Below the pieces are notes generated by a model that worked only from the letters and a program-made list of their open reading frames with translations, made no database searches and was not told where the DNA came from. The position numbers were made by a program, and so were the translations under genes. Below are positions 1 through 64,000 of a stretch of DNA of 64,000 nt, in pieces. This DNA is from Chrysiogenes arsenatis DSM 11915 (GTDB taxonomy: Bacteria > Chrysiogenota > Chrysiogenetes > Chrysiogenales > Chrysiogenaceae): positions 53,977-117,976 of the forward strand of contig NZ_AWNK01000011.1 of the NCBI RefSeq assembly GCF_000469585.1, in the 5' to 3' direction. Numbering within the stretch: the stretch's first letter is position 1; the number at the start of each line of letters is the position of its first letter.

Positions 1-57
1 CCACAGGAGGGGAATTTTTGCGAAATACTAGGTGATGGTCAGCGGATCTACGTATCC

Positions 58-450
58 TTACGGCATTACCACCTTCTGCCCCGACTGCGCCCAAGCGACA
101 ATCCCACCTACCATGTTGTACACGTTATCAAATCCCTGCTGACGCAGCAGACGAGCCATCTGTCCGGTGCGGTTTCCGGTGCGGCATGTCAGAACAATCT
201 TTTTGTCGCGTGGCAGTTTGTCCAGATTATACTGGATCTGCCCCATTGGAAGGTGAATAGTGCTGGGAATATAGCCCTGCTGCCGCTCAATATTTTCGCG
301 AATATCCAGCAAAACCACATTAGGGTCGCTCTGGATCAGCGCTACTGTTTGCTGAACTGAAATATCCGTTGCGTTTGCCACTGTCGTAAATACCCCCAGA
401 ATACAACTTATGCAAAAGAATTTGCGAATGCGGGAAATCAATTGAATCAT
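58..450 (-). CDS. Exported single-domain rhodanese
   Basis: A 130-residue protein with an N-terminal hydrophobic signal sequence (about residues 1-27, ending ANA) followed by one rhodanese domain. The active-site loop CRTGNRTG starts at Cys89, the residue that would carry the persulfide, and the DIRE motif at 49-52 matches the family entry strand. It would act in the periplasm as a sulfurtransferase or sulfur carrier; the acceptor is unknown. The start is supported by GAGGAG just upstream on the minus strand. It is the last gene of a minus-strand run after selD and mnmH, 43 bases behind mnmH, which itself contains a rhodanese domain. The shared operon suggests a role in sulfur or selenium handling, but this is inference. 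Confidence 0.85.
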   Translation of the reverse strand: MIQLISRIRKFFCISCILGVFTTVANATDISVQQTVALIQSDPNVVLLDIRENIERQQGYIPSTIHLPMGQIQYNLDKLPRDKKIVLTCRTGNRTGQMARLLRQQGFDNVYNMVGGIVAWAQSGQKVVMP

Positions 451-493
451 GCGTGCTCCTCTTCGCGATAAATCCGTAATTTTCTGGCGAAAA

Positions 494-1615
494 TCACCTT
501 TCGTTCTTACTGGCCAAAAACGATACTAATTCGTCTTTTTCGCCACAAAATAGCACTGGTTTGCCAGCGTTTTCCATTTGATAGTCGTACATCGGATCAT
601 AGTACGTTACCAAAAGGAGTTCCACCCACGCCGCATGGTGTTGGAGTTCGCCGTTTTTTTTCTGCTGCTGCAAGGCGGCGTCAAACAGATCAAGCACGTG
701 TTGGTAACGCGCCATACCAAGTCGTTTGCGAATACGGAAAAATGCCTGACGTAGCGTGTCCACCCAGCGCGAATCTCCTTCGTCGCCGTACTGTTCACGG
801 TACTGTTTCAACGCAAGTTCCACATATTCGGCAAGTGTCCGTTCGACCCGCTCAGCCAGCGGCGCTTCCAAAATCACCCGCGGAGCCTGACGCAGCACAG
901 TATAAAAAGGTGCAGGAATACTGAGCGATCCGATATTCTGGCATTCATCTTCAAACACCAGCGACGTATGGCCTTCGTGCAGTTTTTTGATGAGTGCCGT
1001 CGCAAGCTGGTTTTCAAAATCAATCGGACACGGCTGAGGCGTCAGGTGTTTTCCGAAGGCCGAGCCGCGATGATGTGCAATCCCTTCCAAATCGATTCCG
1101 TTCGGCAACTGTTGCAGCACTTCGGTTTTACCCGAACCGGTACGACCTGCGATTACAATCGGGGTAATGGTCTCTGCAAACAGTGCTGGTACAACGTGCT
1201 CCAATTGCTCTATCAGAAAACGGCGAAAGGCTTTGTACCCACCGCTCAGGCGCGGGATAACCAATCCGGTGCTTTCATACAACCATTGCTGGGAAATCTT
1301 GGAGCGCATACCACCGCGAAAACAGTACAACATGGCGTTATCGTGCTGTCGAAAAAAGTCTGCCCACGCGGCGATGCGCGGAGCGCGAACCTCTTCGTTC
1401 ACCAAGCGGTGACCGAGGGCGACCGCTTTGGCGTGCCCTTCGTATTTATAGCAAGTTCCGACCATGCGCCGTTCCTGATCGTTCATCAGCGGAAGGTTCA
1501 CCGCATGCGGAAACGCCCCTTTGCCAAATTCGATCGGCGCACGCACGTCGATCAAAGGGATATTTTCAAGCACAATCCGCCGAAAATCGGCGGTTGTCGG
1601 CAGGTGTGGTGCCAT
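494..1615 (-). CDS. mnmH: tRNA 2-selenouridine synthase (SelU/MnmH)
   Basis: A 373-residue protein that replaces the sulfur of 2-thiouridine at the tRNA wobble position with selenium, using selenophosphate. The N-terminal rhodanese domain (about 15-130) has the catalytic loop at Cys98 (YCFRGGMRS) and the family-specific MVGTCYKYEGHAKA segment at 51-64. The C-terminal half has a P-loop, GRTGSGKT, at 157-164. Length fits the family (about 360). Its ATG follows directly on the selD TAA stop with no gap, so translation is probably coupled to that of the enzyme that supplies its substrate. Selenophosphate here therefore probably serves tRNA modification; whether selenoproteins also exist cannot be judged from this window. 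Confidence 0.95.
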   Translation of the reverse strand: MAPHLPTTADFRRIVLENIPLIDVRAPIEFGKGAFPHAVNLPLMNDQERRMVGTCYKYEGHAKAVALGHRLVNEEVRAPRIAAWADFFRQHDNAMLYCFRGGMRSKISQQWLYESTGLVIPRLSGGYKAFRRFLIEQLEHVVPALFAETITPIVIAGRTGSGKTEVLQQLPNGIDLEGIAHHRGSAFGKHLTPQPCPIDFENQLATALIKKLHEGHTSLVFEDECQNIGSLSIPAPFYTVLRQAPRVILEAPLAERVERTLAEYVELALKQYREQYGDEGDSRWVDTLRQAFFRIRKRLGMARYQHVLDLFDAALQQQKKNGELQHHAAWVELLLVTYYDPMYDYQMENAGKPVLFCGEKDELVSFLASKNER

Positions 1616-2650
1616 TTACGGCTGCACCGTAACAAGATATTCGCCCTGTGTGGTGGTTCTTCCGATTGGCTGCAATGTAAATCCTGCGCCCTGTGCAACG
1701 GCGAGAAACTCAGCAACACTGGCCGATTCGACAGCGACTAGCAGACCTCCAGATGTTTGCGGATCACACAAAATCGCGCGTTGCTCGTCGCTGAGCGGCG
1801 TAACTTTCGCGCCATAACTCTGGAAATTACGCTTCGTTCCACCGGGTACACAACCGAGTGCCAGATAGTCGCGCACGTGCGGCAATACGGGGACGCACGA
1901 AAAATCAATCTGTGCTGCCACACCGCTCCCTTCGCAAATTTCGATCAAGTGACCCAGCAGACCAAACCCGGTGACATCGGTCATCGCACGCACGCCAGCA
2001 AGGCGCGAAAACTCTCTGCCCGCCGTGTTCAGCGTACACATGGCATCAATGGCGACTTGCAGATGGCCGTCAGCGATTTTTTTCTGCTTTTGTGCGGTGG
2101 TAAGAATGCCAATACCCAATGGTTTCGTCAGGAACAGCTCACAGCCCTCCGTCGCGGTATCGTTGCGTTTCAAGCGACTGGTTTCTACGGTGCCTGTCAC
2201 CGCCAACCCAAAAATCGGCTCCTGTGAATCAATGGAATGCCCACCCGCCAGCGGAATGCCCGCATCACAGCACGCCGCGCGACCACCATCTATCACCTGT
2301 GCTCCAATTTCTGCGGAGAGCTTGGCAATTGGCCAGCCGAAAATAGCTATCGCCATCAGTGGTTGCCCACCCATAGCATAGATATCACTGATCGCATTCG
2401 TGGCCGCGATGCGCCCAAACGTAAAAGGATCATCAACAATCGGCATAAAAAAGTCCGTCGTACTCAATACGGCGGTGCCGTTCCCCAGATCAAACGCGGC
2501 GGCGTCATCTTTGGTTTTATTTCCCACAAGAAGTGCAGGAAATGGGGCTATATCCATCGAAGTGTGGAGAAACTCTTCTAAAAGTGCTGGAGCAATTTTG
2601 CAACCACAGCCGGCACCATGGCTAAATTCCGTGAGTTTTATCGATTCCAT
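1616..2650 (-). CDS. selD: Selenophosphate synthase
   Basis: Makes selenophosphate from selenide and ATP. The protein is 344 residues from the chosen ATG, close to the E. coli length. The N-terminus [17 protein letters not shown] aligns with E. coli SelD and puts the catalytic Cys/Sec position at Cys15 and the essential lysine at Lys18, so this is the cysteine form, not a selenoprotein. The reading frame is open 42 codons further upstream, but the ATG at 2650 has a clear GGAGG eight bases before it and matches the family start. First gene of a minus-strand unit with mnmH and an exported rhodanese. Confidence 0.95.
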
Positions 2651-2782
2651 GACAACCTCCAGTTTCAATGGCTGGAAAAATACCATGATCCCGACGTACA
2701 AAGAAACGGGCATTTTGGTTTCAGGAAAATACCTCTCGGTAGATGGCACGAAGGAGCGAGGCATTTTTTCTTGCAAATCTCA

Positions 2783-2811
2783 TCGACAAACCACAGGGAG
2801 GTATCTATAAT
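2783..2811 (+). promoter_or_regulatory. Sigma-70-type promoter for carA
   Basis: TCGACA (2783-2788), a 17-base spacer, and a perfect TATAAT (2806-2811) lie in the divergent selD/carA gap. Transcription would start near 2818 and leave a leader of about 75 bases before carA. The element is seen in sequence; activity is inferred. Confidence 0.6.
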
Positions 2812-2892
2812 CGGTCGTTGGTTTGACCTATTTTTACATATGTGAGTGACGGCTGAAATTTTTCACCCGCGAACAATAAGGAGTATTAGGCA

Positions 2893-4020
2893 ATGAAGGG
2901 ATATGTTGTTTTGGCCGATGGCCGTTGTTTTGTCGGTAAAGGTTTTGGATACGAAGGGATCAGCGATGGCGAAGTCGTATTTAACACGAGCCTGACAGGA
3001 TACCAGGAAATCCTTACCGACCCTTCCTACGCTGACCAGATTATTACCATGACCTATCCCATGATCGGCAATGTCGGCACTAATGCCGAAGATATGGAAG
3101 CCGATACGGTTTTTGCGAAGGGCTTTATTGTCAAAGAATATGTTGAAACACCGTCGAATTTTCGTGCCGAAGAATCGCTGGGAGCATTCCTCACGCGCTG
3201 GAAAATCCCCGGCGTTTCCGGTATTGATACGCGCGCATTAGTGCGCCATATTCGTACGCGCGGCGCCATGCCGGGTGTGATTGCCACGGGCGAGCACGAT
3301 ATCGAAGCGCTACGCCAACGTGCGGCGGCCGCTGCCGTGATGGTTGGCAAAGATTTGGTGCAAGCGGTGACGTGTCAACAACCATACCAATGGAAAGAAG
3401 GAATTTGGGAAATTGGTCGTGGCTATAAAAAGCCCACCACCACTGGCGATATCCGCCTTGCCGTTTACGATTTCGGCGTCAAGCGCAATATGCTCCGCCT
3501 TTTGGTGGAATATGGTTTTGATGTCACGGTTTTCCCTGCCACTACCCCTGCGCAAACCATTCTTGATGGCAAATTCGACGCGCTCTTCCTCTCCAATGGC
3601 CCCGGCGATCCAGCAGCCGTCACCTACGCCCATCAGGCGGTTGCCGCGCTAGCTGGTAAGTTGCCGCTCTTTGGTATTTGCCTTGGACACCAAATTACCT
3701 GTACCGCGCTGGGCGGATCGACCTTTAAGCTCAAATTCGGGCATCGTGGCGGCAATCAGCCGGTCAAAGATCTCAAAACTGGCAAAGTAGAAATCACCGC
3801 ACAGAACCACGGTTTTGCGGTCGATGCGACGACATTGCCTGAAGGGGTAAAAGTGTCGCACATTAACCTGAACGACCAAACGGTTGAAGGGATTGAGCAC
3901 GAAGCGATGTCGCTCTTTACCGTGCAATATCACCCCGAAGCCAGTGCTGGGCCACGCGATAGTGAATATCTCTTTGCCCGCTTTGTCGATGTGATCCGCG
4001 AGTCGCAACGTTCGGCATAA
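2893..4020 (+). CDS. carA: Carbamoyl-phosphate synthase small subunit
   Basis: A 375-residue glutamine amidotransferase subunit that feeds ammonia to CarB for carbamoyl phosphate, used in arginine and pyrimidine synthesis. The N-terminal CPSase small-chain domain (1-150) is followed by a class I amidotransferase domain (about 188-370). The triad is Cys263 in GICLGHQ, His347 and Glu349 in QYHPEA. Start: AAGGAG, then ATG at 2893. The large subunit gene carB is not next door; a TolC-family gene follows after 36 bases. The arginine genes that consume its product lie about 53 kb downstream in this window. Confidence 0.97.
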   Translation: MKGYVVLADGRCFVGKGFGYEGISDGEVVFNTSLTGYQEILTDPSYADQIITMTYPMIGNVGTNAEDMEADTVFAKGFIVKEYVETPSNFRAEESLGAFLTRWKIPGVSGIDTRALVRHIRTRGAMPGVIATGEHDIEALRQRAAAAAVMVGKDLVQAVTCQQPYQWKEGIWEIGRGYKKPTTTGDIRLAVYDFGVKRNMLRLLVEYGFDVTVFPATTPAQTILDGKFDALFLSNGPGDPAAVTYAHQAVAALAGKLPLFGICLGHQITCTALGGSTFKLKFGHRGGNQPVKDLKTGKVEITAQNHGFAVDATTLPEGVKVSHINLNDQTVEGIEHEAMSLFTVQYHPEASAGPRDSEYLFARFVDVIRESQRSA

Positions 4021-4056
4021 TATTTTGAGTATTTTCGTTACAGGAGGCTTTTGCAC

Positions 4057-5358
4057 ATGAAACGACTTGCCATTCTTTTTCTCGCACTGACTCTTGGTAG
4101 TAATGTGCTGGCGCGTGAACTTGATTTTGTCACCGCTTTTTCGCTGGCACTCGAAAACAATAAAGAGATTTTGTTGCAGGAAGTCGCCCAGCGCAAAGCC
4201 GAATTAGGCGATATAAAAGCGCGCGCTATCATGATGCCAAGCTTAACGGCCAACCTTGGGTATCAACAACGCGAACATGGTTTTTTGCAAAATAGCAGTT
4301 CGACCACCTCACCCAATGATTCCTACAACACACGCTACTTGAATGCGTCGCTGTCGCAACCGATTTATACGGGCGGACGTGCCGCTGCGGAACGGAGTAA
4401 GGCGACCCACGTGCAGGTTGCTTCGGCCTATCAGGTAACTGCCGCGCAGAAATCGATATACCTTGCGCTGGTTTCACTGTTTGCCGATATCCGTCAAGCA
4501 GAAGCTATTGCTGCGGTTAACCGCGCCAACATTGAACGGCTCGAAGAGCACCTGAGCAAGTCGCGCATCCGTTTTGAAGTCGGCGAAGTGGAAAAAACGG
4601 TTCTCTTGCAAAGTGAAATGGCACTCAGCCAAGGGCGTGCCGATTATCAGGCCAGCCTGAATACGTTACATCTGCTTGAAGTTCGCCTTGGCAATATCGT
4701 CGGCATTGCTAGCGATATTACGTTAGTTGGCGAAATTCCGCAGCCCGCCACTTTACCCGAAACGATTGATGATCTGTTGCGTCTAGCAAACGAGCACCGC
4801 GACGATCTGAAAGCCGAGCAGGCGATGCTTGACTTCACCAACGAAGATCTGCGCGTACAAGTCAGCAAATATCTCCCGACAGTACGAGCGGGGGTTGATT
4901 ACCGCAACAATACCATTGATGGGGTCGGCCAGCGTGCCGGCACCAGTGAAGGTGACGACATTACCTTTATGCTGAACCTTGAGTTGCCTATTTTTGAAGG
5001 GGGAACGCGCGTCGCCGATTACCGCGAAGCGAAATACAATATCATCGAGCGTTCTCACCGCATTTTGCAGCTCAAAGAGCAGATCCGTTTTGACGTCCAC
5101 CAGTCCGTTTATACGCTCGATACCTTGTCGCACCGCCTGCGCGAAGCACAAAGCCGCATTACGTTAGCCGAAGAAAACTTACGCATGGTACGCCTGCAGT
5201 TTGAAGTTGGCGAAGCGACGAACCTTGATCTGCTCGACGCCATCGTAAACCTGAAAAACAGTGAACTTGACCTTGTCATCAACGAATTTGATCAGCGTAA
5301 AAATCAGTTTATTCTGATGCAAGCGATTGGCACTATTGGAGCTGAACTGATCCCATGA
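4057..5358 (+). CDS. TolC-family outer-membrane efflux protein
   Basis: A 433-residue protein with a signal peptide (MKRLAILFLALTLGSNVLA) and the alpha-helical repeat organisation of TolC-type channels. Two similar halves each end in a helix rich in Leu, Glu and Ala; the second contains the family-typical RLQFEVGEATNLDLLDA region near residue 385. It would form the outer-membrane and periplasmic duct of an efflux or type I secretion system. No inner-membrane pump or adaptor is adjacent, so its substrate is unknown. The ATG at 4057, nine bases after GGAGG, is preferred over a TTG at 4051. Its stop overlaps the mutL start (ATGA), an unusual partner. Confidence 0.88.
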   Translation: MKRLAILFLALTLGSNVLARELDFVTAFSLALENNKEILLQEVAQRKAELGDIKARAIMMPSLTANLGYQQREHGFLQNSSSTTSPNDSYNTRYLNASLSQPIYTGGRAAAERSKATHVQVASAYQVTAAQKSIYLALVSLFADIRQAEAIAAVNRANIERLEEHLSKSRIRFEVGEVEKTVLLQSEMALSQGRADYQASLNTLHLLEVRLGNIVGIASDITLVGEIPQPATLPETIDDLLRLANEHRDDLKAEQAMLDFTNEDLRVQVSKYLPTVRAGVDYRNNTIDGVGQRAGTSEGDDITFMLNLELPIFEGGTRVADYREAKYNIIERSHRILQLKEQIRFDVHQSVYTLDTLSHRLREAQSRITLAEENLRMVRLQFEVGEATNLDLLDAIVNLKNSELDLVINEFDQRKNQFILMQAIGTIGAELIP

Positions 5359-7154
5359 AAATTCACGTTCTCCCCGATGAAGTCATCAATCAGATTGCAG
5401 CGGGGGAAGTTGTTGAGCGTCCGTTAAACATTGTCAAAGAATTGGTGGAAAACTCGCTCGACGCCGGAGCAACCGATATTGACGTTGCAATCTGGCAGGG
5501 TGGAAAAAGCCGTATCCGTGTGATAGATAACGGATGCGGCATGGCGAAACACGATCTCCTTTTGAGTGTTGAACGGCACGCTACCAGCAAGATTTCCGTT
5601 TTTGACGACCTCTCTCGACTCGGTACGATGGGCTTTCGCGGTGAAGCCCTGCCGAGCATTGCCTCTGTCAGTCGCTCAACCCTCACCTCGCGTGAGCCAC
5701 ACAGCGATTCGGGCTATACCTTGCATATTCACGGCGGCAAAATCATCCAACTCGCCGAAGTGGCCGCCAATCCCGGCACAACAGTCGAAATTGCTGCGCT
5801 GTTTTTCAACATTCCGGCGCGCAAAAAATTCCTCCGCACAACATCAACCGAACAACAACTGATTGCCTATGCGCTGGAAGCCTTTGCACTGGCACATCCA
5901 ACCGTGGCATTCCGTTTTGAAGTGGACGATGCTCCCAGCTTGCTCTTTCCCATTGCTAGCGAAACGCAACGCATTCAGCAAGTGTTAGGGCGGGAAAATG
6001 CGCGCAACCTAGCTTTTGGCGAAGCGCACAGCGAACATGGATCGGCGCGGGGGTATTTTTCGCGCCCCGATAGCACCCGTTCACGACGCGACTTACTCTA
6101 TTGTTTTGTCAACCGCCGCATCGTAAAAGATAAGCTGCTCAGCACCCTACTGATGCGCTGCTACGAACCGTACATCCCAAAAGGGCGTTTTCCCTTCGGA
6201 GCGCTGTATATTGATATTGATCCGGCACTCGTCGATGTCAACGTGCATCCAACAAAAACCGAAGTCCGATTTTTCAATATTTCTGCCATCGAAGCACTCT
6301 TGCAAGAAGCCTTTCGTACTGCGCTTGCGGGGAGCGAACAACAGCCCCTACACCCTGCGCTGCCATCGACTTCAGTATCAACTCCCGCTCCCCACAGCAT
6401 GGAACCAACGCCCACCCGGACGGTGCCAACAAGAACTGCGCATCAACCTCTGCACCGTGAGCACACTGTGCCTGTTGCAACAACACCAGATCGCGTGGCA
6501 CACCGCGAACACCTCTACCAGACCGCACCAGTAATAGACACACCATCACCCATACAAGAAACCATTGGCGATGCTGAACAACTGACGATTTACGGACAAT
6601 TCGCCGATTCGTTTGTCATTGCAGAATATTGCGACGAGTTGATCCTCGTCGACCAACACGCCGCCATGGAACGGATTAACGTCGAAGAGCTGGAAAACCG
6701 TTATGCAGAAGAAACCATCCCAGCACAACCACTGTTATTCCCGCACCGTTTGCCACTATCAGCCGCACAACAGCGGAGTTTAGCTGGCCACCAAACGTTG
6801 CTTGGTCAACTCGGTTTTACAGTTGAAGTGATCGAAGATACCGCATGCCTGATTGCCGCTCCAGTTGGTATCCCGTCAGAACAGGCCATTGATACGGTTG
6901 TCGAGCTCTGCGATTTACTCGGCAAGAGTAAAGGGCACAGCGAAACCTCCTTGGCAGAATTTCGCGCACACGCCTTGCGCACGATGGCGTGCCACCGCAG
7001 TATCAAGGCAGGAAAAACCCTTTCGCACCAGCAAATGCACGAATTACTGCAACGCCTTTTCCAGTGCCGCTTTCCCTACACCTGCCCACACGGTCGGCCT
7101 ATTATTCTGCGCTATTCACGGGAGCGGTTATGTCACGAATTCCTCCGGTCATAG
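5355..7154 (+). CDS. mutL: DNA mismatch repair protein MutL, endonuclease type
   Basis: A 599-residue MutL. The N-terminal GHKL ATPase has the ENSLDAGAT, DNGCGM and GFRGEAL motifs. A low-complexity Pro/Thr-rich linker lies at about 335-400. The C-terminal dimerisation domain carries DQHAAMERINVEE at 433-445, matching the DQHA(X)2E(X)4E nuclease motif, plus CPHGRP from Cys577, the second metal-binding motif. This is the strand-nicking MutL of bacteria without MutH. mutS is not in the window. It overlaps the gene before by four bases and miaA after by 25, the common mutL-miaA-hfq order. Confidence 0.97.
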   Translation: MKIHVLPDEVINQIAAGEVVERPLNIVKELVENSLDAGATDIDVAIWQGGKSRIRVIDNGCGMAKHDLLLSVERHATSKISVFDDLSRLGTMGFRGEALPSIASVSRSTLTSREPHSDSGYTLHIHGGKIIQLAEVAANPGTTVEIAALFFNIPARKKFLRTTSTEQQLIAYALEAFALAHPTVAFRFEVDDAPSLLFPIASETQRIQQVLGRENARNLAFGEAHSEHGSARGYFSRPDSTRSRRDLLYCFVNRRIVKDKLLSTLLMRCYEPYIPKGRFPFGALYIDIDPALVDVNVHPTKTEVRFFNISAIEALLQEAFRTALAGSEQQPLHPALPSTSVSTPAPHSMEPTPTRTVPTRTAHQPLHREHTVPVATTPDRVAHREHLYQTAPVIDTPSPIQETIGDAEQLTIYGQFADSFVIAEYCDELILVDQHAAMERINVEELENRYAEETIPAQPLLFPHRLPLSAAQQRSLAGHQTLLGQLGFTVEVIEDTACLIAAPVGIPSEQAIDTVVELCDLLGKSKGHSETSLAEFRAHALRTMACHRSIKAGKTLSHQQMHELLQRLFQCRFPYTCPHGRPIILRYSRERLCHEFLRS

Positions 7155-8050
7155 CCCTCATCGGGGCAACGGCAGTTGGTAAAACCAACCTTGCGATAGC
7201 CTTAGCCAGAGCTATCGGCGGTGAAATTATCGGCTGTGATAGTCGTCAGGTTTACCGTTCCCTTGATATTGGAACCGGCAAACCGAGTGCCGCTGAACTC
7301 GATGGCGTCACGCACCATATGCTCGATGTTGCTGGGCCGAACGAGCACTATACGGCGCAACAGTATATCGATACGGTACGCCCGTTGCTAGCTTCGCTTC
7401 AAACACAACAGATTCCCGCCATCATTACCGTTGGCACGGGAATGTATTACGAAGCACTCATCTATGGGCTGCTGACCGCTCCGGCCGTTGATGATGAAAC
7501 CAGTGTCACCGCGCGCGCGCACGTGGCCGCCGATAGCAGCGCCGTATATGCGCTCATTCAACAGCATGACCCCGCGAGCGCCGCTCGTATTGCGAGCAAT
7601 GATCCCGCGCGGATTACCCGCTGGTTAGAGGTTTTTCTGGCAACCGGGCAGCCGATGGAGGCGTTTTTTTCTGCACCGCGCACACCACTTCTGCCGGTCA
7701 CCGAGTTTCGACTTGAACGCCCCCGCCCTGAATTATATGCCCGAATCAATCAGCGAGTAACACTTATGGCGCAAAGCGGTTTGCTCGAAGAGGTCAAACA
7801 CGCGATTGAAATCGGATACGATTTTGAGCGGGTAAAGGTTGTAGGATACACAGAATTACTCCCCGTTCTCGCTGGCGAACTACCGCTGGAAAAAGGGGTT
7901 GAAAAGATTCAACTCCATTCGCGGCGTTATGCCAAACGGCAATGCACATGGTTTCGTAATCGACTCGGAGGCGAGGTGCTCGACCTTGCCTCCGAAAACA
8001 CAGCGCAACTCATCGCGGCCATTCTTGCACACCTCAAGAAAACTCCTTGA
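7130..8050 (+). CDS. miaA: tRNA dimethylallyltransferase
   Basis: Transfers dimethylallyl to A37 of tRNAs that read UNN codons. The 306-residue protein has a P-loop GATAVGKT near residue 12, the DSRQVYR substrate motif, and GTGMYYEALIYGL, typical of the family. The frame is open further upstream inside mutL, but the ATG at 7130 has GGAG five bases before it and gives the usual N-terminus. Its product is the substrate of MiaB, which is encoded about 20 kb further on at 27679. Confidence 0.96.
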   Translation: MSRIPPVIALIGATAVGKTNLAIALARAIGGEIIGCDSRQVYRSLDIGTGKPSAAELDGVTHHMLDVAGPNEHYTAQQYIDTVRPLLASLQTQQIPAIITVGTGMYYEALIYGLLTAPAVDDETSVTARAHVAADSSAVYALIQQHDPASAARIASNDPARITRWLEVFLATGQPMEAFFSAPRTPLLPVTEFRLERPRPELYARINQRVTLMAQSGLLEEVKHAIEIGYDFERVKVVGYTELLPVLAGELPLEKGVEKIQLHSRRYAKRQCTWFRNRLGGEVLDLASENTAQLIAAILAHLKKTP

Positions 8051-8150
8051 AAGCAAAGACGATTGCTTTTAAGATGCAAACAGTATTTGTTTTGTTATCT
8101 TTTTTTATTATCCCGTCGCTCCCGTCGGCGAACATTTTTTTGGGGGGTTT

Positions 8151-8396
8151 ATGAGCAAAGGAATCAATCTTCAGGACGCTTTTTTGTTCGTTGCACGTCG
8201 CGACCGCGTACCCGTAACGATCTACCTGACGAATGGCGTGCGTATGACTGGCAGCATCGATTCGTATGATAGCTACATCATTATGCTCAAAGCTGACGAT
8301 GGCATAAAAATGATTTATAAACACGCCATCAGTACCATTTGCCCGATGCGCCCCATGAGTATTCAGGACGCCAAACATGTTCCGGCGAAAAGCTGA
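8151..8396 (+). CDS. hfq: RNA chaperone Hfq
   Basis: An 81-residue Sm-like protein that pairs small RNAs with mRNAs. Sm1 covers about residues 8-45 (LQDAFLFVARRDRVPVTIYLTNG), and Sm2 contains the diagnostic YKHAIST at 58-64. The C-terminal tail is short (about 16 residues), unlike the long E. coli tail. It lies 100 bases after miaA behind a T-rich leader and has a strong GGGGGG ribosome site. The miaA-hfq neighbourhood supports the call. Confidence 0.96.
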   Translation: MSKGINLQDAFLFVARRDRVPVTIYLTNGVRMTGSIDSYDSYIIMLKADDGIKMIYKHAISTICPMRPMSIQDAKHVPAKS

Positions 8397-8441
8397 CCTG
8401 AAGAGTATGTATTCCGTCACTGGTGCTATCCGGCGATCTGT

Positions 8442-9218
8442 ATGCGCATAACCGTCCTTGCCAGCGGATCAAAAGGGAATGCGGCCTTAGTGGAAACTGA
8501 TTCGACCCGTGTGCTGATTGACGCTGGCTTGACGATGAAAGGGATTGAGCAGCGCCTAGAATCTATCGGCGTTGCTGCCAGTTCATTAAATGCGGTGGTA
8601 CTTACCCACGAACATACCGATCACGTGCGCGGGATCGGCCCGCTTGCGAGGCGCTACCGGATCCCCGTCTATGCGACCGAAGGGACATTTTCGAGTGCTT
8701 TCGGGCTGACTGGGGATATCCCTTTAGCTCATGTGGTGCATAACGATGGCTCGCTGGGAATTGGCGATATTGGCGTAGACTTATTCAGTATTTCGCATGA
8801 CGCCGCCGACCCCGTCGGGTTCCGCTTTACAGCAGATGGCCATTCGCTCTGCTACGTGACCGATACGGGGATATATACGAGCTTGATTCGCGAATATGCG
8901 CGTGATTGTCACGGCATTGTGATTGAGTCAAATCATGACGAAGAGATGCTGATGGAGGGGAAATACCCTTGGGCGCTCAAACAGCGCGTCCGTTCGCGCT
9001 TTGGGCATGTATCTAATCGTGAAGCAAGCCTGTTTTTGCAAGAAGTGTGGCAACCGGCGCTCCGTTTTGTTGTCCTTGCACACTTGAGTGCAGAAAACAA
9101 CAGCCCCGCAGCAGCCTATACGCAAAATGCGCAAGTGCTCCAACATCTTGGCGGACACAACACCCGACTGTATGCCACACGGCAAGATGCCGTCGGCAGC
9201 ACACTCTGGGTTTCGTAA
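8442..9218 (+). CDS. MBL-fold metal-dependent hydrolase (YycJ/WalJ-like)
   Basis: A 258-residue metallo-beta-lactamase-fold protein. The metal motif HEHTDH is at 56-61 (His56, His58, Asp60, His61), and further ligand candidates are in ISHDAADP and VTDTG. The opening ITVLASGSKGNAALVET is typical of the YycJ/WalJ group, which is linked to nuclease or mismatch-repair roles in some bacteria. The exact substrate is not known. The ribosome site before ATG 8442 is weak. Nearby mutL makes a DNA-repair link possible but unproven. Confidence 0.85.
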   Translation: MRITVLASGSKGNAALVETDSTRVLIDAGLTMKGIEQRLESIGVAASSLNAVVLTHEHTDHVRGIGPLARRYRIPVYATEGTFSSAFGLTGDIPLAHVVHNDGSLGIGDIGVDLFSISHDAADPVGFRFTADGHSLCYVTDTGIYTSLIREYARDCHGIVIESNHDEEMLMEGKYPWALKQRVRSRFGHVSNREASLFLQEVWQPALRFVVLAHLSAENNSPAAAYTQNAQVLQHLGGHNTRLYATRQDAVGSTLWVS

Positions 9219-9250
9219 TATGGGTTTAGAGAAATTTGTAGGAGGCAACC

Positions 9251-10189
9251 ATGAGCATGCAGGATAAAAAAGGGATTCTCCTCGAAAGCGGCACCAACGA
9301 ACTGGAAATCATTGAATTTCAGATCAATAAAACACAGCCAGATGGTTCGATTAAAGTTGGACACTACGGCATTAACGTGGCGAAAGTGCGGGAAATCATT
9401 AAACCGCCACAAACCACCGATTACCCGAATGCCCACCCGTGCATATCTGGGATCTTCAACTTACGCGGCAAGCTCATCCCCTTGCTTGATCTCGCCCAAT
9501 GGCTCGGCATCCCCTCCAACACTCCCGCAGCCGACAAGCGCGTGATTGTCACCGAGTTTAATCAGCTTTTTAATGGCTTTATGGTTGATAACGTCACCCG
9601 TATTTATCGCATGTCGTGGGAAAGCGTCGAAGCGCCATCGCAGTTTATGGAAACCGGCAATGACTGTGTGGTGGCCGTTGTCCGGTTGGAGAATCGCTTG
9701 GTGATGCTACTCGACTTTGAAAAAATCATCGCTGATGTCAACCCTGAAGCGAATAAGTACGATTTTGCCGAAGATACGCATGTCGGCCACGACGCCTCCA
9801 CGATGGAACGGCGCGGACAACACACCGTCATGCTGGTGGACGACTCTTCCTTTATCCGCCGTATGCTAAATGAAACACTCCGTTCCGCTGGCTATCTTAC
9901 CGTTACGGCTCAAAACGGCCTAGAAGCGCTTGAGCTTTTGCAGGACGAAGAAAACGCTTTGGTTGATTTACTCGTTACGGATATTGAAATGCCCGCAATG
10001 GACGGCTTCCATCTCATTAAACGGTTGCGCGAACAAGATAAATTCCGCGCGCTACCGATTATTGTTTTCTCTTCGATTATCAGTCCGGAAAATGCACGGA
10101 AAGCCGACGCAGTTGGTGCGAATGAAGCTATTACAAAACCTGAACTGAGTAAGCTCGTACAACGGGTCGACAGTTACCTCGGAATTTAG
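9251..10189 (+). CDS. cheV: Chemotaxis coupling protein CheV
   Basis: A 312-residue CheW-REC fusion. The CheW domain (about 15-165) couples receptors to CheA. The receiver domain (about 192-312) has the acidic pair Asp197/Asp198, phosphoacceptor Asp244 in VTDIEMP, and Lys296. CheV modulates chemoreceptor arrays by accepting phosphate from CheA. No other chemotaxis gene is nearby. The start has a good GGAGG. glnE begins two bases after its stop. Confidence 0.93.
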   Translation: MSMQDKKGILLESGTNELEIIEFQINKTQPDGSIKVGHYGINVAKVREIIKPPQTTDYPNAHPCISGIFNLRGKLIPLLDLAQWLGIPSNTPAADKRVIVTEFNQLFNGFMVDNVTRIYRMSWESVEAPSQFMETGNDCVVAVVRLENRLVMLLDFEKIIADVNPEANKYDFAEDTHVGHDASTMERRGQHTVMLVDDSSFIRRMLNETLRSAGYLTVTAQNGLEALELLQDEENALVDLLVTDIEMPAMDGFHLIKRLREQDKFRALPIIVFSSIISPENARKADAVGANEAITKPELSKLVQRVDSYLGI

Positions 10190-10191
10190 GT

Positions 10192-13100
10192 ATGGGGCAA
10201 TTTACCGACGAAGCCGCTGCACTGCACAACCTTGGAGTGTTGGCGCAGCGGTGGGGTATCGCCTTAGACGATCCATTCCTCGTCGATTTACGGCACAGAG
10301 CACTCACGTCATACGATGGCGATTTGTTCCTGAATAATCTGGAACGGCTGGTTGCCTCCCATCCTGATCGCTTTGACTCGCCACAGGTTCCTTATTTTCA
10401 CGGTCGTTCGTTTGAAGCGCTCACCGCGCTGCTTTCCTCCAGTATTTTTATCCCAAAACTCATGCAGCGACACCCTGAATATATCGATATTGTTTTGGGT
10501 CGTCCGCGCCCCTATCCACGCCAACACCGCTATGAACAGCGCGATTTCTTGCGACTTGAATCCGAGATGGAAGGGATGGATGAAAGTGACTTCATGCAGC
10601 TCCTCCGTGGCTATCGCAACCAGAAAATGATCGAAATCGCCCTGCGGGAATTGCAAGGTGCTGATTCGCTGGAAGTGCTACTCGGCGATATTTCCATGCT
10701 GGCTGAAATTACGCTAGAACTTGCCTATCGTTACGGCTGGAAAAGTCTGGTTGCACTCTATGGCGAGCCGCACTACCTCGATTACCACGGCAAGAGTTTT
10801 CCCGCGAGTTTTGCCGTGATCGGGCTGGGAAAACTGGGCGGCACAGAACTGAATTACAGTTCCGATGTTGATATCATCTATCTGTACGATTCCTGCTATC
10901 AAGGAACGACCACCGGCGGCAAGCGCAAACCCATCGAAACGCACCAGTTTTTCGTCAACCTTTCCAAACTCATCACCCGTTATTTGGGCAATGTGACCGA
11001 AGACGGCTTTGTGTTCCGCGTTGATCTGCGTCTTCGCCCTGATGGTGACACTGGCGAAATCTGCCTTGGCCTGCAAAGCTACGAAAACTACTACGGTACC
11101 ATCGGGCAAACATGGGAACGGAGTATGTTGATTAAAGCACGCTGCGTTGCGGGGTGCGACCAGCTTGTGACGCAATTTCGCACGATGGTGCGCCCGTTTG
11201 TGTTCCGCAAATACATGGATGAGAGTTCGATTTTAGCTATCCGCGAACTTAAAGAAAAAATCGATACAAAAGTACGCAAAAACCTCCATACCAATGTCAA
11301 ACTCGGGCGCGGTGGTATTCGTGAAATCGAATTTTTCCTCTCCATCATTCAACTCCTGTATGGCGGAAAAGAACCGCGTTTGCGCCATCATTCCACCTTA
11401 CGCTGTCTGGATATTTTTACCGAGTTGCACTACATCGAACGGCACGAAGCCGACGAACTCTGGCAATGCTACGAGTTTTTGCGCCGAGTTGAACACCGCA
11501 TCCAGATGCACGACCAGCGGCAAAGCCATACCTTGCCCGACGATGAGGCATCGCAAGTACGCATCGCACGGCAAATGGGATTTGAAAGGCTCGCCGATTT
11601 TCTTGCCGAGCTGCAACGGATTATGGAGCGAGTGCACCAGCGATTTGCCACGCTTTTCCATTCTGACGACACCAATCACGAAGATACGCCGCTGGCGCAG
11701 GAAATCTTCTCCGGCAATTATTCGCGCGAAGAATTGGTGCCCATGCTGGCCGCTTTCGGTTTCGATAACCCACGTCAGGCTGCCAATAATGTCTATTCCA
11801 TCTTGGAAAGATCACTCAAAATCAACACTGAATCACGCCGCTTGCGCGAAATATCCGGCACACTCCTCGAAAAACTCGTCGCTTCATCAGATGCCGACAT
11901 GGCACTGACCCACTTTGAACGGTTCTATCACGCCGCTGCTGGGCGCGGCGGAGTACTCAAGCTTATTTATGATGTTCCTCAGGCACTTGATATTTTTATG
12001 CCCGTTTTCAGCGGCAGCCCGTATCTTTCCGCCCTCATCAACCGTCACCCGGAAATGGTTGATATTTTGGTGTCGCAACAGGAAAGCAGCCACTTGCCTA
12101 CGCGCCACGAGTTGGAAGAGCGGATTGTCAAGCTCACCAGTCGTGCCGCAAGCGATATGGAACTTTTGCTCGACCAATTACGCTACTTCAAAATCACTGA
12201 ATTTGTCCGTATTGCCTTTATGGAGCTCAGTGGCATTATCGACGTTTCCGCCTCCACTGCGGCACTTAGCCAGTTAGCTGATGTGATTGTCGACCGACTC
12301 TACCATGCACTGTACGCCGAGATGGTCATACGCTACGGCGAACCACGCACCGAAAGCGAAGCCCCATGCCCGTTTGCCATAGTCGGCCTCGGGAAACTCG
12401 GTGGTTGTGAACTTAACTACTCCAGCGATCTTGATTTGATTTTCCTTTACCAAGGGGCGGGACAAACAACTGGTGGAACACATGGCACCCTGCGGAATAA
12501 TGAATTTTTCATCCGGCTTGTACAACGACTCATCAACGGACTCAGCGTCGCTACGACACACGGTGTCTGCTATAAAGTCGACGCCCGCCTACGCCCCAAC
12601 GGCAATTCAGGCTCGCTTGTCACACCACTGGACGGCTTTATCAGTTACCACACTAACGCTCAAGCTATGACGTGGGAAAAGCAAATGTTGTTAAAAGCGC
12701 GGTTTATTTGTGGCGATGCCACACTCTATGCAACGTTTCAAAACTACCGCGATGAACACGTGCTCCTTGGTGCTTTTGGGGCGTCACAGTTCCGCGAAAT
12801 TTACGACATGCGTCTGCGCATTGAACAGGAAAAAGGGAAAACCCGCGAGGGGTTTCACGATTATAAAGCTGGGCGCGGCGGCCTGATAGACATCGAATTC
12901 CTTTGTCAATGTGAACAGTTACACGGAGCGAGAGAAAATCCTTGGTTGCTTGAGATGACTCGTACCTTCGAAATAATTGATGCGCTCGCCGCGCTGCATG
13001 TGTGGGAAAAAGCGGATAGCGATAAAATCCGCGAACACTACCACTTTTTCCGTTCTTTAGAAAACATGCTGAAGATTTTTCAGGAAAACACCAGTTCGGC

Positions 13101-13257
13101 ACTCGCCATGAACGGCGCAGCACATCACGCGCTCGCCGCCAGGATGGGATTTGGTAATAACGGTGGAGAGCGCTTTTTGAAGCACTACCGCACCGTTACT
13201 ACCGAGACACGTGAGTTCTTTGAAAAGTATTTTGTGAAACTGATGGGAACATCGTAG
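10192..13257 (+). CDS. glnE: Glutamine synthetase adenylyltransferase / adenylyl-removing enzyme
   Basis: A 1021-residue bifunctional regulator of glutamine synthetase. Two nucleotidyltransferase domains carry near-identical cores: GLGKLGGTELNYSSDVD near residue 211 (deadenylylating half) and GLGKLGGCELNYSSDLD near 732 (adenylylating half). Each is followed by its helical domain; the length fits a full GlnE. It responds to PII and glutamine in characterised bacteria. The gene starts two bases after cheV, with only a weak ribosome site, so translational coupling is likely. Confidence 0.97.
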   Translation: MGQFTDEAAALHNLGVLAQRWGIALDDPFLVDLRHRALTSYDGDLFLNNLERLVASHPDRFDSPQVPYFHGRSFEALTALLSSSIFIPKLMQRHPEYIDIVLGRPRPYPRQHRYEQRDFLRLESEMEGMDESDFMQLLRGYRNQKMIEIALRELQGADSLEVLLGDISMLAEITLELAYRYGWKSLVALYGEPHYLDYHGKSFPASFAVIGLGKLGGTELNYSSDVDIIYLYDSCYQGTTTGGKRKPIETHQFFVNLSKLITRYLGNVTEDGFVFRVDLRLRPDGDTGEICLGLQSYENYYGTIGQTWERSMLIKARCVAGCDQLVTQFRTMVRPFVFRKYMDESSILAIRELKEKIDTKVRKNLHTNVKLGRGGIREIEFFLSIIQLLYGGKEPRLRHHSTLRCLDIFTELHYIERHEADELWQCYEFLRRVEHRIQMHDQRQSHTLPDDEASQVRIARQMGFERLADFLAELQRIMERVHQRFATLFHSDDTNHEDTPLAQEIFSGNYSREELVPMLAAFGFDNPRQAANNVYSILERSLKINTESRRLREISGTLLEKLVASSDADMALTHFERFYHAAAGRGGVLKLIYDVPQALDIFMPVFSGSPYLSALINRHPEMVDILVSQQESSHLPTRHELEERIVKLTSRAASDMELLLDQLRYFKITEFVRIAFMELSGIIDVSASTAALSQLADVIVDRLYHALYAEMVIRYGEPRTESEAPCPFAIVGLGKLGGCELNYSSDLDLIFLYQGAGQTTGGTHGTLRNNEFFIRLVQRLINGLSVATTHGVCYKVDARLRPNGNSGSLVTPLDGFISYHTNAQAMTWEKQMLLKARFICGDATLYATFQNYRDEHVLLGAFGASQFREIYDMRLRIEQEKGKTREGFHDYKAGRGGLIDIEFLCQCEQLHGARENPWLLEMTRTFEIIDALAALHVWEKADSDKIREHYHFFRSLENMLKIFQENTSSALAMNGAAHHALAARMGFGNNGGERFLKHYRTVTTETREFFEKYFVKLMGTS

Positions 13258-13305
13258 AATACGAGCTAGCTAAAGATAAAGTGGTTTCCTAAGGGGTCTA
13301 TTGCG

Positions 13306-14409
13306 ATGCTCTCAACATTGGTAATGTTTTTTTCGGTCTCCATTGTTTTTTCATTTTTGTGTTCCTTGTGGGAGGCCGTCTTGTTAAGCATTTCGCCTTC
13401 CTATATGCAGGTAAAGTTGAATGAAGAGGGGAAAGTTGGCTCTATCTTAAAGGGATTCAAAGAGAATATTGATCGCCCTTTGGCGGCTATTTTGACGGTC
13501 AACACCATCGCGCATACGGCCGGAGCCATTGGTGTCGGTCAAGAAGCCACCAAAATATGGGCAGATAGCAGCCCCATCGTGACCGGCCTCGTGGTGCCAG
13601 CAGTTATGACAGCGGCAATCCTTATTCTTTCGGAAATTATCCCCAAGACAATTGGCGCCAACAACTGGAGGCTGTTGGCACCATTTACGGTACGCAGTCT
13701 AGATATTGTTATTAAAATTACTTTTCCTATTATCTGGGCTTGCCAACTGATCACACGAGTGTTTAATTCAAGCAAGGAAAAGAACGTGTTCAGCCGGACT
13801 GATTTTTTAGCAATGATCCAGATTGGTTCCAAAGAAGGTTCTTTGGACGAAGCGGAGAGCAAATTTATCCATAACCTTCTGCATTTCAGAAATTATAAAG
13901 TCAAAGATGTTATGACACCACGTACCGTAACCGTATCCGCTCCGCAAGACATGACAGCGCGAGCGTTTTATGACAGGCAAGACGAGCTTGTTTTCTCGCG
14001 CATTCCACTGAAGGAGAATCATGACCAAGAGACAATTGTGGGCTATATACTGAAAGACGAAGTGCTTGAGCACTTAATTGATGAACACACAGATAAAGAG
14101 TTACGCCATTTTAAACGGGACATCATCTCAGTTCCAGAAAATTACAGTATTTTTCAGCTCTTTAATGATTTCATCCACCAGCGCGAACACATTGCGCTGG
14201 TGATTGATGACTTTGGTGGAATGTCCGGCCTTGTGACCATGGAGGATGTTGTTGAAACTCTACTCGGTGCAGAGATTGTGGATGAAACCGATAAGATCGT
14301 CGATTTGCAGGATATGGCAAAAAAGCAATGGAAAAGCCGCTATAAAAAAATGACCGCCCAGCAGAATAAGGAAAAAGGAACTCCAGTGCCTCCTTCGGTT
14401 TCCGTGTAA
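13306..14409 (+). CDS. CNNM-family membrane protein with CBS pair
   Basis: A 367-residue protein. The N-terminal DUF21/CNNM transmembrane domain (about 1-165) has four hydrophobic segments and the family motif SEIIPKTIGA near 110-120. A CBS domain pair follows (about 195-315, starting at VKDVMTPRTV). Family members are Mg2+/Co2+ transporters or efflux proteins (the CorB/MpfA type). It stops soon after the CBS pair with a charged tail and lacks the C-terminal CorC_HlyC domain of longer relatives. AAGGGG precedes the ATG. It ends convergent with an alpha/beta hydrolase gene 44 bases away. Confidence 0.88.
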   Translation: MLSTLVMFFSVSIVFSFLCSLWEAVLLSISPSYMQVKLNEEGKVGSILKGFKENIDRPLAAILTVNTIAHTAGAIGVGQEATKIWADSSPIVTGLVVPAVMTAAILILSEIIPKTIGANNWRLLAPFTVRSLDIVIKITFPIIWACQLITRVFNSSKEKNVFSRTDFLAMIQIGSKEGSLDEAESKFIHNLLHFRNYKVKDVMTPRTVTVSAPQDMTARAFYDRQDELVFSRIPLKENHDQETIVGYILKDEVLEHLIDEHTDKELRHFKRDIISVPENYSIFQLFNDFIHQREHIALVIDDFGGMSGLVTMEDVVETLLGAEIVDETDKIVDLQDMAKKQWKSRYKKMTAQQNKEKGTPVPPSVSV

Positions 14410-14453
14410 AACGCAACCAAAGGAGAACACGGAAGCAACCAAACCTCGTGTAC

Positions 14454-15233
14454 TTACAAAAAATCTAATAACGCACGGTTAAAGCTTGCTGAATCTTCCA
14501 TATTGCAAATATGCCCAGTGGCCGGAATCGTAACGAGTTTGGCGCCGGGGATTTGTTTGGCCATATCCTCAGATGCGGATGGTGGAATGGCGTTATCTTC
14601 CGCACCACAAATCACCAAGGTTGGCACCGTAATCGTTGGGAGCAACGCACGACGATCAGGGCGGTCACGCATCGCCAAAAGGTTTTGCACCGTTCCCGAC
14701 ACACTCGCCCGCATCATGATGTCGTGATATAAGTGTTTCTCTAAATACTTATCTGTCTCTGACCCTAAAAGCTTGCGAATAAAAACATCCGCCGCCGCTT
14801 TCACGCCATTATGTCCCACTTGGTCAGCCAACTTTGTGCGCGATTCCTGTGCTTCTTCGCTGTCAGCTTCGGCGCGAGTAACAATCAACATCAGTTTTTC
14901 AAATAATTCCGGGCGCTGCGCATACAGCGCAAGCGTTACATACCCACCCATAGACATGCCACCAATGGCAGCTTTTTTGATCTGAAGATGGTCAAGCAAC
15001 TCGCCAATCACCATGGCAAGCGAGTCTATCGAGCCAACTTCACTCGTAATATCAGAACGCCCAAACCCCGGCAAATCAACCGTTATGACAGAAAATCCAG
15101 CCTGCACCAGCGGGTCGATTTGTGGTCGCCACATAGCACTCGAAAGGGGAAAACCGTGAATTAACAACACCGAACGCGTACCCGTGCCGTGTAACTCGTA
15201 ATACATTTTGCCGTGTCCGTTGACGAAAAACAT
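14454..15233 (-). CDS. Alpha/beta-fold hydrolase
   Basis: A 259-residue hydrolase with the classical triad: Ser94 in GMSMGG, Asp213 in GAEDNAIP, and His241 in GHICN. The oxyanion motif HGFP lies near residues 26-29. It resembles 3-oxoadipate enol-lactonase-like and other small-ester hydrolases; the substrate cannot be named. The ATG at 15233 with GGAGG seven bases upstream is preferred over a TTG at 15248. It stands alone, convergent with the CNNM gene and divergent from the LuxR-kinase fusion. Because such enzymes can also act on acyl-homoserine lactones, the LuxR-type neighbour is worth noting, but the link is speculative. Confidence 0.85.
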   Translation of the reverse strand: MFFVNGHGKMYYELHGTGTRSVLLIHGFPLSSAMWRPQIDPLVQAGFSVITVDLPGFGRSDITSEVGSIDSLAMVIGELLDHLQIKKAAIGGMSMGGYVTLALYAQRPELFEKLMLIVTRAEADSEEAQESRTKLADQVGHNGVKAAADVFIRKLLGSETDKYLEKHLYHDIMMRASVSGTVQNLLAMRDRPDRRALLPTITVPTLVICGAEDNAIPPSASEDMAKQIPGAKLVTIPATGHICNMEDSASFNRALLDFL

Positions 15234-15396
15234 GGCTTTCACCTCCAAAAAATAGTGTGACCTATGAAAACAATACCATATTTTACTGGCAAATGAAGAG
15301 AATTCGGGCGGGTTTATTACTCCTCATACCACAATTCGATTCAAGGGAATGTCAGCAACATCACACCGAAATATCATCTTGTTAAAATATTCTCCT

Positions 15397-15443
15397 TTTA
15401 CTGTAGTTTCCTTCAGTTACATTACCGCTTCTTTCACAGTAAA
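15397..15443. promoter_or_regulatory. Inverted repeat upstream of the LuxR-kinase gene
   Basis: Perfect 8-base arms TTTACTGT (15397-15404) and ACAGTAAA (15436-15443) are separated by 31 bases. The right arm also begins a small palindrome, GTAAATTTTTAC (15439-15450). It lies 48 bases before the start codon in a 257-base gap and could be an operator or an RNA hairpin. Role is inferred. Confidence 0.35.
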
Positions 15444-15490
15444 TTTTTACCGTGCTTGCGAGCATAGGTTTGCATCCTCCGGAGGAAACC

Positions 15491-17065
15491 ATGGATTTCG
15501 AAAAATTTCTCGAGAAGATCACGCAGGCTAAAACACCCCGACAAGCACTCTCCGAAGCACAACAATACCTTTCCACTTGGGGCGTTGTCGGTATTGCCTA
15601 TGCTGGTCGCCACATTCCACAGCCATTCCTTTACAGTGGGCGCGAACTTACCCGCTGGTCAGAGCGCTACTTAGATCAAGATTATATCAGCATTGACCCT
15701 GTAGTCATTGCTACCCGCCACTCTTTACTCCCTATCGAATGGTGTGCTTTTAAACCGCTGGACTGGTTTAATGATGCCCAACGCACACTCTTTGCGGAAG
15801 CCGCAGCTCACGGTCAAGAGAATGGTCTGCTCATACCATTCCGTGAAGAAGCTGGCGGCGTGGCCGTCGTAGCGTATTTTTTTGGCACCAACCCACCCGT
15901 CACCGACAGTGAGCGTAAGGCACTGTTGATAATGACGGCGTTATACCTTCATGAACGGGTAAAGGTTTCCCCCCTTGCTTCAACCATTGCAACCGCACAA
16001 CATTCGTTAAGTCTTCGGGAAATGGAGTGTTTTGCGGGCGTTCAGGCAGGGCAGACGTATGCCCAAATAGGAAAAAAACTCGGCATTACTGAGCGAACCG
16101 TCACCTTCCATCTGCATAATGGTCGCGACAAACTGGGAGCGAGCACGGTTACTCATGCGATAACAATGGCGCTCCAACAAGGCTTACTGAGCAACAATGC
16201 TTCTCATAATTCATCAGAAAAGCCGCTACGAAGTGATGAAACAATTTTTCCATCCAAAAACAGTACTCTCTCCCCTACAGATCTCGCAATGACACAATGG
16301 AAAGTCTCGCAAATGAGCGAGATGATTTCTGCCATCGCTCACCATTGGCGCCAACCACTCACCGTGATCTCACTTTCCATTCAGAATATTCTCGAAGAGT
16401 ACAAAGCAAATGAATTAACCGCCGCAAGCCTTGAAGAGATCTCAGCCATCGCTTTGGCGTCGGTGGGGAAAATGTCGCAAACTATTTTTGATCTTACTGC
16501 CCACAGTTACTTGCGTAGTGGACTTCACTCGACATGCGCCTTGCGGGAAACGATGGAAACCGTTTGTTTTCTGTATCCAGAACTTGAAGCGTTACAAATC
16601 GAAGTCACCGGATATTTTTTAAAGCAGCGTCCCAAACCCGTTCATTTGTGGCGAGCAGGCAACCGACGGCTCATGGTGAACTTACCTATGGCGGGTCTGC
16701 GTCAAGTCATCTTCAATCTTATTGCGAATGCGAGGGATGCGATTATCGCAAAGCGGCGTGTCACGGCTCACAATTTTGCGGGAGCAATACGAATCAAAAT
16801 CAAAGTTATCAATGACTTCGTGGCCATTAGCGTGGAAGACAACGGTGGTGGCATTCAACATGGGGCATTGAAACGTATTTTTGAGCCATTTTTTACTACC
16901 AAAGAACGGTGTGTCGGGACGGGAATTATTTCGGGCTCAGGGTTGGGCTTGTACCAAGCAAAGCTCATAGTAGAAGCACAAGCTGGGGGGACCATTTACG
17001 CTAAAAACGGAACCAATGGGGCAGTGATCACCATAGCACTCCCCATAGCAGAGAATAGGCAATAA
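15491..17065 (+). CDS. LuxR-type regulator fused to a histidine kinase
   Basis: A 524-residue protein with three parts. Residues 1-160 resemble an autoinducer-binding domain: Trp56, Tyr60, Asp69 (in DPV) and Trp84 occur in the spacing seen in LuxR/TraR proteins. Residues 171-233 form a LuxR-type helix-turn-helix (SLREMECFAGVQAG, ITERTVTFHLHN, DKLGAS). After a linker, residues 270-524 are a histidine kinase: H-box AHHWRQPL with His284 as likely phosphosite, N-box near 409-413, G1 DNGGGI 450-455, and G2 GSGLGLY 482-488. The ATG at 15491 follows TCCGGAGGAAACC, a strong site. No LuxI synthase or response regulator is adjacent. The giant exported protein begins 34 bases later, so it may be its target or co-transcribed partner. 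Confidence 0.88.
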   Translation: MDFEKFLEKITQAKTPRQALSEAQQYLSTWGVVGIAYAGRHIPQPFLYSGRELTRWSERYLDQDYISIDPVVIATRHSLLPIEWCAFKPLDWFNDAQRTLFAEAAAHGQENGLLIPFREEAGGVAVVAYFFGTNPPVTDSERKALLIMTALYLHERVKVSPLASTIATAQHSLSLREMECFAGVQAGQTYAQIGKKLGITERTVTFHLHNGRDKLGASTVTHAITMALQQGLLSNNASHNSSEKPLRSDETIFPSKNSTLSPTDLAMTQWKVSQMSEMISAIAHHWRQPLTVISLSIQNILEEYKANELTAASLEEISAIALASVGKMSQTIFDLTAHSYLRSGLHSTCALRETMETVCFLYPELEALQIEVTGYFLKQRPKPVHLWRAGNRRLMVNLPMAGLRQVIFNLIANARDAIIAKRRVTAHNFAGAIRIKIKVINDFVAISVEDNGGGIQHGALKRIFEPFFTTKERCVGTGIISGSGLGLYQAKLIVEAQAGGTIYAKNGTNGAVITIALPIAENRQ

Positions 17066-17099
17066 ACAGAGTCAAAAAGTCACAGGGGGAGGTTAGGTT

Positions 17100-20000
17100 A
17101 TGTGCATTTTGGGGAAGTTTAAAAAAATATTCGCTTTATCGCAGTCCATTGCGATGGTCTGCCTGATGGGACTATCTGCCTATGCGTGGGCAAACGACCA
17201 GCGTCGGGAAGTGGCCTTCATCGACGCTGGTATTGCCGATTATCAGACGCTGATGGAAGCAATACCGCCTACCACCGTGGTTTATCTACTGGACCCATCG
17301 CGCGATGGTGTGCAACAGATGGCAGACATTTTAGCGGAGCAAAATGCTTTGGACGCCATTCACATCCTGTCGCACGGCAGTGCTGGCGAAAAACAGATCG
17401 GCACGGCACGGCTCAATACGCACACACTTGAATATTATCACCATGATCTCAAACAGATCGGCCAGAGCCTGCAACCTGGTGGGGATATCTTGCTCTATGG
17501 ATGTGAGGTGGCAAGCGGGGAAAGCGGAAGAAAATTTATTGATTTACTCTCAAAGCTTACAAAGGCCAATATTGCGGCCTCTACCAATAAAACTGGAGCA
17601 AGCGCCAAACATGGAGATTGGATGTTGGAAGCAGGCTCTAAAAACAGCTTAGCTCTGCAATTTGATCATTATCCACATACATTGCAAATACCATCAGATG
17701 GCCTCTACACGTTCGCTAATGCCAATCAGAATCCTGATGGTACTGTTTCAACCGCAGATGATTTTTTTATTGTTGATAGATTGGATGGCAGTGGTGCGAG
17801 CAAAGCTACCCAAGCTGACGAATTTGGCGCCTATATTGAGGATGAAACGGAGTCGACTACAACGTATACCTCGTATTTAGAAGTCAGAGTTGCGCTGACT
17901 GGAAGTTTCTACCTAACGAATGCAACTATAGGCGAGTATAACCAAGATGGTACTTCTCCGCACAATAACTTCACAAGTGTATACCTCGCTGGTTATGCCA
18001 ATGGTGTAAGAGTATGTGAAACTACACCAATCAGCAGCATTGGAGCTTACGAAACAGCATATACCATCGACTACTCTCCTTGCTTTAATACACTCATGGA
18101 CAGCTTTAGAGCGTATTACACGATGAGTGTAGGTGACCGGCAGGACAATTTTAATCTTATTGATTTTACATTATCCGGCGCTTCGACAAATTCCGTGAGT
18201 GACACCACTCCCCCTACCTTCGCCATTGCCCCCGCCGCTTCCAACATCACCGCAATCAGCTTTGATCTTTCCGCCAGCCTTGATGAGGCTGGTAGCATCT
18301 ACTATGTTGCTCTTGCCGACGGTGCTGCAGTACCAAGTTCGGCTGATGTAAAGGCTGCTACGGCTGCTGGCGGCGGTTCTGCACTGGCGTCTGGGAATGC
18401 GGCAGCTACATCCGACCCATACAGCCACACGTTCAACGTTTCCGGCCTCCTTGCGAGTACAACGTATGATGTTTATGTTGTTGCAGAGGATGATGAAAAT
18501 ACACCAAACCTGATGGCATCGCCAATTTTGGTCAAAGTGACTACTACGGCTCCTCCCGCACCAACATTTGTTGCACTGGACGGCGACACCATGGAATGGG
18601 CCGGCAATACTGAGACTGTTTCCCTCGCAACGTCCGTCACGACTTCGGACACGTTTCGCAATGCGCTGAACGGTGGCAGTGGCGACTATGAAGGGGTGAC
18701 GCTCCGCGTCCAGCGCATACAGAATGGTGCGCCGGATCCAACCATTCACGACATATTTGGTATAGAGCACTCCGGTACGAGTTTCGCTCTCGTTGGCAAT
18801 GCCATCCAGGTTAACGGAACCGGGCAGACGTTTGCGACATTCACCAACAATGGCGGCGTATTGGCAATCACCTTTAGCACTATCGGCACTATTCCTACGA
18901 CCGCGAGAGTGCAGGAAGTGCTCCGCAGTATTACCTACCGCAACGATAGGCCTTACGGTGATGCCACACTCCGTTTCGCGTTTGAGGCGGGTGGCGATAG
19001 CAGTCATGCCGATGTCACCGTGCTGAGTTCAACCATTTATGTTGACCGGGAAGCATTTGACGACGACGGCGATGCCGCCGACGGCTTTAACCTTGCCGAA
19101 GCACTCGCCATCGCTCAGGACGGCGATACCATTCTTCTGCTGGACGGCACGTATCGTGGTCAGTTCCTAGCGACTACCGCGGTTACAATCAACGCAGCTC
19201 TCGGTGACAACGGGGTGGTAACGCTGGAAGCACCAGACTCTTCCGATCTGGTCTATTCACCTCAGGATATGCTGACCAATAATGGGCGGCATCGCTATCC
19301 TATCCTCGATCTCAGAACGGCGGTGCCGGGACAAGGAGTAGTGAGCGTCAGCAATATCGTAGTTGATGGGCGCTATCACGCCATTGACGATGAACATAAC
19401 GCCAACGAAGACCTGATTGGAATCGGCATCTTTGACACGCGAGCGACTCTTGATAGTGTTGAAGTGCGCAACATCGCGGCGCTCCGCAACGATACCGGAG
19501 AACTGTCTGGATTCAGCGAGAACTTTGGCATAGCTGTTGAAGGGAGCGACACGCTAGAAGAGCGGATCACCGTTACCATTCGAAACTCTACCTTCAGCTC
19601 CATCCAGAAAACTGCCCTTATTGCTTGGGGGCCGAAACTCCATATGGTCATTGAGGACAACACCTTCACCGGTGATGGGGTATACGGGCGCTCTGGCCAG
19701 AACGGGATGCAGATTGGTTCCAGTGGCCTGCGAACAGGAACGACAGCAGAAATTAGACGCAACACGCTACGCGAATATGATTTTGACCACGAGTCATATT
19801 CAGGAACAGGCATTTTGCTGCGCATGACAGATACCGTGGAGGTGTCTGATAACACCGTTACCGTCACTGGCCGTACTGCTGCCGCGAACAGAGGGATCGG
19901 CGTCGACATTATGGAAGTATCCGCACCCGTCACGGTTCGTGGCAACACGTTTGAAAACCTCGCGTTAGGTGTCCTGATTGAATCGCCGTACGGTACGCTG

Positions 20001-23000
20001 TATCACGGCGAACATACCATTGAGCAGAACAATTTCAACTCCAGCTATCAAGCCGTTTCCAACCCCGTTGCTGGGCCGCAGAATCGCCTGCTGATCACGC
20101 AAAGCAGTGCGGCTTCGGTAACCAATGGGCTTGGATTCTTGGAGTTTATTCTGAATGATGCGGATGACGTTTTCATTGATACTGGCGCGGCACCGTCATG
20201 GGTCAGTGGCGGTAGTGGCTCAGATACTATCACCACGGGCAGTGGCAGTGACACGCTTGAAGGTGGATCTGGCAATGATACCCTGACTGGCGGAGCGGGG
20301 AGCGATGTCTTTTTGTACGATACAACGGACAACGGTATCGACCTTATTACTGATTTCGGTGCTGGTGATCGCATTCGCGTCAACACACAGGATTTCGCTG
20401 GTGGAACCGTTACCCTTGGCAACGGGACAAATGTCGCTGCCAGTTCAGTGCAGGTTGCGGTAGATGGAAACGAAACCCGCCTGTATATCGACACCATCGG
20501 AACTGCGGGAGCCCCAGAGTTGGAAATCCGGCTGACGGGCGTCTATGGCGTGGAGCATTTCACGCTGAGTGGCAGTGATATTGTGTTTACGACACCGATT
20601 TATACCGTAAACTTCAGTGCTGGTGGAACGGTTGTTGAGAGTGCCGAAGCACTCTATGGCGATACCATCGAACTCCCCACGCCGAGTGCGCAGGAAAACC
20701 ACGAGTTTATTGGCTGGTATAAAAATTCCGGACTTACACAACTCTTCGACCCGGCAACGGACACCATCACTGGCAATACCACCCTGTACGCAAAATTCGT
20801 CGAAATATTTATTTTTGATACCGCCGAAGGGACGATTCTTGACTACAAGGGAACGGCCACTCACGTGGTTATCCCAACTCAGATTTACGGCTACGATGTT
20901 GTGCGCATTGGCGCTGCAGGCACCAACACCTGCCCACTCCTTTTCCGCTGCAAGGAGCTTGAGAGTGTGGTTATCCCAGAAGGGGTGCAAATCATCGGCT
21001 CAAATGCTTTCAACGACGCCAACCTGACTGCCGTTACCCTGCCCAGTACATTGGAAACGATCGAAAATGGAGCATTCGCCCTGAACACCTTTGCCGGTTT
21101 CAGCGTGAATATCCCCGAAAACGTGAAGTACATTGGCGATCACGCTTTCTACAACAGTGGGCTTGCTGGTGCAACGCTCCCAACGGATCTGGCATTCCTT
21201 GGTGAGCATGCCTTTGGATTAAACCAGATCGCTGCGATCACTATTCCGTCCGGCATTGGCACCATCCAACGTGGGGTTTTCTGGCGCAATCAACTGACAC
21301 ACGTTACTATTCCTGAAGGAATTACCAGTATTGCCGGAAGCGCCTTCAACGACAACCAACTCGAATCGGTCACGCTTCCAGAGGGGATTACCAGTATTGG
21401 CGATTATGCCTTTGCTCAAAACGAACTGGCAGCGCTCTCCATTCCCGCCACGGTGCAACTCATTGATGAATATGCTTTCTACAACAATAAAATTGTCGAC
21501 CTCACGCTGAATGGCGACAGCTTGGAGACCATCGAAGTGCAGGCGTTCCGTGACAACCTGATTGAAGCAGTCACCCTGCCGACCAGTCTTGTCCACGTCG
21601 GGGCATACGCCTTTGGTGACAATCCGAATCTTACTCAAGTAACGATTGGCTCAGGAGTGGCACTGGAAGACTACTTCACCAATCCAAATTGGTGGTTCGA
21701 GCATGCTTATACGAACTGGTACAACAAAGAAGACGGCACCTACGTGTATCGTTACGTTGACAGCACGTCATCCTGGTCATGGATACCGCTGACTCACGCG
21801 CTGGCTTTCCACACCAATGGTGGCTCGGAACAAGCCGGACAGAATGTAAAACATAACCGTACCGCTACTGAACCCTCCGATCCGACTCGCGATGGCTATA
21901 GTTTTGCTGGCTGGTTTACCGACATTGCGTTGAACGACACGTTTGAGTTCAACACGCTCATTACCACTCCCGCGACCTTGTATGCGAAGTGGAATCCCAA
22001 CACGTATACGCTGAATTTTGACGCAAATTCCGCTGACGGTGTCAGCGGCAATCTGGATGCCATCACCGTAACGTTCAGCGAGGCCGTCGGGAGCTTGCCA
22101 GCACCACAGCGTTCCGGACACAGCTTCGCGGGATGGAATACGCAACCAGATGGCGGGGGAGATACTTTTACTGGGGCAACAGTCTACGTCGATACGAATG
22201 ACAGCACGCTGTACGCGCAGTGGAGCGTCAGCCAATACACGATAACATTCGCAAGCAACGGTGGTTCGGCAGTGTCTGCGATAACACAGAATTACGGCAG
22301 CGCCATCACCGCGCCAGTCGCACCGACCCGCGAGGGCTACACTTTTGCCGGATGGAATCCAGCCGTGCCAAACACCATGCCTGCGGGCGGCGCAACACTG
22401 ACTGCGCAGTGGACAGTAAACGAATACACTATCACCTTTGATAGTGCTGGTGGGTCAGCTGTTGCCAGCATTACGCAGAACTTCGGCACGGATGTTACGG
22501 CTCCCGCTGCACCGACTCGCACTGGCTACACTTTTGCCGGATGGTCACCGGCGGTTCCAACAACCATGGCGGTTGGTGGTGCCGCACTCACCGCACAGTG
22601 GAACATCAACCAGTACAGCGTAAGTTTCGTCGACCACGATAGTGCTGTCCTCAAAAGCGACAGCGTCGAGCACGGCAGTGGCGCGACGGCACCAGCCAAT
22701 CCAACCCGTGTTGGCTATACGTTCACTGGCTGGAGTCCAGCCAGTTTTACCAACATTACTGGCGATACAAGCATCACGGCTCTTTACAGCCTCAACCGTT
22801 ACCCCATCACGGTTCTTGTCGATGGCCAAGGGATCGTCAGCAGTCCAGATAGTGCCGAGCATGGCAGCACTATCAGCGTGAGCGCCACCGCGAATGCTGG
22901 TTACACTTTTATCGAGTGGCAACGTGGTCAAGCAGCGCTGTCATCACTGAACCCTTACCAATTTACTGTTACTGAGACTATCGAGATCACCGCGATTTTC

Positions 23001-25550
23001 CGCGACATCACTTCGCCCGATAGCGGCGAAATATCTACGCTGCCAACACTCAGTAATCGCGATACCGGTGAATTGCGAGGGCGCGGGGAACCCGGCAGTA
23101 CGGTGTATCTCTACAATAACAGCAACTTGATCGGTTCACAGGAGATTGATCAAAACGGCGATTGGTCAATTGTGCTCGGCACAGAACATCTTCCCGAAGG
23201 AGAAAACCGCTTTAGTATTGTGATTACTGATCTATACGGAAACCGTTCCGACACGTCAGAGTCTGTTCTCTGGCAGATTGATCGCACGGCACCCGATGCT
23301 CCCGTCATCAATGGCTTGCCAGCCGTGACGCTGGAAGTGCTGGATCTGACACTCAGCGGTACTGCTGAACCACTCAGCCTTGTGTCTCTCACTCGCAATG
23401 GTATCGCCATCGGCACGACCAGCGTCACGGCCAATGGTATTTGGGAATACACCTCATCTTTACCGGGATATGACACCTACGAGTTTGTCGCATACGCCGA
23501 AGACATGGCCGGAAACCGTTCCGTAGCCTCATCTACCCTGATGGTCATCGCCAAAGCGCCCGTTACTCCGGGAATTTCTGACGCCCAGTGCGTGCAGGAC
23601 ACCGCTCATGCCATCACGTTTGACGCTATCCGTGGCGCAAATACTACCGCAAACTCCGTGACATCAAACTTAATGCTGAACAGCATTCTGGTAGACTGTG
23701 GCGCTCAGGTACAATGGACAAGTTCCCTTCCCGCTGTCATTAGCCACTTTGGTGTTGTTTCGACTCTCCCTTCCGAGCGGAACCGAAACCGTACGGTTAC
23801 TATGACGGCGGTTATCAGTAAGGGAGCAGCGACAACCGAAAAAGGGCTGCTGCTTACCGTGCCGCAAGCTGGTATTTCGTCAGTTGATATGTTAGCCGCT
23901 GACCGCAGTGCACTTACCTTTATCGATATCCGTGGCGTGAACATCGTGCCGCGCGAAATCACAGGGTCTCTGGTATTCCCAACTGCCGGAAAGCTGTATG
24001 CAAGTACGATTACATGGAGCGCCAGTCCCACCGGCGTCGTTAATACCATCACCGGTGCGGTAGTGCGGCCAATCTATCCGCATAGCAGCCAAGCTGTCAC
24101 GCTGGTGGCGCGGATTAGTCGGGACGGACTGGATACCGTTGAAACTTTTGAAATCACGGTTCTCCCGCTTCCGCAGGATGACAATGCTGCCGTTGCCACT
24201 GATCGCGCGACACTTTTCCCAGAACTCAAGCTCAATCGCGGCTTGCATCAGGTGGCAACCGCCCTTGGCCTTCCAATAGCGGGAGCCAGTGGGACGACCA
24301 TTACGTGGCACAGCGACTCGCCGGAATACTTGAGTGTTGCTGGTAACGATGCGATACCGCACCCGCAAGCAGGCGCAACGCATACGGTTCGCTTGACCGC
24401 AACGCTTCATAAAGGCACTGCGAGCACAACGCGTATTTTCCTGATTACCATTCCCGGTACGGCAACGGCCTCTGATGAAATCACCGGTATCAGTGCCAAT
24501 GTTGACTCCATAGAGTTTACCGCAGACGCACACACTGTCACGTTTACTGGTAGCAACGCTACCAGCACTATTGCCAATCACAGCAACTCGAAGGCGGTTG
24601 GTCTTGACGGTGATGCTATCAAGAGTGTTGTCGTGCGTAGTGATAACGGCGAAGCTTCGGCGGTACAGCAGGCCACCTTCTACCAAAATAGCAACGGCAC
24701 TCTGGAAAGTACTATTGATGTAAAACGCGCTGGAGACACATCAGAAAGCAGTCAGGTGCAACTGCGCGTTGCCGCTGGAGTCACCATCAAGGCGGAAATG
24801 ACCGACAGTGGCGAAGCGGTGATCGCCATCACCACCGGTGCTACACGTTCCACCGTGCGTGTTGATACGAGCGGAGCGGCTATTCATCAGGTTACTCTCA
24901 GCGGTCAGGAGACAACCGAAGCCATCTCACGTCTCGCCAACACCACAGTGCGCGTAGACAGCAGCGGCGCCGTGCATACCCAAGCCACTACGCTGCAAAA
25001 CAATGGCGCGGTTCATGTCAGCGTGATCGGACAAAGTGATGGAACGGCTACCCATGAGCTTACCGTGGGGAATCACATGGTACGAGCTACAAGTCACATT
25101 CCTGGTGCCAAAACGGAAGTAAAAGATTCCGGAGAAATTGAAACGCGTGTCAACCTCCTGCCACTCTTTGCTGGCACCCCAGCGGTTACCGTGATTGCCA
25201 ACCCTGACGGGAGCGCTGAACACCGCGTCACACTCGGAAATGCCTTCAGCAGCGCCAATACGACATTGCCCGGAGCTATCACGGACGTACGCGCCGATAC
25301 CGTTGAAACCACGGTGACAACCACCATCGGCGGCCATACGATCAAAGCCATTGTCGAAACTCAGGCAAATGGCGAATCGCGCACCCGCTTTGTGCGAATC
25401 GACAGTAGTGGCAATCCCGCAGAAATTCAGCCTACCGCCGATCCAACAACGCCATTCGAACTAGGAAACCGAGCGGAAATCAAAGAAAACTTGAACGGTG
25501 ACCTGATATTTACCGTGAATACCAACGTAACGCGCGAACTGCGGTTCTAA
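17100..25550 (+). CDS. Giant exported mosaic surface protein (DUF4347, beta-helix, LRR, InlB repeats)
   Basis: A 2816-residue protein. A signal peptide (1-31, ending AWA) is followed by a DUF4347-type domain at about 36-200 (ILSHGSAGEKQIG, LLYGCEVASGESG). Next come a fibronectin-like domain (365-480), a parallel beta-helix-like region (about 645-990, many short Asn-turn rungs) and four RTX-like nonapeptides (1037-1072). One InlB-type repeat (about 1167-1235), about ten BspA-type leucine-rich repeats (1260-1530) and six more InlB-type repeats (1565-1960) follow. Ig-like domains (1965-2155), three atrophied bacterial-Ig-type domains (2157-2455) and an unrecognised beta-rich repeat region (2460-2816) ending RELRF complete it. 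It looks like a surface or secreted adhesin. No dedicated secretion system is adjacent. GGGGAGG precedes the ATG. Confidence 0.9.
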   Translation: MCILGKFKKIFALSQSIAMVCLMGLSAYAWANDQRREVAFIDAGIADYQTLMEAIPPTTVVYLLDPSRDGVQQMADILAEQNALDAIHILSHGSAGEKQIGTARLNTHTLEYYHHDLKQIGQSLQPGGDILLYGCEVASGESGRKFIDLLSKLTKANIAASTNKTGASAKHGDWMLEAGSKNSLALQFDHYPHTLQIPSDGLYTFANANQNPDGTVSTADDFFIVDRLDGSGASKATQADEFGAYIEDETESTTTYTSYLEVRVALTGSFYLTNATIGEYNQDGTSPHNNFTSVYLAGYANGVRVCETTPISSIGAYETAYTIDYSPCFNTLMDSFRAYYTMSVGDRQDNFNLIDFTLSGASTNSVSDTTPPTFAIAPAASNITAISFDLSASLDEAGSIYYVALADGAAVPSSADVKAATAAGGGSALASGNAAATSDPYSHTFNVSGLLASTTYDVYVVAEDDENTPNLMASPILVKVTTTAPPAPTFVALDGDTMEWAGNTETVSLATSVTTSDTFRNALNGGSGDYEGVTLRVQRIQNGAPDPTIHDIFGIEHSGTSFALVGNAIQVNGTGQTFATFTNNGGVLAITFSTIGTIPTTARVQEVLRSITYRNDRPYGDATLRFAFEAGGDSSHADVTVLSSTIYVDREAFDDDGDAADGFNLAEALAIAQDGDTILLLDGTYRGQFLATTAVTINAALGDNGVVTLEAPDSSDLVYSPQDMLTNNGRHRYPILDLRTAVPGQGVVSVSNIVVDGRYHAIDDEHNANEDLIGIGIFDTRATLDSVEVRNIAALRNDTGELSGFSENFGIAVEGSDTLEERITVTIRNSTFSSIQKTALIAWGPKLHMVIEDNTFTGDGVYGRSGQNGMQIGSSGLRTGTTAEIRRNTLREYDFDHESYSGTGILLRMTDTVEVSDNTVTVTGRTAAANRGIGVDIMEVSAPVTVRGNTFENLALGVLIESPYGTLYHGEHTIEQNNFNSSYQAVSNPVAGPQNRLLITQSSAASVTNGLGFLEFILNDADDVFIDTGAAPSWVSGGSGSDTITTGSGSDTLEGGSGNDTLTGGAGSDVFLYDTTDNGIDLITDFGAGDRIRVNTQDFAGGTVTLGNGTNVAASSVQVAVDGNETRLYIDTIGTAGAPELEIRLTGVYGVEHFTLSGSDIVFTTPIYTVNFSAGGTVVESAEALYGDTIELPTPSAQENHEFIGWYKNSGLTQLFDPATDTITGNTTLYAKFVEIFIFDTAEGTILDYKGTATHVVIPTQIYGYDVVRIGAAGTNTCPLLFRCKELESVVIPEGVQIIGSNAFNDANLTAVTLPSTLETIENGAFALNTFAGFSVNIPENVKYIGDHAFYNSGLAGATLPTDLAFLGEHAFGLNQIAAITIPSGIGTIQRGVFWRNQLTHVTIPEGITSIAGSAFNDNQLESVTLPEGITSIGDYAFAQNELAALSIPATVQLIDEYAFYNNKIVDLTLNGDSLETIEVQAFRDNLIEAVTLPTSLVHVGAYAFGDNPNLTQVTIGSGVALEDYFTNPNWWFEHAYTNWYNKEDGTYVYRYVDSTSSWSWIPLTHALAFHTNGGSEQAGQNVKHNRTATEPSDPTRDGYSFAGWFTDIALNDTFEFNTLITTPATLYAKWNPNTYTLNFDANSADGVSGNLDAITVTFSEAVGSLPAPQRSGHSFAGWNTQPDGGGDTFTGATVYVDTNDSTLYAQWSVSQYTITFASNGGSAVSAITQNYGSAITAPVAPTREGYTFAGWNPAVPNTMPAGGATLTAQWTVNEYTITFDSAGGSAVASITQNFGTDVTAPAAPTRTGYTFAGWSPAVPTTMAVGGAALTAQWNINQYSVSFVDHDSAVLKSDSVEHGSGATAPANPTRVGYTFTGWSPASFTNITGDTSITALYSLNRYPITVLVDGQGIVSSPDSAEHGSTISVSATANAGYTFIEWQRGQAALSSLNPYQFTVTETIEITAIFRDITSPDSGEISTLPTLSNRDTGELRGRGEPGSTVYLYNNSNLIGSQEIDQNGDWSIVLGTEHLPEGENRFSIVITDLYGNRSDTSESVLWQIDRTAPDAPVINGLPAVTLEVLDLTLSGTAEPLSLVSLTRNGIAIGTTSVTANGIWEYTSSLPGYDTYEFVAYAEDMAGNRSVASSTLMVIAKAPVTPGISDAQCVQDTAHAITFDAIRGANTTANSVTSNLMLNSILVDCGAQVQWTSSLPAVISHFGVVSTLPSERNRNRTVTMTAVISKGAATTEKGLLLTVPQAGISSVDMLAADRSALTFIDIRGVNIVPREITGSLVFPTAGKLYASTITWSASPTGVVNTITGAVVRPIYPHSSQAVTLVARISRDGLDTVETFEITVLPLPQDDNAAVATDRATLFPELKLNRGLHQVATALGLPIAGASGTTITWHSDSPEYLSVAGNDAIPHPQAGATHTVRLTATLHKGTASTTRIFLITIPGTATASDEITGISANVDSIEFTADAHTVTFTGSNATSTIANHSNSKAVGLDGDAIKSVVVRSDNGEASAVQQATFYQNSNGTLESTIDVKRAGDTSESSQVQLRVAAGVTIKAEMTDSGEAVIAITTGATRSTVRVDTSGAAIHQVTLSGQETTEAISRLANTTVRVDSSGAVHTQATTLQNNGAVHVSVIGQSDGTATHELTVGNHMVRATSHIPGAKTEVKDSGEIETRVNLLPLFAGTPAVTVIANPDGSAEHRVTLGNAFSSANTTLPGAITDVRADTVETTVTTTIGGHTIKAIVETQANGESRTRFVRIDSSGNPAEIQPTADPTTPFELGNRAEIKENLNGDLIFTVNTNVTRELRF
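20205..20315 (+). repeat. RTX-like calcium-binding nonapeptide repeats
   Basis: Four consecutive GG-x-G-x-D-x-u-x units (GGSGSDTIT, TGSGSDTLE, GGSGNDTLT, GGAGSDVFL), then a DLITDF segment of the kind that follows RTX blocks. They lie inside the giant gene, mid-protein rather than at the C-terminus where type I secretion substrates usually carry them. Confidence 0.8.
20930..21690 (+). repeat. BspA-type leucine-rich repeat array
   Basis: About ten tandem units of 22-23 codons in the giant gene, with the pattern L-x-x-V-T-(I/L)-P-x-x-(I/V)-x-x-I-G-x-x-A-F. Examples are LTHVTIPEGITSIAGSAF and LESVTLPEGITSIGDYAF. This BspA-like (LRR_5) form is associated with binding to proteins or surfaces. The copies have diverged, so the array is old rather than freshly amplified. 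Confidence 0.85.
21790..22985 (+). repeat. InlB-type (Listeria-Bacteroides) repeat array
   Basis: Six units of roughly 62-75 codons in the giant gene, each with Y-x-(I/V)-x-F near its start and a G-Y-x-F-x-G-W centre, ending A-x-W or A-x-(Y/F). Units three and four (about 22230-22610) are the most alike, which points to a relatively recent duplication. A seventh unit lies before the leucine-rich repeats (about 20598-20805). Confidence 0.85.
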
Positions 25551-25560
25551 GGAGGACGCC

Positions 25561-25851
25561 ATGAAAATCATCACTTCACGCACACCACTTGCCCTACTCA
25601 GTTTGCTTGTAGCACTCCTTACCTTCACCGCCGGTTGCGGCGGCGGAGGTGGCGGCCAGGGAGCGGGTGATGGCGCGGTCAGCGCATCAATGCAAATCGG
25701 CACCACGTATACCATCACGCCGGGCGACAGCGTCGTTCCGCAAGGTCCGGCCAACATCACCGTAACCCATATCCTCAACAGCGACTTACGCACTGTGGTA
25801 CTGCATTCCGGCAGCGCTACCCTACTCAAAGGAGCTTACAGTGTTCAATAA
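25561..25851 (+). CDS. Small lipoprotein following the giant protein gene
   Basis: A 96-residue predicted lipoprotein: a hydrophobic signal ends in the lipobox FTAGC with acylated Cys26, followed by a run of six glycines as a flexible tether. The remaining 60 residues are Thr/Val/Ser-rich and probably beta-structured. I recognise no family. AAGGAGG sits just before the ATG at 25561, ten bases after the giant gene stops. It overlaps the next gene by 11 bases, so all three are probably co-expressed. It could anchor or assist the giant protein at the outer membrane, which is inference from position only. Confidence 0.8.
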   Translation: MKIITSRTPLALLSLLVALLTFTAGCGGGGGGQGAGDGAVSASMQIGTTYTITPGDSVVPQGPANITVTHILNSDLRTVVLHSGSATLLKGAYSVQ

Positions 25852-26410
25852 TAAAACACTTCTCTTTGCTTTTCTCCTCGCTACTTGTTGCAACACAACT
25901 TTCGCTCAAGATACGAACCATCCCCTTCAGGGATGGTTCGTCAAAGGTCACTACACCTATAGCCATAGCACCACCGAATATGGCCAGCCGGGGTTTATGC
26001 GGGAAAGCGGCCGACACAGCCATATCTGGGGAGCGAGTGCTGGATATACCGCTACCCGCTGGCAAGCGGGACTGGGATATGACAGCACGACATGGGAAAA
26101 TGCTGATGCCAAGTTGTACGGCGCTCACCTCAATTACCTGCACCCACTGCAATCAACCAGCCTATTCACGCCATACATCGGCATAAATGTCGGGCAAATA
26201 AGAGTCTGGTCGGAGTATCAAAACAAGGGGAACCATTGTGGCACCTACGGCCTGCAGACGGGTCTTTTGATTCCCCTCGCCCCACATGTGTTTGGGGAGC
26301 TTGGCTGGCGTTATATCAATACGGATGAGTGCAGTGTCAGCACAGGGGCGCACCGCATGAAAGTCGAGAATATCTCTGGCTCGACGATTGGTATTGGCAT
26401 TCGCTTTTGA
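25841..26410 (+). CDS. Small outer-membrane beta-barrel protein
   Basis: A 189-residue protein with a signal peptide (about 1-22, ending TFA), then alternating hydrophobic/polar strands rich in Gly, Tyr and Trp. It ends GIGIRF, a terminal Phe as expected for insertion by the BAM machinery. Its size suggests an eight-stranded barrel of the OmpA/OmpW/OmpX kind; two cysteines (in NHCGTYG and DECSV) may form a disulfide. The start is a GTG at 25841, six bases after AAGGAG and overlapping the lipoprotein gene. Function unknown; possibly a partner of the giant protein or its lipoprotein. Confidence 0.8.
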   Translation: MFNNKTLLFAFLLATCCNTTFAQDTNHPLQGWFVKGHYTYSHSTTEYGQPGFMRESGRHSHIWGASAGYTATRWQAGLGYDSTTWENADAKLYGAHLNYLHPLQSTSLFTPYIGINVGQIRVWSEYQNKGNHCGTYGLQTGLLIPLAPHVFGELGWRYINTDECSVSTGAHRMKVENISGSTIGIGIRF

Positions 26411-26449
26411 CTTTTGACTTTTGTTTCTACCATATTCTCAAAACAGGAA

Positions 26450-26478
26450 TTGCAAACACGGGATAAATTGCCCATAAT
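26450..26478 (+). promoter_or_regulatory. Sigma-70-type promoter for the carbonic-anhydrase-like gene
   Basis: TTGCAA (26450-26455), a 17-base spacer, and CATAAT (26473-26478), 44 bases before the GTG start of the next gene. Good spacing and hexamers suggest this gene is transcribed separately from the surface-protein operon. Confidence 0.5.
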
Positions 26479-26522
26479 TAAACCACCGTTCTATTGGACG
26501 GAATTTACCGCTGGAGCTGCCC

Positions 26523-27578
26523 GTGGAAATCCATAACCGTCCAATAGCAGAGCGGATCGAATGGCTGATGACGCACAGTCGTTCCCACTCAGAAACTTTT
26601 TGTAGTCCAGAGGCCTCGCTCGCCCGCGAACGCTACCTTGCCGAACACACGACACAACTGATCGTCCTGAAGTGCATGGACGGGCGCATTCATATTCCCT
26701 ATGCCACGAGAACGCCGCTCGGCATTTTTCGGCCTTTGCGTAACCTTGGCGGTATGTTTAACCTTGGCTGGCCATATTTGGGCGAAGTGTTGACGCATAT
26801 GGTGCAGGAAGCCGTAGCCGCAGGGCGCCGCTCGCTGATCTTTATTACTTACCACTTTTCTCAAGGGGAAGAATCGCGCGGCTGTGCTGGCTTTCAGTGC
26901 GATATGGCAGCGGCCATCCGTCACGCCTACGAAATTCGCGCGCAGGTCGAAGAGACCTTCGGCACACTGCACCAGACCGTCTATCCACTCGTCTGTGGCT
27001 TTGAAACCGACGAAGACGCCCTGATCATTCACGGCATCGGCGATGCTGTGCTCAATCTCGGTACGTGGGACGATGCCAACATTGCGCGCCTGCCGCACCA
27101 CCTGCAAACACTCCTGCCCGACATGCCGGCCTCTATCCGTCGCGATCTGCTCCCACTGTTAATCGGTAATCTGGAGCATATTCAGGAGATGCGACAGACG
27201 GCACGGACGCTGGATATCGAACATCGCGAATGGATCATCTGCATTGGTCGTGGTTTTGACTTCCTGCACATCCCCAATATCGCCCTGATTATTGGCCCGT
27301 ATAGCCCGGATCTAGCTGACCCGATTCAAAAAGCGGCGGGAATCATCAGTGCCAATATGTCAAAGGGGCGAATTCCCAATGATGGATTCTTACTGCTGGC
27401 ATCGGCACCGTATCAGGAGATGGGGGTTGATCGCGCGCGCGCCACACTCAAGTCGCGCTTTTTGTCGCAGTTTGCGGCGAAGGTGATCGCGTCTGACTAC
27501 CCCGAACTGGCACGCAAAATGGTGGTGCGCACGGCGGTGCTGAACTGGAATACGCGAGGGTTGGAGTTGATTGAGTAA
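26523..27578 (+). CDS. CsoSCA-like beta-carbonic anhydrase candidate
   Basis: A 351-residue protein with the beta-carbonic-anhydrase signature C-x-D-x-R at Cys51-Asp53-Arg55 (KCMDGRIH). His111 and Cys121 (TYHFSQGEESRGCAGF) are possible remaining zinc ligands. The ten-residue His-to-Cys spacing is far longer than the two residues between them in ordinary beta-class enzymes. It resembles CsoSCA, the carboxysomal enzyme, as I recall its ligand spacing. The CsoSCA N-terminal region is missing, since the motif begins at residue 51. No carboxysome or Rubisco gene is nearby, so a free CO2/bicarbonate enzyme or another hydratase is possible. GTG start with GGAG six bases upstream. Monocistronic by position. 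Confidence 0.55.
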   Translation: MEIHNRPIAERIEWLMTHSRSHSETFCSPEASLARERYLAEHTTQLIVLKCMDGRIHIPYATRTPLGIFRPLRNLGGMFNLGWPYLGEVLTHMVQEAVAAGRRSLIFITYHFSQGEESRGCAGFQCDMAAAIRHAYEIRAQVEETFGTLHQTVYPLVCGFETDEDALIIHGIGDAVLNLGTWDDANIARLPHHLQTLLPDMPASIRRDLLPLLIGNLEHIQEMRQTARTLDIEHREWIICIGRGFDFLHIPNIALIIGPYSPDLADPIQKAAGIISANMSKGRIPNDGFLLLASAPYQEMGVDRARATLKSRFLSQFAAKVIASDYPELARKMVVRTAVLNWNTRGLELIE

Positions 27579-27678
27579 ATCTCATTTGACGTGCTTGATG
27601 CAAATGTCAATTAAGGCTATGCTGCCAGGCCGCTGAAGCTTTCGTCAGCACTCTATTCGTAAAAGGAACTTTCAACCT

Positions 27679-28998
27679 GTGAAAATCGAAAAAGTATACA
27701 TAAAGACCTACGGATGCCAGATGAATGTCCACGATTCCGAGCGCATCAAAGGGATTTTGGCCGAACATTCCATCGCCCTCGTCGAGACGCCTGAAGCGGC
27801 GGATATGGCTGTTTTTAATACCTGTAGCGTGCGTGCGAAAGCGGAGCAAAAAGTTTTTTCCGATATTGGCCGCTTACGCCCGATAAAAAAGAAACGTCCC
27901 GACTACAAAATTGCGGTCTGCGGTTGCATTCCTCAGGTACAGCGCGAAGCGCTACTCCAGAAAAATCCCCTGATTGACCTTGTGTTTGGGGTGAATAATA
28001 TCTCCCGCTTTATGGAATTTGTTACCCAAGCGGAGCTTGGCAAGCGGCACACGCACGTGATCGACGACTATGCGCTTGATGAGTATGAAGTTTCGGCACG
28101 GCGCGATGACCCCATGCGCGCCTACGTAACGATTATGAATGGATGCGATAACTTTTGCAGTTACTGCATTGTGCCGTACACGCGTGGCCGCGAGCAATCG
28201 CGCCCTGTGGCCGCCATTCTCGATGAATTGCATAGCTTGGTCGCCACTGGTGTGCGCGAAGTGACGTTGCTCGGGCAAAATGTCAATTCCTATCGCGGCC
28301 TTGATGGCGCAGGCACGGCCATTACGTTCCCCGAACTACTCAGGCTGGTGCACGCAATTCCCGAACTGGTACGTATTCGTTTTGTGACCTCGCACCCCAA
28401 AGATTTTACCGAGGAATTGATAGAGGCCATGAAGTTGCCGCGTATCTGCAAATATCTCCACTTGCCGATTCAGGCAGGATCAGATCGCATTCTTGGCTTA
28501 ATGAAACGAGGCTACACTGCCGCAGAATATTTAGCCAAAGTCGCGCAACTCAAAGCGGCTATTCCCGACATTGCCCTTTCGTCGGACTTCCTCGTGGGTT
28601 TTCCGAGCGAAACAGAAGAGGATTTTCAGGAGACGTTGCGCATCGTCGAAGCGGTCGAATATGCGCAAATCTTTGCGTTCAACTATTCGCCACGCCCCGA
28701 AACGGTAGCGGCGAAAATGGAAGAGCAAATTCCCTTTGAGGTGATGAATGAGCGGCTCAATCGCTTATTTGCCAAGCAAAATGAAATTGCAGAACGCGCG
28801 CGGCAGCAGTTTGCGGGTCAAACCCTGCCGGTGCTGGTCGAGGGGTGGTCAAAAAACAACACCCAGATGCTTGCCGGACGCACCGATACCAATGCGATAG
28901 TGCACTTTGCGGGTGACGATGCGCTGATTGGCACGCTCGTTATGGTTCGCATTACCGATGTGAAATTGTACTCGATGACGGGAGAAGTCGTTCGGTAA
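27679..28998 (+). CDS. miaB: tRNA-2-methylthio-N6-dimethylallyladenosine synthase
   Basis: A 439-residue radical-SAM methylthiotransferase that adds CH3S to i6A37, the MiaA product. The N-terminal UPF0004 domain has the auxiliary cluster cysteines Cys13 (YGCQMN), Cys49 (NTCSVR) and Cys83 (CGC). The radical-SAM triad is Cys156, Cys160 and Cys163 (CDNFCSYC). A TRAM domain covers about 375-437. Start is a GTG at 27679 after AAAGGAA. It sits alone between the carbonic-anhydrase-like gene and the convergent pst operon; a weak promoter (TTGATG-17-TATGCT) may lie near 27597-27625. Confidence 0.97.
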   Translation: MKIEKVYIKTYGCQMNVHDSERIKGILAEHSIALVETPEAADMAVFNTCSVRAKAEQKVFSDIGRLRPIKKKRPDYKIAVCGCIPQVQREALLQKNPLIDLVFGVNNISRFMEFVTQAELGKRHTHVIDDYALDEYEVSARRDDPMRAYVTIMNGCDNFCSYCIVPYTRGREQSRPVAAILDELHSLVATGVREVTLLGQNVNSYRGLDGAGTAITFPELLRLVHAIPELVRIRFVTSHPKDFTEELIEAMKLPRICKYLHLPIQAGSDRILGLMKRGYTAAEYLAKVAQLKAAIPDIALSSDFLVGFPSETEEDFQETLRIVEAVEYAQIFAFNYSPRPETVAAKMEEQIPFEVMNERLNRLFAKQNEIAERARQQFAGQTLPVLVEGWSKNNTQMLAGRTDTNAIVHFAGDDALIGTLVMVRITDVKLYSMTGEVVR

Positions 28999-29005
28999 CT
29001 GGCGT

Positions 29006-29028
29006 GGGGCAGACACACCGCCTGCCCC
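29006..29028. repeat. Palindrome between convergent miaB and phoU, copy 1
   Basis: Arms GGGGCAG (29006-29012) and CTGCCCC (29022-29028) with a nine-base loop ACACACCGC. There is no T-run on either side, so it is not a classic terminator. It is nearly identical, loop included, to the palindrome at 43323-43346, also between convergent genes. It is probably a dispersed REP-like element used at transcript ends. Confidence 0.6.
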
Positions 29029-29041
29029 TGCCGAAAGAGCG

Positions 29042-29728
29042 TTAGAATGTCCCTTTACCATCTTGTTTTTTATACAATTTGGCGTGGCGAATAATATCAC
29101 CTTGCACAATATACACCACCTCTTCGGCGATATTGGTGGCATAATCTGCCACCCGCTCTAAGTAGCGCGAAGCGCTCAGGTAGTACATATTTTGTTCAAT
29201 ATGGTCAGGGTTCAGGATAATTTGATCTTTGACCATGCGGTAGTTGTTTTTGTGCATCACATCAACTTCATCGTCCAGCGCAATGGCCTCTTTCGCCCGC
29301 TTGCCGTCAAGATGAATCAGGCAGTCAACGCAGGCATCAAGCACTTTTTTCACCTTTGCCGACATTTCATCAATATCAAATGGACTGGTGACACGCAGAT
29401 GTTTGCTGAGTGAAATAACCATACTGGCCAGATCTTCGGAAAGATCACCGATATTTTCGAGATACGTATTGAATTGAATAAGCGCTATAATAAAGCGCAA
29501 ATCGGTCGCTACCGGTTGATGCAAAGCGATGACTTTAAAGCACTCCTCCGTGATTCTTACTTCTAAACGGTCTATCTCTTCGTCGCGCAACATAACGCTG
29601 TGCGCGAGTGCCACGTCCAGAGTGTTGATCGCCCTGACGGTATTGTCGAAGTTTTCGGTCACGAGGGTGCACATCTCTTCGACTAAGGATTTGAGGCCAT
29701 CTATTTCACGCAAAAAAATGATCGACAT
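29042..29728 (-). CDS. phoU: Phosphate-signalling protein PhoU (pst operon copy)
   Basis: A 228-residue all-helical protein of two repeated PhoU domains with the metal-binding signatures E-x-x-x-D (DEEIDRLE, and DDEVDVMH in the second half) and the ERVADYATNIAEE stretch. PhoU damps PhoR kinase activity and restrains Pst uptake when phosphate is plentiful. The ATG at 29728 with GGAG upstream is preferred over a GTG at 29740. Last gene of the pst operon. A second PhoU lies at 38369 beside phoBR; the two share the fold but are clearly diverged. Confidence 0.93.
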   Translation of the reverse strand: MSIIFLREIDGLKSLVEEMCTLVTENFDNTVRAINTLDVALAHSVMLRDEEIDRLEVRITEECFKVIALHQPVATDLRFIIALIQFNTYLENIGDLSEDLASMVISLSKHLRVTSPFDIDEMSAKVKKVLDACVDCLIHLDGKRAKEAIALDDEVDVMHKNNYRMVKDQIILNPDHIEQNMYYLSASRYLERVADYATNIAEEVVYIVQGDIIRHAKLYKKQDGKGTF

Positions 29729-29797
29729 AGCTTTCTCCACTCTTTTCAGATTTCTCTCTTTGGTCGTAATAACGCATTCCTACAGAGACCTTGACGA

Positions 29798-30682
29798 TTA
29801 CCCAAAACGCCCTGACACGTAATCTTCGGTTACTTTCAACTCGGGATTACTAAAAATCTGCATCGTTGTGCCGTATTCTACGAGCTGTCCAAGATACATA
29901 AAGGCGGTATATTTGCTGACGCGCGCGGCTTGCTGCATGTTGTGAGTTACAATTAGCACCGTGTAGCTGCCGCTCAATTGGTCGATCAGATCTTCAATTT
30001 TTCCCGTGGCAATCGGGTCAAGGGCGGAGCACGGTTCATCCATCAGCAGCACTTCCGGCTCGGCGGCAATGGCACGCGCCACACATAACCGCTGCTGCTG
30101 CCCACCAGAAAGGCCAAGGGCGCTTTCGTGCAAGCGATCTTTCACTTCATTCCAAAGTGCCGATCCTTGCAGCGCCTTTTCGCACACTTCGGCCAGCACC
30201 CGCTTATCGCGAATGCCATCAATACGCAACGGATACACAACGTTTTCAAAAATACTCATCGGAAAGGGGTTGGGCTTCTGTGCCACCATCCCCATCCGCT
30301 TGCGTAGTTCGATAACATCGACACCGGGCGAGTAGATAGAGTCTTTGTTCAAAAGAATATCCCCTTCAATGCGTACTGAATCGACTAAGTCATTTAAGCG
30401 GTTGACGGAGCGCAGCAGCGTCGATTTGCCACATCCTGAAGGGCCAATCAAAGCGGTTACTTTTCCAGCAGGAACGTTCAGGTTGATGTTATGCAGCGCC
30501 TGCGCCTGTCCGTAAAAAAGGTTAAAGTTTTTCACTTCAAGAATCGCGGGCGATTCGTTGATTTCTTTGTGAATCACCGGCTCAACCAACACACCACTGG
30601 CAATGGTTTTCAGGCGGTCGTCGATCACATTGGTTTTCAAATTCGTGGTGGTCACTGGTTCGGCTATCGTTGCTGTCGTCAT
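29798..30682 (-). CDS. pstB: Phosphate ABC transporter ATPase
   Basis: A 294-residue ATPase that powers phosphate import through PstCA. All catalytic motifs are intact: Walker [11 protein letters not shown]-loop AQKPNPFP, signature LSGGQQQR, Walker B LLMDEP, and switch histidine in VTHNMQQA. The N-terminus is extended by about 35 residues relative to typical PstB (about 258 residues). The ATG at 30682 has GAGG seven bases upstream and is preferred over a GTG at 30718. It contrasts directly with the PstB paralogue at 37595, whose motifs are altered. Confidence 0.95.
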
Positions 30683-30733
30683 GGGTACCTCGCGTATATC
30701 GTTTTTACTGTCTGTCACTTTGGGATGCGATGG

Positions 30734-32518
30734 CTAAAACACATTGGCCACAAATTTACGCCGCAGTCGCGCCCGCAACCAGATAGCGGTTACGTTCAGC
30801 AGGGCAACAATGCCTATCAGCAGCGCCGTTGTCGAATACACCATCGGCTTGGCCGCTTCGGAGTTCTGGCTTTGGAATCCAAGGTCAAAGATATGGAAAC
30901 CAAGGTGCATAAAGCTCCGCTCTAAATGGAAGAAGGGGAAAATCCCATCAACTGGAAGCTCCGGCGCAAGTTTGACGGCACCCACCAGCATCAGCGGTGC
31001 CACTTCGCCAGCGCCGCGCGCCATCGCGAGAATCATCCCGGTCATAATCCCTGGCATCGCGCGGGGCAGTACGATCCGCTGAATGGTTTGCCATTTGCTG
31101 GCACCACAGGCGTACGACCCTTCACGCATGGAGCGCGGTACAGCCGAAAGCGATTCTTCCGTCGCCACAATAACGACGGGCAATGTCAAGAGCGCCAGCG
31201 TGAGTGATGCCCATAAAATCCCGCCGGTGCCGTAGGTTGGGCTGGGGAGTTTTGCTTCAAAAAAGATCGAGTCAATCGTCCCGCCAACGAAGTAGCAGAA
31301 GAAACCGACACCAAAAACCCCGAAGACAATACTTGGGACTCCGGAAAGGTTATTAACGGCGATGCGCACGGTACTGACAAGCGGCCCCGGTTTGGCATAT
31401 TCGCGCAGGTACAGCGCGGCTAAAACGCCAAAAGGGACGACGAGGAGCGACATGATCATGGTCATGACGACGGTGCCGAAAATCGCAGGGAAAACACCCC
31501 CTTCGCTATTGGCTTCGCGTGGATCGTCAAACAGGAATTCCGCCCAGCGACTCAAGTAAATCGCTATTCTCGATCCGGTCCCAACATGGTTCGCAGGGTA
31601 GGCACGGACGATATCGGCCAGCGCCAGCGTTTTTTGGTGCCCAGTGCTGGTATCGACCACCAAGGCATAGCGGGCGTTTTCCTGATTCAGTTCGGCTATT
31701 TGTTTGCGAAACACTTCATATTTTATATTTGCACTGGCATGGAGCGCTTCATACCGTTGATTCACGTCAGACAAAGCGTCGCGCGCCGCACGATACTCGC
31801 GGGTTTCGTGCCCTATTCCAAGACGAACGAGAGCATCGTAATTAATTTGAGCTTGGCGCATTTCCAGACGAATCCGCTCCAATTCGTAGTTAATTTTGCC
31901 GATTTCTTTGTTTTCAATGCGCCGACGCTGCTCCCAACGGTCACGCACTTCGCTATGGTAGCGCTGAAAAAGGGCGATAATTTCGTGCGGCGCCGTCGCT
32001 TTGACTTCGCCATCAATGATAAACGTGCTTGGTACACCGTAAAAACGACCCCACTCCTGCCGCTCAAACGTCATCATCCATTCCGGGTAGCTCTCTTGTT
32101 GGACTTCAAAGTCGCTGACCCAGTTAAAGTGCTCGTTTGTCAGTTCAAAATTTCCGGTACGCACCAGCCACCGCTGCGAACGTCCGTCATTTTCTTGTAG
32201 CATTTTCGTTATCGCTTCGCGTCGGTTTTCCGGCAATGATCTGAGAACGGTATCGTTGGGGATATAGAGGCTTGAGCGGGTAATTTCGCCGACATGCACC
32301 GTACCGTTGTGAAGTTCATACTGCACCACTCTAGATGGCCAGAAGGTTTTCGCTCCCTCCGCAAAGACCAGTATCAACAATCCGGCAATCATCAGAATAC
32401 AGAGCGCAAGCGCCCCGCCAGTTGCCCACACCAAAGGGTTCCCATAGGCTGGCAAAGAGGTTTTTGATCGTTTCACAAATCGTAGTGGAGCCTTTGTTAC
32501 CGTGTTCGTCGTTGACAT
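30734..32518 (-). CDS. pstA: Phosphate ABC permease PstA with large periplasmic domain
   Basis: A 594-residue permease, twice the usual size. The first membrane helix (about 30-52) is followed by about 300 residues predicted periplasmic, including a charged coiled-coil stretch at about 195-275 (EIGKINYELERIRLEMRQAQ). The standard five-helix permease core with the EAA loop (MREGSYACGASKWQ) and ARGAGE follows. The long insert matches the DUF3333-type PstA of some gammaproteobacteria. AAGGAG precedes the ATG. Twelve bases after pstC, whose product is also enlarged, so the two periplasmic domains may work together. Confidence 0.93.
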   Translation of the reverse strand: MSTTNTVTKAPLRFVKRSKTSLPAYGNPLVWATGGALALCILMIAGLLILVFAEGAKTFWPSRVVQYELHNGTVHVGEITRSSLYIPNDTVLRSLPENRREAITKMLQENDGRSQRWLVRTGNFELTNEHFNWVSDFEVQQESYPEWMMTFERQEWGRFYGVPSTFIIDGEVKATAPHEIIALFQRYHSEVRDRWEQRRRIENKEIGKINYELERIRLEMRQAQINYDALVRLGIGHETREYRAARDALSDVNQRYEALHASANIKYEVFRKQIAELNQENARYALVVDTSTGHQKTLALADIVRAYPANHVGTGSRIAIYLSRWAEFLFDDPREANSEGGVFPAIFGTVVMTMIMSLLVVPFGVLAALYLREYAKPGPLVSTVRIAVNNLSGVPSIVFGVFGVGFFCYFVGGTIDSIFFEAKLPSPTYGTGGILWASLTLALLTLPVVIVATEESLSAVPRSMREGSYACGASKWQTIQRIVLPRAMPGIMTGMILAMARGAGEVAPLMLVGAVKLAPELPVDGIFPFFHLERSFMHLGFHIFDLGFQSQNSEAAKPMVYSTTALLIGIVALLNVTAIWLRARLRRKFVANVF

Positions 32519-32530
32519 CTCTTGCGCTCC

Positions 32531-35140
32531 TTACAGTTCAAATGCTTTTTTTCTAAACCGCTGGCGAACCACTTCGGCAACCGTATTCAGCACGAATGTC
32601 ATGACAAACAAGGTGAGCGCTGCCAGAAACAGCGTGCGGTAATGGGTACTGTGAACGACGGCCTCGGGAAGCTCGACGGCAATATTCGCCGAAAGGGTGC
32701 GGAATCCATTAAACAGATTCATCTCCAGTACCGGCGTATTACCTGCCGCCATAAGCACGATCATCGTTTCACCAACGGCGCGTCCAAGTCCAATCATCAA
32801 CGCCGAAAACAGTCCGCTCATAGCGGTTGGAATAATAATCCGCACCGCCGTTTGCCATGGCGTTGCTCCAGCTGCTAACGATGCCGAACGGAGGTGTTCG
32901 GGAACACTGGTCAGCGCATCTTCGGCAAGGGTGTAGATAATCGGGATGATCGCAAACCCCATAATAAAGCCAACGACAAGTGCATTCCGTTGGACATACG
33001 TGCCAAAGATCTGACCAACGAGCGGTAAATCGGCACGTGAATCAAAGCCGACCATAGCAATCAACTTTGCTAGCGCGGCGGCCAGAGCAAAGGTGAGCAC
33101 TAAGCCGACCAAAAACTTGAACAACTCGATGCGGCCAACCTTCTGCGAGTTCTCGGTATTCGCACCGATACGGTCACTGAACGACTCGCTCATCCGCTTC
33201 ATGCCAAACGCTACCGCTATCGCACTCAGGGGGATGAGCATCAGAAACCATCCAGGGAAACCATCGCCCACACGGCCATTCAGCCACAGTTTAATATCAC
33301 CGTAAAAAATGACCGATTCGGCCAGTGGCCCAACAACACTCGCCAGAAAAATTCCCAACGGCAAGGCAACCAAAAAAATGAAATAAAAGCGGTATTCGCT
33401 CAGGCGAATAATTTTTTCTGTCGGCAATAACTGCATAAGGTAGGCGCAGAGCAAAAATGCTATCGGAATCGTAAGAAAGGCACTGAGCACGGCTGGCACC
33501 GATCCCTCAACAAAAGGGGCAATCGTCAGTGCTGCCAAAAATCCAAGCACAACACTCGGCAAACTGGCCATCACTTCAACTACGGGCTTGACCCGCGCAC
33601 GAATTTTGCGATTTAAGAATTCACTGGTGTAAATGGCCGCCATCAAAGCAATCGGCGCTCCGAAAAGCATAGAGTAAAACGTCGCCTTGAGCGTGCCAAA
33701 GATTAATGGAATCAAACCGTACTTTGGCTCAAAGTCATCCGTACCACTTGATGATTGCCAAACGTGCTCTGCCTCTGCCGAAGTTTCATAGCGGGTTTTG
33801 CTAAAAAGTGACTTCCACGTCGCTTCGATGTGTGGCGCGTGAAGTTCAAACAACACCCCTTTTTCCTGATTAAAAACAGCGAATTTATCGTTCTTCGGTG
33901 AAATGGCAAGTGCCTGAATCGGCGAATCGCCAATACTCGTATGCAGCACTTCACGATCCGTCGTTACGTGGAAAATCCGTACCGAACCATCAGCATATCC
34001 CGCGAGGAACATCCGTTTGCGGTAGGAAGAGATGATGCTTGTCACCGGAGATCCACTTCCCGCAAATTGTGATGCATTCACCAACAAGGCACCATCTGCA
34101 CTGGTAGCATTATCTGGCTTAATGCGAAACCATGTGGTCACGTTCCCTTGAGAATCGCCAACCAGCAATGTTTGACGCCCGAGCAGTGGTTCAACTTTCG
34201 TAATATACCGGCTCGAATCGCCAACCATCTCCAGCTCTTCGGCAATCACTGGAGCTTCGATGATACGCGAATCTATCCGCACCACGTGGCCATCTTTCCA
34301 GATGACATACACGGTGTCGCCAATTTCCGAAAGATAGAGAAACTCCGGCTGGCCTTTCCTGTCAAAATACTCTAGGTGGATACTGCCTGAAGCCAGCGAA
34401 GTGGTTGTTTTGCCCGTCAATAAATTGCGCCGTTTGGTCACAGAACTAATATTCAAATCACCGTTGACCGATAATGTCGCCAGCAACGTCCCATTCGCAC
34501 GCACAATGCGGTCGACTAAAAGAATAGAATCACCCGCCGCTCCGGCAATCGGGTCATCAAGCTGATACCGAACCGTGTACGCGCGAAACTGTCCGCTGGG
34601 CGTTTTTTCCGCCAAGCCGTTTTCCAGTACAATCAACTCACCTTCAGGCGTATGACGAAGTGCTTCGTCGATACTTTCTTGTTCACGGAATTCGACCGTA
34701 AAGCCTATTTCTCCAAAAACAACGGAACCATCGGCAAAGCCATACGTAACGGTTCCGGTGATATTGTCATAGTGATAGGCGGTAGGTTCTGCATCGGGAA
34801 AAAATAACACTTTTTTCATGATCGCGCCGGTATCAACACGGAAAATATCAAGTTCCGTACCGTTATTCACACCGGAAAATCCTACCGTATTGTACTCATT
34901 GATCGCGATAAAACTCGACGAGGTTGTCTCCATCGCACCAAAAGTTGCAAGCGGCTTTGCTGTTTCCGACTGAAAAAGCGGAACAACAACGGAGCCAAGA
35001 AAGATAAACACGGTGGCTACCGCTAAAACCGTCCCAATTCCCCCGATGGTGATAAATAGTCGTGAAAAAAACTCGGCCAACTTTACCCGCAAACTTGTTT
35101 TCCGCCTACGATAGACGCCGGTAAATGTAGAAGTCGCCAT
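32531..35140 (-). CDS. pstC: Phosphate ABC permease PstC with WD40-like periplasmic domain
   Basis: An 869-residue permease; ordinary PstC is about 320. After the first membrane helix (about 28-50) comes about 430 residues of predicted periplasmic beta-structure with WD40-like strands (FLAGYADGSVRIFHVTTDREV, ALAISPKNDKFAVF), probably a beta-propeller. A conventional permease core follows with EAA loop (LRSASLAAGATPWQ) and GRAVGET. The frame is open to 35263, but the ATG at 35140 has AGGA upstream and gives a sensible N-terminus. A terminator lies between the upstream small gene and this one, so pstC may be expressed less than pstS. Confidence 0.92.
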   Translation of the reverse strand: MATSTFTGVYRRRKTSLRVKLAEFFSRLFITIGGIGTVLAVATVFIFLGSVVVPLFQSETAKPLATFGAMETTSSSFIAINEYNTVGFSGVNNGTELDIFRVDTGAIMKKVLFFPDAEPTAYHYDNITGTVTYGFADGSVVFGEIGFTVEFREQESIDEALRHTPEGELIVLENGLAEKTPSGQFRAYTVRYQLDDPIAGAAGDSILLVDRIVRANGTLLATLSVNGDLNISSVTKRRNLLTGKTTTSLASGSIHLEYFDRKGQPEFLYLSEIGDTVYVIWKDGHVVRIDSRIIEAPVIAEELEMVGDSSRYITKVEPLLGRQTLLVGDSQGNVTTWFRIKPDNATSADGALLVNASQFAGSGSPVTSIISSYRKRMFLAGYADGSVRIFHVTTDREVLHTSIGDSPIQALAISPKNDKFAVFNQEKGVLFELHAPHIEATWKSLFSKTRYETSAEAEHVWQSSSGTDDFEPKYGLIPLIFGTLKATFYSMLFGAPIALMAAIYTSEFLNRKIRARVKPVVEVMASLPSVVLGFLAALTIAPFVEGSVPAVLSAFLTIPIAFLLCAYLMQLLPTEKIIRLSEYRFYFIFLVALPLGIFLASVVGPLAESVIFYGDIKLWLNGRVGDGFPGWFLMLIPLSAIAVAFGMKRMSESFSDRIGANTENSQKVGRIELFKFLVGLVLTFALAAALAKLIAMVGFDSRADLPLVGQIFGTYVQRNALVVGFIMGFAIIPIIYTLAEDALTSVPEHLRSASLAAGATPWQTAVRIIIPTAMSGLFSALMIGLGRAVGETMIVLMAAGNTPVLEMNLFNGFRTLSANIAVELPEAVVHSTHYRTLFLAALTLFVMTFVLNTVAEVVRQRFRKKAFEL

Positions 35141-35228
35141 GTGATAGTGTCCTGTCATAAATTTATTACGGTTGCTCCATCTCACCACACCTATGGCGGA
35201 ACGAAACAATGCCTTCGGCAAAAACTGC

Positions 35229-35257
35229 AAAAACGGGAGCACGTATGCCCCCGTTTT
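35229..35257 (-). terminator. Intrinsic terminator between the small exported protein gene and pstC
   Basis: On the minus strand, an 11-base-pair stem (arms AAAACGGGGGC and GCTCCCGTTTT, one G-U pair) with a six-base loop is followed by a T-run. It lies 20 bases beyond the stop of the 91-residue gene and about 90 bases before pstC. It would limit readthrough so that PstS and the small protein are made in excess over the permease. Confidence 0.75.
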
Positions 35258-35276
35258 CGTCACAATACGTAGCGTG

Positions 35277-35552
35277 TTACTTCGCCATGTATTCTTCGAT
35301 AATTTCCTTGTCAGGCGACTTCACGGTCATCCCCTTTGGTCCGCCACCAGGGATAACAACAAACTTTGCCAGTTCACCATTTTTCTGAAAATCAGCAAGA
35401 TCCTTCGATCCTTCCTTCAAAATCCACAGACGTCCATCTTCAAGAAATGTTACGAAACCCGCCTTGGCGTATTCAGGTGCTGGGGTAGATTTTGCAAAGG
35501 CTAAACCCGCTATGCAGAGAACTATTAAGAGAGCAAGTACAGAGTTTTTCAT
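35277..35552 (-). CDS. Small exported protein of the pst operon
   Basis: A 91-residue protein with a clean signal peptide (about 1-20, ending AFA) and a mature part of about 70 residues with no cysteine. It contains the segments GFVTFLEDGRLWILKEGSKD and VVIPGGGPKGMTVKSPDKE. I recognise no family. It sits 27 bases after pstS and before a terminator, so it should be co-produced with PstS at high level under phosphate limitation. A periplasmic accessory of phosphate capture is a fair guess, not shown by sequence. AAGGAG precedes the ATG. Confidence 0.85.
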   Translation of the reverse strand: MKNSVLALLIVLCIAGLAFAKSTPAPEYAKAGFVTFLEDGRLWILKEGSKDLADFQKNGELAKFVVIPGGGPKGMTVKSPDKEIIEEYMAK

Positions 35553-35579
35553 TGAATTATCTCCTTTTTCTATTGAAAG

Positions 35580-36560
35580 TTATTTAATACCGACATTGGA
35601 TAGCTGCTCTACTGCAATCGTGTTAGACACGGGGAAATAGCCATCTTTCACGACGTCTTCCTGTCCCTGTTTACTAAAGACATACTTAATGAACTCAGCG
35701 CGCAGCGGGTCAAGCTGACTCCCAGGCTGGTGGTTGACATACACATACAGGAAGCGGGCAAGTGGATATTCGCCGGTGTACGCGAATGCGGGTTCAGCCG
35801 GAACACAAGTAGCATTCGGGCCAGTTGCCAGTGCTACCGTTTTCACGTCAGCCGTTTTGTAGCCAATACCACTATAGCCAATACCAAACTTTTCGCTGGC
35901 AACACCCTGAACAACTGACGAGCTACCTGGCTGCTCCTTCACGGTATCTTTATAATCGCCCTTGAAAAGCGCGTTTTCTTTGAAGTATCCGTAGGTACCA
36001 GAAGCCGCATTACGACCATAAAGGCTGATCGGTTTATCCGCCCATTCGCCAGTCAAACCCAACTGACCCCAGTTCGTAATGTCACTTGAATGACCACCGC
36101 GACGGTCTTTAGAAAACACCGCATCAACCTGTTGTAACGTCATGCACTCAATGGGGTTATCTTTGTTCACATACACCGCAAGCATATCAATGCTGGTGCC
36201 AAGTTCGGTTGGCTTGTAGCCATATTTCTTTTCAAAGTTGTCAATTTCTTTGCCGTTCATGGCGCGGCTCATCGGGCCAAATTGAGCGGTACCAGCAATA
36301 AGCGCCGCTGGAGCCGTGGAAGACCCTTTGCCTTCAATTTCGATTTTTACGTTTGGATAGTGCTTCAAAAAGCCCTCTGCCCACAGCGTCATCTCATTAT
36401 TCATGGAGTCGGAACCAACACTTTTCAAGCTGCCGGAAACGCCCTGGACTGGCTTGTAAGAAGGAAGTTTTGGATCAACAAGACTGGATGCGATCGCGGC
36501 GGCAGGGATAACCGTGGCCGCTGCAAGAGCGAGGGCGGTAAACGTAATCTTTTTCGACAT
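35580..36560 (-). CDS. pstS: Periplasmic phosphate-binding protein
   Basis: A 326-residue substrate-binding protein with signal peptide (1-25, ending IAS). Phosphate-contact motifs of the PstS family are present: SVGSDSMNNEM near 47-57, GKGSSTAP near 78-85, and GRNAASGTYGYF near 183-194. It delivers phosphate to PstCA. GGAG before the ATG is strong. First gene of the minus-strand pst operon, divergent from the second Pst-like module, with Pho-box-like repeats in the gap. Confidence 0.96.
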   Translation of the reverse strand: MSKKITFTALALAAATVIPAAAIASSLVDPKLPSYKPVQGVSGSLKSVGSDSMNNEMTLWAEGFLKHYPNVKIEIEGKGSSTAPAALIAGTAQFGPMSRAMNGKEIDNFEKKYGYKPTELGTSIDMLAVYVNKDNPIECMTLQQVDAVFSKDRRGGHSSDITNWGQLGLTGEWADKPISLYGRNAASGTYGYFKENALFKGDYKDTVKEQPGSSSVVQGVASEKFGIGYSGIGYKTADVKTVALATGPNATCVPAEPAFAYTGEYPLARFLYVYVNHQPGSQLDPLRAEFIKYVFSKQGQEDVVKDGYFPVSNTIAVEQLSNVGIK

Positions 36561-36616
36561 AGTGGAATCTCCTTGCGATTATTGCTGTCGCCAGCGGTTG
36601 CAATAAAACACACCTG

Positions 36617-36656
36617 CTGTCATGGAGTTCCGAAGAAAATGTCAATTTTCTGTAAA
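36617..36656 (+). promoter_or_regulatory. Pho-box-like phased repeats
   Basis: CTGTCAT (36617), ATGTCAA (36639) and CTGTAAA (36650) start at positions spaced by multiples of 11 bases. The last two, with TTTT between, form an 18-base Pho-box-like unit. They lie in the divergent gap between pstS and the second Pst-like module. PhoB encoded at 39033 is the expected binder. Which promoter they serve is unclear: the repeats read on the plus strand but are closer to pstS. Confidence 0.5.
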
Positions 36657-36715
36657 ATGAAATTTTCCTACTTTTAAAGCAGGCAGACGAGCCCGCCCTC
36701 ATACTTGACTTTTCT

Positions 36716-36743
36716 TTTACATTTTTTTGACATCTATTATAGT
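36716..36743 (+). promoter_or_regulatory. Promoter for the second Pst-like module
   Basis: TTTACA (36716-36721), a 16-base spacer, and TATAGT (36738-36743), about 79 bases before the permease ATG. This is a reasonable sigma-70 match in an AT-rich gap. Confidence 0.4.
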
Positions 36744-36821
36744 GTGCGCGCATACATTGACGAGGCCTTGGACATTCTGTTCCGTACTCGAAATTGTTGC
36801 CTTTAATAGGATAGAAACACC

Positions 36822-37598
36822 ATGAACGCGCTTCGATCTACCACTTCACTGTGTAGTGTTCTGCTTTTCCCTTTGGGCGTATTGGCTGCGGAAACGCCGA
36901 CGCCTCCGTTTTGGACGCTTGCCAGCGGTTCAGTGCTCACGTGCCTCCTCGCATTGGTTCTGGCAATACCCATCTCGCTTGCTATCGCGCTACTCCTGAG
37001 CGAACTCCTTCCGCCATCGCGTGTCCGAAGCGCCTTCATAGGCTTGCTGGGAGCACTGGCCTTTGTGCCAGGCATTGTGTATGGCATGGTGGTGGTATTT
37101 ATTTTTAAGCCCTTTACGCGCGAAACATCTGAAGTCGCTGCGCTCTTTTTACCGGAGCCGGTATCGCTTCTCGGCATCCTTTTTCAGGAAGGGTTGCCTG
37201 AACTTGATATTATTGTCGCCTCCCTTGTGCTCGCCGCGATGGTGATCCCCTACATGGCCACCACTATGCGGGAAGCATTTTTAAAAATTGATCCGCAAAT
37301 GCGCGAAGCGGCCTATGCATTAGGTGCGACTCGTACCGAAGTGGTGCGCGATGTGTTACTGCCGAGCGCCCAAACCGGCCTGATTGCAGGAATTGTATTA
37401 GCGATGGGGCGTGCACTGGCAGAGGTGATGGCGCTTTTTTTGCTGATGGGATACTTGCATGAAATACCAGTATCATTTTTTAACGCCTCTACAAGCAGTT
37501 CTGTGCTGTTTTTATTTGCGACGTTGCTATTGTTTGGCAGTGCGCTTTTGCTCTACCAAGTTCGCCGCATACTGGCGCGCGAAGGGATGTTGCCATGA
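36822..37598 (+). CDS. PstC-like permease of the second Pst-like module
   Basis: A 258-residue inner-membrane protein with an N-terminal hydrophobic segment and about five further helices. The EAA loop (MREAAYALGATRTEVVRDVLLP) and the following GRALAEVMA align best with E. coli PstC (GRALGETMA). The GET motif is changed to AEV, but the Arg and Glu remain. It has none of the periplasmic extension seen in the pstC and pstA products here. There is only one permease gene and no binding protein in this module, so it would act as a homodimer or with a subunit encoded elsewhere. It overlaps the next gene by ATGA. Confidence 0.82.
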   Translation: MNALRSTTSLCSVLLFPLGVLAAETPTPPFWTLASGSVLTCLLALVLAIPISLAIALLLSELLPPSRVRSAFIGLLGALAFVPGIVYGMVVVFIFKPFTRETSEVAALFLPEPVSLLGILFQEGLPELDIIVASLVLAAMVIPYMATTMREAFLKIDPQMREAAYALGATRTEVVRDVLLPSAQTGLIAGIVLAMGRALAEVMALFLLMGYLHEIPVSFFNASTSSSVLFLFATLLLFGSALLLYQVRRILAREGMLP

Positions 37599-38359
37599 GT
37601 GCGACAGCGCCTATTCTTTCTACCCACGAACTTTCGCTGCACTACGGCACCATGCAGGCGCTCAACCGCGTTTCACTGGATATTGTCCCGAAAGAGATTG
37701 CTGCCATTATTGGCCCTTCGGGGTGTGGCAAATCATCGCTGGTGCGTTGTTTCAATCGCATGCACGACCTCTATGCGAACGTCGCCTATCAGGGCGAAAT
37801 TCGCTATGACGGGAACAACGTCCTGGCACCAAGCACCGATTGCACGTGGCTCCGTCGTCGACTGGGGATGGTTTTCCCCAAGCCGGTGCTCTTTCCGAAA
37901 TCATTACGTGAAAACATGCGTCACGGGCTGAAAATGCGCGGCATCGCCCACCGTGCCGAACTCGACGACCGCATGGAGGCGGTGCTACGTCGCACGGGGT
38001 TATGGAATGAGTGCAAAGATCGCTTGGATCACAAACCCCACATGCTGAGCCTCGGGTTGCAGCAACGTTTGGTGATTGCGCGCGCCCTGAGTATGGAGCC
38101 AGAAATCCTGATTTTAGATGAACCGACCAGCGCGCTTGACCCCGTCGCTACCGGAAAAATCGAAGAGTTGTTGCTGGAACTCAAAGCATCGCTCACTATT
38201 ATTTTGGTCACCAATAATATCCAGCAAGCCGCACGGCTGTCAGATACCACGGCTTTTATGTATTTAGGCCGTTTAGTGGAATGTAACCGAACCGAAGTGA
38301 TGTTTACCATGCCCAAAGATACACTGACCGAAGCGTATATCACGGGGCGTTTTAGCTAA
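37595..38359 (+). CDS. Degenerate PstB paralogue
   Basis: A 254-residue ABC ATPase clearly of the PstB family, but with three altered catalytic motifs. The Q-loop glutamine is Pro95 (MVFPKP instead of VFQKP), the signature is LSLGLQQR (151-158) instead of LSGGQQQR, and the switch histidine is Asn207 (VTNNIQQA instead of VTHNMQQA). Walker A GPSGCGKS (40-47), Walker B with Glu176, and the D-loop SALD are intact, so it may bind ATP but hydrolyse it poorly. It is followed by phoU, phoB and phoR paralogues in one operon, suggesting a sensor rather than a pump. Confidence 0.9.
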   Translation: MSATAPILSTHELSLHYGTMQALNRVSLDIVPKEIAAIIGPSGCGKSSLVRCFNRMHDLYANVAYQGEIRYDGNNVLAPSTDCTWLRRRLGMVFPKPVLFPKSLRENMRHGLKMRGIAHRAELDDRMEAVLRRTGLWNECKDRLDHKPHMLSLGLQQRLVIARALSMEPEILILDEPTSALDPVATGKIEELLLELKASLTIILVTNNIQQAARLSDTTAFMYLGRLVECNRTEVMFTMPKDTLTEAYITGRFS

Positions 38360-38368
38360 AGGAGTTAC

Positions 38369-39055
38369 ATGAAATACCATCAACAGGAATACATCGAACT
38401 GCGTACTCTGATTGCCGAAATGTCACTCACGGTTACGGAAATGCTACGCGATTCGCTGGGAGCGCTCGTCAACCGCGATACCGCTTTGGCACTCCGCGTC
38501 ATTGAACGCGATGATGAAGTCGATCGGCTTGACAACGCTATCGATACCATCTGCGTCCGCACGATTGCGCTCTATCAGCCCAAGGCAACCGACTTGCGCT
38601 ACGTAATGACGGCGGCGCGCATTATTGTCGATCTGGAGCGAATTGGCGATCTCTGTGTCGATATTTGCAAGGAAATCACGAATCTGAACGAAATTCCGCA
38701 GATCAAACCGTATGTCGATATCCCCATCATGGTAGCGCACGCTTCCAAAATGATTCAGGACGCCGTCGACGCGTTCTTTACTCGCGATATCGCACAGGCC
38801 GAACGGGTGATTGAACTGGATGATTTTATCGATCAGTTGCACGCCCAAGTCTTGCGCGACTTATTGAATTATATTCTGGAAGATGTTGGCAATACGCGTG
38901 GGTCGATTTGGTTGATGTCAATCGTCCGCTCGCTGGAGCGGGTTGCCGATCATGCTACGAACATAGCCGAACAAGTCGTTTTTATGGTCACTGGCCGCAA
39001 CATACGTCATAAATCACTGCAGGAAGCGAAACATGAACCGAATTCTCCTCGTTGA
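38369..39055 (+). CDS. phoU: PhoU paralogue of the phoBR operon
   Basis: A 228-residue PhoU with two helical repeats and metal-site motifs ERDDEVDRLD and ELDDFIDQLH, plus SLERVADHATNIAEQ. A second PhoU, besides the pst-operon copy, lies directly before phoB and overlaps it by 23 bases. AAAGGAG precedes the ATG. It presumably connects the adjacent Pst-like proteins to PhoR, the usual job of PhoU, but which PhoU serves which transporter is not visible. Confidence 0.93.
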   Translation: MKYHQQEYIELRTLIAEMSLTVTEMLRDSLGALVNRDTALALRVIERDDEVDRLDNAIDTICVRTIALYQPKATDLRYVMTAARIIVDLERIGDLCVDICKEITNLNEIPQIKPYVDIPIMVAHASKMIQDAVDAFFTRDIAQAERVIELDDFIDQLHAQVLRDLLNYILEDVGNTRGSIWLMSIVRSLERVADHATNIAEQVVFMVTGRNIRHKSLQEAKHEPNSPR

Positions 39056-39707
39056 AGATCACCAGGAACTCCGTGAATTGATTGCGTACAACCTTGAAAA
39101 AGAGGGTGAGTACGAAATTTTGAACGCCGAAAATGCGAATGATGCATTGATTCTCCTGGAAGATGGCGATGTCGATTTGATCCTGCTGGATCTGATGCTG
39201 CCGGGGCTCGGTGGGCTCGAATTCCTGAAGATTGTCAAAGGCAATAGCCGTCACACGAATTTGCCCGTGGTGATTATTTCCGCCAAAAACAGCGAACAGG
39301 ACGTCGTTTCTGGCCTTAAATTAGGCGCCGATGACTACCTCACTAAACCATTCAGTATGAAAGTGCTCGTCGCAAAAGTTGAAACTATCCTACGCCGTAT
39401 GCAAACATCTGAAGGGAAACTCTTTAGCTATGGCGACCTTTCGATTGACCTTGAAATGCACAAAGTGATGGCCGCGGGGGAAGAAGTTACCCTGACCGTC
39501 AAAGAGTTTGAACTACTGCTCCTTTTTATCAAAAAACCGCGTAAAGTGTTTAATCGGAATCAATTGCTCAATTCCATCTGGGGATACGAGTCCGACAGTT
39601 ACACACGCACCGTCGATGCTCACATTTCCTCACTCCGCAAAAAACTCGGCGCGGCGGGGAAAATCATCCGTTCTGTCCCCAAAGTAGGCTACGGCCTCGA
39701 CGTATGA
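39033..39707 (+). CDS. phoB: Phosphate regulon response regulator PhoB
   Basis: A 224-residue OmpR-family regulator. The receiver domain (1-118) has acidic residues Glu8/Asp9, phosphoacceptor Asp53, Ser83 and Lys105 (TKPF). The winged-helix DNA-binding domain (about 125-224) ends with VDAHISSLRKKLG and VPKVGYGLDV. It is co-encoded with phoR (four-base overlap) and a PhoU paralogue. Expected to bind Pho boxes such as those at 36617-36656. Confidence 0.93.
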   Translation: MNRILLVEDHQELRELIAYNLEKEGEYEILNAENANDALILLEDGDVDLILLDLMLPGLGGLEFLKIVKGNSRHTNLPVVIISAKNSEQDVVSGLKLGADDYLTKPFSMKVLVAKVETILRRMQTSEGKLFSYGDLSIDLEMHKVMAAGEEVTLTVKEFELLLLFIKKPRKVFNRNQLLNSIWGYESDSYTRTVDAHISSLRKKLGAAGKIIRSVPKVGYGLDV

Positions 39708-41416
39708 AATCATTCGGGAAGGTTTTCCTTACCATCTATCTCCCCATTGCCTGTGTGATGCTGGTGGTGTTTTCTTTTTCCAGCACCCTACTACAAGACG
39801 CCGCACGCCAGGAACTGGTGCGCGAGATGCAAAATAAATGGAATATTCTGGCGACCATTGACCGCTTTCCGACCGAATTTAATGCGGAAATGCACCAACG
39901 CCATCAGCAGGTTACCCGCGATACTTCGCTACGGATCACCCTGATTGCTCCCGACGGTACCGTCATCAGCGAATCACATCACGACGCGAGCACCATCGCC
40001 ACCATCGACAATCATATCGCCCGCCCCGAGGTGATCGAAGCGATGGCGCGCAAAACTGGATACTCCCTGCGCCATAGCGACACGACTGGGATGGCTATGA
40101 TTTATTACGCCGCAAAGTTGCCGCAGAGTGAGATGATTCTGCGACTGGCCTATCCCAGTACCTATCTCGACCAACTGCGTGCCGAAGCGAACCGTCAGCA
40201 TATCGCTATTTTTATCCTCTGTTTTTTTGTCGTAGCGCTGATTGCCCTCTACCTCGCGCGAAAAATTACGCTGCCAATTCAGAAACTCGACTTTATTGCG
40301 GAAAATGTGGAAGCCGGCAATGTTGACATCGAATTTCCCCGTTTTCAGGATAAAACGATGACGAACGTGGTGGAACTTATCTACCGCATTTACCGTGCGA
40401 TGCAGCAACAAAAAGAGGCATTAGAGTCGGAACAGGCGAAACTCAACCATATTTTTGCCATTTTGGAAGAAGGGATAGTGCTGCTTGACGAGCGCAATAC
40501 CATCCTCCACGCCAACCAAAAAGCTGAAGACTACCTCGGCGTTTCCCTTCCGGCTGGTGCAAACATTTTGGGCGACGTCAATCATTTTAAAATCATTACG
40601 TTTTTCAAGCAAATTTTAGACAGTAATAGCAAAAAAGATTGGGAAAAATTCTTGTTCGAAGAACATATTTTTGAAGTGAGCTACCGCCGCCTGACGAAAG
40701 AGAAGTTGATTGTTTTTTTTGATGTTACCGAAGAAGCCCGTTACGAAGAATACAAAGCCGAGCTGGTCGGCAATATTTCGCACGAACTGCGTACGCCGCT
40801 CGCGATGATTATGGGCTACGCCGAAACCATTCTGAACGATCCCGATATGCCACCAGCAACGGCACGGCGCTTTCTAGAAATCGTTTTTAAAAGTTCGCGC
40901 CGTTTAAGCGATACCATTGACGATATTCTTAAACTGAGCAAGCTCGAATCCAAAGGCAATCAATTTGAAATTACTGCGCCAACAATGATGAGCGAGTTGC
41001 GCGATGAGCTGCAAGAGCGTTTTGGGCGGCTCGACAATGGCCGTTCACTCTGCTTCAACATCGCGCTCGAATCGGCACGGGTTCAGTACGACCACCTCCT
41101 CAGTATTCTGTCCAATCTCATTGATAATGCCTTAAAATATTCACGCGGCACTCACATTCACATTGCCCTTTTTCGGCGCGACGGGCAGGTGTGGCTTGAG
41201 GTTGAAGACGAAGGGCCAGTGATCCCACGCGAAGAACGGGAACGGATTTTCGAGCGCTTTTACACGGTCTCAAAGTCTCGCAATCAGTCAATTAGCGGGA
41301 CAGGCATCGGCCTGTCCATCGTCAAGCACATCGTTCAACTCTATCGTGGTTCCGCTATCGTGGTCGAAGGGAGCCGCAACGGTAACCTTTTCCGCATCCG
41401 ACTGAGGGAGAAATAA
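39704..41416 (+). CDS. phoR: Phosphate regulon sensor kinase PhoR
   Basis: A 570-residue membrane kinase. Helix 1 (about 7-28), a periplasmic region of about 135 residues, and helix 2 (about 167-186) are followed by HAMP, a PAS-like domain (AILEEGIVLLDERN) and HisKA with His360 in SHELRTPL. The HATPase domain has an N-box NLIDNALKYS. Its G1 box reads DEGPVI (502-507) where DxGxGI is usual, a Gly-to-Val change at 506. The FERFYT and GTGIGLSI motifs are normal. The sizeable periplasmic part differs from E. coli PhoR, which has almost none, so it might sense a ligand itself. Confidence 0.92.
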   Translation: MKSFGKVFLTIYLPIACVMLVVFSFSSTLLQDAARQELVREMQNKWNILATIDRFPTEFNAEMHQRHQQVTRDTSLRITLIAPDGTVISESHHDASTIATIDNHIARPEVIEAMARKTGYSLRHSDTTGMAMIYYAAKLPQSEMILRLAYPSTYLDQLRAEANRQHIAIFILCFFVVALIALYLARKITLPIQKLDFIAENVEAGNVDIEFPRFQDKTMTNVVELIYRIYRAMQQQKEALESEQAKLNHIFAILEEGIVLLDERNTILHANQKAEDYLGVSLPAGANILGDVNHFKIITFFKQILDSNSKKDWEKFLFEEHIFEVSYRRLTKEKLIVFFDVTEEARYEEYKAELVGNISHELRTPLAMIMGYAETILNDPDMPPATARRFLEIVFKSSRRLSDTIDDILKLSKLESKGNQFEITAPTMMSELRDELQERFGRLDNGRSLCFNIALESARVQYDHLLSILSNLIDNALKYSRGTHIHIALFRRDGQVWLEVEDEGPVIPREERERIFERFYTVSKSRNQSISGTGIGLSIVKHIVQLYRGSAIVVEGSRNGNLFRIRLREK

Positions 41417-41418
41417 GC

Positions 41419-43317
41419 ATGTTCACACTCGACTCATCTACACTGAACCAAGCAACCATTTTTACGATAGACGACGAACCGGGCAGAGCGATTCTGGAGG
41501 ATCTTATGCTGAGTCAAAAATGGCAACGCGCTATCGAGTGTACGGACTACGCTTTTCAGCCAATCGTTAATACCCTTACCGGAAGTACTTTTGCGTTGGA
41601 AGCACTTATTCGGGGTGTCAATAAAGCGGGATTTCACTCAATAGACCATTTTTTCACTTCCGCATATCAAGAAGGGGTGCTTTTTTCGGTTGATATTGCC
41701 TTGCGCCGTAAAGCAATCCTGAAATTTCTACACATCCCGTTCCACCAAAAACTCCGCCTGTTCTACAATTACGATCACCGCGTGGTTGAAATGCCCAACT
41801 ACCAATCAGGGATTTTTGAACAACTGTTAGAAGAACTCGGCGTGGCCACTTCCGTCATTTGTTTAGAATTAACCGAAAAACATCACTACAACTACAGTCA
41901 CACCTCGTCATTTCGCGCTGTTTTAGAATTGGTCAAGCAACGCGGATTTACTATTGCCATTGACGATTTTGGCGTTGGTCACGCTTCGTTTGAACTCCTC
42001 TATCATTCCGATCCTGACATTATCAAAATCGACCGCTTCCTGATTAGCTCCATCCAAAGCGATATTAAAAAGAAATCCTACTGCTCGCATATCGTCAGCC
42101 TTGCACACTTGCAAGGCGTCACCGTGGTTGCTGAAGGGATTGAAACGGAAGATGAATATTCGGTGTGCCGCGAAATCGGTTGCGACCTTATCCAAGGGTA
42201 TTTAGTGGCATATCCCACCGAAATAGTCAGTGAATTGGCCGTAAAATACGATAAAATTCGCGAATTTCATGAAAATCAGCGGCGAAATATTTCCAACGAT
42301 AAAGCACTGCTACTGCGCGAAATGGTTCATATTGAGCCATTGGAAGAACATACCCCCATGGAAGATCTGTTTACCCGAATGCGCCTAAACGAAGAATTCA
42401 ACTACCTCCCCGTGATTGACAAACTGGGCAAACCACTGGGGATAATTCGTGAAAAAACCCTTAAAAAGTACATCTACTCGCCCTACGGCAAAGAATTGCT
42501 GTGTAATCGCTGGTTTACCCATTCATTGCGTAAATATATCGACGACTCGCCTGTGGCCGATATCCATATGCCACTCGAAAAAATCCTCTCCATTTTTGCG
42601 CAAAATGCCGAAGCCGAAGGGGTACAACTTACCGAAAATCAACGCTATATTGGTTTTTTAACCGCAAAATCTCTGTTAAATACATTAAACGAGAAGAATT
42701 TGGCATTTGCGCGCGACGTGAATCCGCTCAGTAAACTTCCGGGAAATATTTTAATTAACGACCATATCGTCGCCTGCCTCAGCGACACGAACCACGACCA
42801 TTACCTCATTTATTTCGATTTTGATAATTTTAAGCCATTTAACGACCGTTTCGGCTTTCGTCAGGGGGATCGGGCCATTCTTCTGTTTACCGATATCCTT
42901 AAAAAATCGTTTACCGGCCACTCGGCGTTTGTAGGCCACATAGGCGGCGATGATTTTTTTGTGGCACTGACACTGCTACCAGAAAGGAAGAATAGTGCCG
43001 AAAACATCCGGGATCAGGTCGCCAAAGTTCTCTTGAAGTTTACCGATGCTATCGCCCCTTTTTACACCGAAGAAGAGATCCGCCAAGGGTGCTACCATTC
43101 ACGCGATCGTAGTGGGCAGGAGTGCAGCTTTACCCTCCTGCGGGTGAGTGCCGCTATTATGCTTGCGGAGCAAAACCAAATGAATATAACGCTGGATAAT
43201 ATTTCATCAATTCTAGCGGACACCAAGAAGAAGGCGAAAAAATCCCCTGAGGGGATCGCATTTTTTGCACAGGAAATTGGTTGTTACGTGTTGGAGTCAT
43301 CGGATTCGACAGCATAA
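41419..43317 (+). CDS. EAL-CBS-GGDEF cyclic-di-GMP protein
   Basis: A 632-residue soluble protein. The EAL domain (about 35-275) has EALIR at 61-65, LELTE, IDDFGVGHAS and VVAEGIETE, so phosphodiesterase residues are largely kept. A CBS-type region (about 295-425) and a C-terminal GGDEF domain (about 445-620) follow. The signature there is GGDDF (509-513) instead of GGDEF, so cyclase activity is uncertain. The EAL-CBS-GGDEF order is a known architecture. The ATG lies two bases after the phoR stop, so it is probably expressed with the Pho regulators. No membrane segment is seen. Confidence 0.9.
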   Translation: MFTLDSSTLNQATIFTIDDEPGRAILEDLMLSQKWQRAIECTDYAFQPIVNTLTGSTFALEALIRGVNKAGFHSIDHFFTSAYQEGVLFSVDIALRRKAILKFLHIPFHQKLRLFYNYDHRVVEMPNYQSGIFEQLLEELGVATSVICLELTEKHHYNYSHTSSFRAVLELVKQRGFTIAIDDFGVGHASFELLYHSDPDIIKIDRFLISSIQSDIKKKSYCSHIVSLAHLQGVTVVAEGIETEDEYSVCREIGCDLIQGYLVAYPTEIVSELAVKYDKIREFHENQRRNISNDKALLLREMVHIEPLEEHTPMEDLFTRMRLNEEFNYLPVIDKLGKPLGIIREKTLKKYIYSPYGKELLCNRWFTHSLRKYIDDSPVADIHMPLEKILSIFAQNAEAEGVQLTENQRYIGFLTAKSLLNTLNEKNLAFARDVNPLSKLPGNILINDHIVACLSDTNHDHYLIYFDFDNFKPFNDRFGFRQGDRAILLFTDILKKSFTGHSAFVGHIGGDDFFVALTLLPERKNSAENIRDQVAKVLLKFTDAIAPFYTEEEIRQGCYHSRDRSGQECSFTLLRVSAAIMLAEQNQMNITLDNISSILADTKKKAKKSPEGIAFFAQEIGCYVLESSDSTA

Positions 43318-43322
43318 CAAAA

Positions 43323-43346
43323 GGGGCAGACATACCGATCTGCCCC
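43323..43346 (-). terminator. Terminator-like palindrome after rubrerythrin, copy 2 of the GGGGCAGA element
   Basis: Arms GGGGCAGA (43323-43330) and TCTGCCCC (43339-43346) with an eight-base loop; on the minus strand TTTT follows. It sits between convergent genes and can end the rubrerythrin transcript. Stem and loop closely match the palindrome at 29006-29028. Confidence 0.65.
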
Positions 43347-43368
43347 ACTAGACAAGAAAAAGAAATAT

Positions 43369-43962
43369 CTACCAATTATAGGCTTTGATTTCAAAATGCG
43401 CTTGCGGGTGTAAACACGCTGGACAAACATCTGGAGCTTTGAACCCGTCAGCTACATATCCGCAATTACGGCATTTCCAGTGTTGCACTGCGTCTCTTTC
43501 AAAGACTTGCGATTTCAAAATATTATCGGCAAATTTTAAATATCGTGCTTCGTGTTCTTTTTCAACTTTTGCGATGTTGGTAAATATAGTGGCGATAGCA
43601 ACAAATCCTTCTTCACGCGCAATAGCAGCAAAGTTAGGGTATAATACTGTGTACTCTTCGTTTTCGCCTGCTGCTGCCTCCTGCAGGTTAAAAAGGGTGT
43701 TTTTTAATGCCACTGGATACTCAGCATTTACTGTGAGCATCGCTGGTTGTTCAAGGATATTATCTAAAATAGCATCGTAAAAACGTTTTGCATGTGCACG
43801 CTCATTATCAGCCGTCTCAAGGAAAATTTCTTCAATCTGATTATACCCTTCTTTACGCGCTTTCGATGCGTAATACGTGTAACGCATCCGTGCCTGTGAT
43901 TCCCCCGCAAAAGCTTTCATAAGGTTGTCAAGTGTACGACTCTGTTCCAGTGTCTTTGCCAT
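43369..43962 (-). CDS. Rubrerythrin
   Basis: A 197-residue non-haem iron protein that reduces hydrogen peroxide in anaerobes. The N-terminal ferritin-like domain carries di-iron ligands in AFAGESQARMRY, ETADNERAHAKRF and EKEHEARY. The C-terminal rubredoxin domain binds one iron through CRNC and CPAC. GGAGGTGA precedes the ATG. It stands alone, convergent with the EAL-CBS-GGDEF gene, and supports an oxygen-sensitive lifestyle. The rubredoxin or NADH partner is not in the window. Confidence 0.96.
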   Translation of the reverse strand: MAKTLEQSRTLDNLMKAFAGESQARMRYTYYASKARKEGYNQIEEIFLETADNERAHAKRFYDAILDNILEQPAMLTVNAEYPVALKNTLFNLQEAAAGENEEYTVLYPNFAAIAREEGFVAIATIFTNIAKVEKEHEARYLKFADNILKSQVFERDAVQHWKCRNCGYVADGFKAPDVCPACLHPQAHFEIKAYNW

Positions 43963-44308
43963 AACTCACCTCCGATACATCTTGTTAAATAATTACCCTA
44001 ACACCTACCATATTTTCCTTTACAATCTCAACGAAAACCTTGTAAACAACTGCGTGTAGAAAAAGAGTGGAATATTTTGTTGAAAAGCTTGTGAATAACT
44101 CTTGATTTTGTGGAAAACTTTACGCCTGTGGGTTTTGTGGAAAAAAGAACACTCCTGTCAACACGCTAATAAATTAAGTATCTGGTTATAAAGACAGGAG
44201 AAATACTATTTATAAACATTTCCACACCACCTACTCTTACTACTACTGTTTTAATGAATAACTTAATATATAGTAAAGAACGTTTATAACTCACGGGAGA
44301 ATCAAATA
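43963..44308. other. AT-rich gap with DnaA-box-like sites, candidate replication origin
   Basis: This 346-base gap precedes dnaN. On the plus strand TGTGAATAA (44090-44098) is an exact reverse-complement match to the DnaA box TTATNCACA. TGTGGAAAA occurs twice (44109-44117 and 44136-44144), one mismatch from TGTGGATAA. AT-rich stretches follow at 44165-44220 and 44250-44290. dnaN and recF next door are common origin neighbours, but dnaA is absent here, so this may be an origin, one part of a split origin, or only the dnaN control region. A possible -10 TATAGT lies at 44269-44274. Confidence 0.4.
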
Positions 44309-45433
44309 ATGCGCTTTGAAATAGAAAAAAAAGATCTCGAAAAAGGTTTATTTAAGGCTTCGGGTATTTGTAGTTCAAAAAACATCACCAACAATATTTT
44401 AACCAATGTCCACTTAGTGGCCACTGATGGGAAATTACAGATTCATAGTACTGATCGCAATATCAGTCTTACCAGCACTATTTCAGCCAATATTCTTGAA
44501 AACGGCTCTATTTTAACGAACGGAAAAAAATTTTACGAAGCGATTAAAGAACTCCCGAATAACATTGTGATTGTTGAGTCCACTGACAATGTGCTTCAAG
44601 TTATTTGTCGTAAAAGTAATTTCAAACTCCTTACCTCTCATGCATCGCTTTTTCCAGAGAGCGACATCACACAAGATACAGAATCATCTACATTTAAAGT
44701 ACCAGCCAAAATACTTTCCGACTTAATTACCAAGACAGTTTTTTGTTCTTGCGAAGGGCAAAGCCGCTATGGTGTAAGTGGTGTGTTGCTAAAAACCCAG
44801 AATAATACGCTAACAACGGTTGCCACTGACGGTCATCGTCTCGCTGTATACGCTGTTCCTACAACAGAGCATCAGGAACAAGAAGTTATTATTCCAAGAA
44901 ATTGTATTCCCGAAATCATCAAAGTTATCAGTGATACAGAAGAGGATATCGAGATTATTATTGAACAAAATTCAATGATACTGAAAACGAATAATGACAT
45001 CCTCAAAACAACGATTCTCAAAAAGAAATTCCCGTTGTACGAGAAAGTCATCCCCACAGAGTGCCCGATTGAAATAGTTCTCGATAACAAAGCGTTTAAG
45101 GATGCTATTAAACGCCTTGCAATTTTTTCAAATAATGACGCTTCACGAACAATAAAATTTACCGCGACCGATAGTTCTATTATTACAACTATCCAATCTC
45201 CCGAGTTCGGAAACGCAAAAGAAACTATCGATATCGAATCAAATTCGAGCGAAAGTCAATTAGAGGTAGGATTTAATTTACGTTACTTGACTGATATTAT
45301 TCACCATATTGAATTTGAAAAAGTAAAAATTCGCTTTAATGAAGGGTGTAGTGTCAGTATGTTTTTACCGGAAACGACTGAAAGCAATACGAAACCATTT
45401 CCCTACTATATTTTAATGCCAAACCGACTGTAA
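44309..45433 (+). CDS. dnaN: DNA polymerase III sliding clamp
   Basis: A 374-residue beta clamp of three similar domains. Recognisable segments are FKLLTSHASLFPES, ATDGHRLAVY, and the C-terminus YYILMPNRL (usually MPMRL). It is divergent for the family but full length. The gene is clearly more AT-rich than the rest of the window and favours AAA, ATT and GAA codons. GGGAGA lies upstream of the ATG. recF follows after nine bases, the classic dnaN-recF pairing, though dnaA does not precede it. Confidence 0.95.
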   Translation: MRFEIEKKDLEKGLFKASGICSSKNITNNILTNVHLVATDGKLQIHSTDRNISLTSTISANILENGSILTNGKKFYEAIKELPNNIVIVESTDNVLQVICRKSNFKLLTSHASLFPESDITQDTESSTFKVPAKILSDLITKTVFCSCEGQSRYGVSGVLLKTQNNTLTTVATDGHRLAVYAVPTTEHQEQEVIIPRNCIPEIIKVISDTEEDIEIIIEQNSMILKTNNDILKTTILKKKFPLYEKVIPTECPIEIVLDNKAFKDAIKRLAIFSNNDASRTIKFTATDSSIITTIQSPEFGNAKETIDIESNSSESQLEVGFNLRYLTDIIHHIEFEKVKIRFNEGCSVSMFLPETTESNTKPFPYYILMPNRL

Positions 45434-45442
45434 TCGCTGACG

Positions 45443-46480
45443 ATGGATGGTTTCCATGTCTCATTAGCGGCATTTCGCAATATACCTGAATTTTCGTACA
45501 CTTTCGAAAAAGGCATTTATCCGATTATCGGAGCGAACGGCAGCGGGAAAACATCTTTTTTAGAAGCGATTCACGTTGTAGCGAATATCCGTTCTTTTCG
45601 AACGAATGTATTAAAAGAGTGTATTGCTAAAAAAGAGAAATCTTGTTGTATAACTTTACAAGAAAACGACACGACTCGGCAAATAGCCCTCTTTCATGAC
45701 AAAAAAAATATTTTACTCAATGGGTTTTCTCCACTAAACCTGACGGAATATCTGCAACAACGGGCGGTTATTTCGCTCACTCCTGATGATATTAACCTTA
45801 CAGACAATACCTCTACATCGCGCAGAAAGTTTTTTGACCGTGGTATTTTCTATGATGATGCAGGGTATTTATCGGAATTAACACTTTTTCAAAAAATTCT
45901 CCGGCATCGCAATGCTGTTTTGCGGCAAAATGACCAAAGATCTTTACCATATTGGGATGATCAATACATACCCGCAGCTACCACATTATATAAAAAGCGT
46001 TTTCTCTATTTTGAACGATTACAACAAAAACTCAACTCTATCGAAAAAGAGCTTTCTCTGAGTAAAAAAATAGAACTCTTTCTCCCTTCCAGTCAAAAAA
46101 AATCTTTTTTTGATGATGAGCAGTTTCGTCACGATCTTCACGAAAAACAAGCCGATGATCTCCATTACGGATACACGTCAATTGGTCCGCATCGTGAAGA
46201 GATCACCCTTTTGTATGGTGGAATGAATAGTGGAAAATATGCTTCATACGGTGAAAAACGCTTTATCGCTATCATTCTAAAATTAGCGCAAATTCTGCTG
46301 ATGCAAGAAGCAAAAACTACATTTCCAATTATTTTGATTGATGAAATGAGCGCTGGGCTTGATCACACTTACTCCAAAGCGCTACTCGATATTTTCATCA
46401 CCTTTCCGACCACTTTGATAGTTACTTCCACTACGCCATTCCCTGCTGAAATTCGGACGAATGAAACGTTACAATTTTAG
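45443..46480 (+). CDS. recF: DNA repair and recombination protein RecF
   Basis: A 345-residue SMC-like ATPase for gap repair with RecO/RecR. Walker A GANGSGKT lies near 31-38, SIGPHREE is the family motif, and Walker B reads ILIDEMSAGLD. The signature is ASYGEKR rather than the usual ASQGQQR. AT-rich like dnaN. It begins nine bases after dnaN with little ribosome site, so coupling is likely. Confidence 0.94.
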   Translation: MDGFHVSLAAFRNIPEFSYTFEKGIYPIIGANGSGKTSFLEAIHVVANIRSFRTNVLKECIAKKEKSCCITLQENDTTRQIALFHDKKNILLNGFSPLNLTEYLQQRAVISLTPDDINLTDNTSTSRRKFFDRGIFYDDAGYLSELTLFQKILRHRNAVLRQNDQRSLPYWDDQYIPAATTLYKKRFLYFERLQQKLNSIEKELSLSKKIELFLPSSQKKSFFDDEQFRHDLHEKQADDLHYGYTSIGPHREEITLLYGGMNSGKYASYGEKRFIAIILKLAQILLMQEAKTTFPIILIDEMSAGLDHTYSKALLDIFITFPTTLIVTSTTPFPAEIRTNETLQF

Positions 46481-46503
46481 TGAAAAAAATTCATTTTTGC
46501 GCA

Positions 46504-46531
46504 CTGACAAACTCCCCATATATGCTATACT
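46504..46531 (+). promoter_or_regulatory. Sigma-70-type promoter for pta-ackA
   Basis: CTGACA (46504-46509), a 16-base spacer, and TATACT (46526-46531), 58 bases before the pta start codon, inside the 109-base recF-pta gap. Confidence 0.55.
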
Positions 46532-46589
46532 TCGCCCGAAAATCAGCGTGTATATAGATACAAATTTATAAAAGCAAAGGAGAAAGCCC

Positions 46590-47588
46590 ATGAGTACTCT
46601 TGATAATTTTAAGGCGAAAGCGAAGGGGAATATACGCACAATTATTCTGCCTGAAGGCGAAGATCCTCGCACTGTGGAAGCAGCTCGCATTATTACTGAC
46701 GAAAAAATCAGCAATGTTGTTCTTCTCGGAAATATTGATACTGTACAAAATCAATTCAAAACACTTGGCTTTGCTTTTCACGACATAACCATTATCGAAC
46801 CAGCAACAAGCCCAAAATATGCCGCCTATGTTGATGCGTATTACCAAAAACGCAAAGCAAAAGGGTTAACGCTCGAAGAAGCACAAGAATCAATGAAAGA
46901 CGTTAATTATTATGGCTCTATGGCAGTTTATCTTGGTGATGCGGATGGTTGTGTTACAGGTGCTTGTCATACTACAGGTGACGTTCTGCGTGCCGCACTC
47001 CGTGTCATTGGAACACAGCCAGGGATAAAAACGATATCAAGCTGTTTTATTATGTATAGCGAATCTAACCCGCAATTTGGCGAAAATGGTGCGGTACTTT
47101 TTGCTGATTGTGCCGTGAATCCAAATCCAGATCAGGCACAACTCGCTGAAATTGCCATTTCTACTGCCACCAGTTGCCGCGCGTTTTTAGGCGCTGAACC
47201 GCGTATAGCGATGTTGAGTTTTTCTACAAAAGGTTCCGCTGAACACGCTGATGTCGATAAAGTTCGTGGTGCTATCGAAATTATTCGTAAAAATGCTCCG
47301 GAATTGTCCGTTGATGGTGAGCTGCAAGCCGATGCTGCCCTCATTCCATCAGTTGGCGAAAGAAAAGCACCTGGCAGTGCTGTTGCCGGAAAAGCAAATA
47401 TTCTTGTGTTCCCAACACTCGATGCGGGGAATATCGGATATAAACTCACTGAGCGTTTTGCCAAAGCCGAAGCTATCGGCCCGATTATTCAGGGATTAGC
47501 AAAACCAGTGAATGATCTTTCACGCGGGTGTAAAGCAATGGATATTGTGAATTTAGTGGCTATAACTGCTGTTCAATCAATGAAATAA
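46590..47588 (+). CDS. pta: Phosphate acetyltransferase
   Basis: Interconverts acetyl-CoA and acetyl phosphate. The 332-residue protein is the short, single-domain form, with [12 protein letters not shown] near the N-terminus, [19 protein letters not shown], and [10 protein letters not shown] in the CoA/phosphate site. It lacks the regulatory N-terminal domain of E. coli Pta. AAGGAG precedes the ATG. ackA follows after 23 bases. Together they make ATP from acetyl-CoA or activate acetate for growth. Confidence 0.96.
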
Positions 47589-47611
47589 TACGAAAGAAAG
47601 AGAGGTTGCCG

Positions 47612-48868
47612 ATGGATATACTTGCACTGAACTGCGGAAGCTCGTCTGTTAAATACCAGCTATTTAATTGGGACAAAAAAAGCGTTGTAGCCAAAGGTGT
47701 TGTAGAACGCGTTGGTATTGGTGATTCATTTATTATTCATGAAGTGCCGGGTCAGGATACTTTGCGTGAAGAATACGAATGCTCAAACCACGAAAGTGCG
47801 ATTCATTTGATTGTGAAAACATTGACTACTGGGAATGGAAAAGTCGTTGCTGATATGGGGAGTATCAGCGCTGTTGGACATCGCGTGGTACATGGTGGCG
47901 AAAAATTCACCCGTTCTGTGCTCATTGACGACAATGTTATTCAGGCCATTGAAGACGTGCAAGACCTTGCACCGCTGCACAACCCACCAAACCTCTCTGG
48001 TATCCGTGCCGCACAGGCGATTATGCCAAGCGTGCCTCAGATAGCTATTTTCGATACGGCTTTTCACCAGACGATGCCAGAAAAGTCGTTTATGTATGCC
48101 ATCCCAAACACACTGTATTGTGAACACGGTATCCGTCGTTATGGTTTTCATGGCACCTCGCACTTGTACGTCAGCAAACGCGCGGCAGTTCGTCTAGGAA
48201 AACCAGCCCGCGAATGCAATATTATTACCTTACATATTGGTAATGGCGTTTCTATGTGCGCCATTAAAAATGGGTTAAGTTACGATACTTCTATGGGGTT
48301 AACACCTCTGGAAGGTGCCATTATGGGAACGCGTAGCGGTGATCTTGATCCAGCCGTTCCGCTGTTTATCGCCAATAAACTCAATATAACCCCGACAGAT
48401 GTCGATAATATGCTGAATAAAAAAAGCGGTATATTGGGCATCACTGGCAAGTTTACTGATCGTCGTGATGTTATCGAAGCAGCCGCAGCTGGCGATAAGT
48501 TGTGCGAACTCGCTATCGAAATGGAAGCGTATCGCCTGAAAAAATATATCGGTGCGTATGCCGCAGCTCTTGGCCGTGTTGATGCGATTGTCTTTACCGC
48601 TGGTGTTGGCGAAAATGCCGGGGCAATTCGTCAAAAGGTTTTGGAAGATTTAGATTGCCTTGGAATTAAAATCGACTTCGCGCTGAACGCAAAAACTTTC
48701 AGTAAATCTGGTGAAACAGAAATATCGTTGAAAGATTCTGCCATTCGTGTTTTTGTTATTCCAACCAATGAAGAATTGGTATTTGTAGAAGACGTTGTAG
48801 GGATTATCAATAATACCTATTGTGATCATACTGAATACGCGTACACGTTTACTAAAGCTGATTTTTAA
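47612..48868 (+). CDS. ackA: Acetate kinase
   Basis: Converts acetyl phosphate and ADP to acetate and ATP. The 418-residue ASKHA-fold protein has LNCGSSSVKYQLF at the N-terminus, GHRVVHGG, FDTAFHQTMP, RYGFHGTSH, LHIGNG, MGLTPLEGAIMGTRSGDLDPA and FTAGVGENA, all diagnostic. ATG 47612 with AGAGG upstream is preferred over TTG 47606. A strong terminator follows at 48918. Confidence 0.97.
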   Translation: MDILALNCGSSSVKYQLFNWDKKSVVAKGVVERVGIGDSFIIHEVPGQDTLREEYECSNHESAIHLIVKTLTTGNGKVVADMGSISAVGHRVVHGGEKFTRSVLIDDNVIQAIEDVQDLAPLHNPPNLSGIRAAQAIMPSVPQIAIFDTAFHQTMPEKSFMYAIPNTLYCEHGIRRYGFHGTSHLYVSKRAAVRLGKPARECNIITLHIGNGVSMCAIKNGLSYDTSMGLTPLEGAIMGTRSGDLDPAVPLFIANKLNITPTDVDNMLNKKSGILGITGKFTDRRDVIEAAAAGDKLCELAIEMEAYRLKKYIGAYAAALGRVDAIVFTAGVGENAGAIRQKVLEDLDCLGIKIDFALNAKTFSKSGETEISLKDSAIRVFVIPTNEELVFVEDVVGIINNTYCDHTEYAYTFTKADF

Positions 48869-48917
48869 CCCAACGCGTATTTTATTGGACATTCACCTTC
48901 AGAGTTTATACAAGCTA

Positions 48918-48947
48918 ACGGGAGCGCAGAAGCGCTCCCGTTTTTTT
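48918..48947 (+). terminator. Intrinsic terminator after ackA
   Basis: Ten-base-pair GC-rich stem (arms ACGGGAGCGC and GCGCTCCCGT), four-base loop AGAA, followed by TTTTTT. It ends only two bases before the ribosome site of mntP, so any mntP transcript from upstream must read through it. Confidence 0.92.
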
Positions 48948-48962
48948 ATGGAGCAAGCATCG

Positions 48963-49529
48963 ATGGATACCGCAACCGTTTTTTTGATCGCCGTCGGCCT
49001 TGCGATGGACGCTTTTGCGGTAAGTATCACTACCGGATTTACCGCACGGTGTTTCCAAATCAAGTATGCACTGCGTGTTGCACTGCTTTTTGGTGGATTC
49101 CAAGCTATTATGCCTATCATAGGGTATTTGGCGGGTTTGAATTTTCGCGAATCAATATCAAGTTATAGCCATTGGGTGGCCTTTTTTCTGTTAGCCGCCA
49201 TCGGGACAAAAATGATATGGGAATCATGGCAAAAGACAAACGATGATAGCTGCCCAGTTACTGATGAGGCGAAATTCCATTCATTATTTCGCCTCTTTGC
49301 CTTAGCGATAGCAACCAGTATTGATGCATTAGCTGTTGGCGTCGGGATTTCTTTACTCAACGTGGATATTTTTTATCCCGCTATTGTGATCGGTATAGTC
49401 ACATTTATCATGTCTATTGCAGGCGTTTATTTGGGAAATCGATTTGGCCACAGTGGTGAAAATCGGATGGAATTTATCGGAGGATTGATTCTTATTGCTA
49501 TTGGGTTCAAAATACTGCTTGAAGGATAG
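48963..49529 (+). CDS. mntP: Manganese efflux pump MntP
   Basis: A 188-residue inner-membrane protein of six predicted helices, with the duplicated family motifs AMDAFAVSITTG near 14-25 and TSIDALAVGVGI in the second half, whose Asp residues are the expected metal ligands. It exports Mn2+. The frame opens inside ackA, but the ATG at 48963 with GGAG nine bases upstream gives the normal MntP start. No yybP-ykoY manganese riboswitch was recognised upstream; the leader is instead an intrinsic terminator. Confidence 0.93.
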   Translation: MDTATVFLIAVGLAMDAFAVSITTGFTARCFQIKYALRVALLFGGFQAIMPIIGYLAGLNFRESISSYSHWVAFFLLAAIGTKMIWESWQKTNDDSCPVTDEAKFHSLFRLFALAIATSIDALAVGVGISLLNVDIFYPAIVIGIVTFIMSIAGVYLGNRFGHSGENRMEFIGGLILIAIGFKILLEG

Positions 49530-49578
49530 GCATTGTTATTTTCGCTGACTCAACGCCAAACGATACAGGTGAACACAC

Positions 49579-50553
49579 ATGATTGAACAGCCATTACCAC
49601 TTACTTTTCGCGACATTTATGAGCGCTTTCAATCTGAACTCGCCTTGAGTATCCTTGCCGGCTCTGGCATGAAAAACCCAGTAACCAATGGCAGAATCCA
49701 AAAAAGTGGACTAGCGCTCGCTGGGTTTATGGAATTTATTCACACCGATAGAGTGCAAATTTGGGGGCAAACCGAAGTTGGCTACCTTCACTCCCTGCCT
49801 ATAGACCGCGCTGAAGCCCAAGTAGAAAATTTCCTTACCCATCCCTTTCCTGGCATTATCCTTTGCCATGCGCAGGAAATACCCACTTTTTTAGCGGAAC
49901 TTTGCCAAAAACATACCGTACCGCTCTTGTATTCAGCGCAACCTTCTGGGCATATCATCACCACCGTTTCGCGCTATTTAGAGTATGAACTGGCTCCCGA
50001 AACCATCGTTCATGGTGGCATGATGGATGTTCACGGCATCGGGATTTTGATAACCGGTGAAAGTGGCATCGGGAAAAGTGAGTGTTGCCTTGATCTGGTT
50101 TCCCATGGACACCGGTTAGTGGCCGACGACGTGGTGTCAGTACGCAACATTTCTGACGAGCTCGTGGCTTTTTCAACACCTGAGCTGGAACACCATATGG
50201 AAGTGCGCGGGATGGGGATTATTGATATCCGCGATCTGTTTGGCGCAGCCAGTGTGCGGCGCAAAAAGCGCGTGGAAGTGATTATTCAGCTCGATAGTTG
50301 GACCAAAGAAAAAAGTGTCGGATACGAACGGGTCGACTTCCAAGATCGCACTATTGACATCCTTGGTGTCACACTGCCATTTGTGACGTTTCCGATGCGT
50401 CCTGGACGAAATATCGCGAAAATTATTGAAGTGCTGGCGCGCAATACTATCCTCAGAAACATGGGTCAACGGACACATGAGCGGTTGATGGGAACATTGC
50501 AGCACACCATGGAAAGACATGCCCGTAACCTTTCCCTGAAGCACGAGGAGTAA
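49579..50553 (+). CDS. hprK: HPr kinase/phosphorylase
   Basis: A 324-residue bifunctional enzyme that phosphorylates or dephosphorylates the regulatory serine of HPr. The P-loop GESGIGKS is at 160-167, preceded by DVHGIGIL; the signature EVRGMGIIDI is at 208-217. A substrate HPr lies in the same run at 53697 with a serine in the right place. First gene of a long plus-strand operon with rapZ and PTS genes, as seen in many Gram-negatives where the PTS is largely regulatory. Confidence 0.95.
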   Translation: MIEQPLPLTFRDIYERFQSELALSILAGSGMKNPVTNGRIQKSGLALAGFMEFIHTDRVQIWGQTEVGYLHSLPIDRAEAQVENFLTHPFPGIILCHAQEIPTFLAELCQKHTVPLLYSAQPSGHIITTVSRYLEYELAPETIVHGGMMDVHGIGILITGESGIGKSECCLDLVSHGHRLVADDVVSVRNISDELVAFSTPELEHHMEVRGMGIIDIRDLFGAASVRRKKRVEVIIQLDSWTKEKSVGYERVDFQDRTIDILGVTLPFVTFPMRPGRNIAKIIEVLARNTILRNMGQRTHERLMGTLQHTMERHARNLSLKHEE

Positions 50554-50556
50554 TAT

Positions 50557-51414
50557 ATGGAAACCGTTTTTATTGCAGGTCTCGCCGGAGCTGGTAAAAC
50601 CACTGCCGCCGCTGTGTTGGAAGATATCGGGTATTATCGGGTGGATAACATCCCGTTACCGCTGGTAGAAACGGTTATTGAAGAACTTGGTCGGCTAGAG
50701 TACGAACGGGTATGTATTGTTATTGGCACCTTGTACGCGGCACAAACGGACACGCTGCAGCAGATTATCGACCATCTTTCCACAAAAGGGATTAGCGTCC
50801 GAACCTTGTTGTTAATCGCCGACGAAGATGAAATACTCCGCCGCTACTCCATTACGCGGCGTACTCACCCTTTCCAGGGGGAACTTCACGACGCATTGGC
50901 GCGCGAACGGAACTATATTGGTGGCTGGCTGAATGTTTTTGACACCACGCTCGATACGACCGATATGACAATTCATCAACTGAAAGGGCAACTGATAGAT
51001 CTTTTTGATCCCGAAGGTCAACAGAAGGTGTTGAACATCACCTTTGTGTCGTTCGGTTTTAAGTACGGTATCTACCGCAGCGCTGACAACGTGATTGATG
51101 TCCGTTTCCTGCCCAACCCCTATTTTGTCCCTGAATTACGGCAAAAAACGGGATTAGAAAATGAAATTTACCGTTTTGTGATTCTGGATCCGCAAACGCA
51201 GGACTTTATCGCCCGCTGGCGCGAGATGTTTGATGCCATGTTTGCTTGGTACGTGCAGGAAGGAAAGGCGTACGCTACGATTGCCTTTGGGTGTACCGGT
51301 GGCCGCCATCGCAGCGTTTCGCTTGCTCGCTACTTCAGCCATCACTATTCAGGGATGGAAAAGTACCGTGTTTCTGTCTATCATAGAGATCACCAAAAAG
51401 AAAATTCCGTTTAA
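50557..51414 (+). CDS. rapZ: RNase adapter / nucleotide-binding protein RapZ
   Basis: A 285-residue protein with a P-loop GLAGAGKT (8-15) and the conserved C-terminal RNA-binding domain (SFGFKYGIYRSADNVIDVRFLPNPY, FGCTGGRHRSV). In E. coli RapZ steers small-RNA decay for GlmS control; in other bacteria the YvcJ/RapZ role is less clear. It begins three bases after hprK. hprK-rapZ-PTS is a conserved neighbourhood. hfq is encoded in the same window. Confidence 0.95.
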   Translation: METVFIAGLAGAGKTTAAAVLEDIGYYRVDNIPLPLVETVIEELGRLEYERVCIVIGTLYAAQTDTLQQIIDHLSTKGISVRTLLLIADEDEILRRYSITRRTHPFQGELHDALARERNYIGGWLNVFDTTLDTTDMTIHQLKGQLIDLFDPEGQQKVLNITFVSFGFKYGIYRSADNVIDVRFLPNPYFVPELRQKTGLENEIYRFVILDPQTQDFIARWREMFDAMFAWYVQEGKAYATIAFGCTGGRHRSVSLARYFSHHYSGMEKYRVSVYHRDHQKENSV

Positions 51415-51448
51415 CCGCTGGTCGCGATTGAGTATAAAGGAGAACCAC

Positions 51449-51865
51449 ATGATTGGAATTATCATTGCTACCCACGGAAACCTCGCCCGTGAATTACTAC
51501 AAACCGCTGAATCGATCGTTGGGCCTCAGGAAGGGATTGACTTGCTGAGTATCGACTTTCAGGATGACGTTGACGCTATTTTTAGTAAATACGAAAAAGC
51601 GCTCGGTGATATCGATACTGGCAACGGTGTGTTGATATTGACCGATATGTTTGGGGGAACTCCATCGAACATATCACTTTCCTACCTGAACAATCAAAAT
51701 GTCGAAGTGTTGACGGGTGTCAATCTTCCAATGGTCATTCGTGTTCTGGTGGAACGCTCCGAAGCCACCTCTTCGCATGAACTCGCATCCAAAGCTCGCG
51801 AAGAGGGAATTAGTGGAATAGTTCTTGCGTCTGAAATAATGAGGCAGAAAATTGAAGAAATCTAG
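51449..51865 (+). CDS. PTS mannose-family EIIA protein
   Basis: A 138-residue EIIA of the mannose family. His9 in ATHG is the expected phosphorylation site, and DMFGGTPSN is the family motif near 72-80. It passes phosphate from HPr to EIIB. ATG 51449 follows AAAGGAG; the longer frame inside rapZ is ignored. It overlaps the EIIB gene by 14 bases. Confidence 0.93.
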   Translation: MIGIIIATHGNLARELLQTAESIVGPQEGIDLLSIDFQDDVDAIFSKYEKALGDIDTGNGVLILTDMFGGTPSNISLSYLNNQNVEVLTGVNLPMVIRVLVERSEATSSHELASKAREEGISGIVLASEIMRQKIEEI

Positions 51866-52301
51866 TTTCATTCGGGTTGATGAGCGGCTCATTCACGGGC
51901 AGGTGGTTCACGGCTGGCTCCGTTACCTGAAAGTGAAAGCTATTGTGGTGGTCGATCGCGAGGTGGCACTCGATAAATTGCGGCAACAGATTTATCAGTG
52001 CGCCGTTCCGCGCCATATAACGGTTCATTTTGTCCGTCCGGAAGAGTGTGGCGGTTTACTTGATGAAGGCGAAGCGACCCTTTTTCTCTTTAAAAGTATC
52101 GATCAAATGGCCGCCGCAATTGCGGCGCACGAAGTGGAAACTATTAACGTGGGCTGTGTCCAAAAAACGGCCAGTCGCACACATAGTTTTGATGCCATAT
52201 CGATTTCTGATGCGGAACTCGCCCAGCTCACAAACATGAAAAATGCTGGTATGGTAATCACTTTTCAACAAGTCCCAGGAGGGAAAAAATTCACACTTTG
52301 A
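51852..52301 (+). CDS. PTS mannose/fructose/sorbose-family EIIB protein
   Basis: A 149-residue EIIB with the phosphohistidine motif DERLIHGQV (His15). The start is a TTG at 51852 with GAGG seven bases upstream, the only start that gives a complete family N-terminus. It receives phosphate from EIIA and phosphorylates sugar entering through EIIC/EIID. The sugar cannot be named from sequence. Confidence 0.92.
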   Translation: MKKSSFIRVDERLIHGQVVHGWLRYLKVKAIVVVDREVALDKLRQQIYQCAVPRHITVHFVRPEECGGLLDEGEATLFLFKSIDQMAAAIAAHEVETINVGCVQKTASRTHSFDAISISDAELAQLTNMKNAGMVITFQQVPGGKKFTL

Positions 52302-52984
52302 TGGAACCCATTCTCCTTACTCTCCTTTTTGCCTGTATCGAGATAGATCGCTACAGCTTTGGTCAGTTTGGCTTTTCGCAGCCATTGATCGGCTGTACGC
52401 TGGCAGGTGCTTTGGTGGGAAACTGGGAAATGGGGTTGATGTGTGGCGCGGCAATACAGTTGTTGTGGGTAAGTTTTATCCCAGCAGGAGCCAGTATGTA
52501 CACGAACGAGTCGGTGGCGGCATCGGCATTTGCCGCATTTGCCGCCTCGCAAATTTCCATCGACGCGACCGGCTTAATGGTCGCGTTTCTCCTGATTTTC
52601 CCCCTCACCTTCATGGCGCTATTACTCGATACCCTTGGTCGGAATGCCAATGGCTTTTTTGCTGGCGCGGCGAAATATCACATCACTCAAGGGAACCACG
52701 GCATTGCCAGTCGCTTTCACCTTGCTGGTATTGCTATTAACAGCCTCAACGGAATGATCATCGGCTGGGTTGGATTTATGGGTCTTTCGTTTGTGTTCCC
52801 CTATATCAACCGCTTAGTGCACCACTTCCAATTTGCTACAGGTCTTGCACTGCAGTGGTATTTATTGCCCGTCATCGGTATTCTCTTTTTGGCACACGAT
52901 AACTTTCAAAATCGGCGCTCTTTCTACTACTCACTCGCCGGAATAGCCTGTGGCGGTGCAATTATCTGGGGAGGCTGGTTATGA
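52301..52984 (+). CDS. PTS mannose-family EIIC permease
   Basis: A 227-residue membrane protein of about six helices with the EIIC features GxLVGNWEMGLMCGAAIQLLWV and PAGASMYTNESVAA. It forms the sugar channel with EIID. Start ATG 52301 overlaps the EIIB stop (TGATG); a TTG three bases earlier is possible. AGGAGGG lies rather far upstream (17 bases). It is somewhat shorter than ManY. Confidence 0.9.
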   Translation: MEPILLTLLFACIEIDRYSFGQFGFSQPLIGCTLAGALVGNWEMGLMCGAAIQLLWVSFIPAGASMYTNESVAASAFAAFAASQISIDATGLMVAFLLIFPLTFMALLLDTLGRNANGFFAGAAKYHITQGNHGIASRFHLAGIAINSLNGMIIGWVGFMGLSFVFPYINRLVHHFQFATGLALQWYLLPVIGILFLAHDNFQNRRSFYYSLAGIACGGAIIWGGWL

Positions 52985-53712
52985 ATATTTTTGCATTCGG
53001 ACGCGTGCTGTGGCGGCTCTTTTTTATTCAATCGTCGTGGAATTTCAATAATATGCAAGGGATTGGCTTTTATCATGCCTCGTGGCCACTGCTGCGCACA
53101 CTTCGTTTACCTGAAACCACGATCAGAAATTTTGCACGGTACTTTAACACGAACCCGTACCTTGCGGGCATTAGCGTGGGGGTCGCGCTGCATTATGAAT
53201 ACAAGCACGGATCGCATTTAGCGACTGACTATAAGAGCGCATTGTCGAGTTTTCTGGGTGCCGTCGGGGATGGATTTTTTTGGGCGACGTTTCGCCCCGC
53301 AATTTTCGCGGTTGGTGTTGTGCTCGCCATGTACGAACCAACGCGGCCATTCGCCTTTTGGATACCGTTAGTGGTGTATGCCTCAGTTACCATTCTTACG
53401 CGCATTGTTGGTTTTTTTATGGGATACCATTACGGCATGGAGGTTATTCACCGTTTACGTCCTGACATCCTGCACACCGTGATTGATGGCTTAAAACACT
53501 CGCATTACTTTCTGGCTGGTTTACTCACGACGATAGTGCTGCATCGTATTACAGAACAGTTCGAGATGGCTTATGTTGCTCTAGCAGGGGGAATTCTGAT
53601 CCTAACACTCGCACTATTTCACTTTATGCGGGTAAACCTCTTTGTTATAGTAGCGGCGCTGCTCGTTTTGATACTCGAATTTTTAGGGATTATGCAATGG
53701 CCACACACCTGA
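52981..53712 (+). CDS. PTS mannose-family EIID protein
   Basis: A 243-residue membrane partner of EIIC. The N-terminal part has the typical FFIQSSWNFNNMQGIGF and FNTNPYLAGISVGVA segments and GAVGDGFFWATFRP; hydrophobic helices fill the C-terminus. It overlaps the EIIC gene by ATGA and the HPr gene by 16 bases. Shorter than E. coli ManZ (about 280) but with all recognisable motifs. Confidence 0.92.
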   Translation: MNIFAFGRVLWRLFFIQSSWNFNNMQGIGFYHASWPLLRTLRLPETTIRNFARYFNTNPYLAGISVGVALHYEYKHGSHLATDYKSALSSFLGAVGDGFFWATFRPAIFAVGVVLAMYEPTRPFAFWIPLVVYASVTILTRIVGFFMGYHYGMEVIHRLRPDILHTVIDGLKHSHYFLAGLLTTIVLHRITEQFEMAYVALAGGILILTLALFHFMRVNLFVIVAALLVLILEFLGIMQWPHT

Positions 53713-53981
53713 ACACATGTAAGAAGGTAATTAAAATTCAAAATCGCCTTGGTCTCCATGCACGAGCAGCCGCCAAATTGGTAAAAGTGGCCACCGCATG
53801 GGATGCCAAACTCACCCTGAGCCACATGGGTCGCAATGTGAACGCCAAGAGTATTCTTGGACTGCTCATGCTGGCCGCTCCGATGGGGAGTGAAGTGGAA
53901 ATTGTGGCTGAAGGAGTCGATGCGCAAGAGGCGTTAGAAGCCGTGGAGACTTTGTTTAACCAACGCTTTGACGAGGAATAA
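53697..53981 (+). CDS. Phosphocarrier protein HPr
   Basis: A 94-residue HPr with His21 in NRLGLHARAA, the enzyme I phosphorylation site, and Ser52 in NAKSILGLLMLA, the HprK target. It has about six extra N-terminal residues compared with most HPr. Its gene overlaps EIID and is followed two bases later by enzyme I, so the full phosphorelay EI-HPr-EIIA-EIIB is encoded in one run. Confidence 0.95.
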   Translation: MATHLNTCKKVIKIQNRLGLHARAAAKLVKVATAWDAKLTLSHMGRNVNAKSILGLLMLAAPMGSEVEIVAEGVDAQEALEAVETLFNQRFDEE

Positions 53982-53983
53982 CC

Positions 53984-55759
53984 TTGGAACAATACCTTGG
54001 CTCGTGCATCAGTAACGGTATTTCTATCGGAAAACTGGTGCGGCTTTATGAATATAAAAACGTCATTAAGTCGATTTATATTCTTGCTCATGAAATAGAA
54101 GCAGAGCAGCAGCGCTTTACTTTAGCGCGTGAGCGTGCGCGCCGTGAACTTTCCGACTCAATGGACGTGATTGTGAATCTTCTCGGAGAGACACAAAAAT
54201 TTATTATCGAGCCGCAGATCATGATGCTCGATGATACGTCGTTTGTCGATTCGATTAGCGAGTTGATTCGCGACCAACGCTATTCGCTGGAATATTCCAT
54301 CCAAAAATTTAATGAAAAAATTCAAACCTCTTTTCAGGAGGTACGCGATGCCTATCTGCGCGAGCGGATGAGCGATGTGTTGGCTGTCACCTCATTGGTA
54401 TTGAAAAATGCAGCGAAAATTGCTCTGAATGGCGACGACGCCACGGGCTTTGATTCCGTTGGCAATGACGAGCTAAAAGGTGCCATTGTCTATGCCAACG
54501 ATATTACGCCCAGTGAACTGACGACGTTAATCGCTGGTGGCATTATTGGGGCGGTAACAGCCAATACCTCAAAGTTAAGCCATACGGCTATCCTTTGCAA
54601 AAGCATGGAAATACCGCTGATTTCTGGGGTTGAGTTTGGCGAAACCGAAGGGTGTCTGGCGCTCATGGATGGCTTCAAGGGGACGTTTATTATCGACCCG
54701 GACGAGAGTACACTCGCTGAATACCGCGCGCGCCAGCGCAATTTGATTCGTTTTAAAGCGCTCCTGATCTCTTCATCGCTGCTCGCCGATCACACCGACG
54801 TAGCCCTGTACGGGAACGTAGAAATTCCCGCTGAAGCGATGCACCTACAACAATACAACGCTCGTGGCATCGGACTGCTGCGCAGTGAATTTATGCTCTT
54901 ACAAATGCAGCGTTATCCTTCGTTTGAAGAGCAGCGGATTTTTTACCGTTCGATACTCGAAAAGAGCAATTTCCTCCCAGCGACGATCCGCACGTTTGAT
55001 ATTGGTTCCGATAAAGTCGCTGACTTTATGGAGATACCCCGCGAAGAAAATCCAGCAATGGGGAATCGCGGCATCCGCTATTCACTTTCCAATCGCGAAG
55101 CATTTGTGACGCACCTCAAGGCGATTATTTCGATGTCCGACTGTGCCGAAATTCAGCTTTTACTCCCTATGGTCACCCTTCCTGAAGAGGTAAAAATAGC
55201 GTTAAACCTTATTCAGGAAGCCAAGCGGCAGTTAAAGAGCGAAGGATTTACGGTTCCCGAACGCCTTCCGGTTGGTATTATGGTGGAAACTCCCGCCTGT
55301 GCACTCAGTATTGGTGCGTTTGCCAAGTACGTCGATTTCCTGAGTATCGGTACGAACGACCTCGTGCAGTATACGATGGCATCCGACCGGACAAGCCGTG
55401 GCGTAGGGCAATTATGCAGCCCATTTCACCCTCCCGTGCTTCGCCTATTGGAAATGATTGCCAAGTCAGCCAAACGCTTCAGCCTGCCAGTAAACGTCTG
55501 TGGCGAAGCGGCCTCCGATATTTTTTATCTTCCCATTCTACATGGCTTAGGGTACCGTTCCTTCAGCGTTCGTACCCCAGCTATTCCTGAAGTCCATGTC
55601 ATGCTTTCGAAGATTAGTGGTGCTCAGAGCGAGACCTTGGCGCAGCAGATATTGCAGTGCTGGAATTCAGAACAGGTGATCGCTCACGCTGTAGAATTTG
55701 TTCGTCAGGTGATCCCTGCGGAACTTATCGAATACCTTATGGTGGATAAAAAATGTTGA
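53984..55759 (+). CDS. ptsI: PTS enzyme I (phosphoenolpyruvate-protein phosphotransferase)
   Basis: A 591-residue enzyme I. The N-terminal HPr-binding and phosphohistidine domain has His200 in TSKLSHTAI; the PEP-binding barrel has GIGLLRSEFML, IRTFDIGSDK, SIGTNDLVQYT and the acid/base Cys in NVCGEAASD. Start is a TTG at 53984 with GAGG upstream. No N-terminal GAF domain, so it is the sugar-PTS type rather than the nitrogen PtsP type. It overlaps argD by seven bases. Confidence 0.95.
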   Translation: MEQYLGSCISNGISIGKLVRLYEYKNVIKSIYILAHEIEAEQQRFTLARERARRELSDSMDVIVNLLGETQKFIIEPQIMMLDDTSFVDSISELIRDQRYSLEYSIQKFNEKIQTSFQEVRDAYLRERMSDVLAVTSLVLKNAAKIALNGDDATGFDSVGNDELKGAIVYANDITPSELTTLIAGGIIGAVTANTSKLSHTAILCKSMEIPLISGVEFGETEGCLALMDGFKGTFIIDPDESTLAEYRARQRNLIRFKALLISSSLLADHTDVALYGNVEIPAEAMHLQQYNARGIGLLRSEFMLLQMQRYPSFEEQRIFYRSILEKSNFLPATIRTFDIGSDKVADFMEIPREENPAMGNRGIRYSLSNREAFVTHLKAIISMSDCAEIQLLLPMVTLPEEVKIALNLIQEAKRQLKSEGFTVPERLPVGIMVETPACALSIGAFAKYVDFLSIGTNDLVQYTMASDRTSRGVGQLCSPFHPPVLRLLEMIAKSAKRFSLPVNVCGEAASDIFYLPILHGLGYRSFSVRTPAIPEVHVMLSKISGAQSETLAQQILQCWNSEQVIAHAVEFVRQVIPAELIEYLMVDKKC

Positions 55760-56913
55760 ACCATCTCATTGGAAATTACAAACGATTCCCCGTTGCTTTT
55801 GCCACAGGCCAGAATGCCCATTTGTACGATACGAATGGCCGTGAGTACATTGATTTACTCGCCGGTATTGCCGTCGTCAATGTGGGTCACTCCAATCCCC
55901 ACGTGATTAACCGTGTCAAGCAGCAGGCGGATAAACTGGTGCATGTTTCCAACTACTTCCAAATTCCTGAACAGGCGGAACTGGCTGATGCACTGGTGAA
56001 CATCTCGTTCGAGTCGCAAGCTTTTTTCTGTAACTCAGGAGCCGAAGCAAACGAAGCGGCGGTTAAGTTAGCGCGCCTTTACTCGCGTAATCGTCATGGC
56101 GAAGGGCGCTTTAAAATTGTTACTTTGCTTCGCTCCTTCCATGGGCGGACAATGGCAGGGATTTCGGCCACCGGGCAGGAAAAAGTCAAACTTGGCTTTA
56201 ATCCATTACTCAATGGGTTTGAACACGTAGAACCAAACAATATGGACGCCATGCGCGCCGCGGCCAGTGATGCGGCAGCAATACTGGTTGAACTTGTGCA
56301 AGGCGAAAGTGGCGTTCATCCACTGGACTACGAATATGTGCAGCAACTTCGCCAGTTCTGTACCGAAAATGATATTTTGTTAATGTTGGATGAAGTGCAA
56401 ACTGGCATGGGGCGCACCGGAAAAATGTTTGCTTTTCAAAATTACGACATCGTCCCCGACGTACTCACCCTCGCCAAAGGTTTGGCCAATGGGTTCCCGA
56501 TTGGGGCAATGCTCGCGCGCGAAGAGTTCGCAAAGCATATGATTCCAGGAACGCATGGTTCGACGTTTGGTGGCAATCCCCTGTGTAGCAGTGCGGCATT
56601 AGGCGTACTGGAAGCCTTTGAATCGCAATCCATTCTCGCCGCTATACCGGCACGCGAAGCCATACTGACTGATCAGTGCCGTCTCTGGCAGGCACAAGGG
56701 CATATCAAAAGCTTCCGTGGCATGGGACTGATGTACGCACTTGAACTCACCAAAGAGATGGAAGGATTAGTCGGGCGGTGTTTAGAATGCGGGCTGATTA
56801 TCAATCAAACCGCTCCCGATGTTATTCGTCTGTTACCGCCGCTCACCATCGAAGAAAGTACCCTCGCAGCAGGGTTACATATTCTGGCTGATTGTATAAA
56901 GGAACGCCTATGA
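55753..56913 (+). CDS. argD: Acetylornithine aminotransferase
   Basis: A 386-residue class III PLP aminotransferase of arginine synthesis. It has NSGAEANEAAVKLAR, SFHGRTMA, LDEVQTGMGRTGK and the PLP lysine Lys242 in TLAKGLANGFPIGA, followed by HGSTFGGNPL. Related ornithine or succinylornithine enzymes look alike, but argF and argG directly downstream settle the assignment. It begins inside the last codons of enzyme I. Confidence 0.94.
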   Translation: MLNHLIGNYKRFPVAFATGQNAHLYDTNGREYIDLLAGIAVVNVGHSNPHVINRVKQQADKLVHVSNYFQIPEQAELADALVNISFESQAFFCNSGAEANEAAVKLARLYSRNRHGEGRFKIVTLLRSFHGRTMAGISATGQEKVKLGFNPLLNGFEHVEPNNMDAMRAAASDAAAILVELVQGESGVHPLDYEYVQQLRQFCTENDILLMLDEVQTGMGRTGKMFAFQNYDIVPDVLTLAKGLANGFPIGAMLAREEFAKHMIPGTHGSTFGGNPLCSSAALGVLEAFESQSILAAIPAREAILTDQCRLWQAQGHIKSFRGMGLMYALELTKEMEGLVGRCLECGLIINQTAPDVIRLLPPLTIEESTLAAGLHILADCIKERL

Positions 56914-57836
56914 AAGATTTTATAGCCCTGCGGGACTACTCCCAGGATGAACTGCGAGCCATCCTTGATCTGGCCACTGTGCTCAAGCGTGAGTTACGCG
57001 AAGGGTCGGTGAATCACCAGAAGTTGAAAGGAAAAGTGCTGGGGATGATTTTTGAAAAATCATCGACGCGCACCCGTGTTTCGTTTGAGACTGGGATTTT
57101 TCAACTTGGTGGCATGGGACTCTTTCTGAGTTCAGCCGACATCCAAATGGGTCGCGGTGAGCCAATTAAAGACACGGCTCAGGTGCTTTCGCGCTATGTC
57201 GACGCGATTATGATCCGCACGTTTGCCCATAGCACCGTAGAAGAGTTGGCGCGCCACGCCACGATTCCGGTGATCAATGGACTGAGTGACTTGCTCCATC
57301 CCTGTCAGGTGTTGTCTGATATGCTTACGATGATGGAGTATTCCGGCGGAAAAACACTTGATCAGGTAAAAATTGCCTATATTGGCGATGGCAATAACAT
57401 GGCAAATTCCCTCCTTTACGGAGCGGCAACGGTAGGGTACAACATCGCCGTCGCTTCGCCGAGCGGGTATACCATTCCGGCAGATATTATTCGTGATTGT
57501 CAATCTCGGGCAACGAAACTCGGTGTCGATATCGTGCTGGGGGACGATCCTGCCGCAGCGATTAAGGATGCTGATTTTGTCTATACCGATGTTTGGGCGA
57601 GTATGGGTCAGGAAAGCGAACAGGCCAAACGGGTTGCCGCTTTTGCCAACTACACCGTAACCGCGGATTTGATGAAACTGGCAAAACCGGACGCGAAGTT
57701 CATGCACTGTCTCCCCGCGCACCGCGGCGAAGAGGTCAGCGCTGAAGTCTGCGACGGGCCGCAAAGCATCATCTACGATCAGGCAGAAAACCGGCTGCAC
57801 GCGCAAAAGGCGGTAATGGTTCACTTGATGGCGTAA
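56910..57836 (+). CDS. argF: Ornithine carbamoyltransferase
   Basis: A 308-residue enzyme that joins ornithine and carbamoyl phosphate to citrulline. The carbamoyl-phosphate motif STRTR is at 52-56, HPCQ at 130-133, and the ornithine-site HCLPAHRGEEV near the C-terminus. The start at 56910 follows AAGGAACG and overlaps the argD stop (ATGA). The carbamoyl phosphate would come from CarAB, whose small subunit is encoded at 2893. Confidence 0.96.
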   Translation: MKDFIALRDYSQDELRAILDLATVLKRELREGSVNHQKLKGKVLGMIFEKSSTRTRVSFETGIFQLGGMGLFLSSADIQMGRGEPIKDTAQVLSRYVDAIMIRTFAHSTVEELARHATIPVINGLSDLLHPCQVLSDMLTMMEYSGGKTLDQVKIAYIGDGNNMANSLLYGAATVGYNIAVASPSGYTIPADIIRDCQSRATKLGVDIVLGDDPAAAIKDADFVYTDVWASMGQESEQAKRVAAFANYTVTADLMKLAKPDAKFMHCLPAHRGEEVSAEVCDGPQSIIYDQAENRLHAQKAVMVHLMA

Positions 57837-57891
57837 TTTTGGGTGATAGGTTTTATGGATCAAATATATTTTGCTATGAAACGAGGAAAAC

Positions 57892-59121
57892 ATGAGTAAA
57901 CGTACTGATGTGAAAAAAGTCGTTCTGGCCTACAGTGGCGGGCTCGACACCAGCATTATTCTCAAATGGCTTATGCAAGAGTACGGTTGCGAGGTAGTCA
58001 CCTTTACGGCCGATATCGGCCAAGAAGAGGAACTGGACAACGTCCGCCCCAAAGCGATTAAAACCGGCGCCTCGAAAGTGTATATCGAAGACCTGCGCGA
58101 CGAATTCGCGACAGACTTTGTCTATCCGATGATGCGTTCCAGTTGTTTTTATGAAGGGAAATACCTCCTTGGCACCTCTATCGCCCGTCCATTGATTATC
58201 AAGGCGATGATGGATGTTGCGGCGAAAGAAAACTGCGATTCGATCAGTCACGGCGCGACTGGCAAAGGGAACGATCAAGTGCGCTTTGAACTTGGCGCGT
58301 ACCACTTTGATCCATCGATCAAAGTCATCGCTCCGTGGCGCGAATGGGATTTGATGTCGCGTGACGCCCTCGTGGCCTTTGCCAAAAAGCACGATATCGA
58401 AATTCCTCCTGCCAAAAAATCACCCTACTCGCGTGACCGCAACCTGCTGCACATCTCGCACGAAGGGAACAATCTGGAAGATCCATGGTGGGAACCAGAA
58501 GAAGACATGTACGTGCTGACCGTCTCTCCGGAAAAAGCACCGGACAAGGCAACGTATCTTGAAATTGAATTCAAGCAAGGCAACGCCGTGGCCATTGATG
58601 GCCAGGCGATGACGCCGCTGGAAATCTTCCAGTACCTCAATAAAGTTGGCAGCGCCAATGGTGTTGGTCGCCTTGACCTGCTGGAAAATCGCTATGTTGG
58701 CATGAAGTCGCGTGGCGTCTACGAAACTCCGGGCGGCACAATTTATCACGTAGCGCACCGCGGCGTCGAAGAAATTACGATGGATCGCGAAGTCATGAAT
58801 CTGCGCGACAGCCTCCATCCGCGTTATGCCGCAATGGTGTATAACGGCTACTGGTTCTCGCCGGAACGCGAAGCACTGCAAGCGCTGATCGACGAAACGC
58901 AAAAAACAGTTAACGGTGTGGCACGGATTAAAATCTACAAAGGGAACGTCGGTGTGGTCGGACGCAAGTCAGATACCGATTCGCTTTACGATGTCATGAT
59001 TTCGACCTTTGATGACGAAAAGCCCATCTACAATCAGGCGGATGCCGAAGGGTTTATTAAACTCAACGCGCTGCGCCTGAAAACCCGCAGTCTTATTATG
59101 AAGCGTAAGGCAGGAAAGTAA
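57892..59121 (+). CDS. argG: Argininosuccinate synthase
   Basis: A 409-residue ATP-dependent ligase joining citrulline and aspartate. The ATP-pyrophosphatase loop AYSGGLDTS is at 13-21, and [15 protein letters not shown] and [14 protein letters not shown] are family hallmarks. GAGGAAAAC precedes the ATG, 55 bases after argF. argH is not in the window; the next gene is an AMMECR1-domain protein. Confidence 0.97.
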
Positions 59122-59123
59122 GC

Positions 59124-59672
59124 GTGAGCTTACCGACCATTTCGGCCACCGAGCAAAGCGAAATGATGCGCTACGCGCGCGATGTGATCCGCCAAGGTTT
59201 GGGGCATGAAGCCCCGAACGTGGCGGAATATCAACTGCCTGCGTTTCGTTGTTCATTGTTTGTCTCTTTGTATGTGGCGGGAACGCTGCGCGGCATGATG
59301 GGAACCATGTTTCCTGATGCCTTAGCGAGCAACCTCGCGAGCATGTCGTTGGCCGCCGCGTATAATGACCCGCGCTTTCGCCGCATGCTTACTCCGCAGG
59401 AGCAAGAGAGCTGCACCATCGAAATTACGCTGCTTGATGCGCCGCAAACGGTGACTGCCGATACGATCCTCACCGATCAACACGCTGTGCGGATTACCTG
59501 TGGCGAAAATACAGGTATGCTCTTGCCACAGGTTGCGAAAGAGCATGGATGGAATCGCGAAGAATACCTTGGGTATGTTTGTCGCAAAGCGGGTTTAACG
59601 GCTGAAAGCTGGCAACAGCCCGGATGCCGAATAGAAGCGTTTCATACAGTTATTCTTCGTTCAGACGTTTAA
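59124..59672 (+). CDS. AMMECR1-domain protein (AmmeMemoRadiSam system protein A type)
   Basis: A 182-residue protein of the AMMECR1 family: VSLYVAGTLRGMMGTM corresponds to the conserved LRGCIGT motif, here altered to LRGMMGT. A domain core follows (SMSLAAAYNDPRFRRMLTPQE, EITLLDAPQTV, GMLLPQVAKEHGW). In many prokaryotes it is encoded with Memo-like and radical-SAM partners of unknown reaction; neither is adjacent here. GTG start two bases after argG. Confidence 0.88.
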   Translation: MSLPTISATEQSEMMRYARDVIRQGLGHEAPNVAEYQLPAFRCSLFVSLYVAGTLRGMMGTMFPDALASNLASMSLAAAYNDPRFRRMLTPQEQESCTIEITLLDAPQTVTADTILTDQHAVRITCGENTGMLLPQVAKEHGWNREEYLGYVCRKAGLTAESWQQPGCRIEAFHTVILRSDV

Positions 59673-59727
59673 GTTTATACTCCGAAAGTATTCGGATGAA
59701 AATTTGTAGGGATTGAAGGGGAGAGTT

Positions 59728-61761
59728 ATGACAGCAGTGTTTTTTGCTTTGGCATGCGCCATAGCAGGCATTGGTGCCGGTTTGGTGTATGCCGCCCGGA
59801 TTAACGCCATGCCAACCGGTAATGCGACGATGGTGGAAATTTCCAATGCCATCATGGAAGGGGCTCAGGCCTATTTAGGACGTCAATATCGCACCATTGC
59901 GATAGTTGGCGTTGTCGTGGCTATTTTGATGTTTGTCTTCCTTGGGTTTTACGAAGCACTTGGTTTCGTAATCGGTGCGGTTCTGAGTGGACTGGCAGGC
60001 GTGCTTGGGATGAATGTGAGTGTACGCGCGAACGTACGGGTAGCGGCTGCGGCCAGCACCAGTATGCAAGCGGCGCACAAAGTAGCTTTCCTTGGTGGGA
60101 ACGTGACCGGACTTCTGGTTGTCGGACTTGGCCTGCTTGGGGTTGCCGGATACTTCCTCGTACTGATGCAGGTTCACAGTGAAATGGAACACGTGATTAC
60201 CGCGTTAATCGGACTGGCGTTTGGCTCTTCGCTGATTTCGGTTTTTGCCCGTCTGGGCGGCGGTATTTATACCAAAGCTGCTGACGTTGGGGCTGACCTT
60301 GTCGGAAAAGTTGAAGCGGGAATTCCCGAGGATGACCCCCGCAACCCAGCTGTTATTGCTGACAACGTCGGCGATAACGTGGGCGATTGCGCTGGCATGG
60401 CGGCTGACCTTTTTGAAACCTATGCCGTTACCGCGATTGCGGCGATGTTGATTGCGGCGATTATGGTGTCACCAGACCTTTCGGTTGTGGCGTACCCCTT
60501 AGTCCTTGGCGGAATCAGCATTCTGGGATCGATCCTTGCTTCCTTCTACACCAAACTCAATGGCGAAAACATTATCGGTTCGCTCTATAGATCGCTGGCG
60601 ATTGCTGGTGGTATCAGTGCGATTCTGTTTTACCCTGCCACTATGTACATGCTGGAAGGGACAGCCGTTACCAACCCATTGAATATTTACATCTGTTCGT
60701 TGGTGGGCTTAGTCGTCACCGCGCTCATCTTCTGGATTACCGAATACTACACCTCTACAGAATATGCACCCGTGCGCAAAATTGCCGCGGCCTCGGAAAC
60801 CGGCCATGCGACGAACATCATTGCCGGTTTGGCCGTTGGTCTTCAGTCAACCGCTCCAGTGATTATTGTTATCGTTGGTGGTATTCTTTCTTCGTACATG
60901 CTGGGCGATATCTTTGGCGTGGCGATTGCCGCGATGAGTATGTTGTCGATGTCTGGCATTATCGTTGCCCTTGATGCCTACGGCCCGATCACGGATAACG
61001 CTGGTGGTATTGCCGAAATGAGCGAACTCGATGCATCGGTTCGTAACGTTACCGATAAACTCGATGCCGTGGGGAACACCACGAAAGCGGTAACCAAAGG
61101 GTATGCGATTGGTTCTGCTGGTCTTGCCGCTATCGTGCTTTTTGCCTCGTACAAAGCCGACCTGAGCCGGATTAAAGGGATCAGCGTTGACTTCCTCTTG
61201 TCCGATCCCTTCGTTATTTCGGGCTTGTTTATTGGTGGTTTGATTCCGTTCCTCTTCAGCTCGTACGCATTGGAAGCCGTTGGGAAAACAGCGGGATCAG
61301 TTATTGAAGAAGTTCGTCGTCAGTTCCGTAACGATCCGGGCATTATGGCAGGAACATCCAAGCCAGACTATGCGCGGTGTGTTGATATCGTAACCGGCGA
61401 AGCGATCAAACAAATGATCATTCCGGCGTTGTTGCCAGTACTGATCCCGATTGCCGTCGTGTTGATCGGGAAAATGCTCCACCCCGATGCCCCCGCAAAA
61501 ATTCTTGCTGGCGTCTTGATTGGCTGTATCATCACCGGTATTTTCGTAGCGATTTCCCTGTGTAACGGCGGTGGTGCGTGGGATAATGCGAAGAAGTATA
61601 TTGAAGATGGCCACCACGGTGGTAAAGGTTCCGAAGCGCACAAAGCAGCGGTTACCGGCGATACCGTTGGCGATCCGTACAAAGATACAGCTGGCCCTGC
61701 AGTCAACCCCGTTATTAAAATTATCAACATCATGGCACTGCTGCTAATTATGTATCTATAA
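59728..61761 (+). CDS. hppA: Membrane-bound proton-translocating pyrophosphatase
   Basis: A 677-residue ion pump of about 16 helices that couples pyrophosphate hydrolysis to cation export. The catalytic motifs [18 protein letters not shown] and [31 protein letters not shown] are complete, and the second site [10 protein letters not shown] and [17 protein letters not shown] are present. Lys453 in [10 protein letters not shown] is the residue found in K+-independent enzymes (K+-dependent ones have Ala), so this is predicted to be a K+-independent H+ pump. ATG 59728 follows AAGGGGAG. Confidence 0.96.
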
Positions 61762-61796
61762 GCACTTTGTGTAAAACACGATTGATTTAACTCTAC

Positions 61797-61825
61797 TAGG
61801 GACATCACGGTATGTGGTGTCCCTA
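61797..61825 (+). terminator. Stem-loop after hppA
   Basis: Arms TAGGGACATCAC and GTGGTGTCCCTA form a 12-base-pair stem with one wobble pair and a five-base loop, 35 bases past the hppA stop. No T-run follows, so it may be a factor-dependent terminator or an mRNA-stabilising hairpin. Confidence 0.5.
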
Positions 61826-62051
61826 ATCGTTCAAGCATGAATTTGTAAAAGACGAAAACTAAGTGAGATTACTCGGAAAAGCACCGCTTCTCACATTGAC
61901 AGCGGGGCGGGCTTCACGTAAAAAAGCCATTAATTTTCTGGTAACTGCTTTTTCAAACAGCATCTGGCATTGCCTGTCAATTTGCCTTCTGTGTTCCCCC
62001 ACTCCCTTGGGCGACAACGCAGGAGGCCTTTTCATGTCAAAGGAGCCTCTG
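61826..62051 (+). other. Leader region before cobT
   Basis: This 226-base stretch carries no convincing gene. It can form a hairpin between GTGAGA (61863-61868) and TCTCAC (61889-61894), and is rich in short GC stretches. A cobalamin riboswitch would be expected before cobT in many bacteria, but I could not find its conserved boxes. Two in-frame starts with good ribosome sites (62034 and 62052) close the region. Confidence 0.4.
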
Positions 62052-63122
62052 ATGTTCACGCTGAAAACTCTCCTCAAAACTATCGAATCCCCCAGCGTGG
62101 CAGTTCGCGCCGCTGCTCAGGCACGCATCGATAGTCTCGCCAAACCACTCGGAAGCCTTGGTAAACTCGAAGATATTGCTGCCCAAGTCGCCGCTATCAG
62201 CGGCACGGTTACCCCAGCGCCACGTAAAAAGTGCACGGTTGTGATGGCCGCCGATCACGGCATTGTGGCGGAAGGAATTGCCTGCGCGCCGCAGCAAGTG
62301 ACAGCAATTCAGACGATCAACATGCTCAAAAACCTTACTGGCATTTGTGCTCTTAGCGCGGCCAACGGTGCCGATATGCGCGTGGTGAACATCGGCATGA
62401 AGCCAGAGGTGTCGCATCCTGGCCTTATCCAGCGTCGGATCCGCCCCGGCACCGCCAATTTTGCGCAAGAACCGGCGATGGAGCGCCACGAAGCCGAGCA
62501 GGCGATTCTCGTCGGGGTTGAGATGGTCAAAAATCTGGTGAGTGAAGGGTACAACCTGATCGGCACCGGCGAAATGGGGATTGGCAATACCAGTTGCAGT
62601 AGCGCTATTTATATGGCATTCACCGGAGCCAGTGCAGACGATGCGGTTGGCAAAGGGGGCGGCATTACGGACGAAGCGTTGGTGCTCAAAAAGCAGGTGA
62701 TCAGCGCCGCTCTGGCCAAGCATCAACCAAATCCGCATGATCCGCTCGACGTGCTGGCCAAAGTTGGCGGCTTGGAAGTGGCTGGCATGGCAGGATGCTT
62801 TCTGGGAGCAGCGTATTATAAAGTTCCTGTGGTGATCGATGGCTTTATTTCTGCTGCCGCAGCGTTGGTGGCGTATCGCCTGAATCCGCTGGTGCGGGAA
62901 TATATGATCCCATCGCACCTTTCGCTGGAGCCTGGGTACGCCCATATTATGCGCGAACTGAACGTAGAGCCGGTACTGCATCTTGGTATGCGCCTTGGAG
63001 AAGGAACCGGCTGCCCGATGGCCTTCGCCATTGTCGATGCCGCGCTGAGCATGCTAAACACTATGGCGACGTTCGACGAAGCGATGATCAACCGTGACTA
63101 TCTGGTGGATATACGACCATGA
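62052..63122 (+). CDS. cobT: Nicotinate-nucleotide-dimethylbenzimidazole phosphoribosyltransferase
   Basis: A 356-residue enzyme that activates the lower ligand base of cobalamin. It has KPLGSLGKLE near the N-terminus, GEMGIGNTSCSSAI, DPLDVLAKVGGLEVAGM, and LGEGTGCPMAFAIVDAAL. With the ATG at 62052, the catalytic glutamate falls at Glu317, the number used for the Salmonella enzyme, which supports this start. An ATG at 62034 with an equally good AGGAGG would add six residues. It overlaps cbiK by ATGA. Confidence 0.95.
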   Translation: MFTLKTLLKTIESPSVAVRAAAQARIDSLAKPLGSLGKLEDIAAQVAAISGTVTPAPRKKCTVVMAADHGIVAEGIACAPQQVTAIQTINMLKNLTGICALSAANGADMRVVNIGMKPEVSHPGLIQRRIRPGTANFAQEPAMERHEAEQAILVGVEMVKNLVSEGYNLIGTGEMGIGNTSCSSAIYMAFTGASADDAVGKGGGITDEALVLKKQVISAALAKHQPNPHDPLDVLAKVGGLEVAGMAGCFLGAAYYKVPVVIDGFISAAAALVAYRLNPLVREYMIPSHLSLEPGYAHIMRELNVEPVLHLGMRLGEGTGCPMAFAIVDAALSMLNTMATFDEAMINRDYLVDIRP

Positions 63123-64000
63123 AACAGAGCGAAAAAAAATCCCAGCATGCTATCGTATTGGTGGCAATTGGCGCTACATCTCCTGAGATCCTAGAGCCGA
63201 TTCTGGCCATGCTGCACGATATACGCACACGCTACCCGCATGTTCCTGTCCGAATGGCCTTTACATCCAACATCATCCGTAGCAAGTGGCACGAACGGGC
63301 GGCGGACGGAAACTATCGCCGCGAGCACCCCGCGATTCCTCCGCAGATCTATAACGTGAAAAATGTGCTGGGTGCTTTGGCTGATTTGCAAAACGAAGGG
63401 TATCGCGAGATAGTCGTACAACCCGTTTTGATCGTTGATGGCGAGGAATACCGTGATCTTGCAGCGTGCGTGCAAGCGCTGGCCGCTATCAAAACGGACA
63501 AACCGCAGCTACAACCCTTTGAAACAATCGGCCTTGGCAAACCGTTGCTGGGTTCCTATGGACATCGCGAACAACTTGATGCTTTAGTGCGGGCGCTGAA
63601 GCCCGATGTCGACGCCGCTCGTGCTGCAGGTGCCGCATTGGTTTACATGGGGCACGGCAATGAACATATGGCGCAAGGGGCGTACTACGAGCTGGAAATT
63701 TTACTCCAGCGTGAGTATCGCTTCCCGGTGTATATTGGCCTCATGAAAGGGTTGCCTGACTTTGCCGCGGTGCATGAAAAACTGGCGATCGCCGGAACGC
63801 GCAAGGTGCTCTTGAAGCCTTTCATGTATATTGCAGGGAACCATGCCCACAACGACATGGCGGGCGACGATGATACGTCATGGCTCACCATGCTTGAGCG
63901 CGCCGGATATCAGGTAACGCCCGTGCGAGAAGGTCTTGGCCAGAACCCTGCCGTGCGCGCGATTTTTCTGGAACTGCTGGAGCAGGCTGCGCAAGAAGTG
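63119..64000 (+). CDS. cbiK: Sirohydrochlorin cobaltochelatase CbiK, 3' end beyond window
   Basis: 294 residues are visible and the frame is still open at the window end, so the gene is cut there. It inserts Co2+ into sirohydrochlorin in the anaerobic cobalamin pathway. Metal-site motifs are MGHGNEH (His179) and GNHAHNDMAGD (His244), with GLMKGLPDF between; these are characteristic of CbiK rather than CbiX or HemH. There is no signal peptide, unlike periplasmic CbiK forms of sulfate reducers, so it should be cytoplasmic. Translationally coupled to cobT, implying de novo cobalamin synthesis. Confidence 0.93.
   Translation, partial: MKQSEKKSQHAIVLVAIGATSPEILEPILAMLHDIRTRYPHVPVRMAFTSNIIRSKWHERAADGNYRREHPAIPPQIYNVKNVLGALADLQNEGYREIVVQPVLIVDGEEYRDLAACVQALAAIKTDKPQLQPFETIGLGKPLLGSYGHREQLDALVRALKPDVDAARAAGAALVYMGHGNEHMAQGAYYELEILLQREYRFPVYIGLMKGLPDFAAVHEKLAIAGTRKVLLKPFMYIAGNHAHNDMAGDDDTSWLTMLERAGYQVTPVREGLGQNPAVRAIFLELLEQAAQEV

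Follow-up and report, generated by a model that had tools for sequence, protein, structure and literature searches.

Gram-negative bacteria detect acyl-homoserine lactones (AHLs) in two separate ways, through LuxR receptors and through histidine kinases. A gene of the arsenate-respiring Chrysiogenes arsenatis DSM 11915 raises the question of whether both can be carried by one polypeptide and, if so, what such a protein would do. The gene lies in a stretch of 64,000 nucleotides that was analysed as a whole (the window), and the original prediction had placed a LuxR regulator fused to a histidine kinase at positions 15491-17065. We found a single uninterrupted frame of 524 codons with exactly these limits, running from an ATG at 15491 to a stop codon that ends at 17065 and preceded by a strong ribosome-binding site. 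A longer mechanical frame is possible from a GTG at 15452, but the ATG is preferred as the start because of the GGAGG at 15481-15485. The gene and its parts are the following.

15491..17065, plus strand: luxR-histidine kinase fusion gene (524 aa), a single open frame with GGAGG 5 nt before the ATG
15481..15485, plus strand: Shine-Dalgarno sequence GGAGG, read directly from the sequence
15539..15961, plus strand: autoinducer-binding domain, residues 17-157 (PF03472, 2.6e-16; alignment with LuxR relatives)
16004..16171, plus strand: GerE/LuxR helix-turn-helix (HTH), residues 172-227 (PF00196, 1.3e-12)
16193..16264, plus strand: Ser/Asn-rich linker, about residues 235-258 (from the limits of the LuxR and kinase matches)
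16313..16480, plus strand: HisKA dimerisation/phosphoacceptor helices, residues 275-330 (PF00512, 3.1e-5, 24.4 bits)
16340..16342, plus strand: His284, predicted phosphoacceptor in HHWRQPL (motif search)
16694..17047, plus strand: HATPase_c catalytic domain, residues 402-519, with N, G1, F and G2 boxes (PF02518, 4.4e-18; motifs)

From the N- to the C-terminus, Pfam recognises Autoind_bind, GerE, HisKA and HATPase_c. The N-terminal Autoind_bind match (residues 17-157) reaches 59.9 bits for a cut-off of 23, so that a domain search upholds an assignment that it might have rejected. Moreover, the six pocket positions of TraR are all kept in an alignment with LuxR relatives (W56, Y60, D69, P70, W84 and G112), which adds P70 and G112 to the Trp/Tyr/Asp/Trp set initially claimed (W56, Y60, D69 and W84). 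Many LuxR solos, including most of the non-proteobacterial ones tabulated, carry pocket substitutions (PMC4338825); unlike them, the fusion protein has none, and both pocket tryptophans, often missing from LuxR solos, are present. The GerE domain was found in the middle of the protein, as predicted (residues 172-227, 47.6 bits for a cut-off of 23.5), and its score falls within the 44-57 bits of functional LuxR relatives. Eight of the nine TraR hallmarks (W57, Y61, D70, P71, W85, G113, E178, L182 and G188) are conserved: in the HTH, Glu177 and Gly187 correspond to TraR E178 and G188, and the equivalent of Leu182 is Phe181. This intact HTH suggests that DNA binding has been retained. When compared with solved structures, the first 240 residues matched QscR (3.9e-16) and TraR (2.5e-12), as well as RhlR, CviR, SdiA and LasR, and the matches span both the receptor and the HTH. 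Both the Pfam and the solved-structure matches are far from chance. In NCBIfam, the N-terminal part resembles the TraR and PA1136 regulators, at scores far below the equivalog cut-offs. With its central HTH and 524 aa, the protein departs from the LuxR norm of a C-terminal HTH and ∼230-260 aa.

The C-terminal half, which had been described as a kinase of the HWRQPL type, carries HHWRQPL at residues 284-290 (the commoner form is HQWRQPL), followed in order by NARDA, DNGGG, FEPFFTT and GSGLGL; the H, N, G1, F and G2 boxes are all kept. HATPase_c (residues 402-519) scores 66.2 bits for a cut-off of 26.4. The HisKA match (residues 275-330), which holds His284, lies just under the Pfam cut-off (24.4 bits for 26.9), and this domain is also below the cut-off in most of the kinases compared, including related ones of the family and the phylum. 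NCBIfam places the kinase part near AtoS, FixL and CckA, again far below the equivalog cut-offs. From these intact motifs, phosphotransfer by the fusion protein is predicted. The best mean hydrophobicity over 19 residues is 1.36, and no segment is long or hydrophobic enough for a membrane helix; the protein is therefore predicted to be cytoplasmic.

The LuxR-side matches stop at about residues 234-240 and the kinase-side matches begin at about residues 259-267, with a short Ser/Asn-rich linker between them. A frameshift joining two genes, a concern raised along with the original prediction, has left no sign: the junction shows no stop, no indication of a lost stop codon and no internal Shine-Dalgarno sequence, and the GC and codon-position pattern is fairly even across it. 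A two-gene or frameshift artefact was rejected on these grounds. The published draft of the genome (50% GC; 49.7% in the window) has a coverage of 12x Sanger plus 120x Illumina. We consider with very high confidence that the Autoind_bind-GerE-HisKA-HATPase_c architecture is real and intact.

The fusion protein is the only Autoind_bind protein of its genome (2,825,161 bp, 22 contigs). In the phylum, the domain was found in 11 of 51 genomes, the carrier of the fusion included. The other 10 carriers possess unfused LuxR solos in open frames of 252-320 codons; the ones that were read have GerE and lack a kinase. Screening of 154 genomes of three other phyla gave no Autoind_bind protein. A full-protein search detected no second fused protein in ∼650 sampled Pseudomonadota genomes (399 + 289, partly overlapping, with only three to five candidates scored per genome), and no record with at least 80% coverage was present among 72,556 plasmids or among 50,697 phages; the viral contigs searched did not contain any relative either. 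The scan of genome contigs used few peptide patterns and the searches were not exhaustive, so uniqueness is not claimed. The same domain order was found in no other genome searched, in agreement with the view that the combined protein is unusual. A Rosetta-stone pairing was also rejected, since the LuxR gene is not beside a kinase gene in the relatives whose neighbourhoods were read; one apparent LuxR-into-kinase match (G740) proved to be a LuxR of 254 aa followed by unrelated ORFs. The LuxR solos L029, L030, L032 and L033, from four genomes of a different family within the phylum, all have the same gene after them, for a predicted lipoprotein with an N-terminus like MSKLRLAAAICLSFLLFSCGGG; the two genes form a conserved and unstudied pair without LuxI.

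Full-text searches of the literature, with subscription papers and annotation databases outside their scope, brought up no account of a kinase that carries a fused autoinducer-binding domain. Surveys of LuxR solos have dealt with ABD-plus-HTH architectures only (PMC4338825) or have applied a length filter (PMC4357305). Such definitions would miss fusions of this kind, and a length-filtered census would leave out the present protein because its HTH is central and it has 524 aa. A single LuxR solo has been reported for the Chrysiogenetes, that of Desulfurispirillum indicum (E6W1G5, PMC4338825).

The absence of luxI, first stated for the vicinity of the gene, extends to the whole genome and to the phylum: with PF00765, the one synthase family used, no LuxI synthase over the cut-off was found in the 51 genomes. 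This locus therefore does not represent a canonical LuxI/LuxR system. As for the 'quorum-sensing' label of the original prediction, the autoinducer-binding domain is present, but because no synthase accompanies it, the label would cover at most a sensor of the LuxR-solo type that responds to the signal of others.

The origin of the two halves was then considered separately. The kinase half has its best matches (37% and 40% identity) in the other two genomes of the family, in kinases whose sensors are PAS or PAS-GAF. In the kinase tree, it is joined to one of these two kinases with support of 90/86, both on long branches. The receptor half scores 72-84 bits with the best proteobacterial LuxRs versus 16-28 bits with the phylum's own solos, and in the tree it falls, on a long branch, with Pseudomonadota and not with the phylum solos. 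Its highest-scoring relative (L052, proteobacterial) has a LuxI gene directly after it (Autoind_synth, 4e-21). Match scores favour the view that the LuxR half came from Pseudomonadota by horizontal transfer. However, the AU test (p = 0.135) leaves room for one clade of the receptor half and the phylum solos, and the transfer was not retained. Synteny in two other genomes of the family marks no shared locus, the neighbouring CNNM gene matching at only 29-30%. Finally, the similarity of one half ends where that of the other starts, which fits a sensor swap with a LuxR receptor in the place of PAS. Judged from the sequence, the best reading is a soluble sensor kinase in which a LuxR solo would replace the usual PAS sensor.

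Around the fusion gene, three features bear on its possible targets.

17100..25550, plus strand: giant surface protein, 2816 aa (DUF4347, beta-helix, RTX, LRR_5, Listeria-Bacteroides repeats, aBig_2)
14454..15248, minus strand: divergent alpha/beta hydrolase, nearest to 3-oxoadipate enol-lactonase, below the cut-off
15399..15418, no strand: weak lux-box-like dyad TACTGTAGTTTCCTTCAGTT, with ACTG-N10-CAGT at 15400-15417 and lux-box spacing; candidate operator only

The gene of the giant surface protein starts 34 bp downstream of the fusion gene, a gap that makes a shared transcript probable, and its product is a candidate target or partner of the fusion protein. This surface protein is of the secreted type, with a mix of repeats that includes BspA leucine-rich and atrophied Ig repeats. 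On the other side, the hydrolase gene and the fusion gene diverge from a common promoter region of 242 bp. The hydrolase scores 161 bits for a cut-off of 256 bits with 3-oxoadipate enol-lactonase, and might be a signal-degrading enzyme. The dyad TACTGTAGTTTCCTTCAGTT agrees with 12 of the 16 specified lux-box positions and its exact ACTG-N10-CAGT form occurs twice in the 64 kb, but scores as high are reached by 24% of the stretches of that size in the window; it is not significant, and was rejected as an established operator and kept as a candidate. No response regulator is encoded next door, as had been noted, and the nearest receiver domain found belongs to a CheV-like CheW-REC gene (9251-10189). 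Elsewhere in the window, we observed a stand-alone carboxysome-shell-type carbonic anhydrase gene (csoSCA2-like, 26523-27578), already noted for C. arsenatis (PMC9164163), and, close to genes for phosphate-type transporters, a gene for an EAL-CBS-GGDEF protein (41419-43317) that comes directly after one for a histidine kinase (39704-41416).

From these features we infer ligand class, kinase activity, DNA binding, output coupling, regulated genes and the history of the fusion as follows. A LuxR-type gene would have been joined, at about residue 240-260, to an HWRQPL-type catalytic core common in the phylum, at the site where such kinases usually bear PAS or GAF sensors. The product would be a soluble, dimeric sensor histidine kinase with a LuxR-type solo receptor as its sensory module. 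A small hydrophobic ligand from other bacteria, most likely an AHL or a close analogue, would enter the cell and fold or rearrange the receptor domain; the geometry of the HisKA helices would then shift, autophosphorylation of His284 would change and the phosphate would pass to a response regulator encoded elsewhere. The HTH probably still binds DNA, plausibly in the shared upstream region, and may hence act on the surface-protein transcript. Sensing of an AHL-type signal is supported by the conservation of all six pocket residues and by the LuxI linkage of the best-matching LuxR (L052).

Our confidence in this mechanism is moderate. To the reading as a whole, namely a soluble LuxR-solo-sensing kinase with an exogenous AHL-like ligand, a distant response regulator and an HTH that is probably DNA-binding, we assign a probability of roughly 0.45. 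Several points weigh against it: no partner response regulator lies next door, the TraR Leu182 equivalent is Phe, HisKA is slightly under its curated cut-off and the lux-box-like dyad is statistically unconvincing. Moreover, the protein is known from one genome, so there is no conserved fused form that would show selection, and either half may have drifted in function because both are on long branches. A single-sequence AlphaFold model, with a pLDDT of 35.5, is too poor for judging the coupling of receptor and kinase. That one polypeptide acts as AHL receptor, DNA-binding regulator and ligand-controlled kinase, with a single binding event driving both promoter control and a phosphorelay, seems to us doubtful.

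The protein could instead be an ordinary LuxR-type transcription factor, its kinase part serving mainly for constitutive dimerisation or for adjusting DNA binding in response to ATP, without phosphotransfer to a partner. A GerE domain well over its cut-off would suit this role, as would the lack of an adjoining response regulator and the layout usual for a local regulator, with the surface-protein gene 34 bp on and the divergent hydrolase promoter. However, the conservation of the phosphoacceptor histidine and of all the catalytic boxes would be unexpected if catalysis were dispensable, and orphan kinases with distant partners are common; we consider this explanation unlikely. It is likewise improbable that the protein is essentially a sensor kinase in which the LuxR half only senses the ligand and the HTH is a structural linker that does not bind DNA. 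The 47.6 bits of GerE, within the range of functional relatives, and the conserved Glu and Gly hallmarks reveal no decay of the HTH, even though the junction is located where family kinases bear PAS or GAF sensors, the HTH between sensor and kinase must pass the signal on and the Leu182 equivalent is Phe.

We give little credence to a pocket ligand other than an AHL, for example a pyrone, an aromatic compound, a lactone from plants or bacteria, or a metabolite connected with the divergent hydrolase. No synthase was found in the genome or the phylum with PF00765, the hydrolase is nearest to an enol-lactonase, and LuxR solos are known to sense non-AHL ligands (PMC10134790); yet non-AHL solos usually have substituted pockets, whereas here the six residues are all kept, and the best-matching LuxR is LuxI-linked. 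Finally, it is very improbable that the fusion stems from an error in sequencing or assembly, or from a recent gene accident without function: occurrence in one genome only and the long branches of both halves would be compatible with it, but 524 open codons without an internal ribosome-binding site, the fairly even GC and codon-position pattern over the junction, the 12x Sanger and 120x Illumina coverage and the key residues conserved in both halves argue against it.

The preferred reading, a soluble sensor kinase with a LuxR solo as its sensor, can be set against known systems, and the fusion brings two known kinds together in a new combination of domains. TraR, QscR, RhlR, CviR and SdiA share the order Autoind_bind-GerE, the spacing and the six pocket residues; they end after the DNA-binding domain, whereas the fusion protein adds a kinase of ∼290 residues. 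The LuxR solos of the phylum, for example that of D. indicum (E6W1G5), share the Autoind_bind-GerE arrangement and the lack of LuxI, but they are stand-alone frames of 252-320 codons, with no kinase beside those examined. With the HWRQPL-type PAS/GAF kinases, the fusion protein has the HisKA-HATPase core in common (37-40% identity for the best matches). However, both of the family members that were looked at have PAS or GAF as their sensor instead of a LuxR receptor. The existence of such a fusion in nature would show that a kinase can use the ligand domain of LuxR as a plug-in sensor. It offers a way to test whether a kinase can be driven by this domain when a ligand makes it fold or rearrange, as well as a template for AHL-controlled synthetic kinases, and it would place signal eavesdropping in an anaerobic metal-respiring lineage without a synthase.

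Kinases of the LuxN/AinR type sense AHLs; LuxN is membrane-bound, its sensor is unrelated to LuxR and it has no DNA-binding domain. These proteins are histidine kinases under AHL control, as proposed for the fusion protein, but LuxN senses through the membrane, whereas the fusion protein would use a cytoplasmic LuxR domain. If one binding event did drive both of its outputs, the protein would directly unite the one-component mode of LuxR with a LuxN-like two-component mode of sensing the same signal class.
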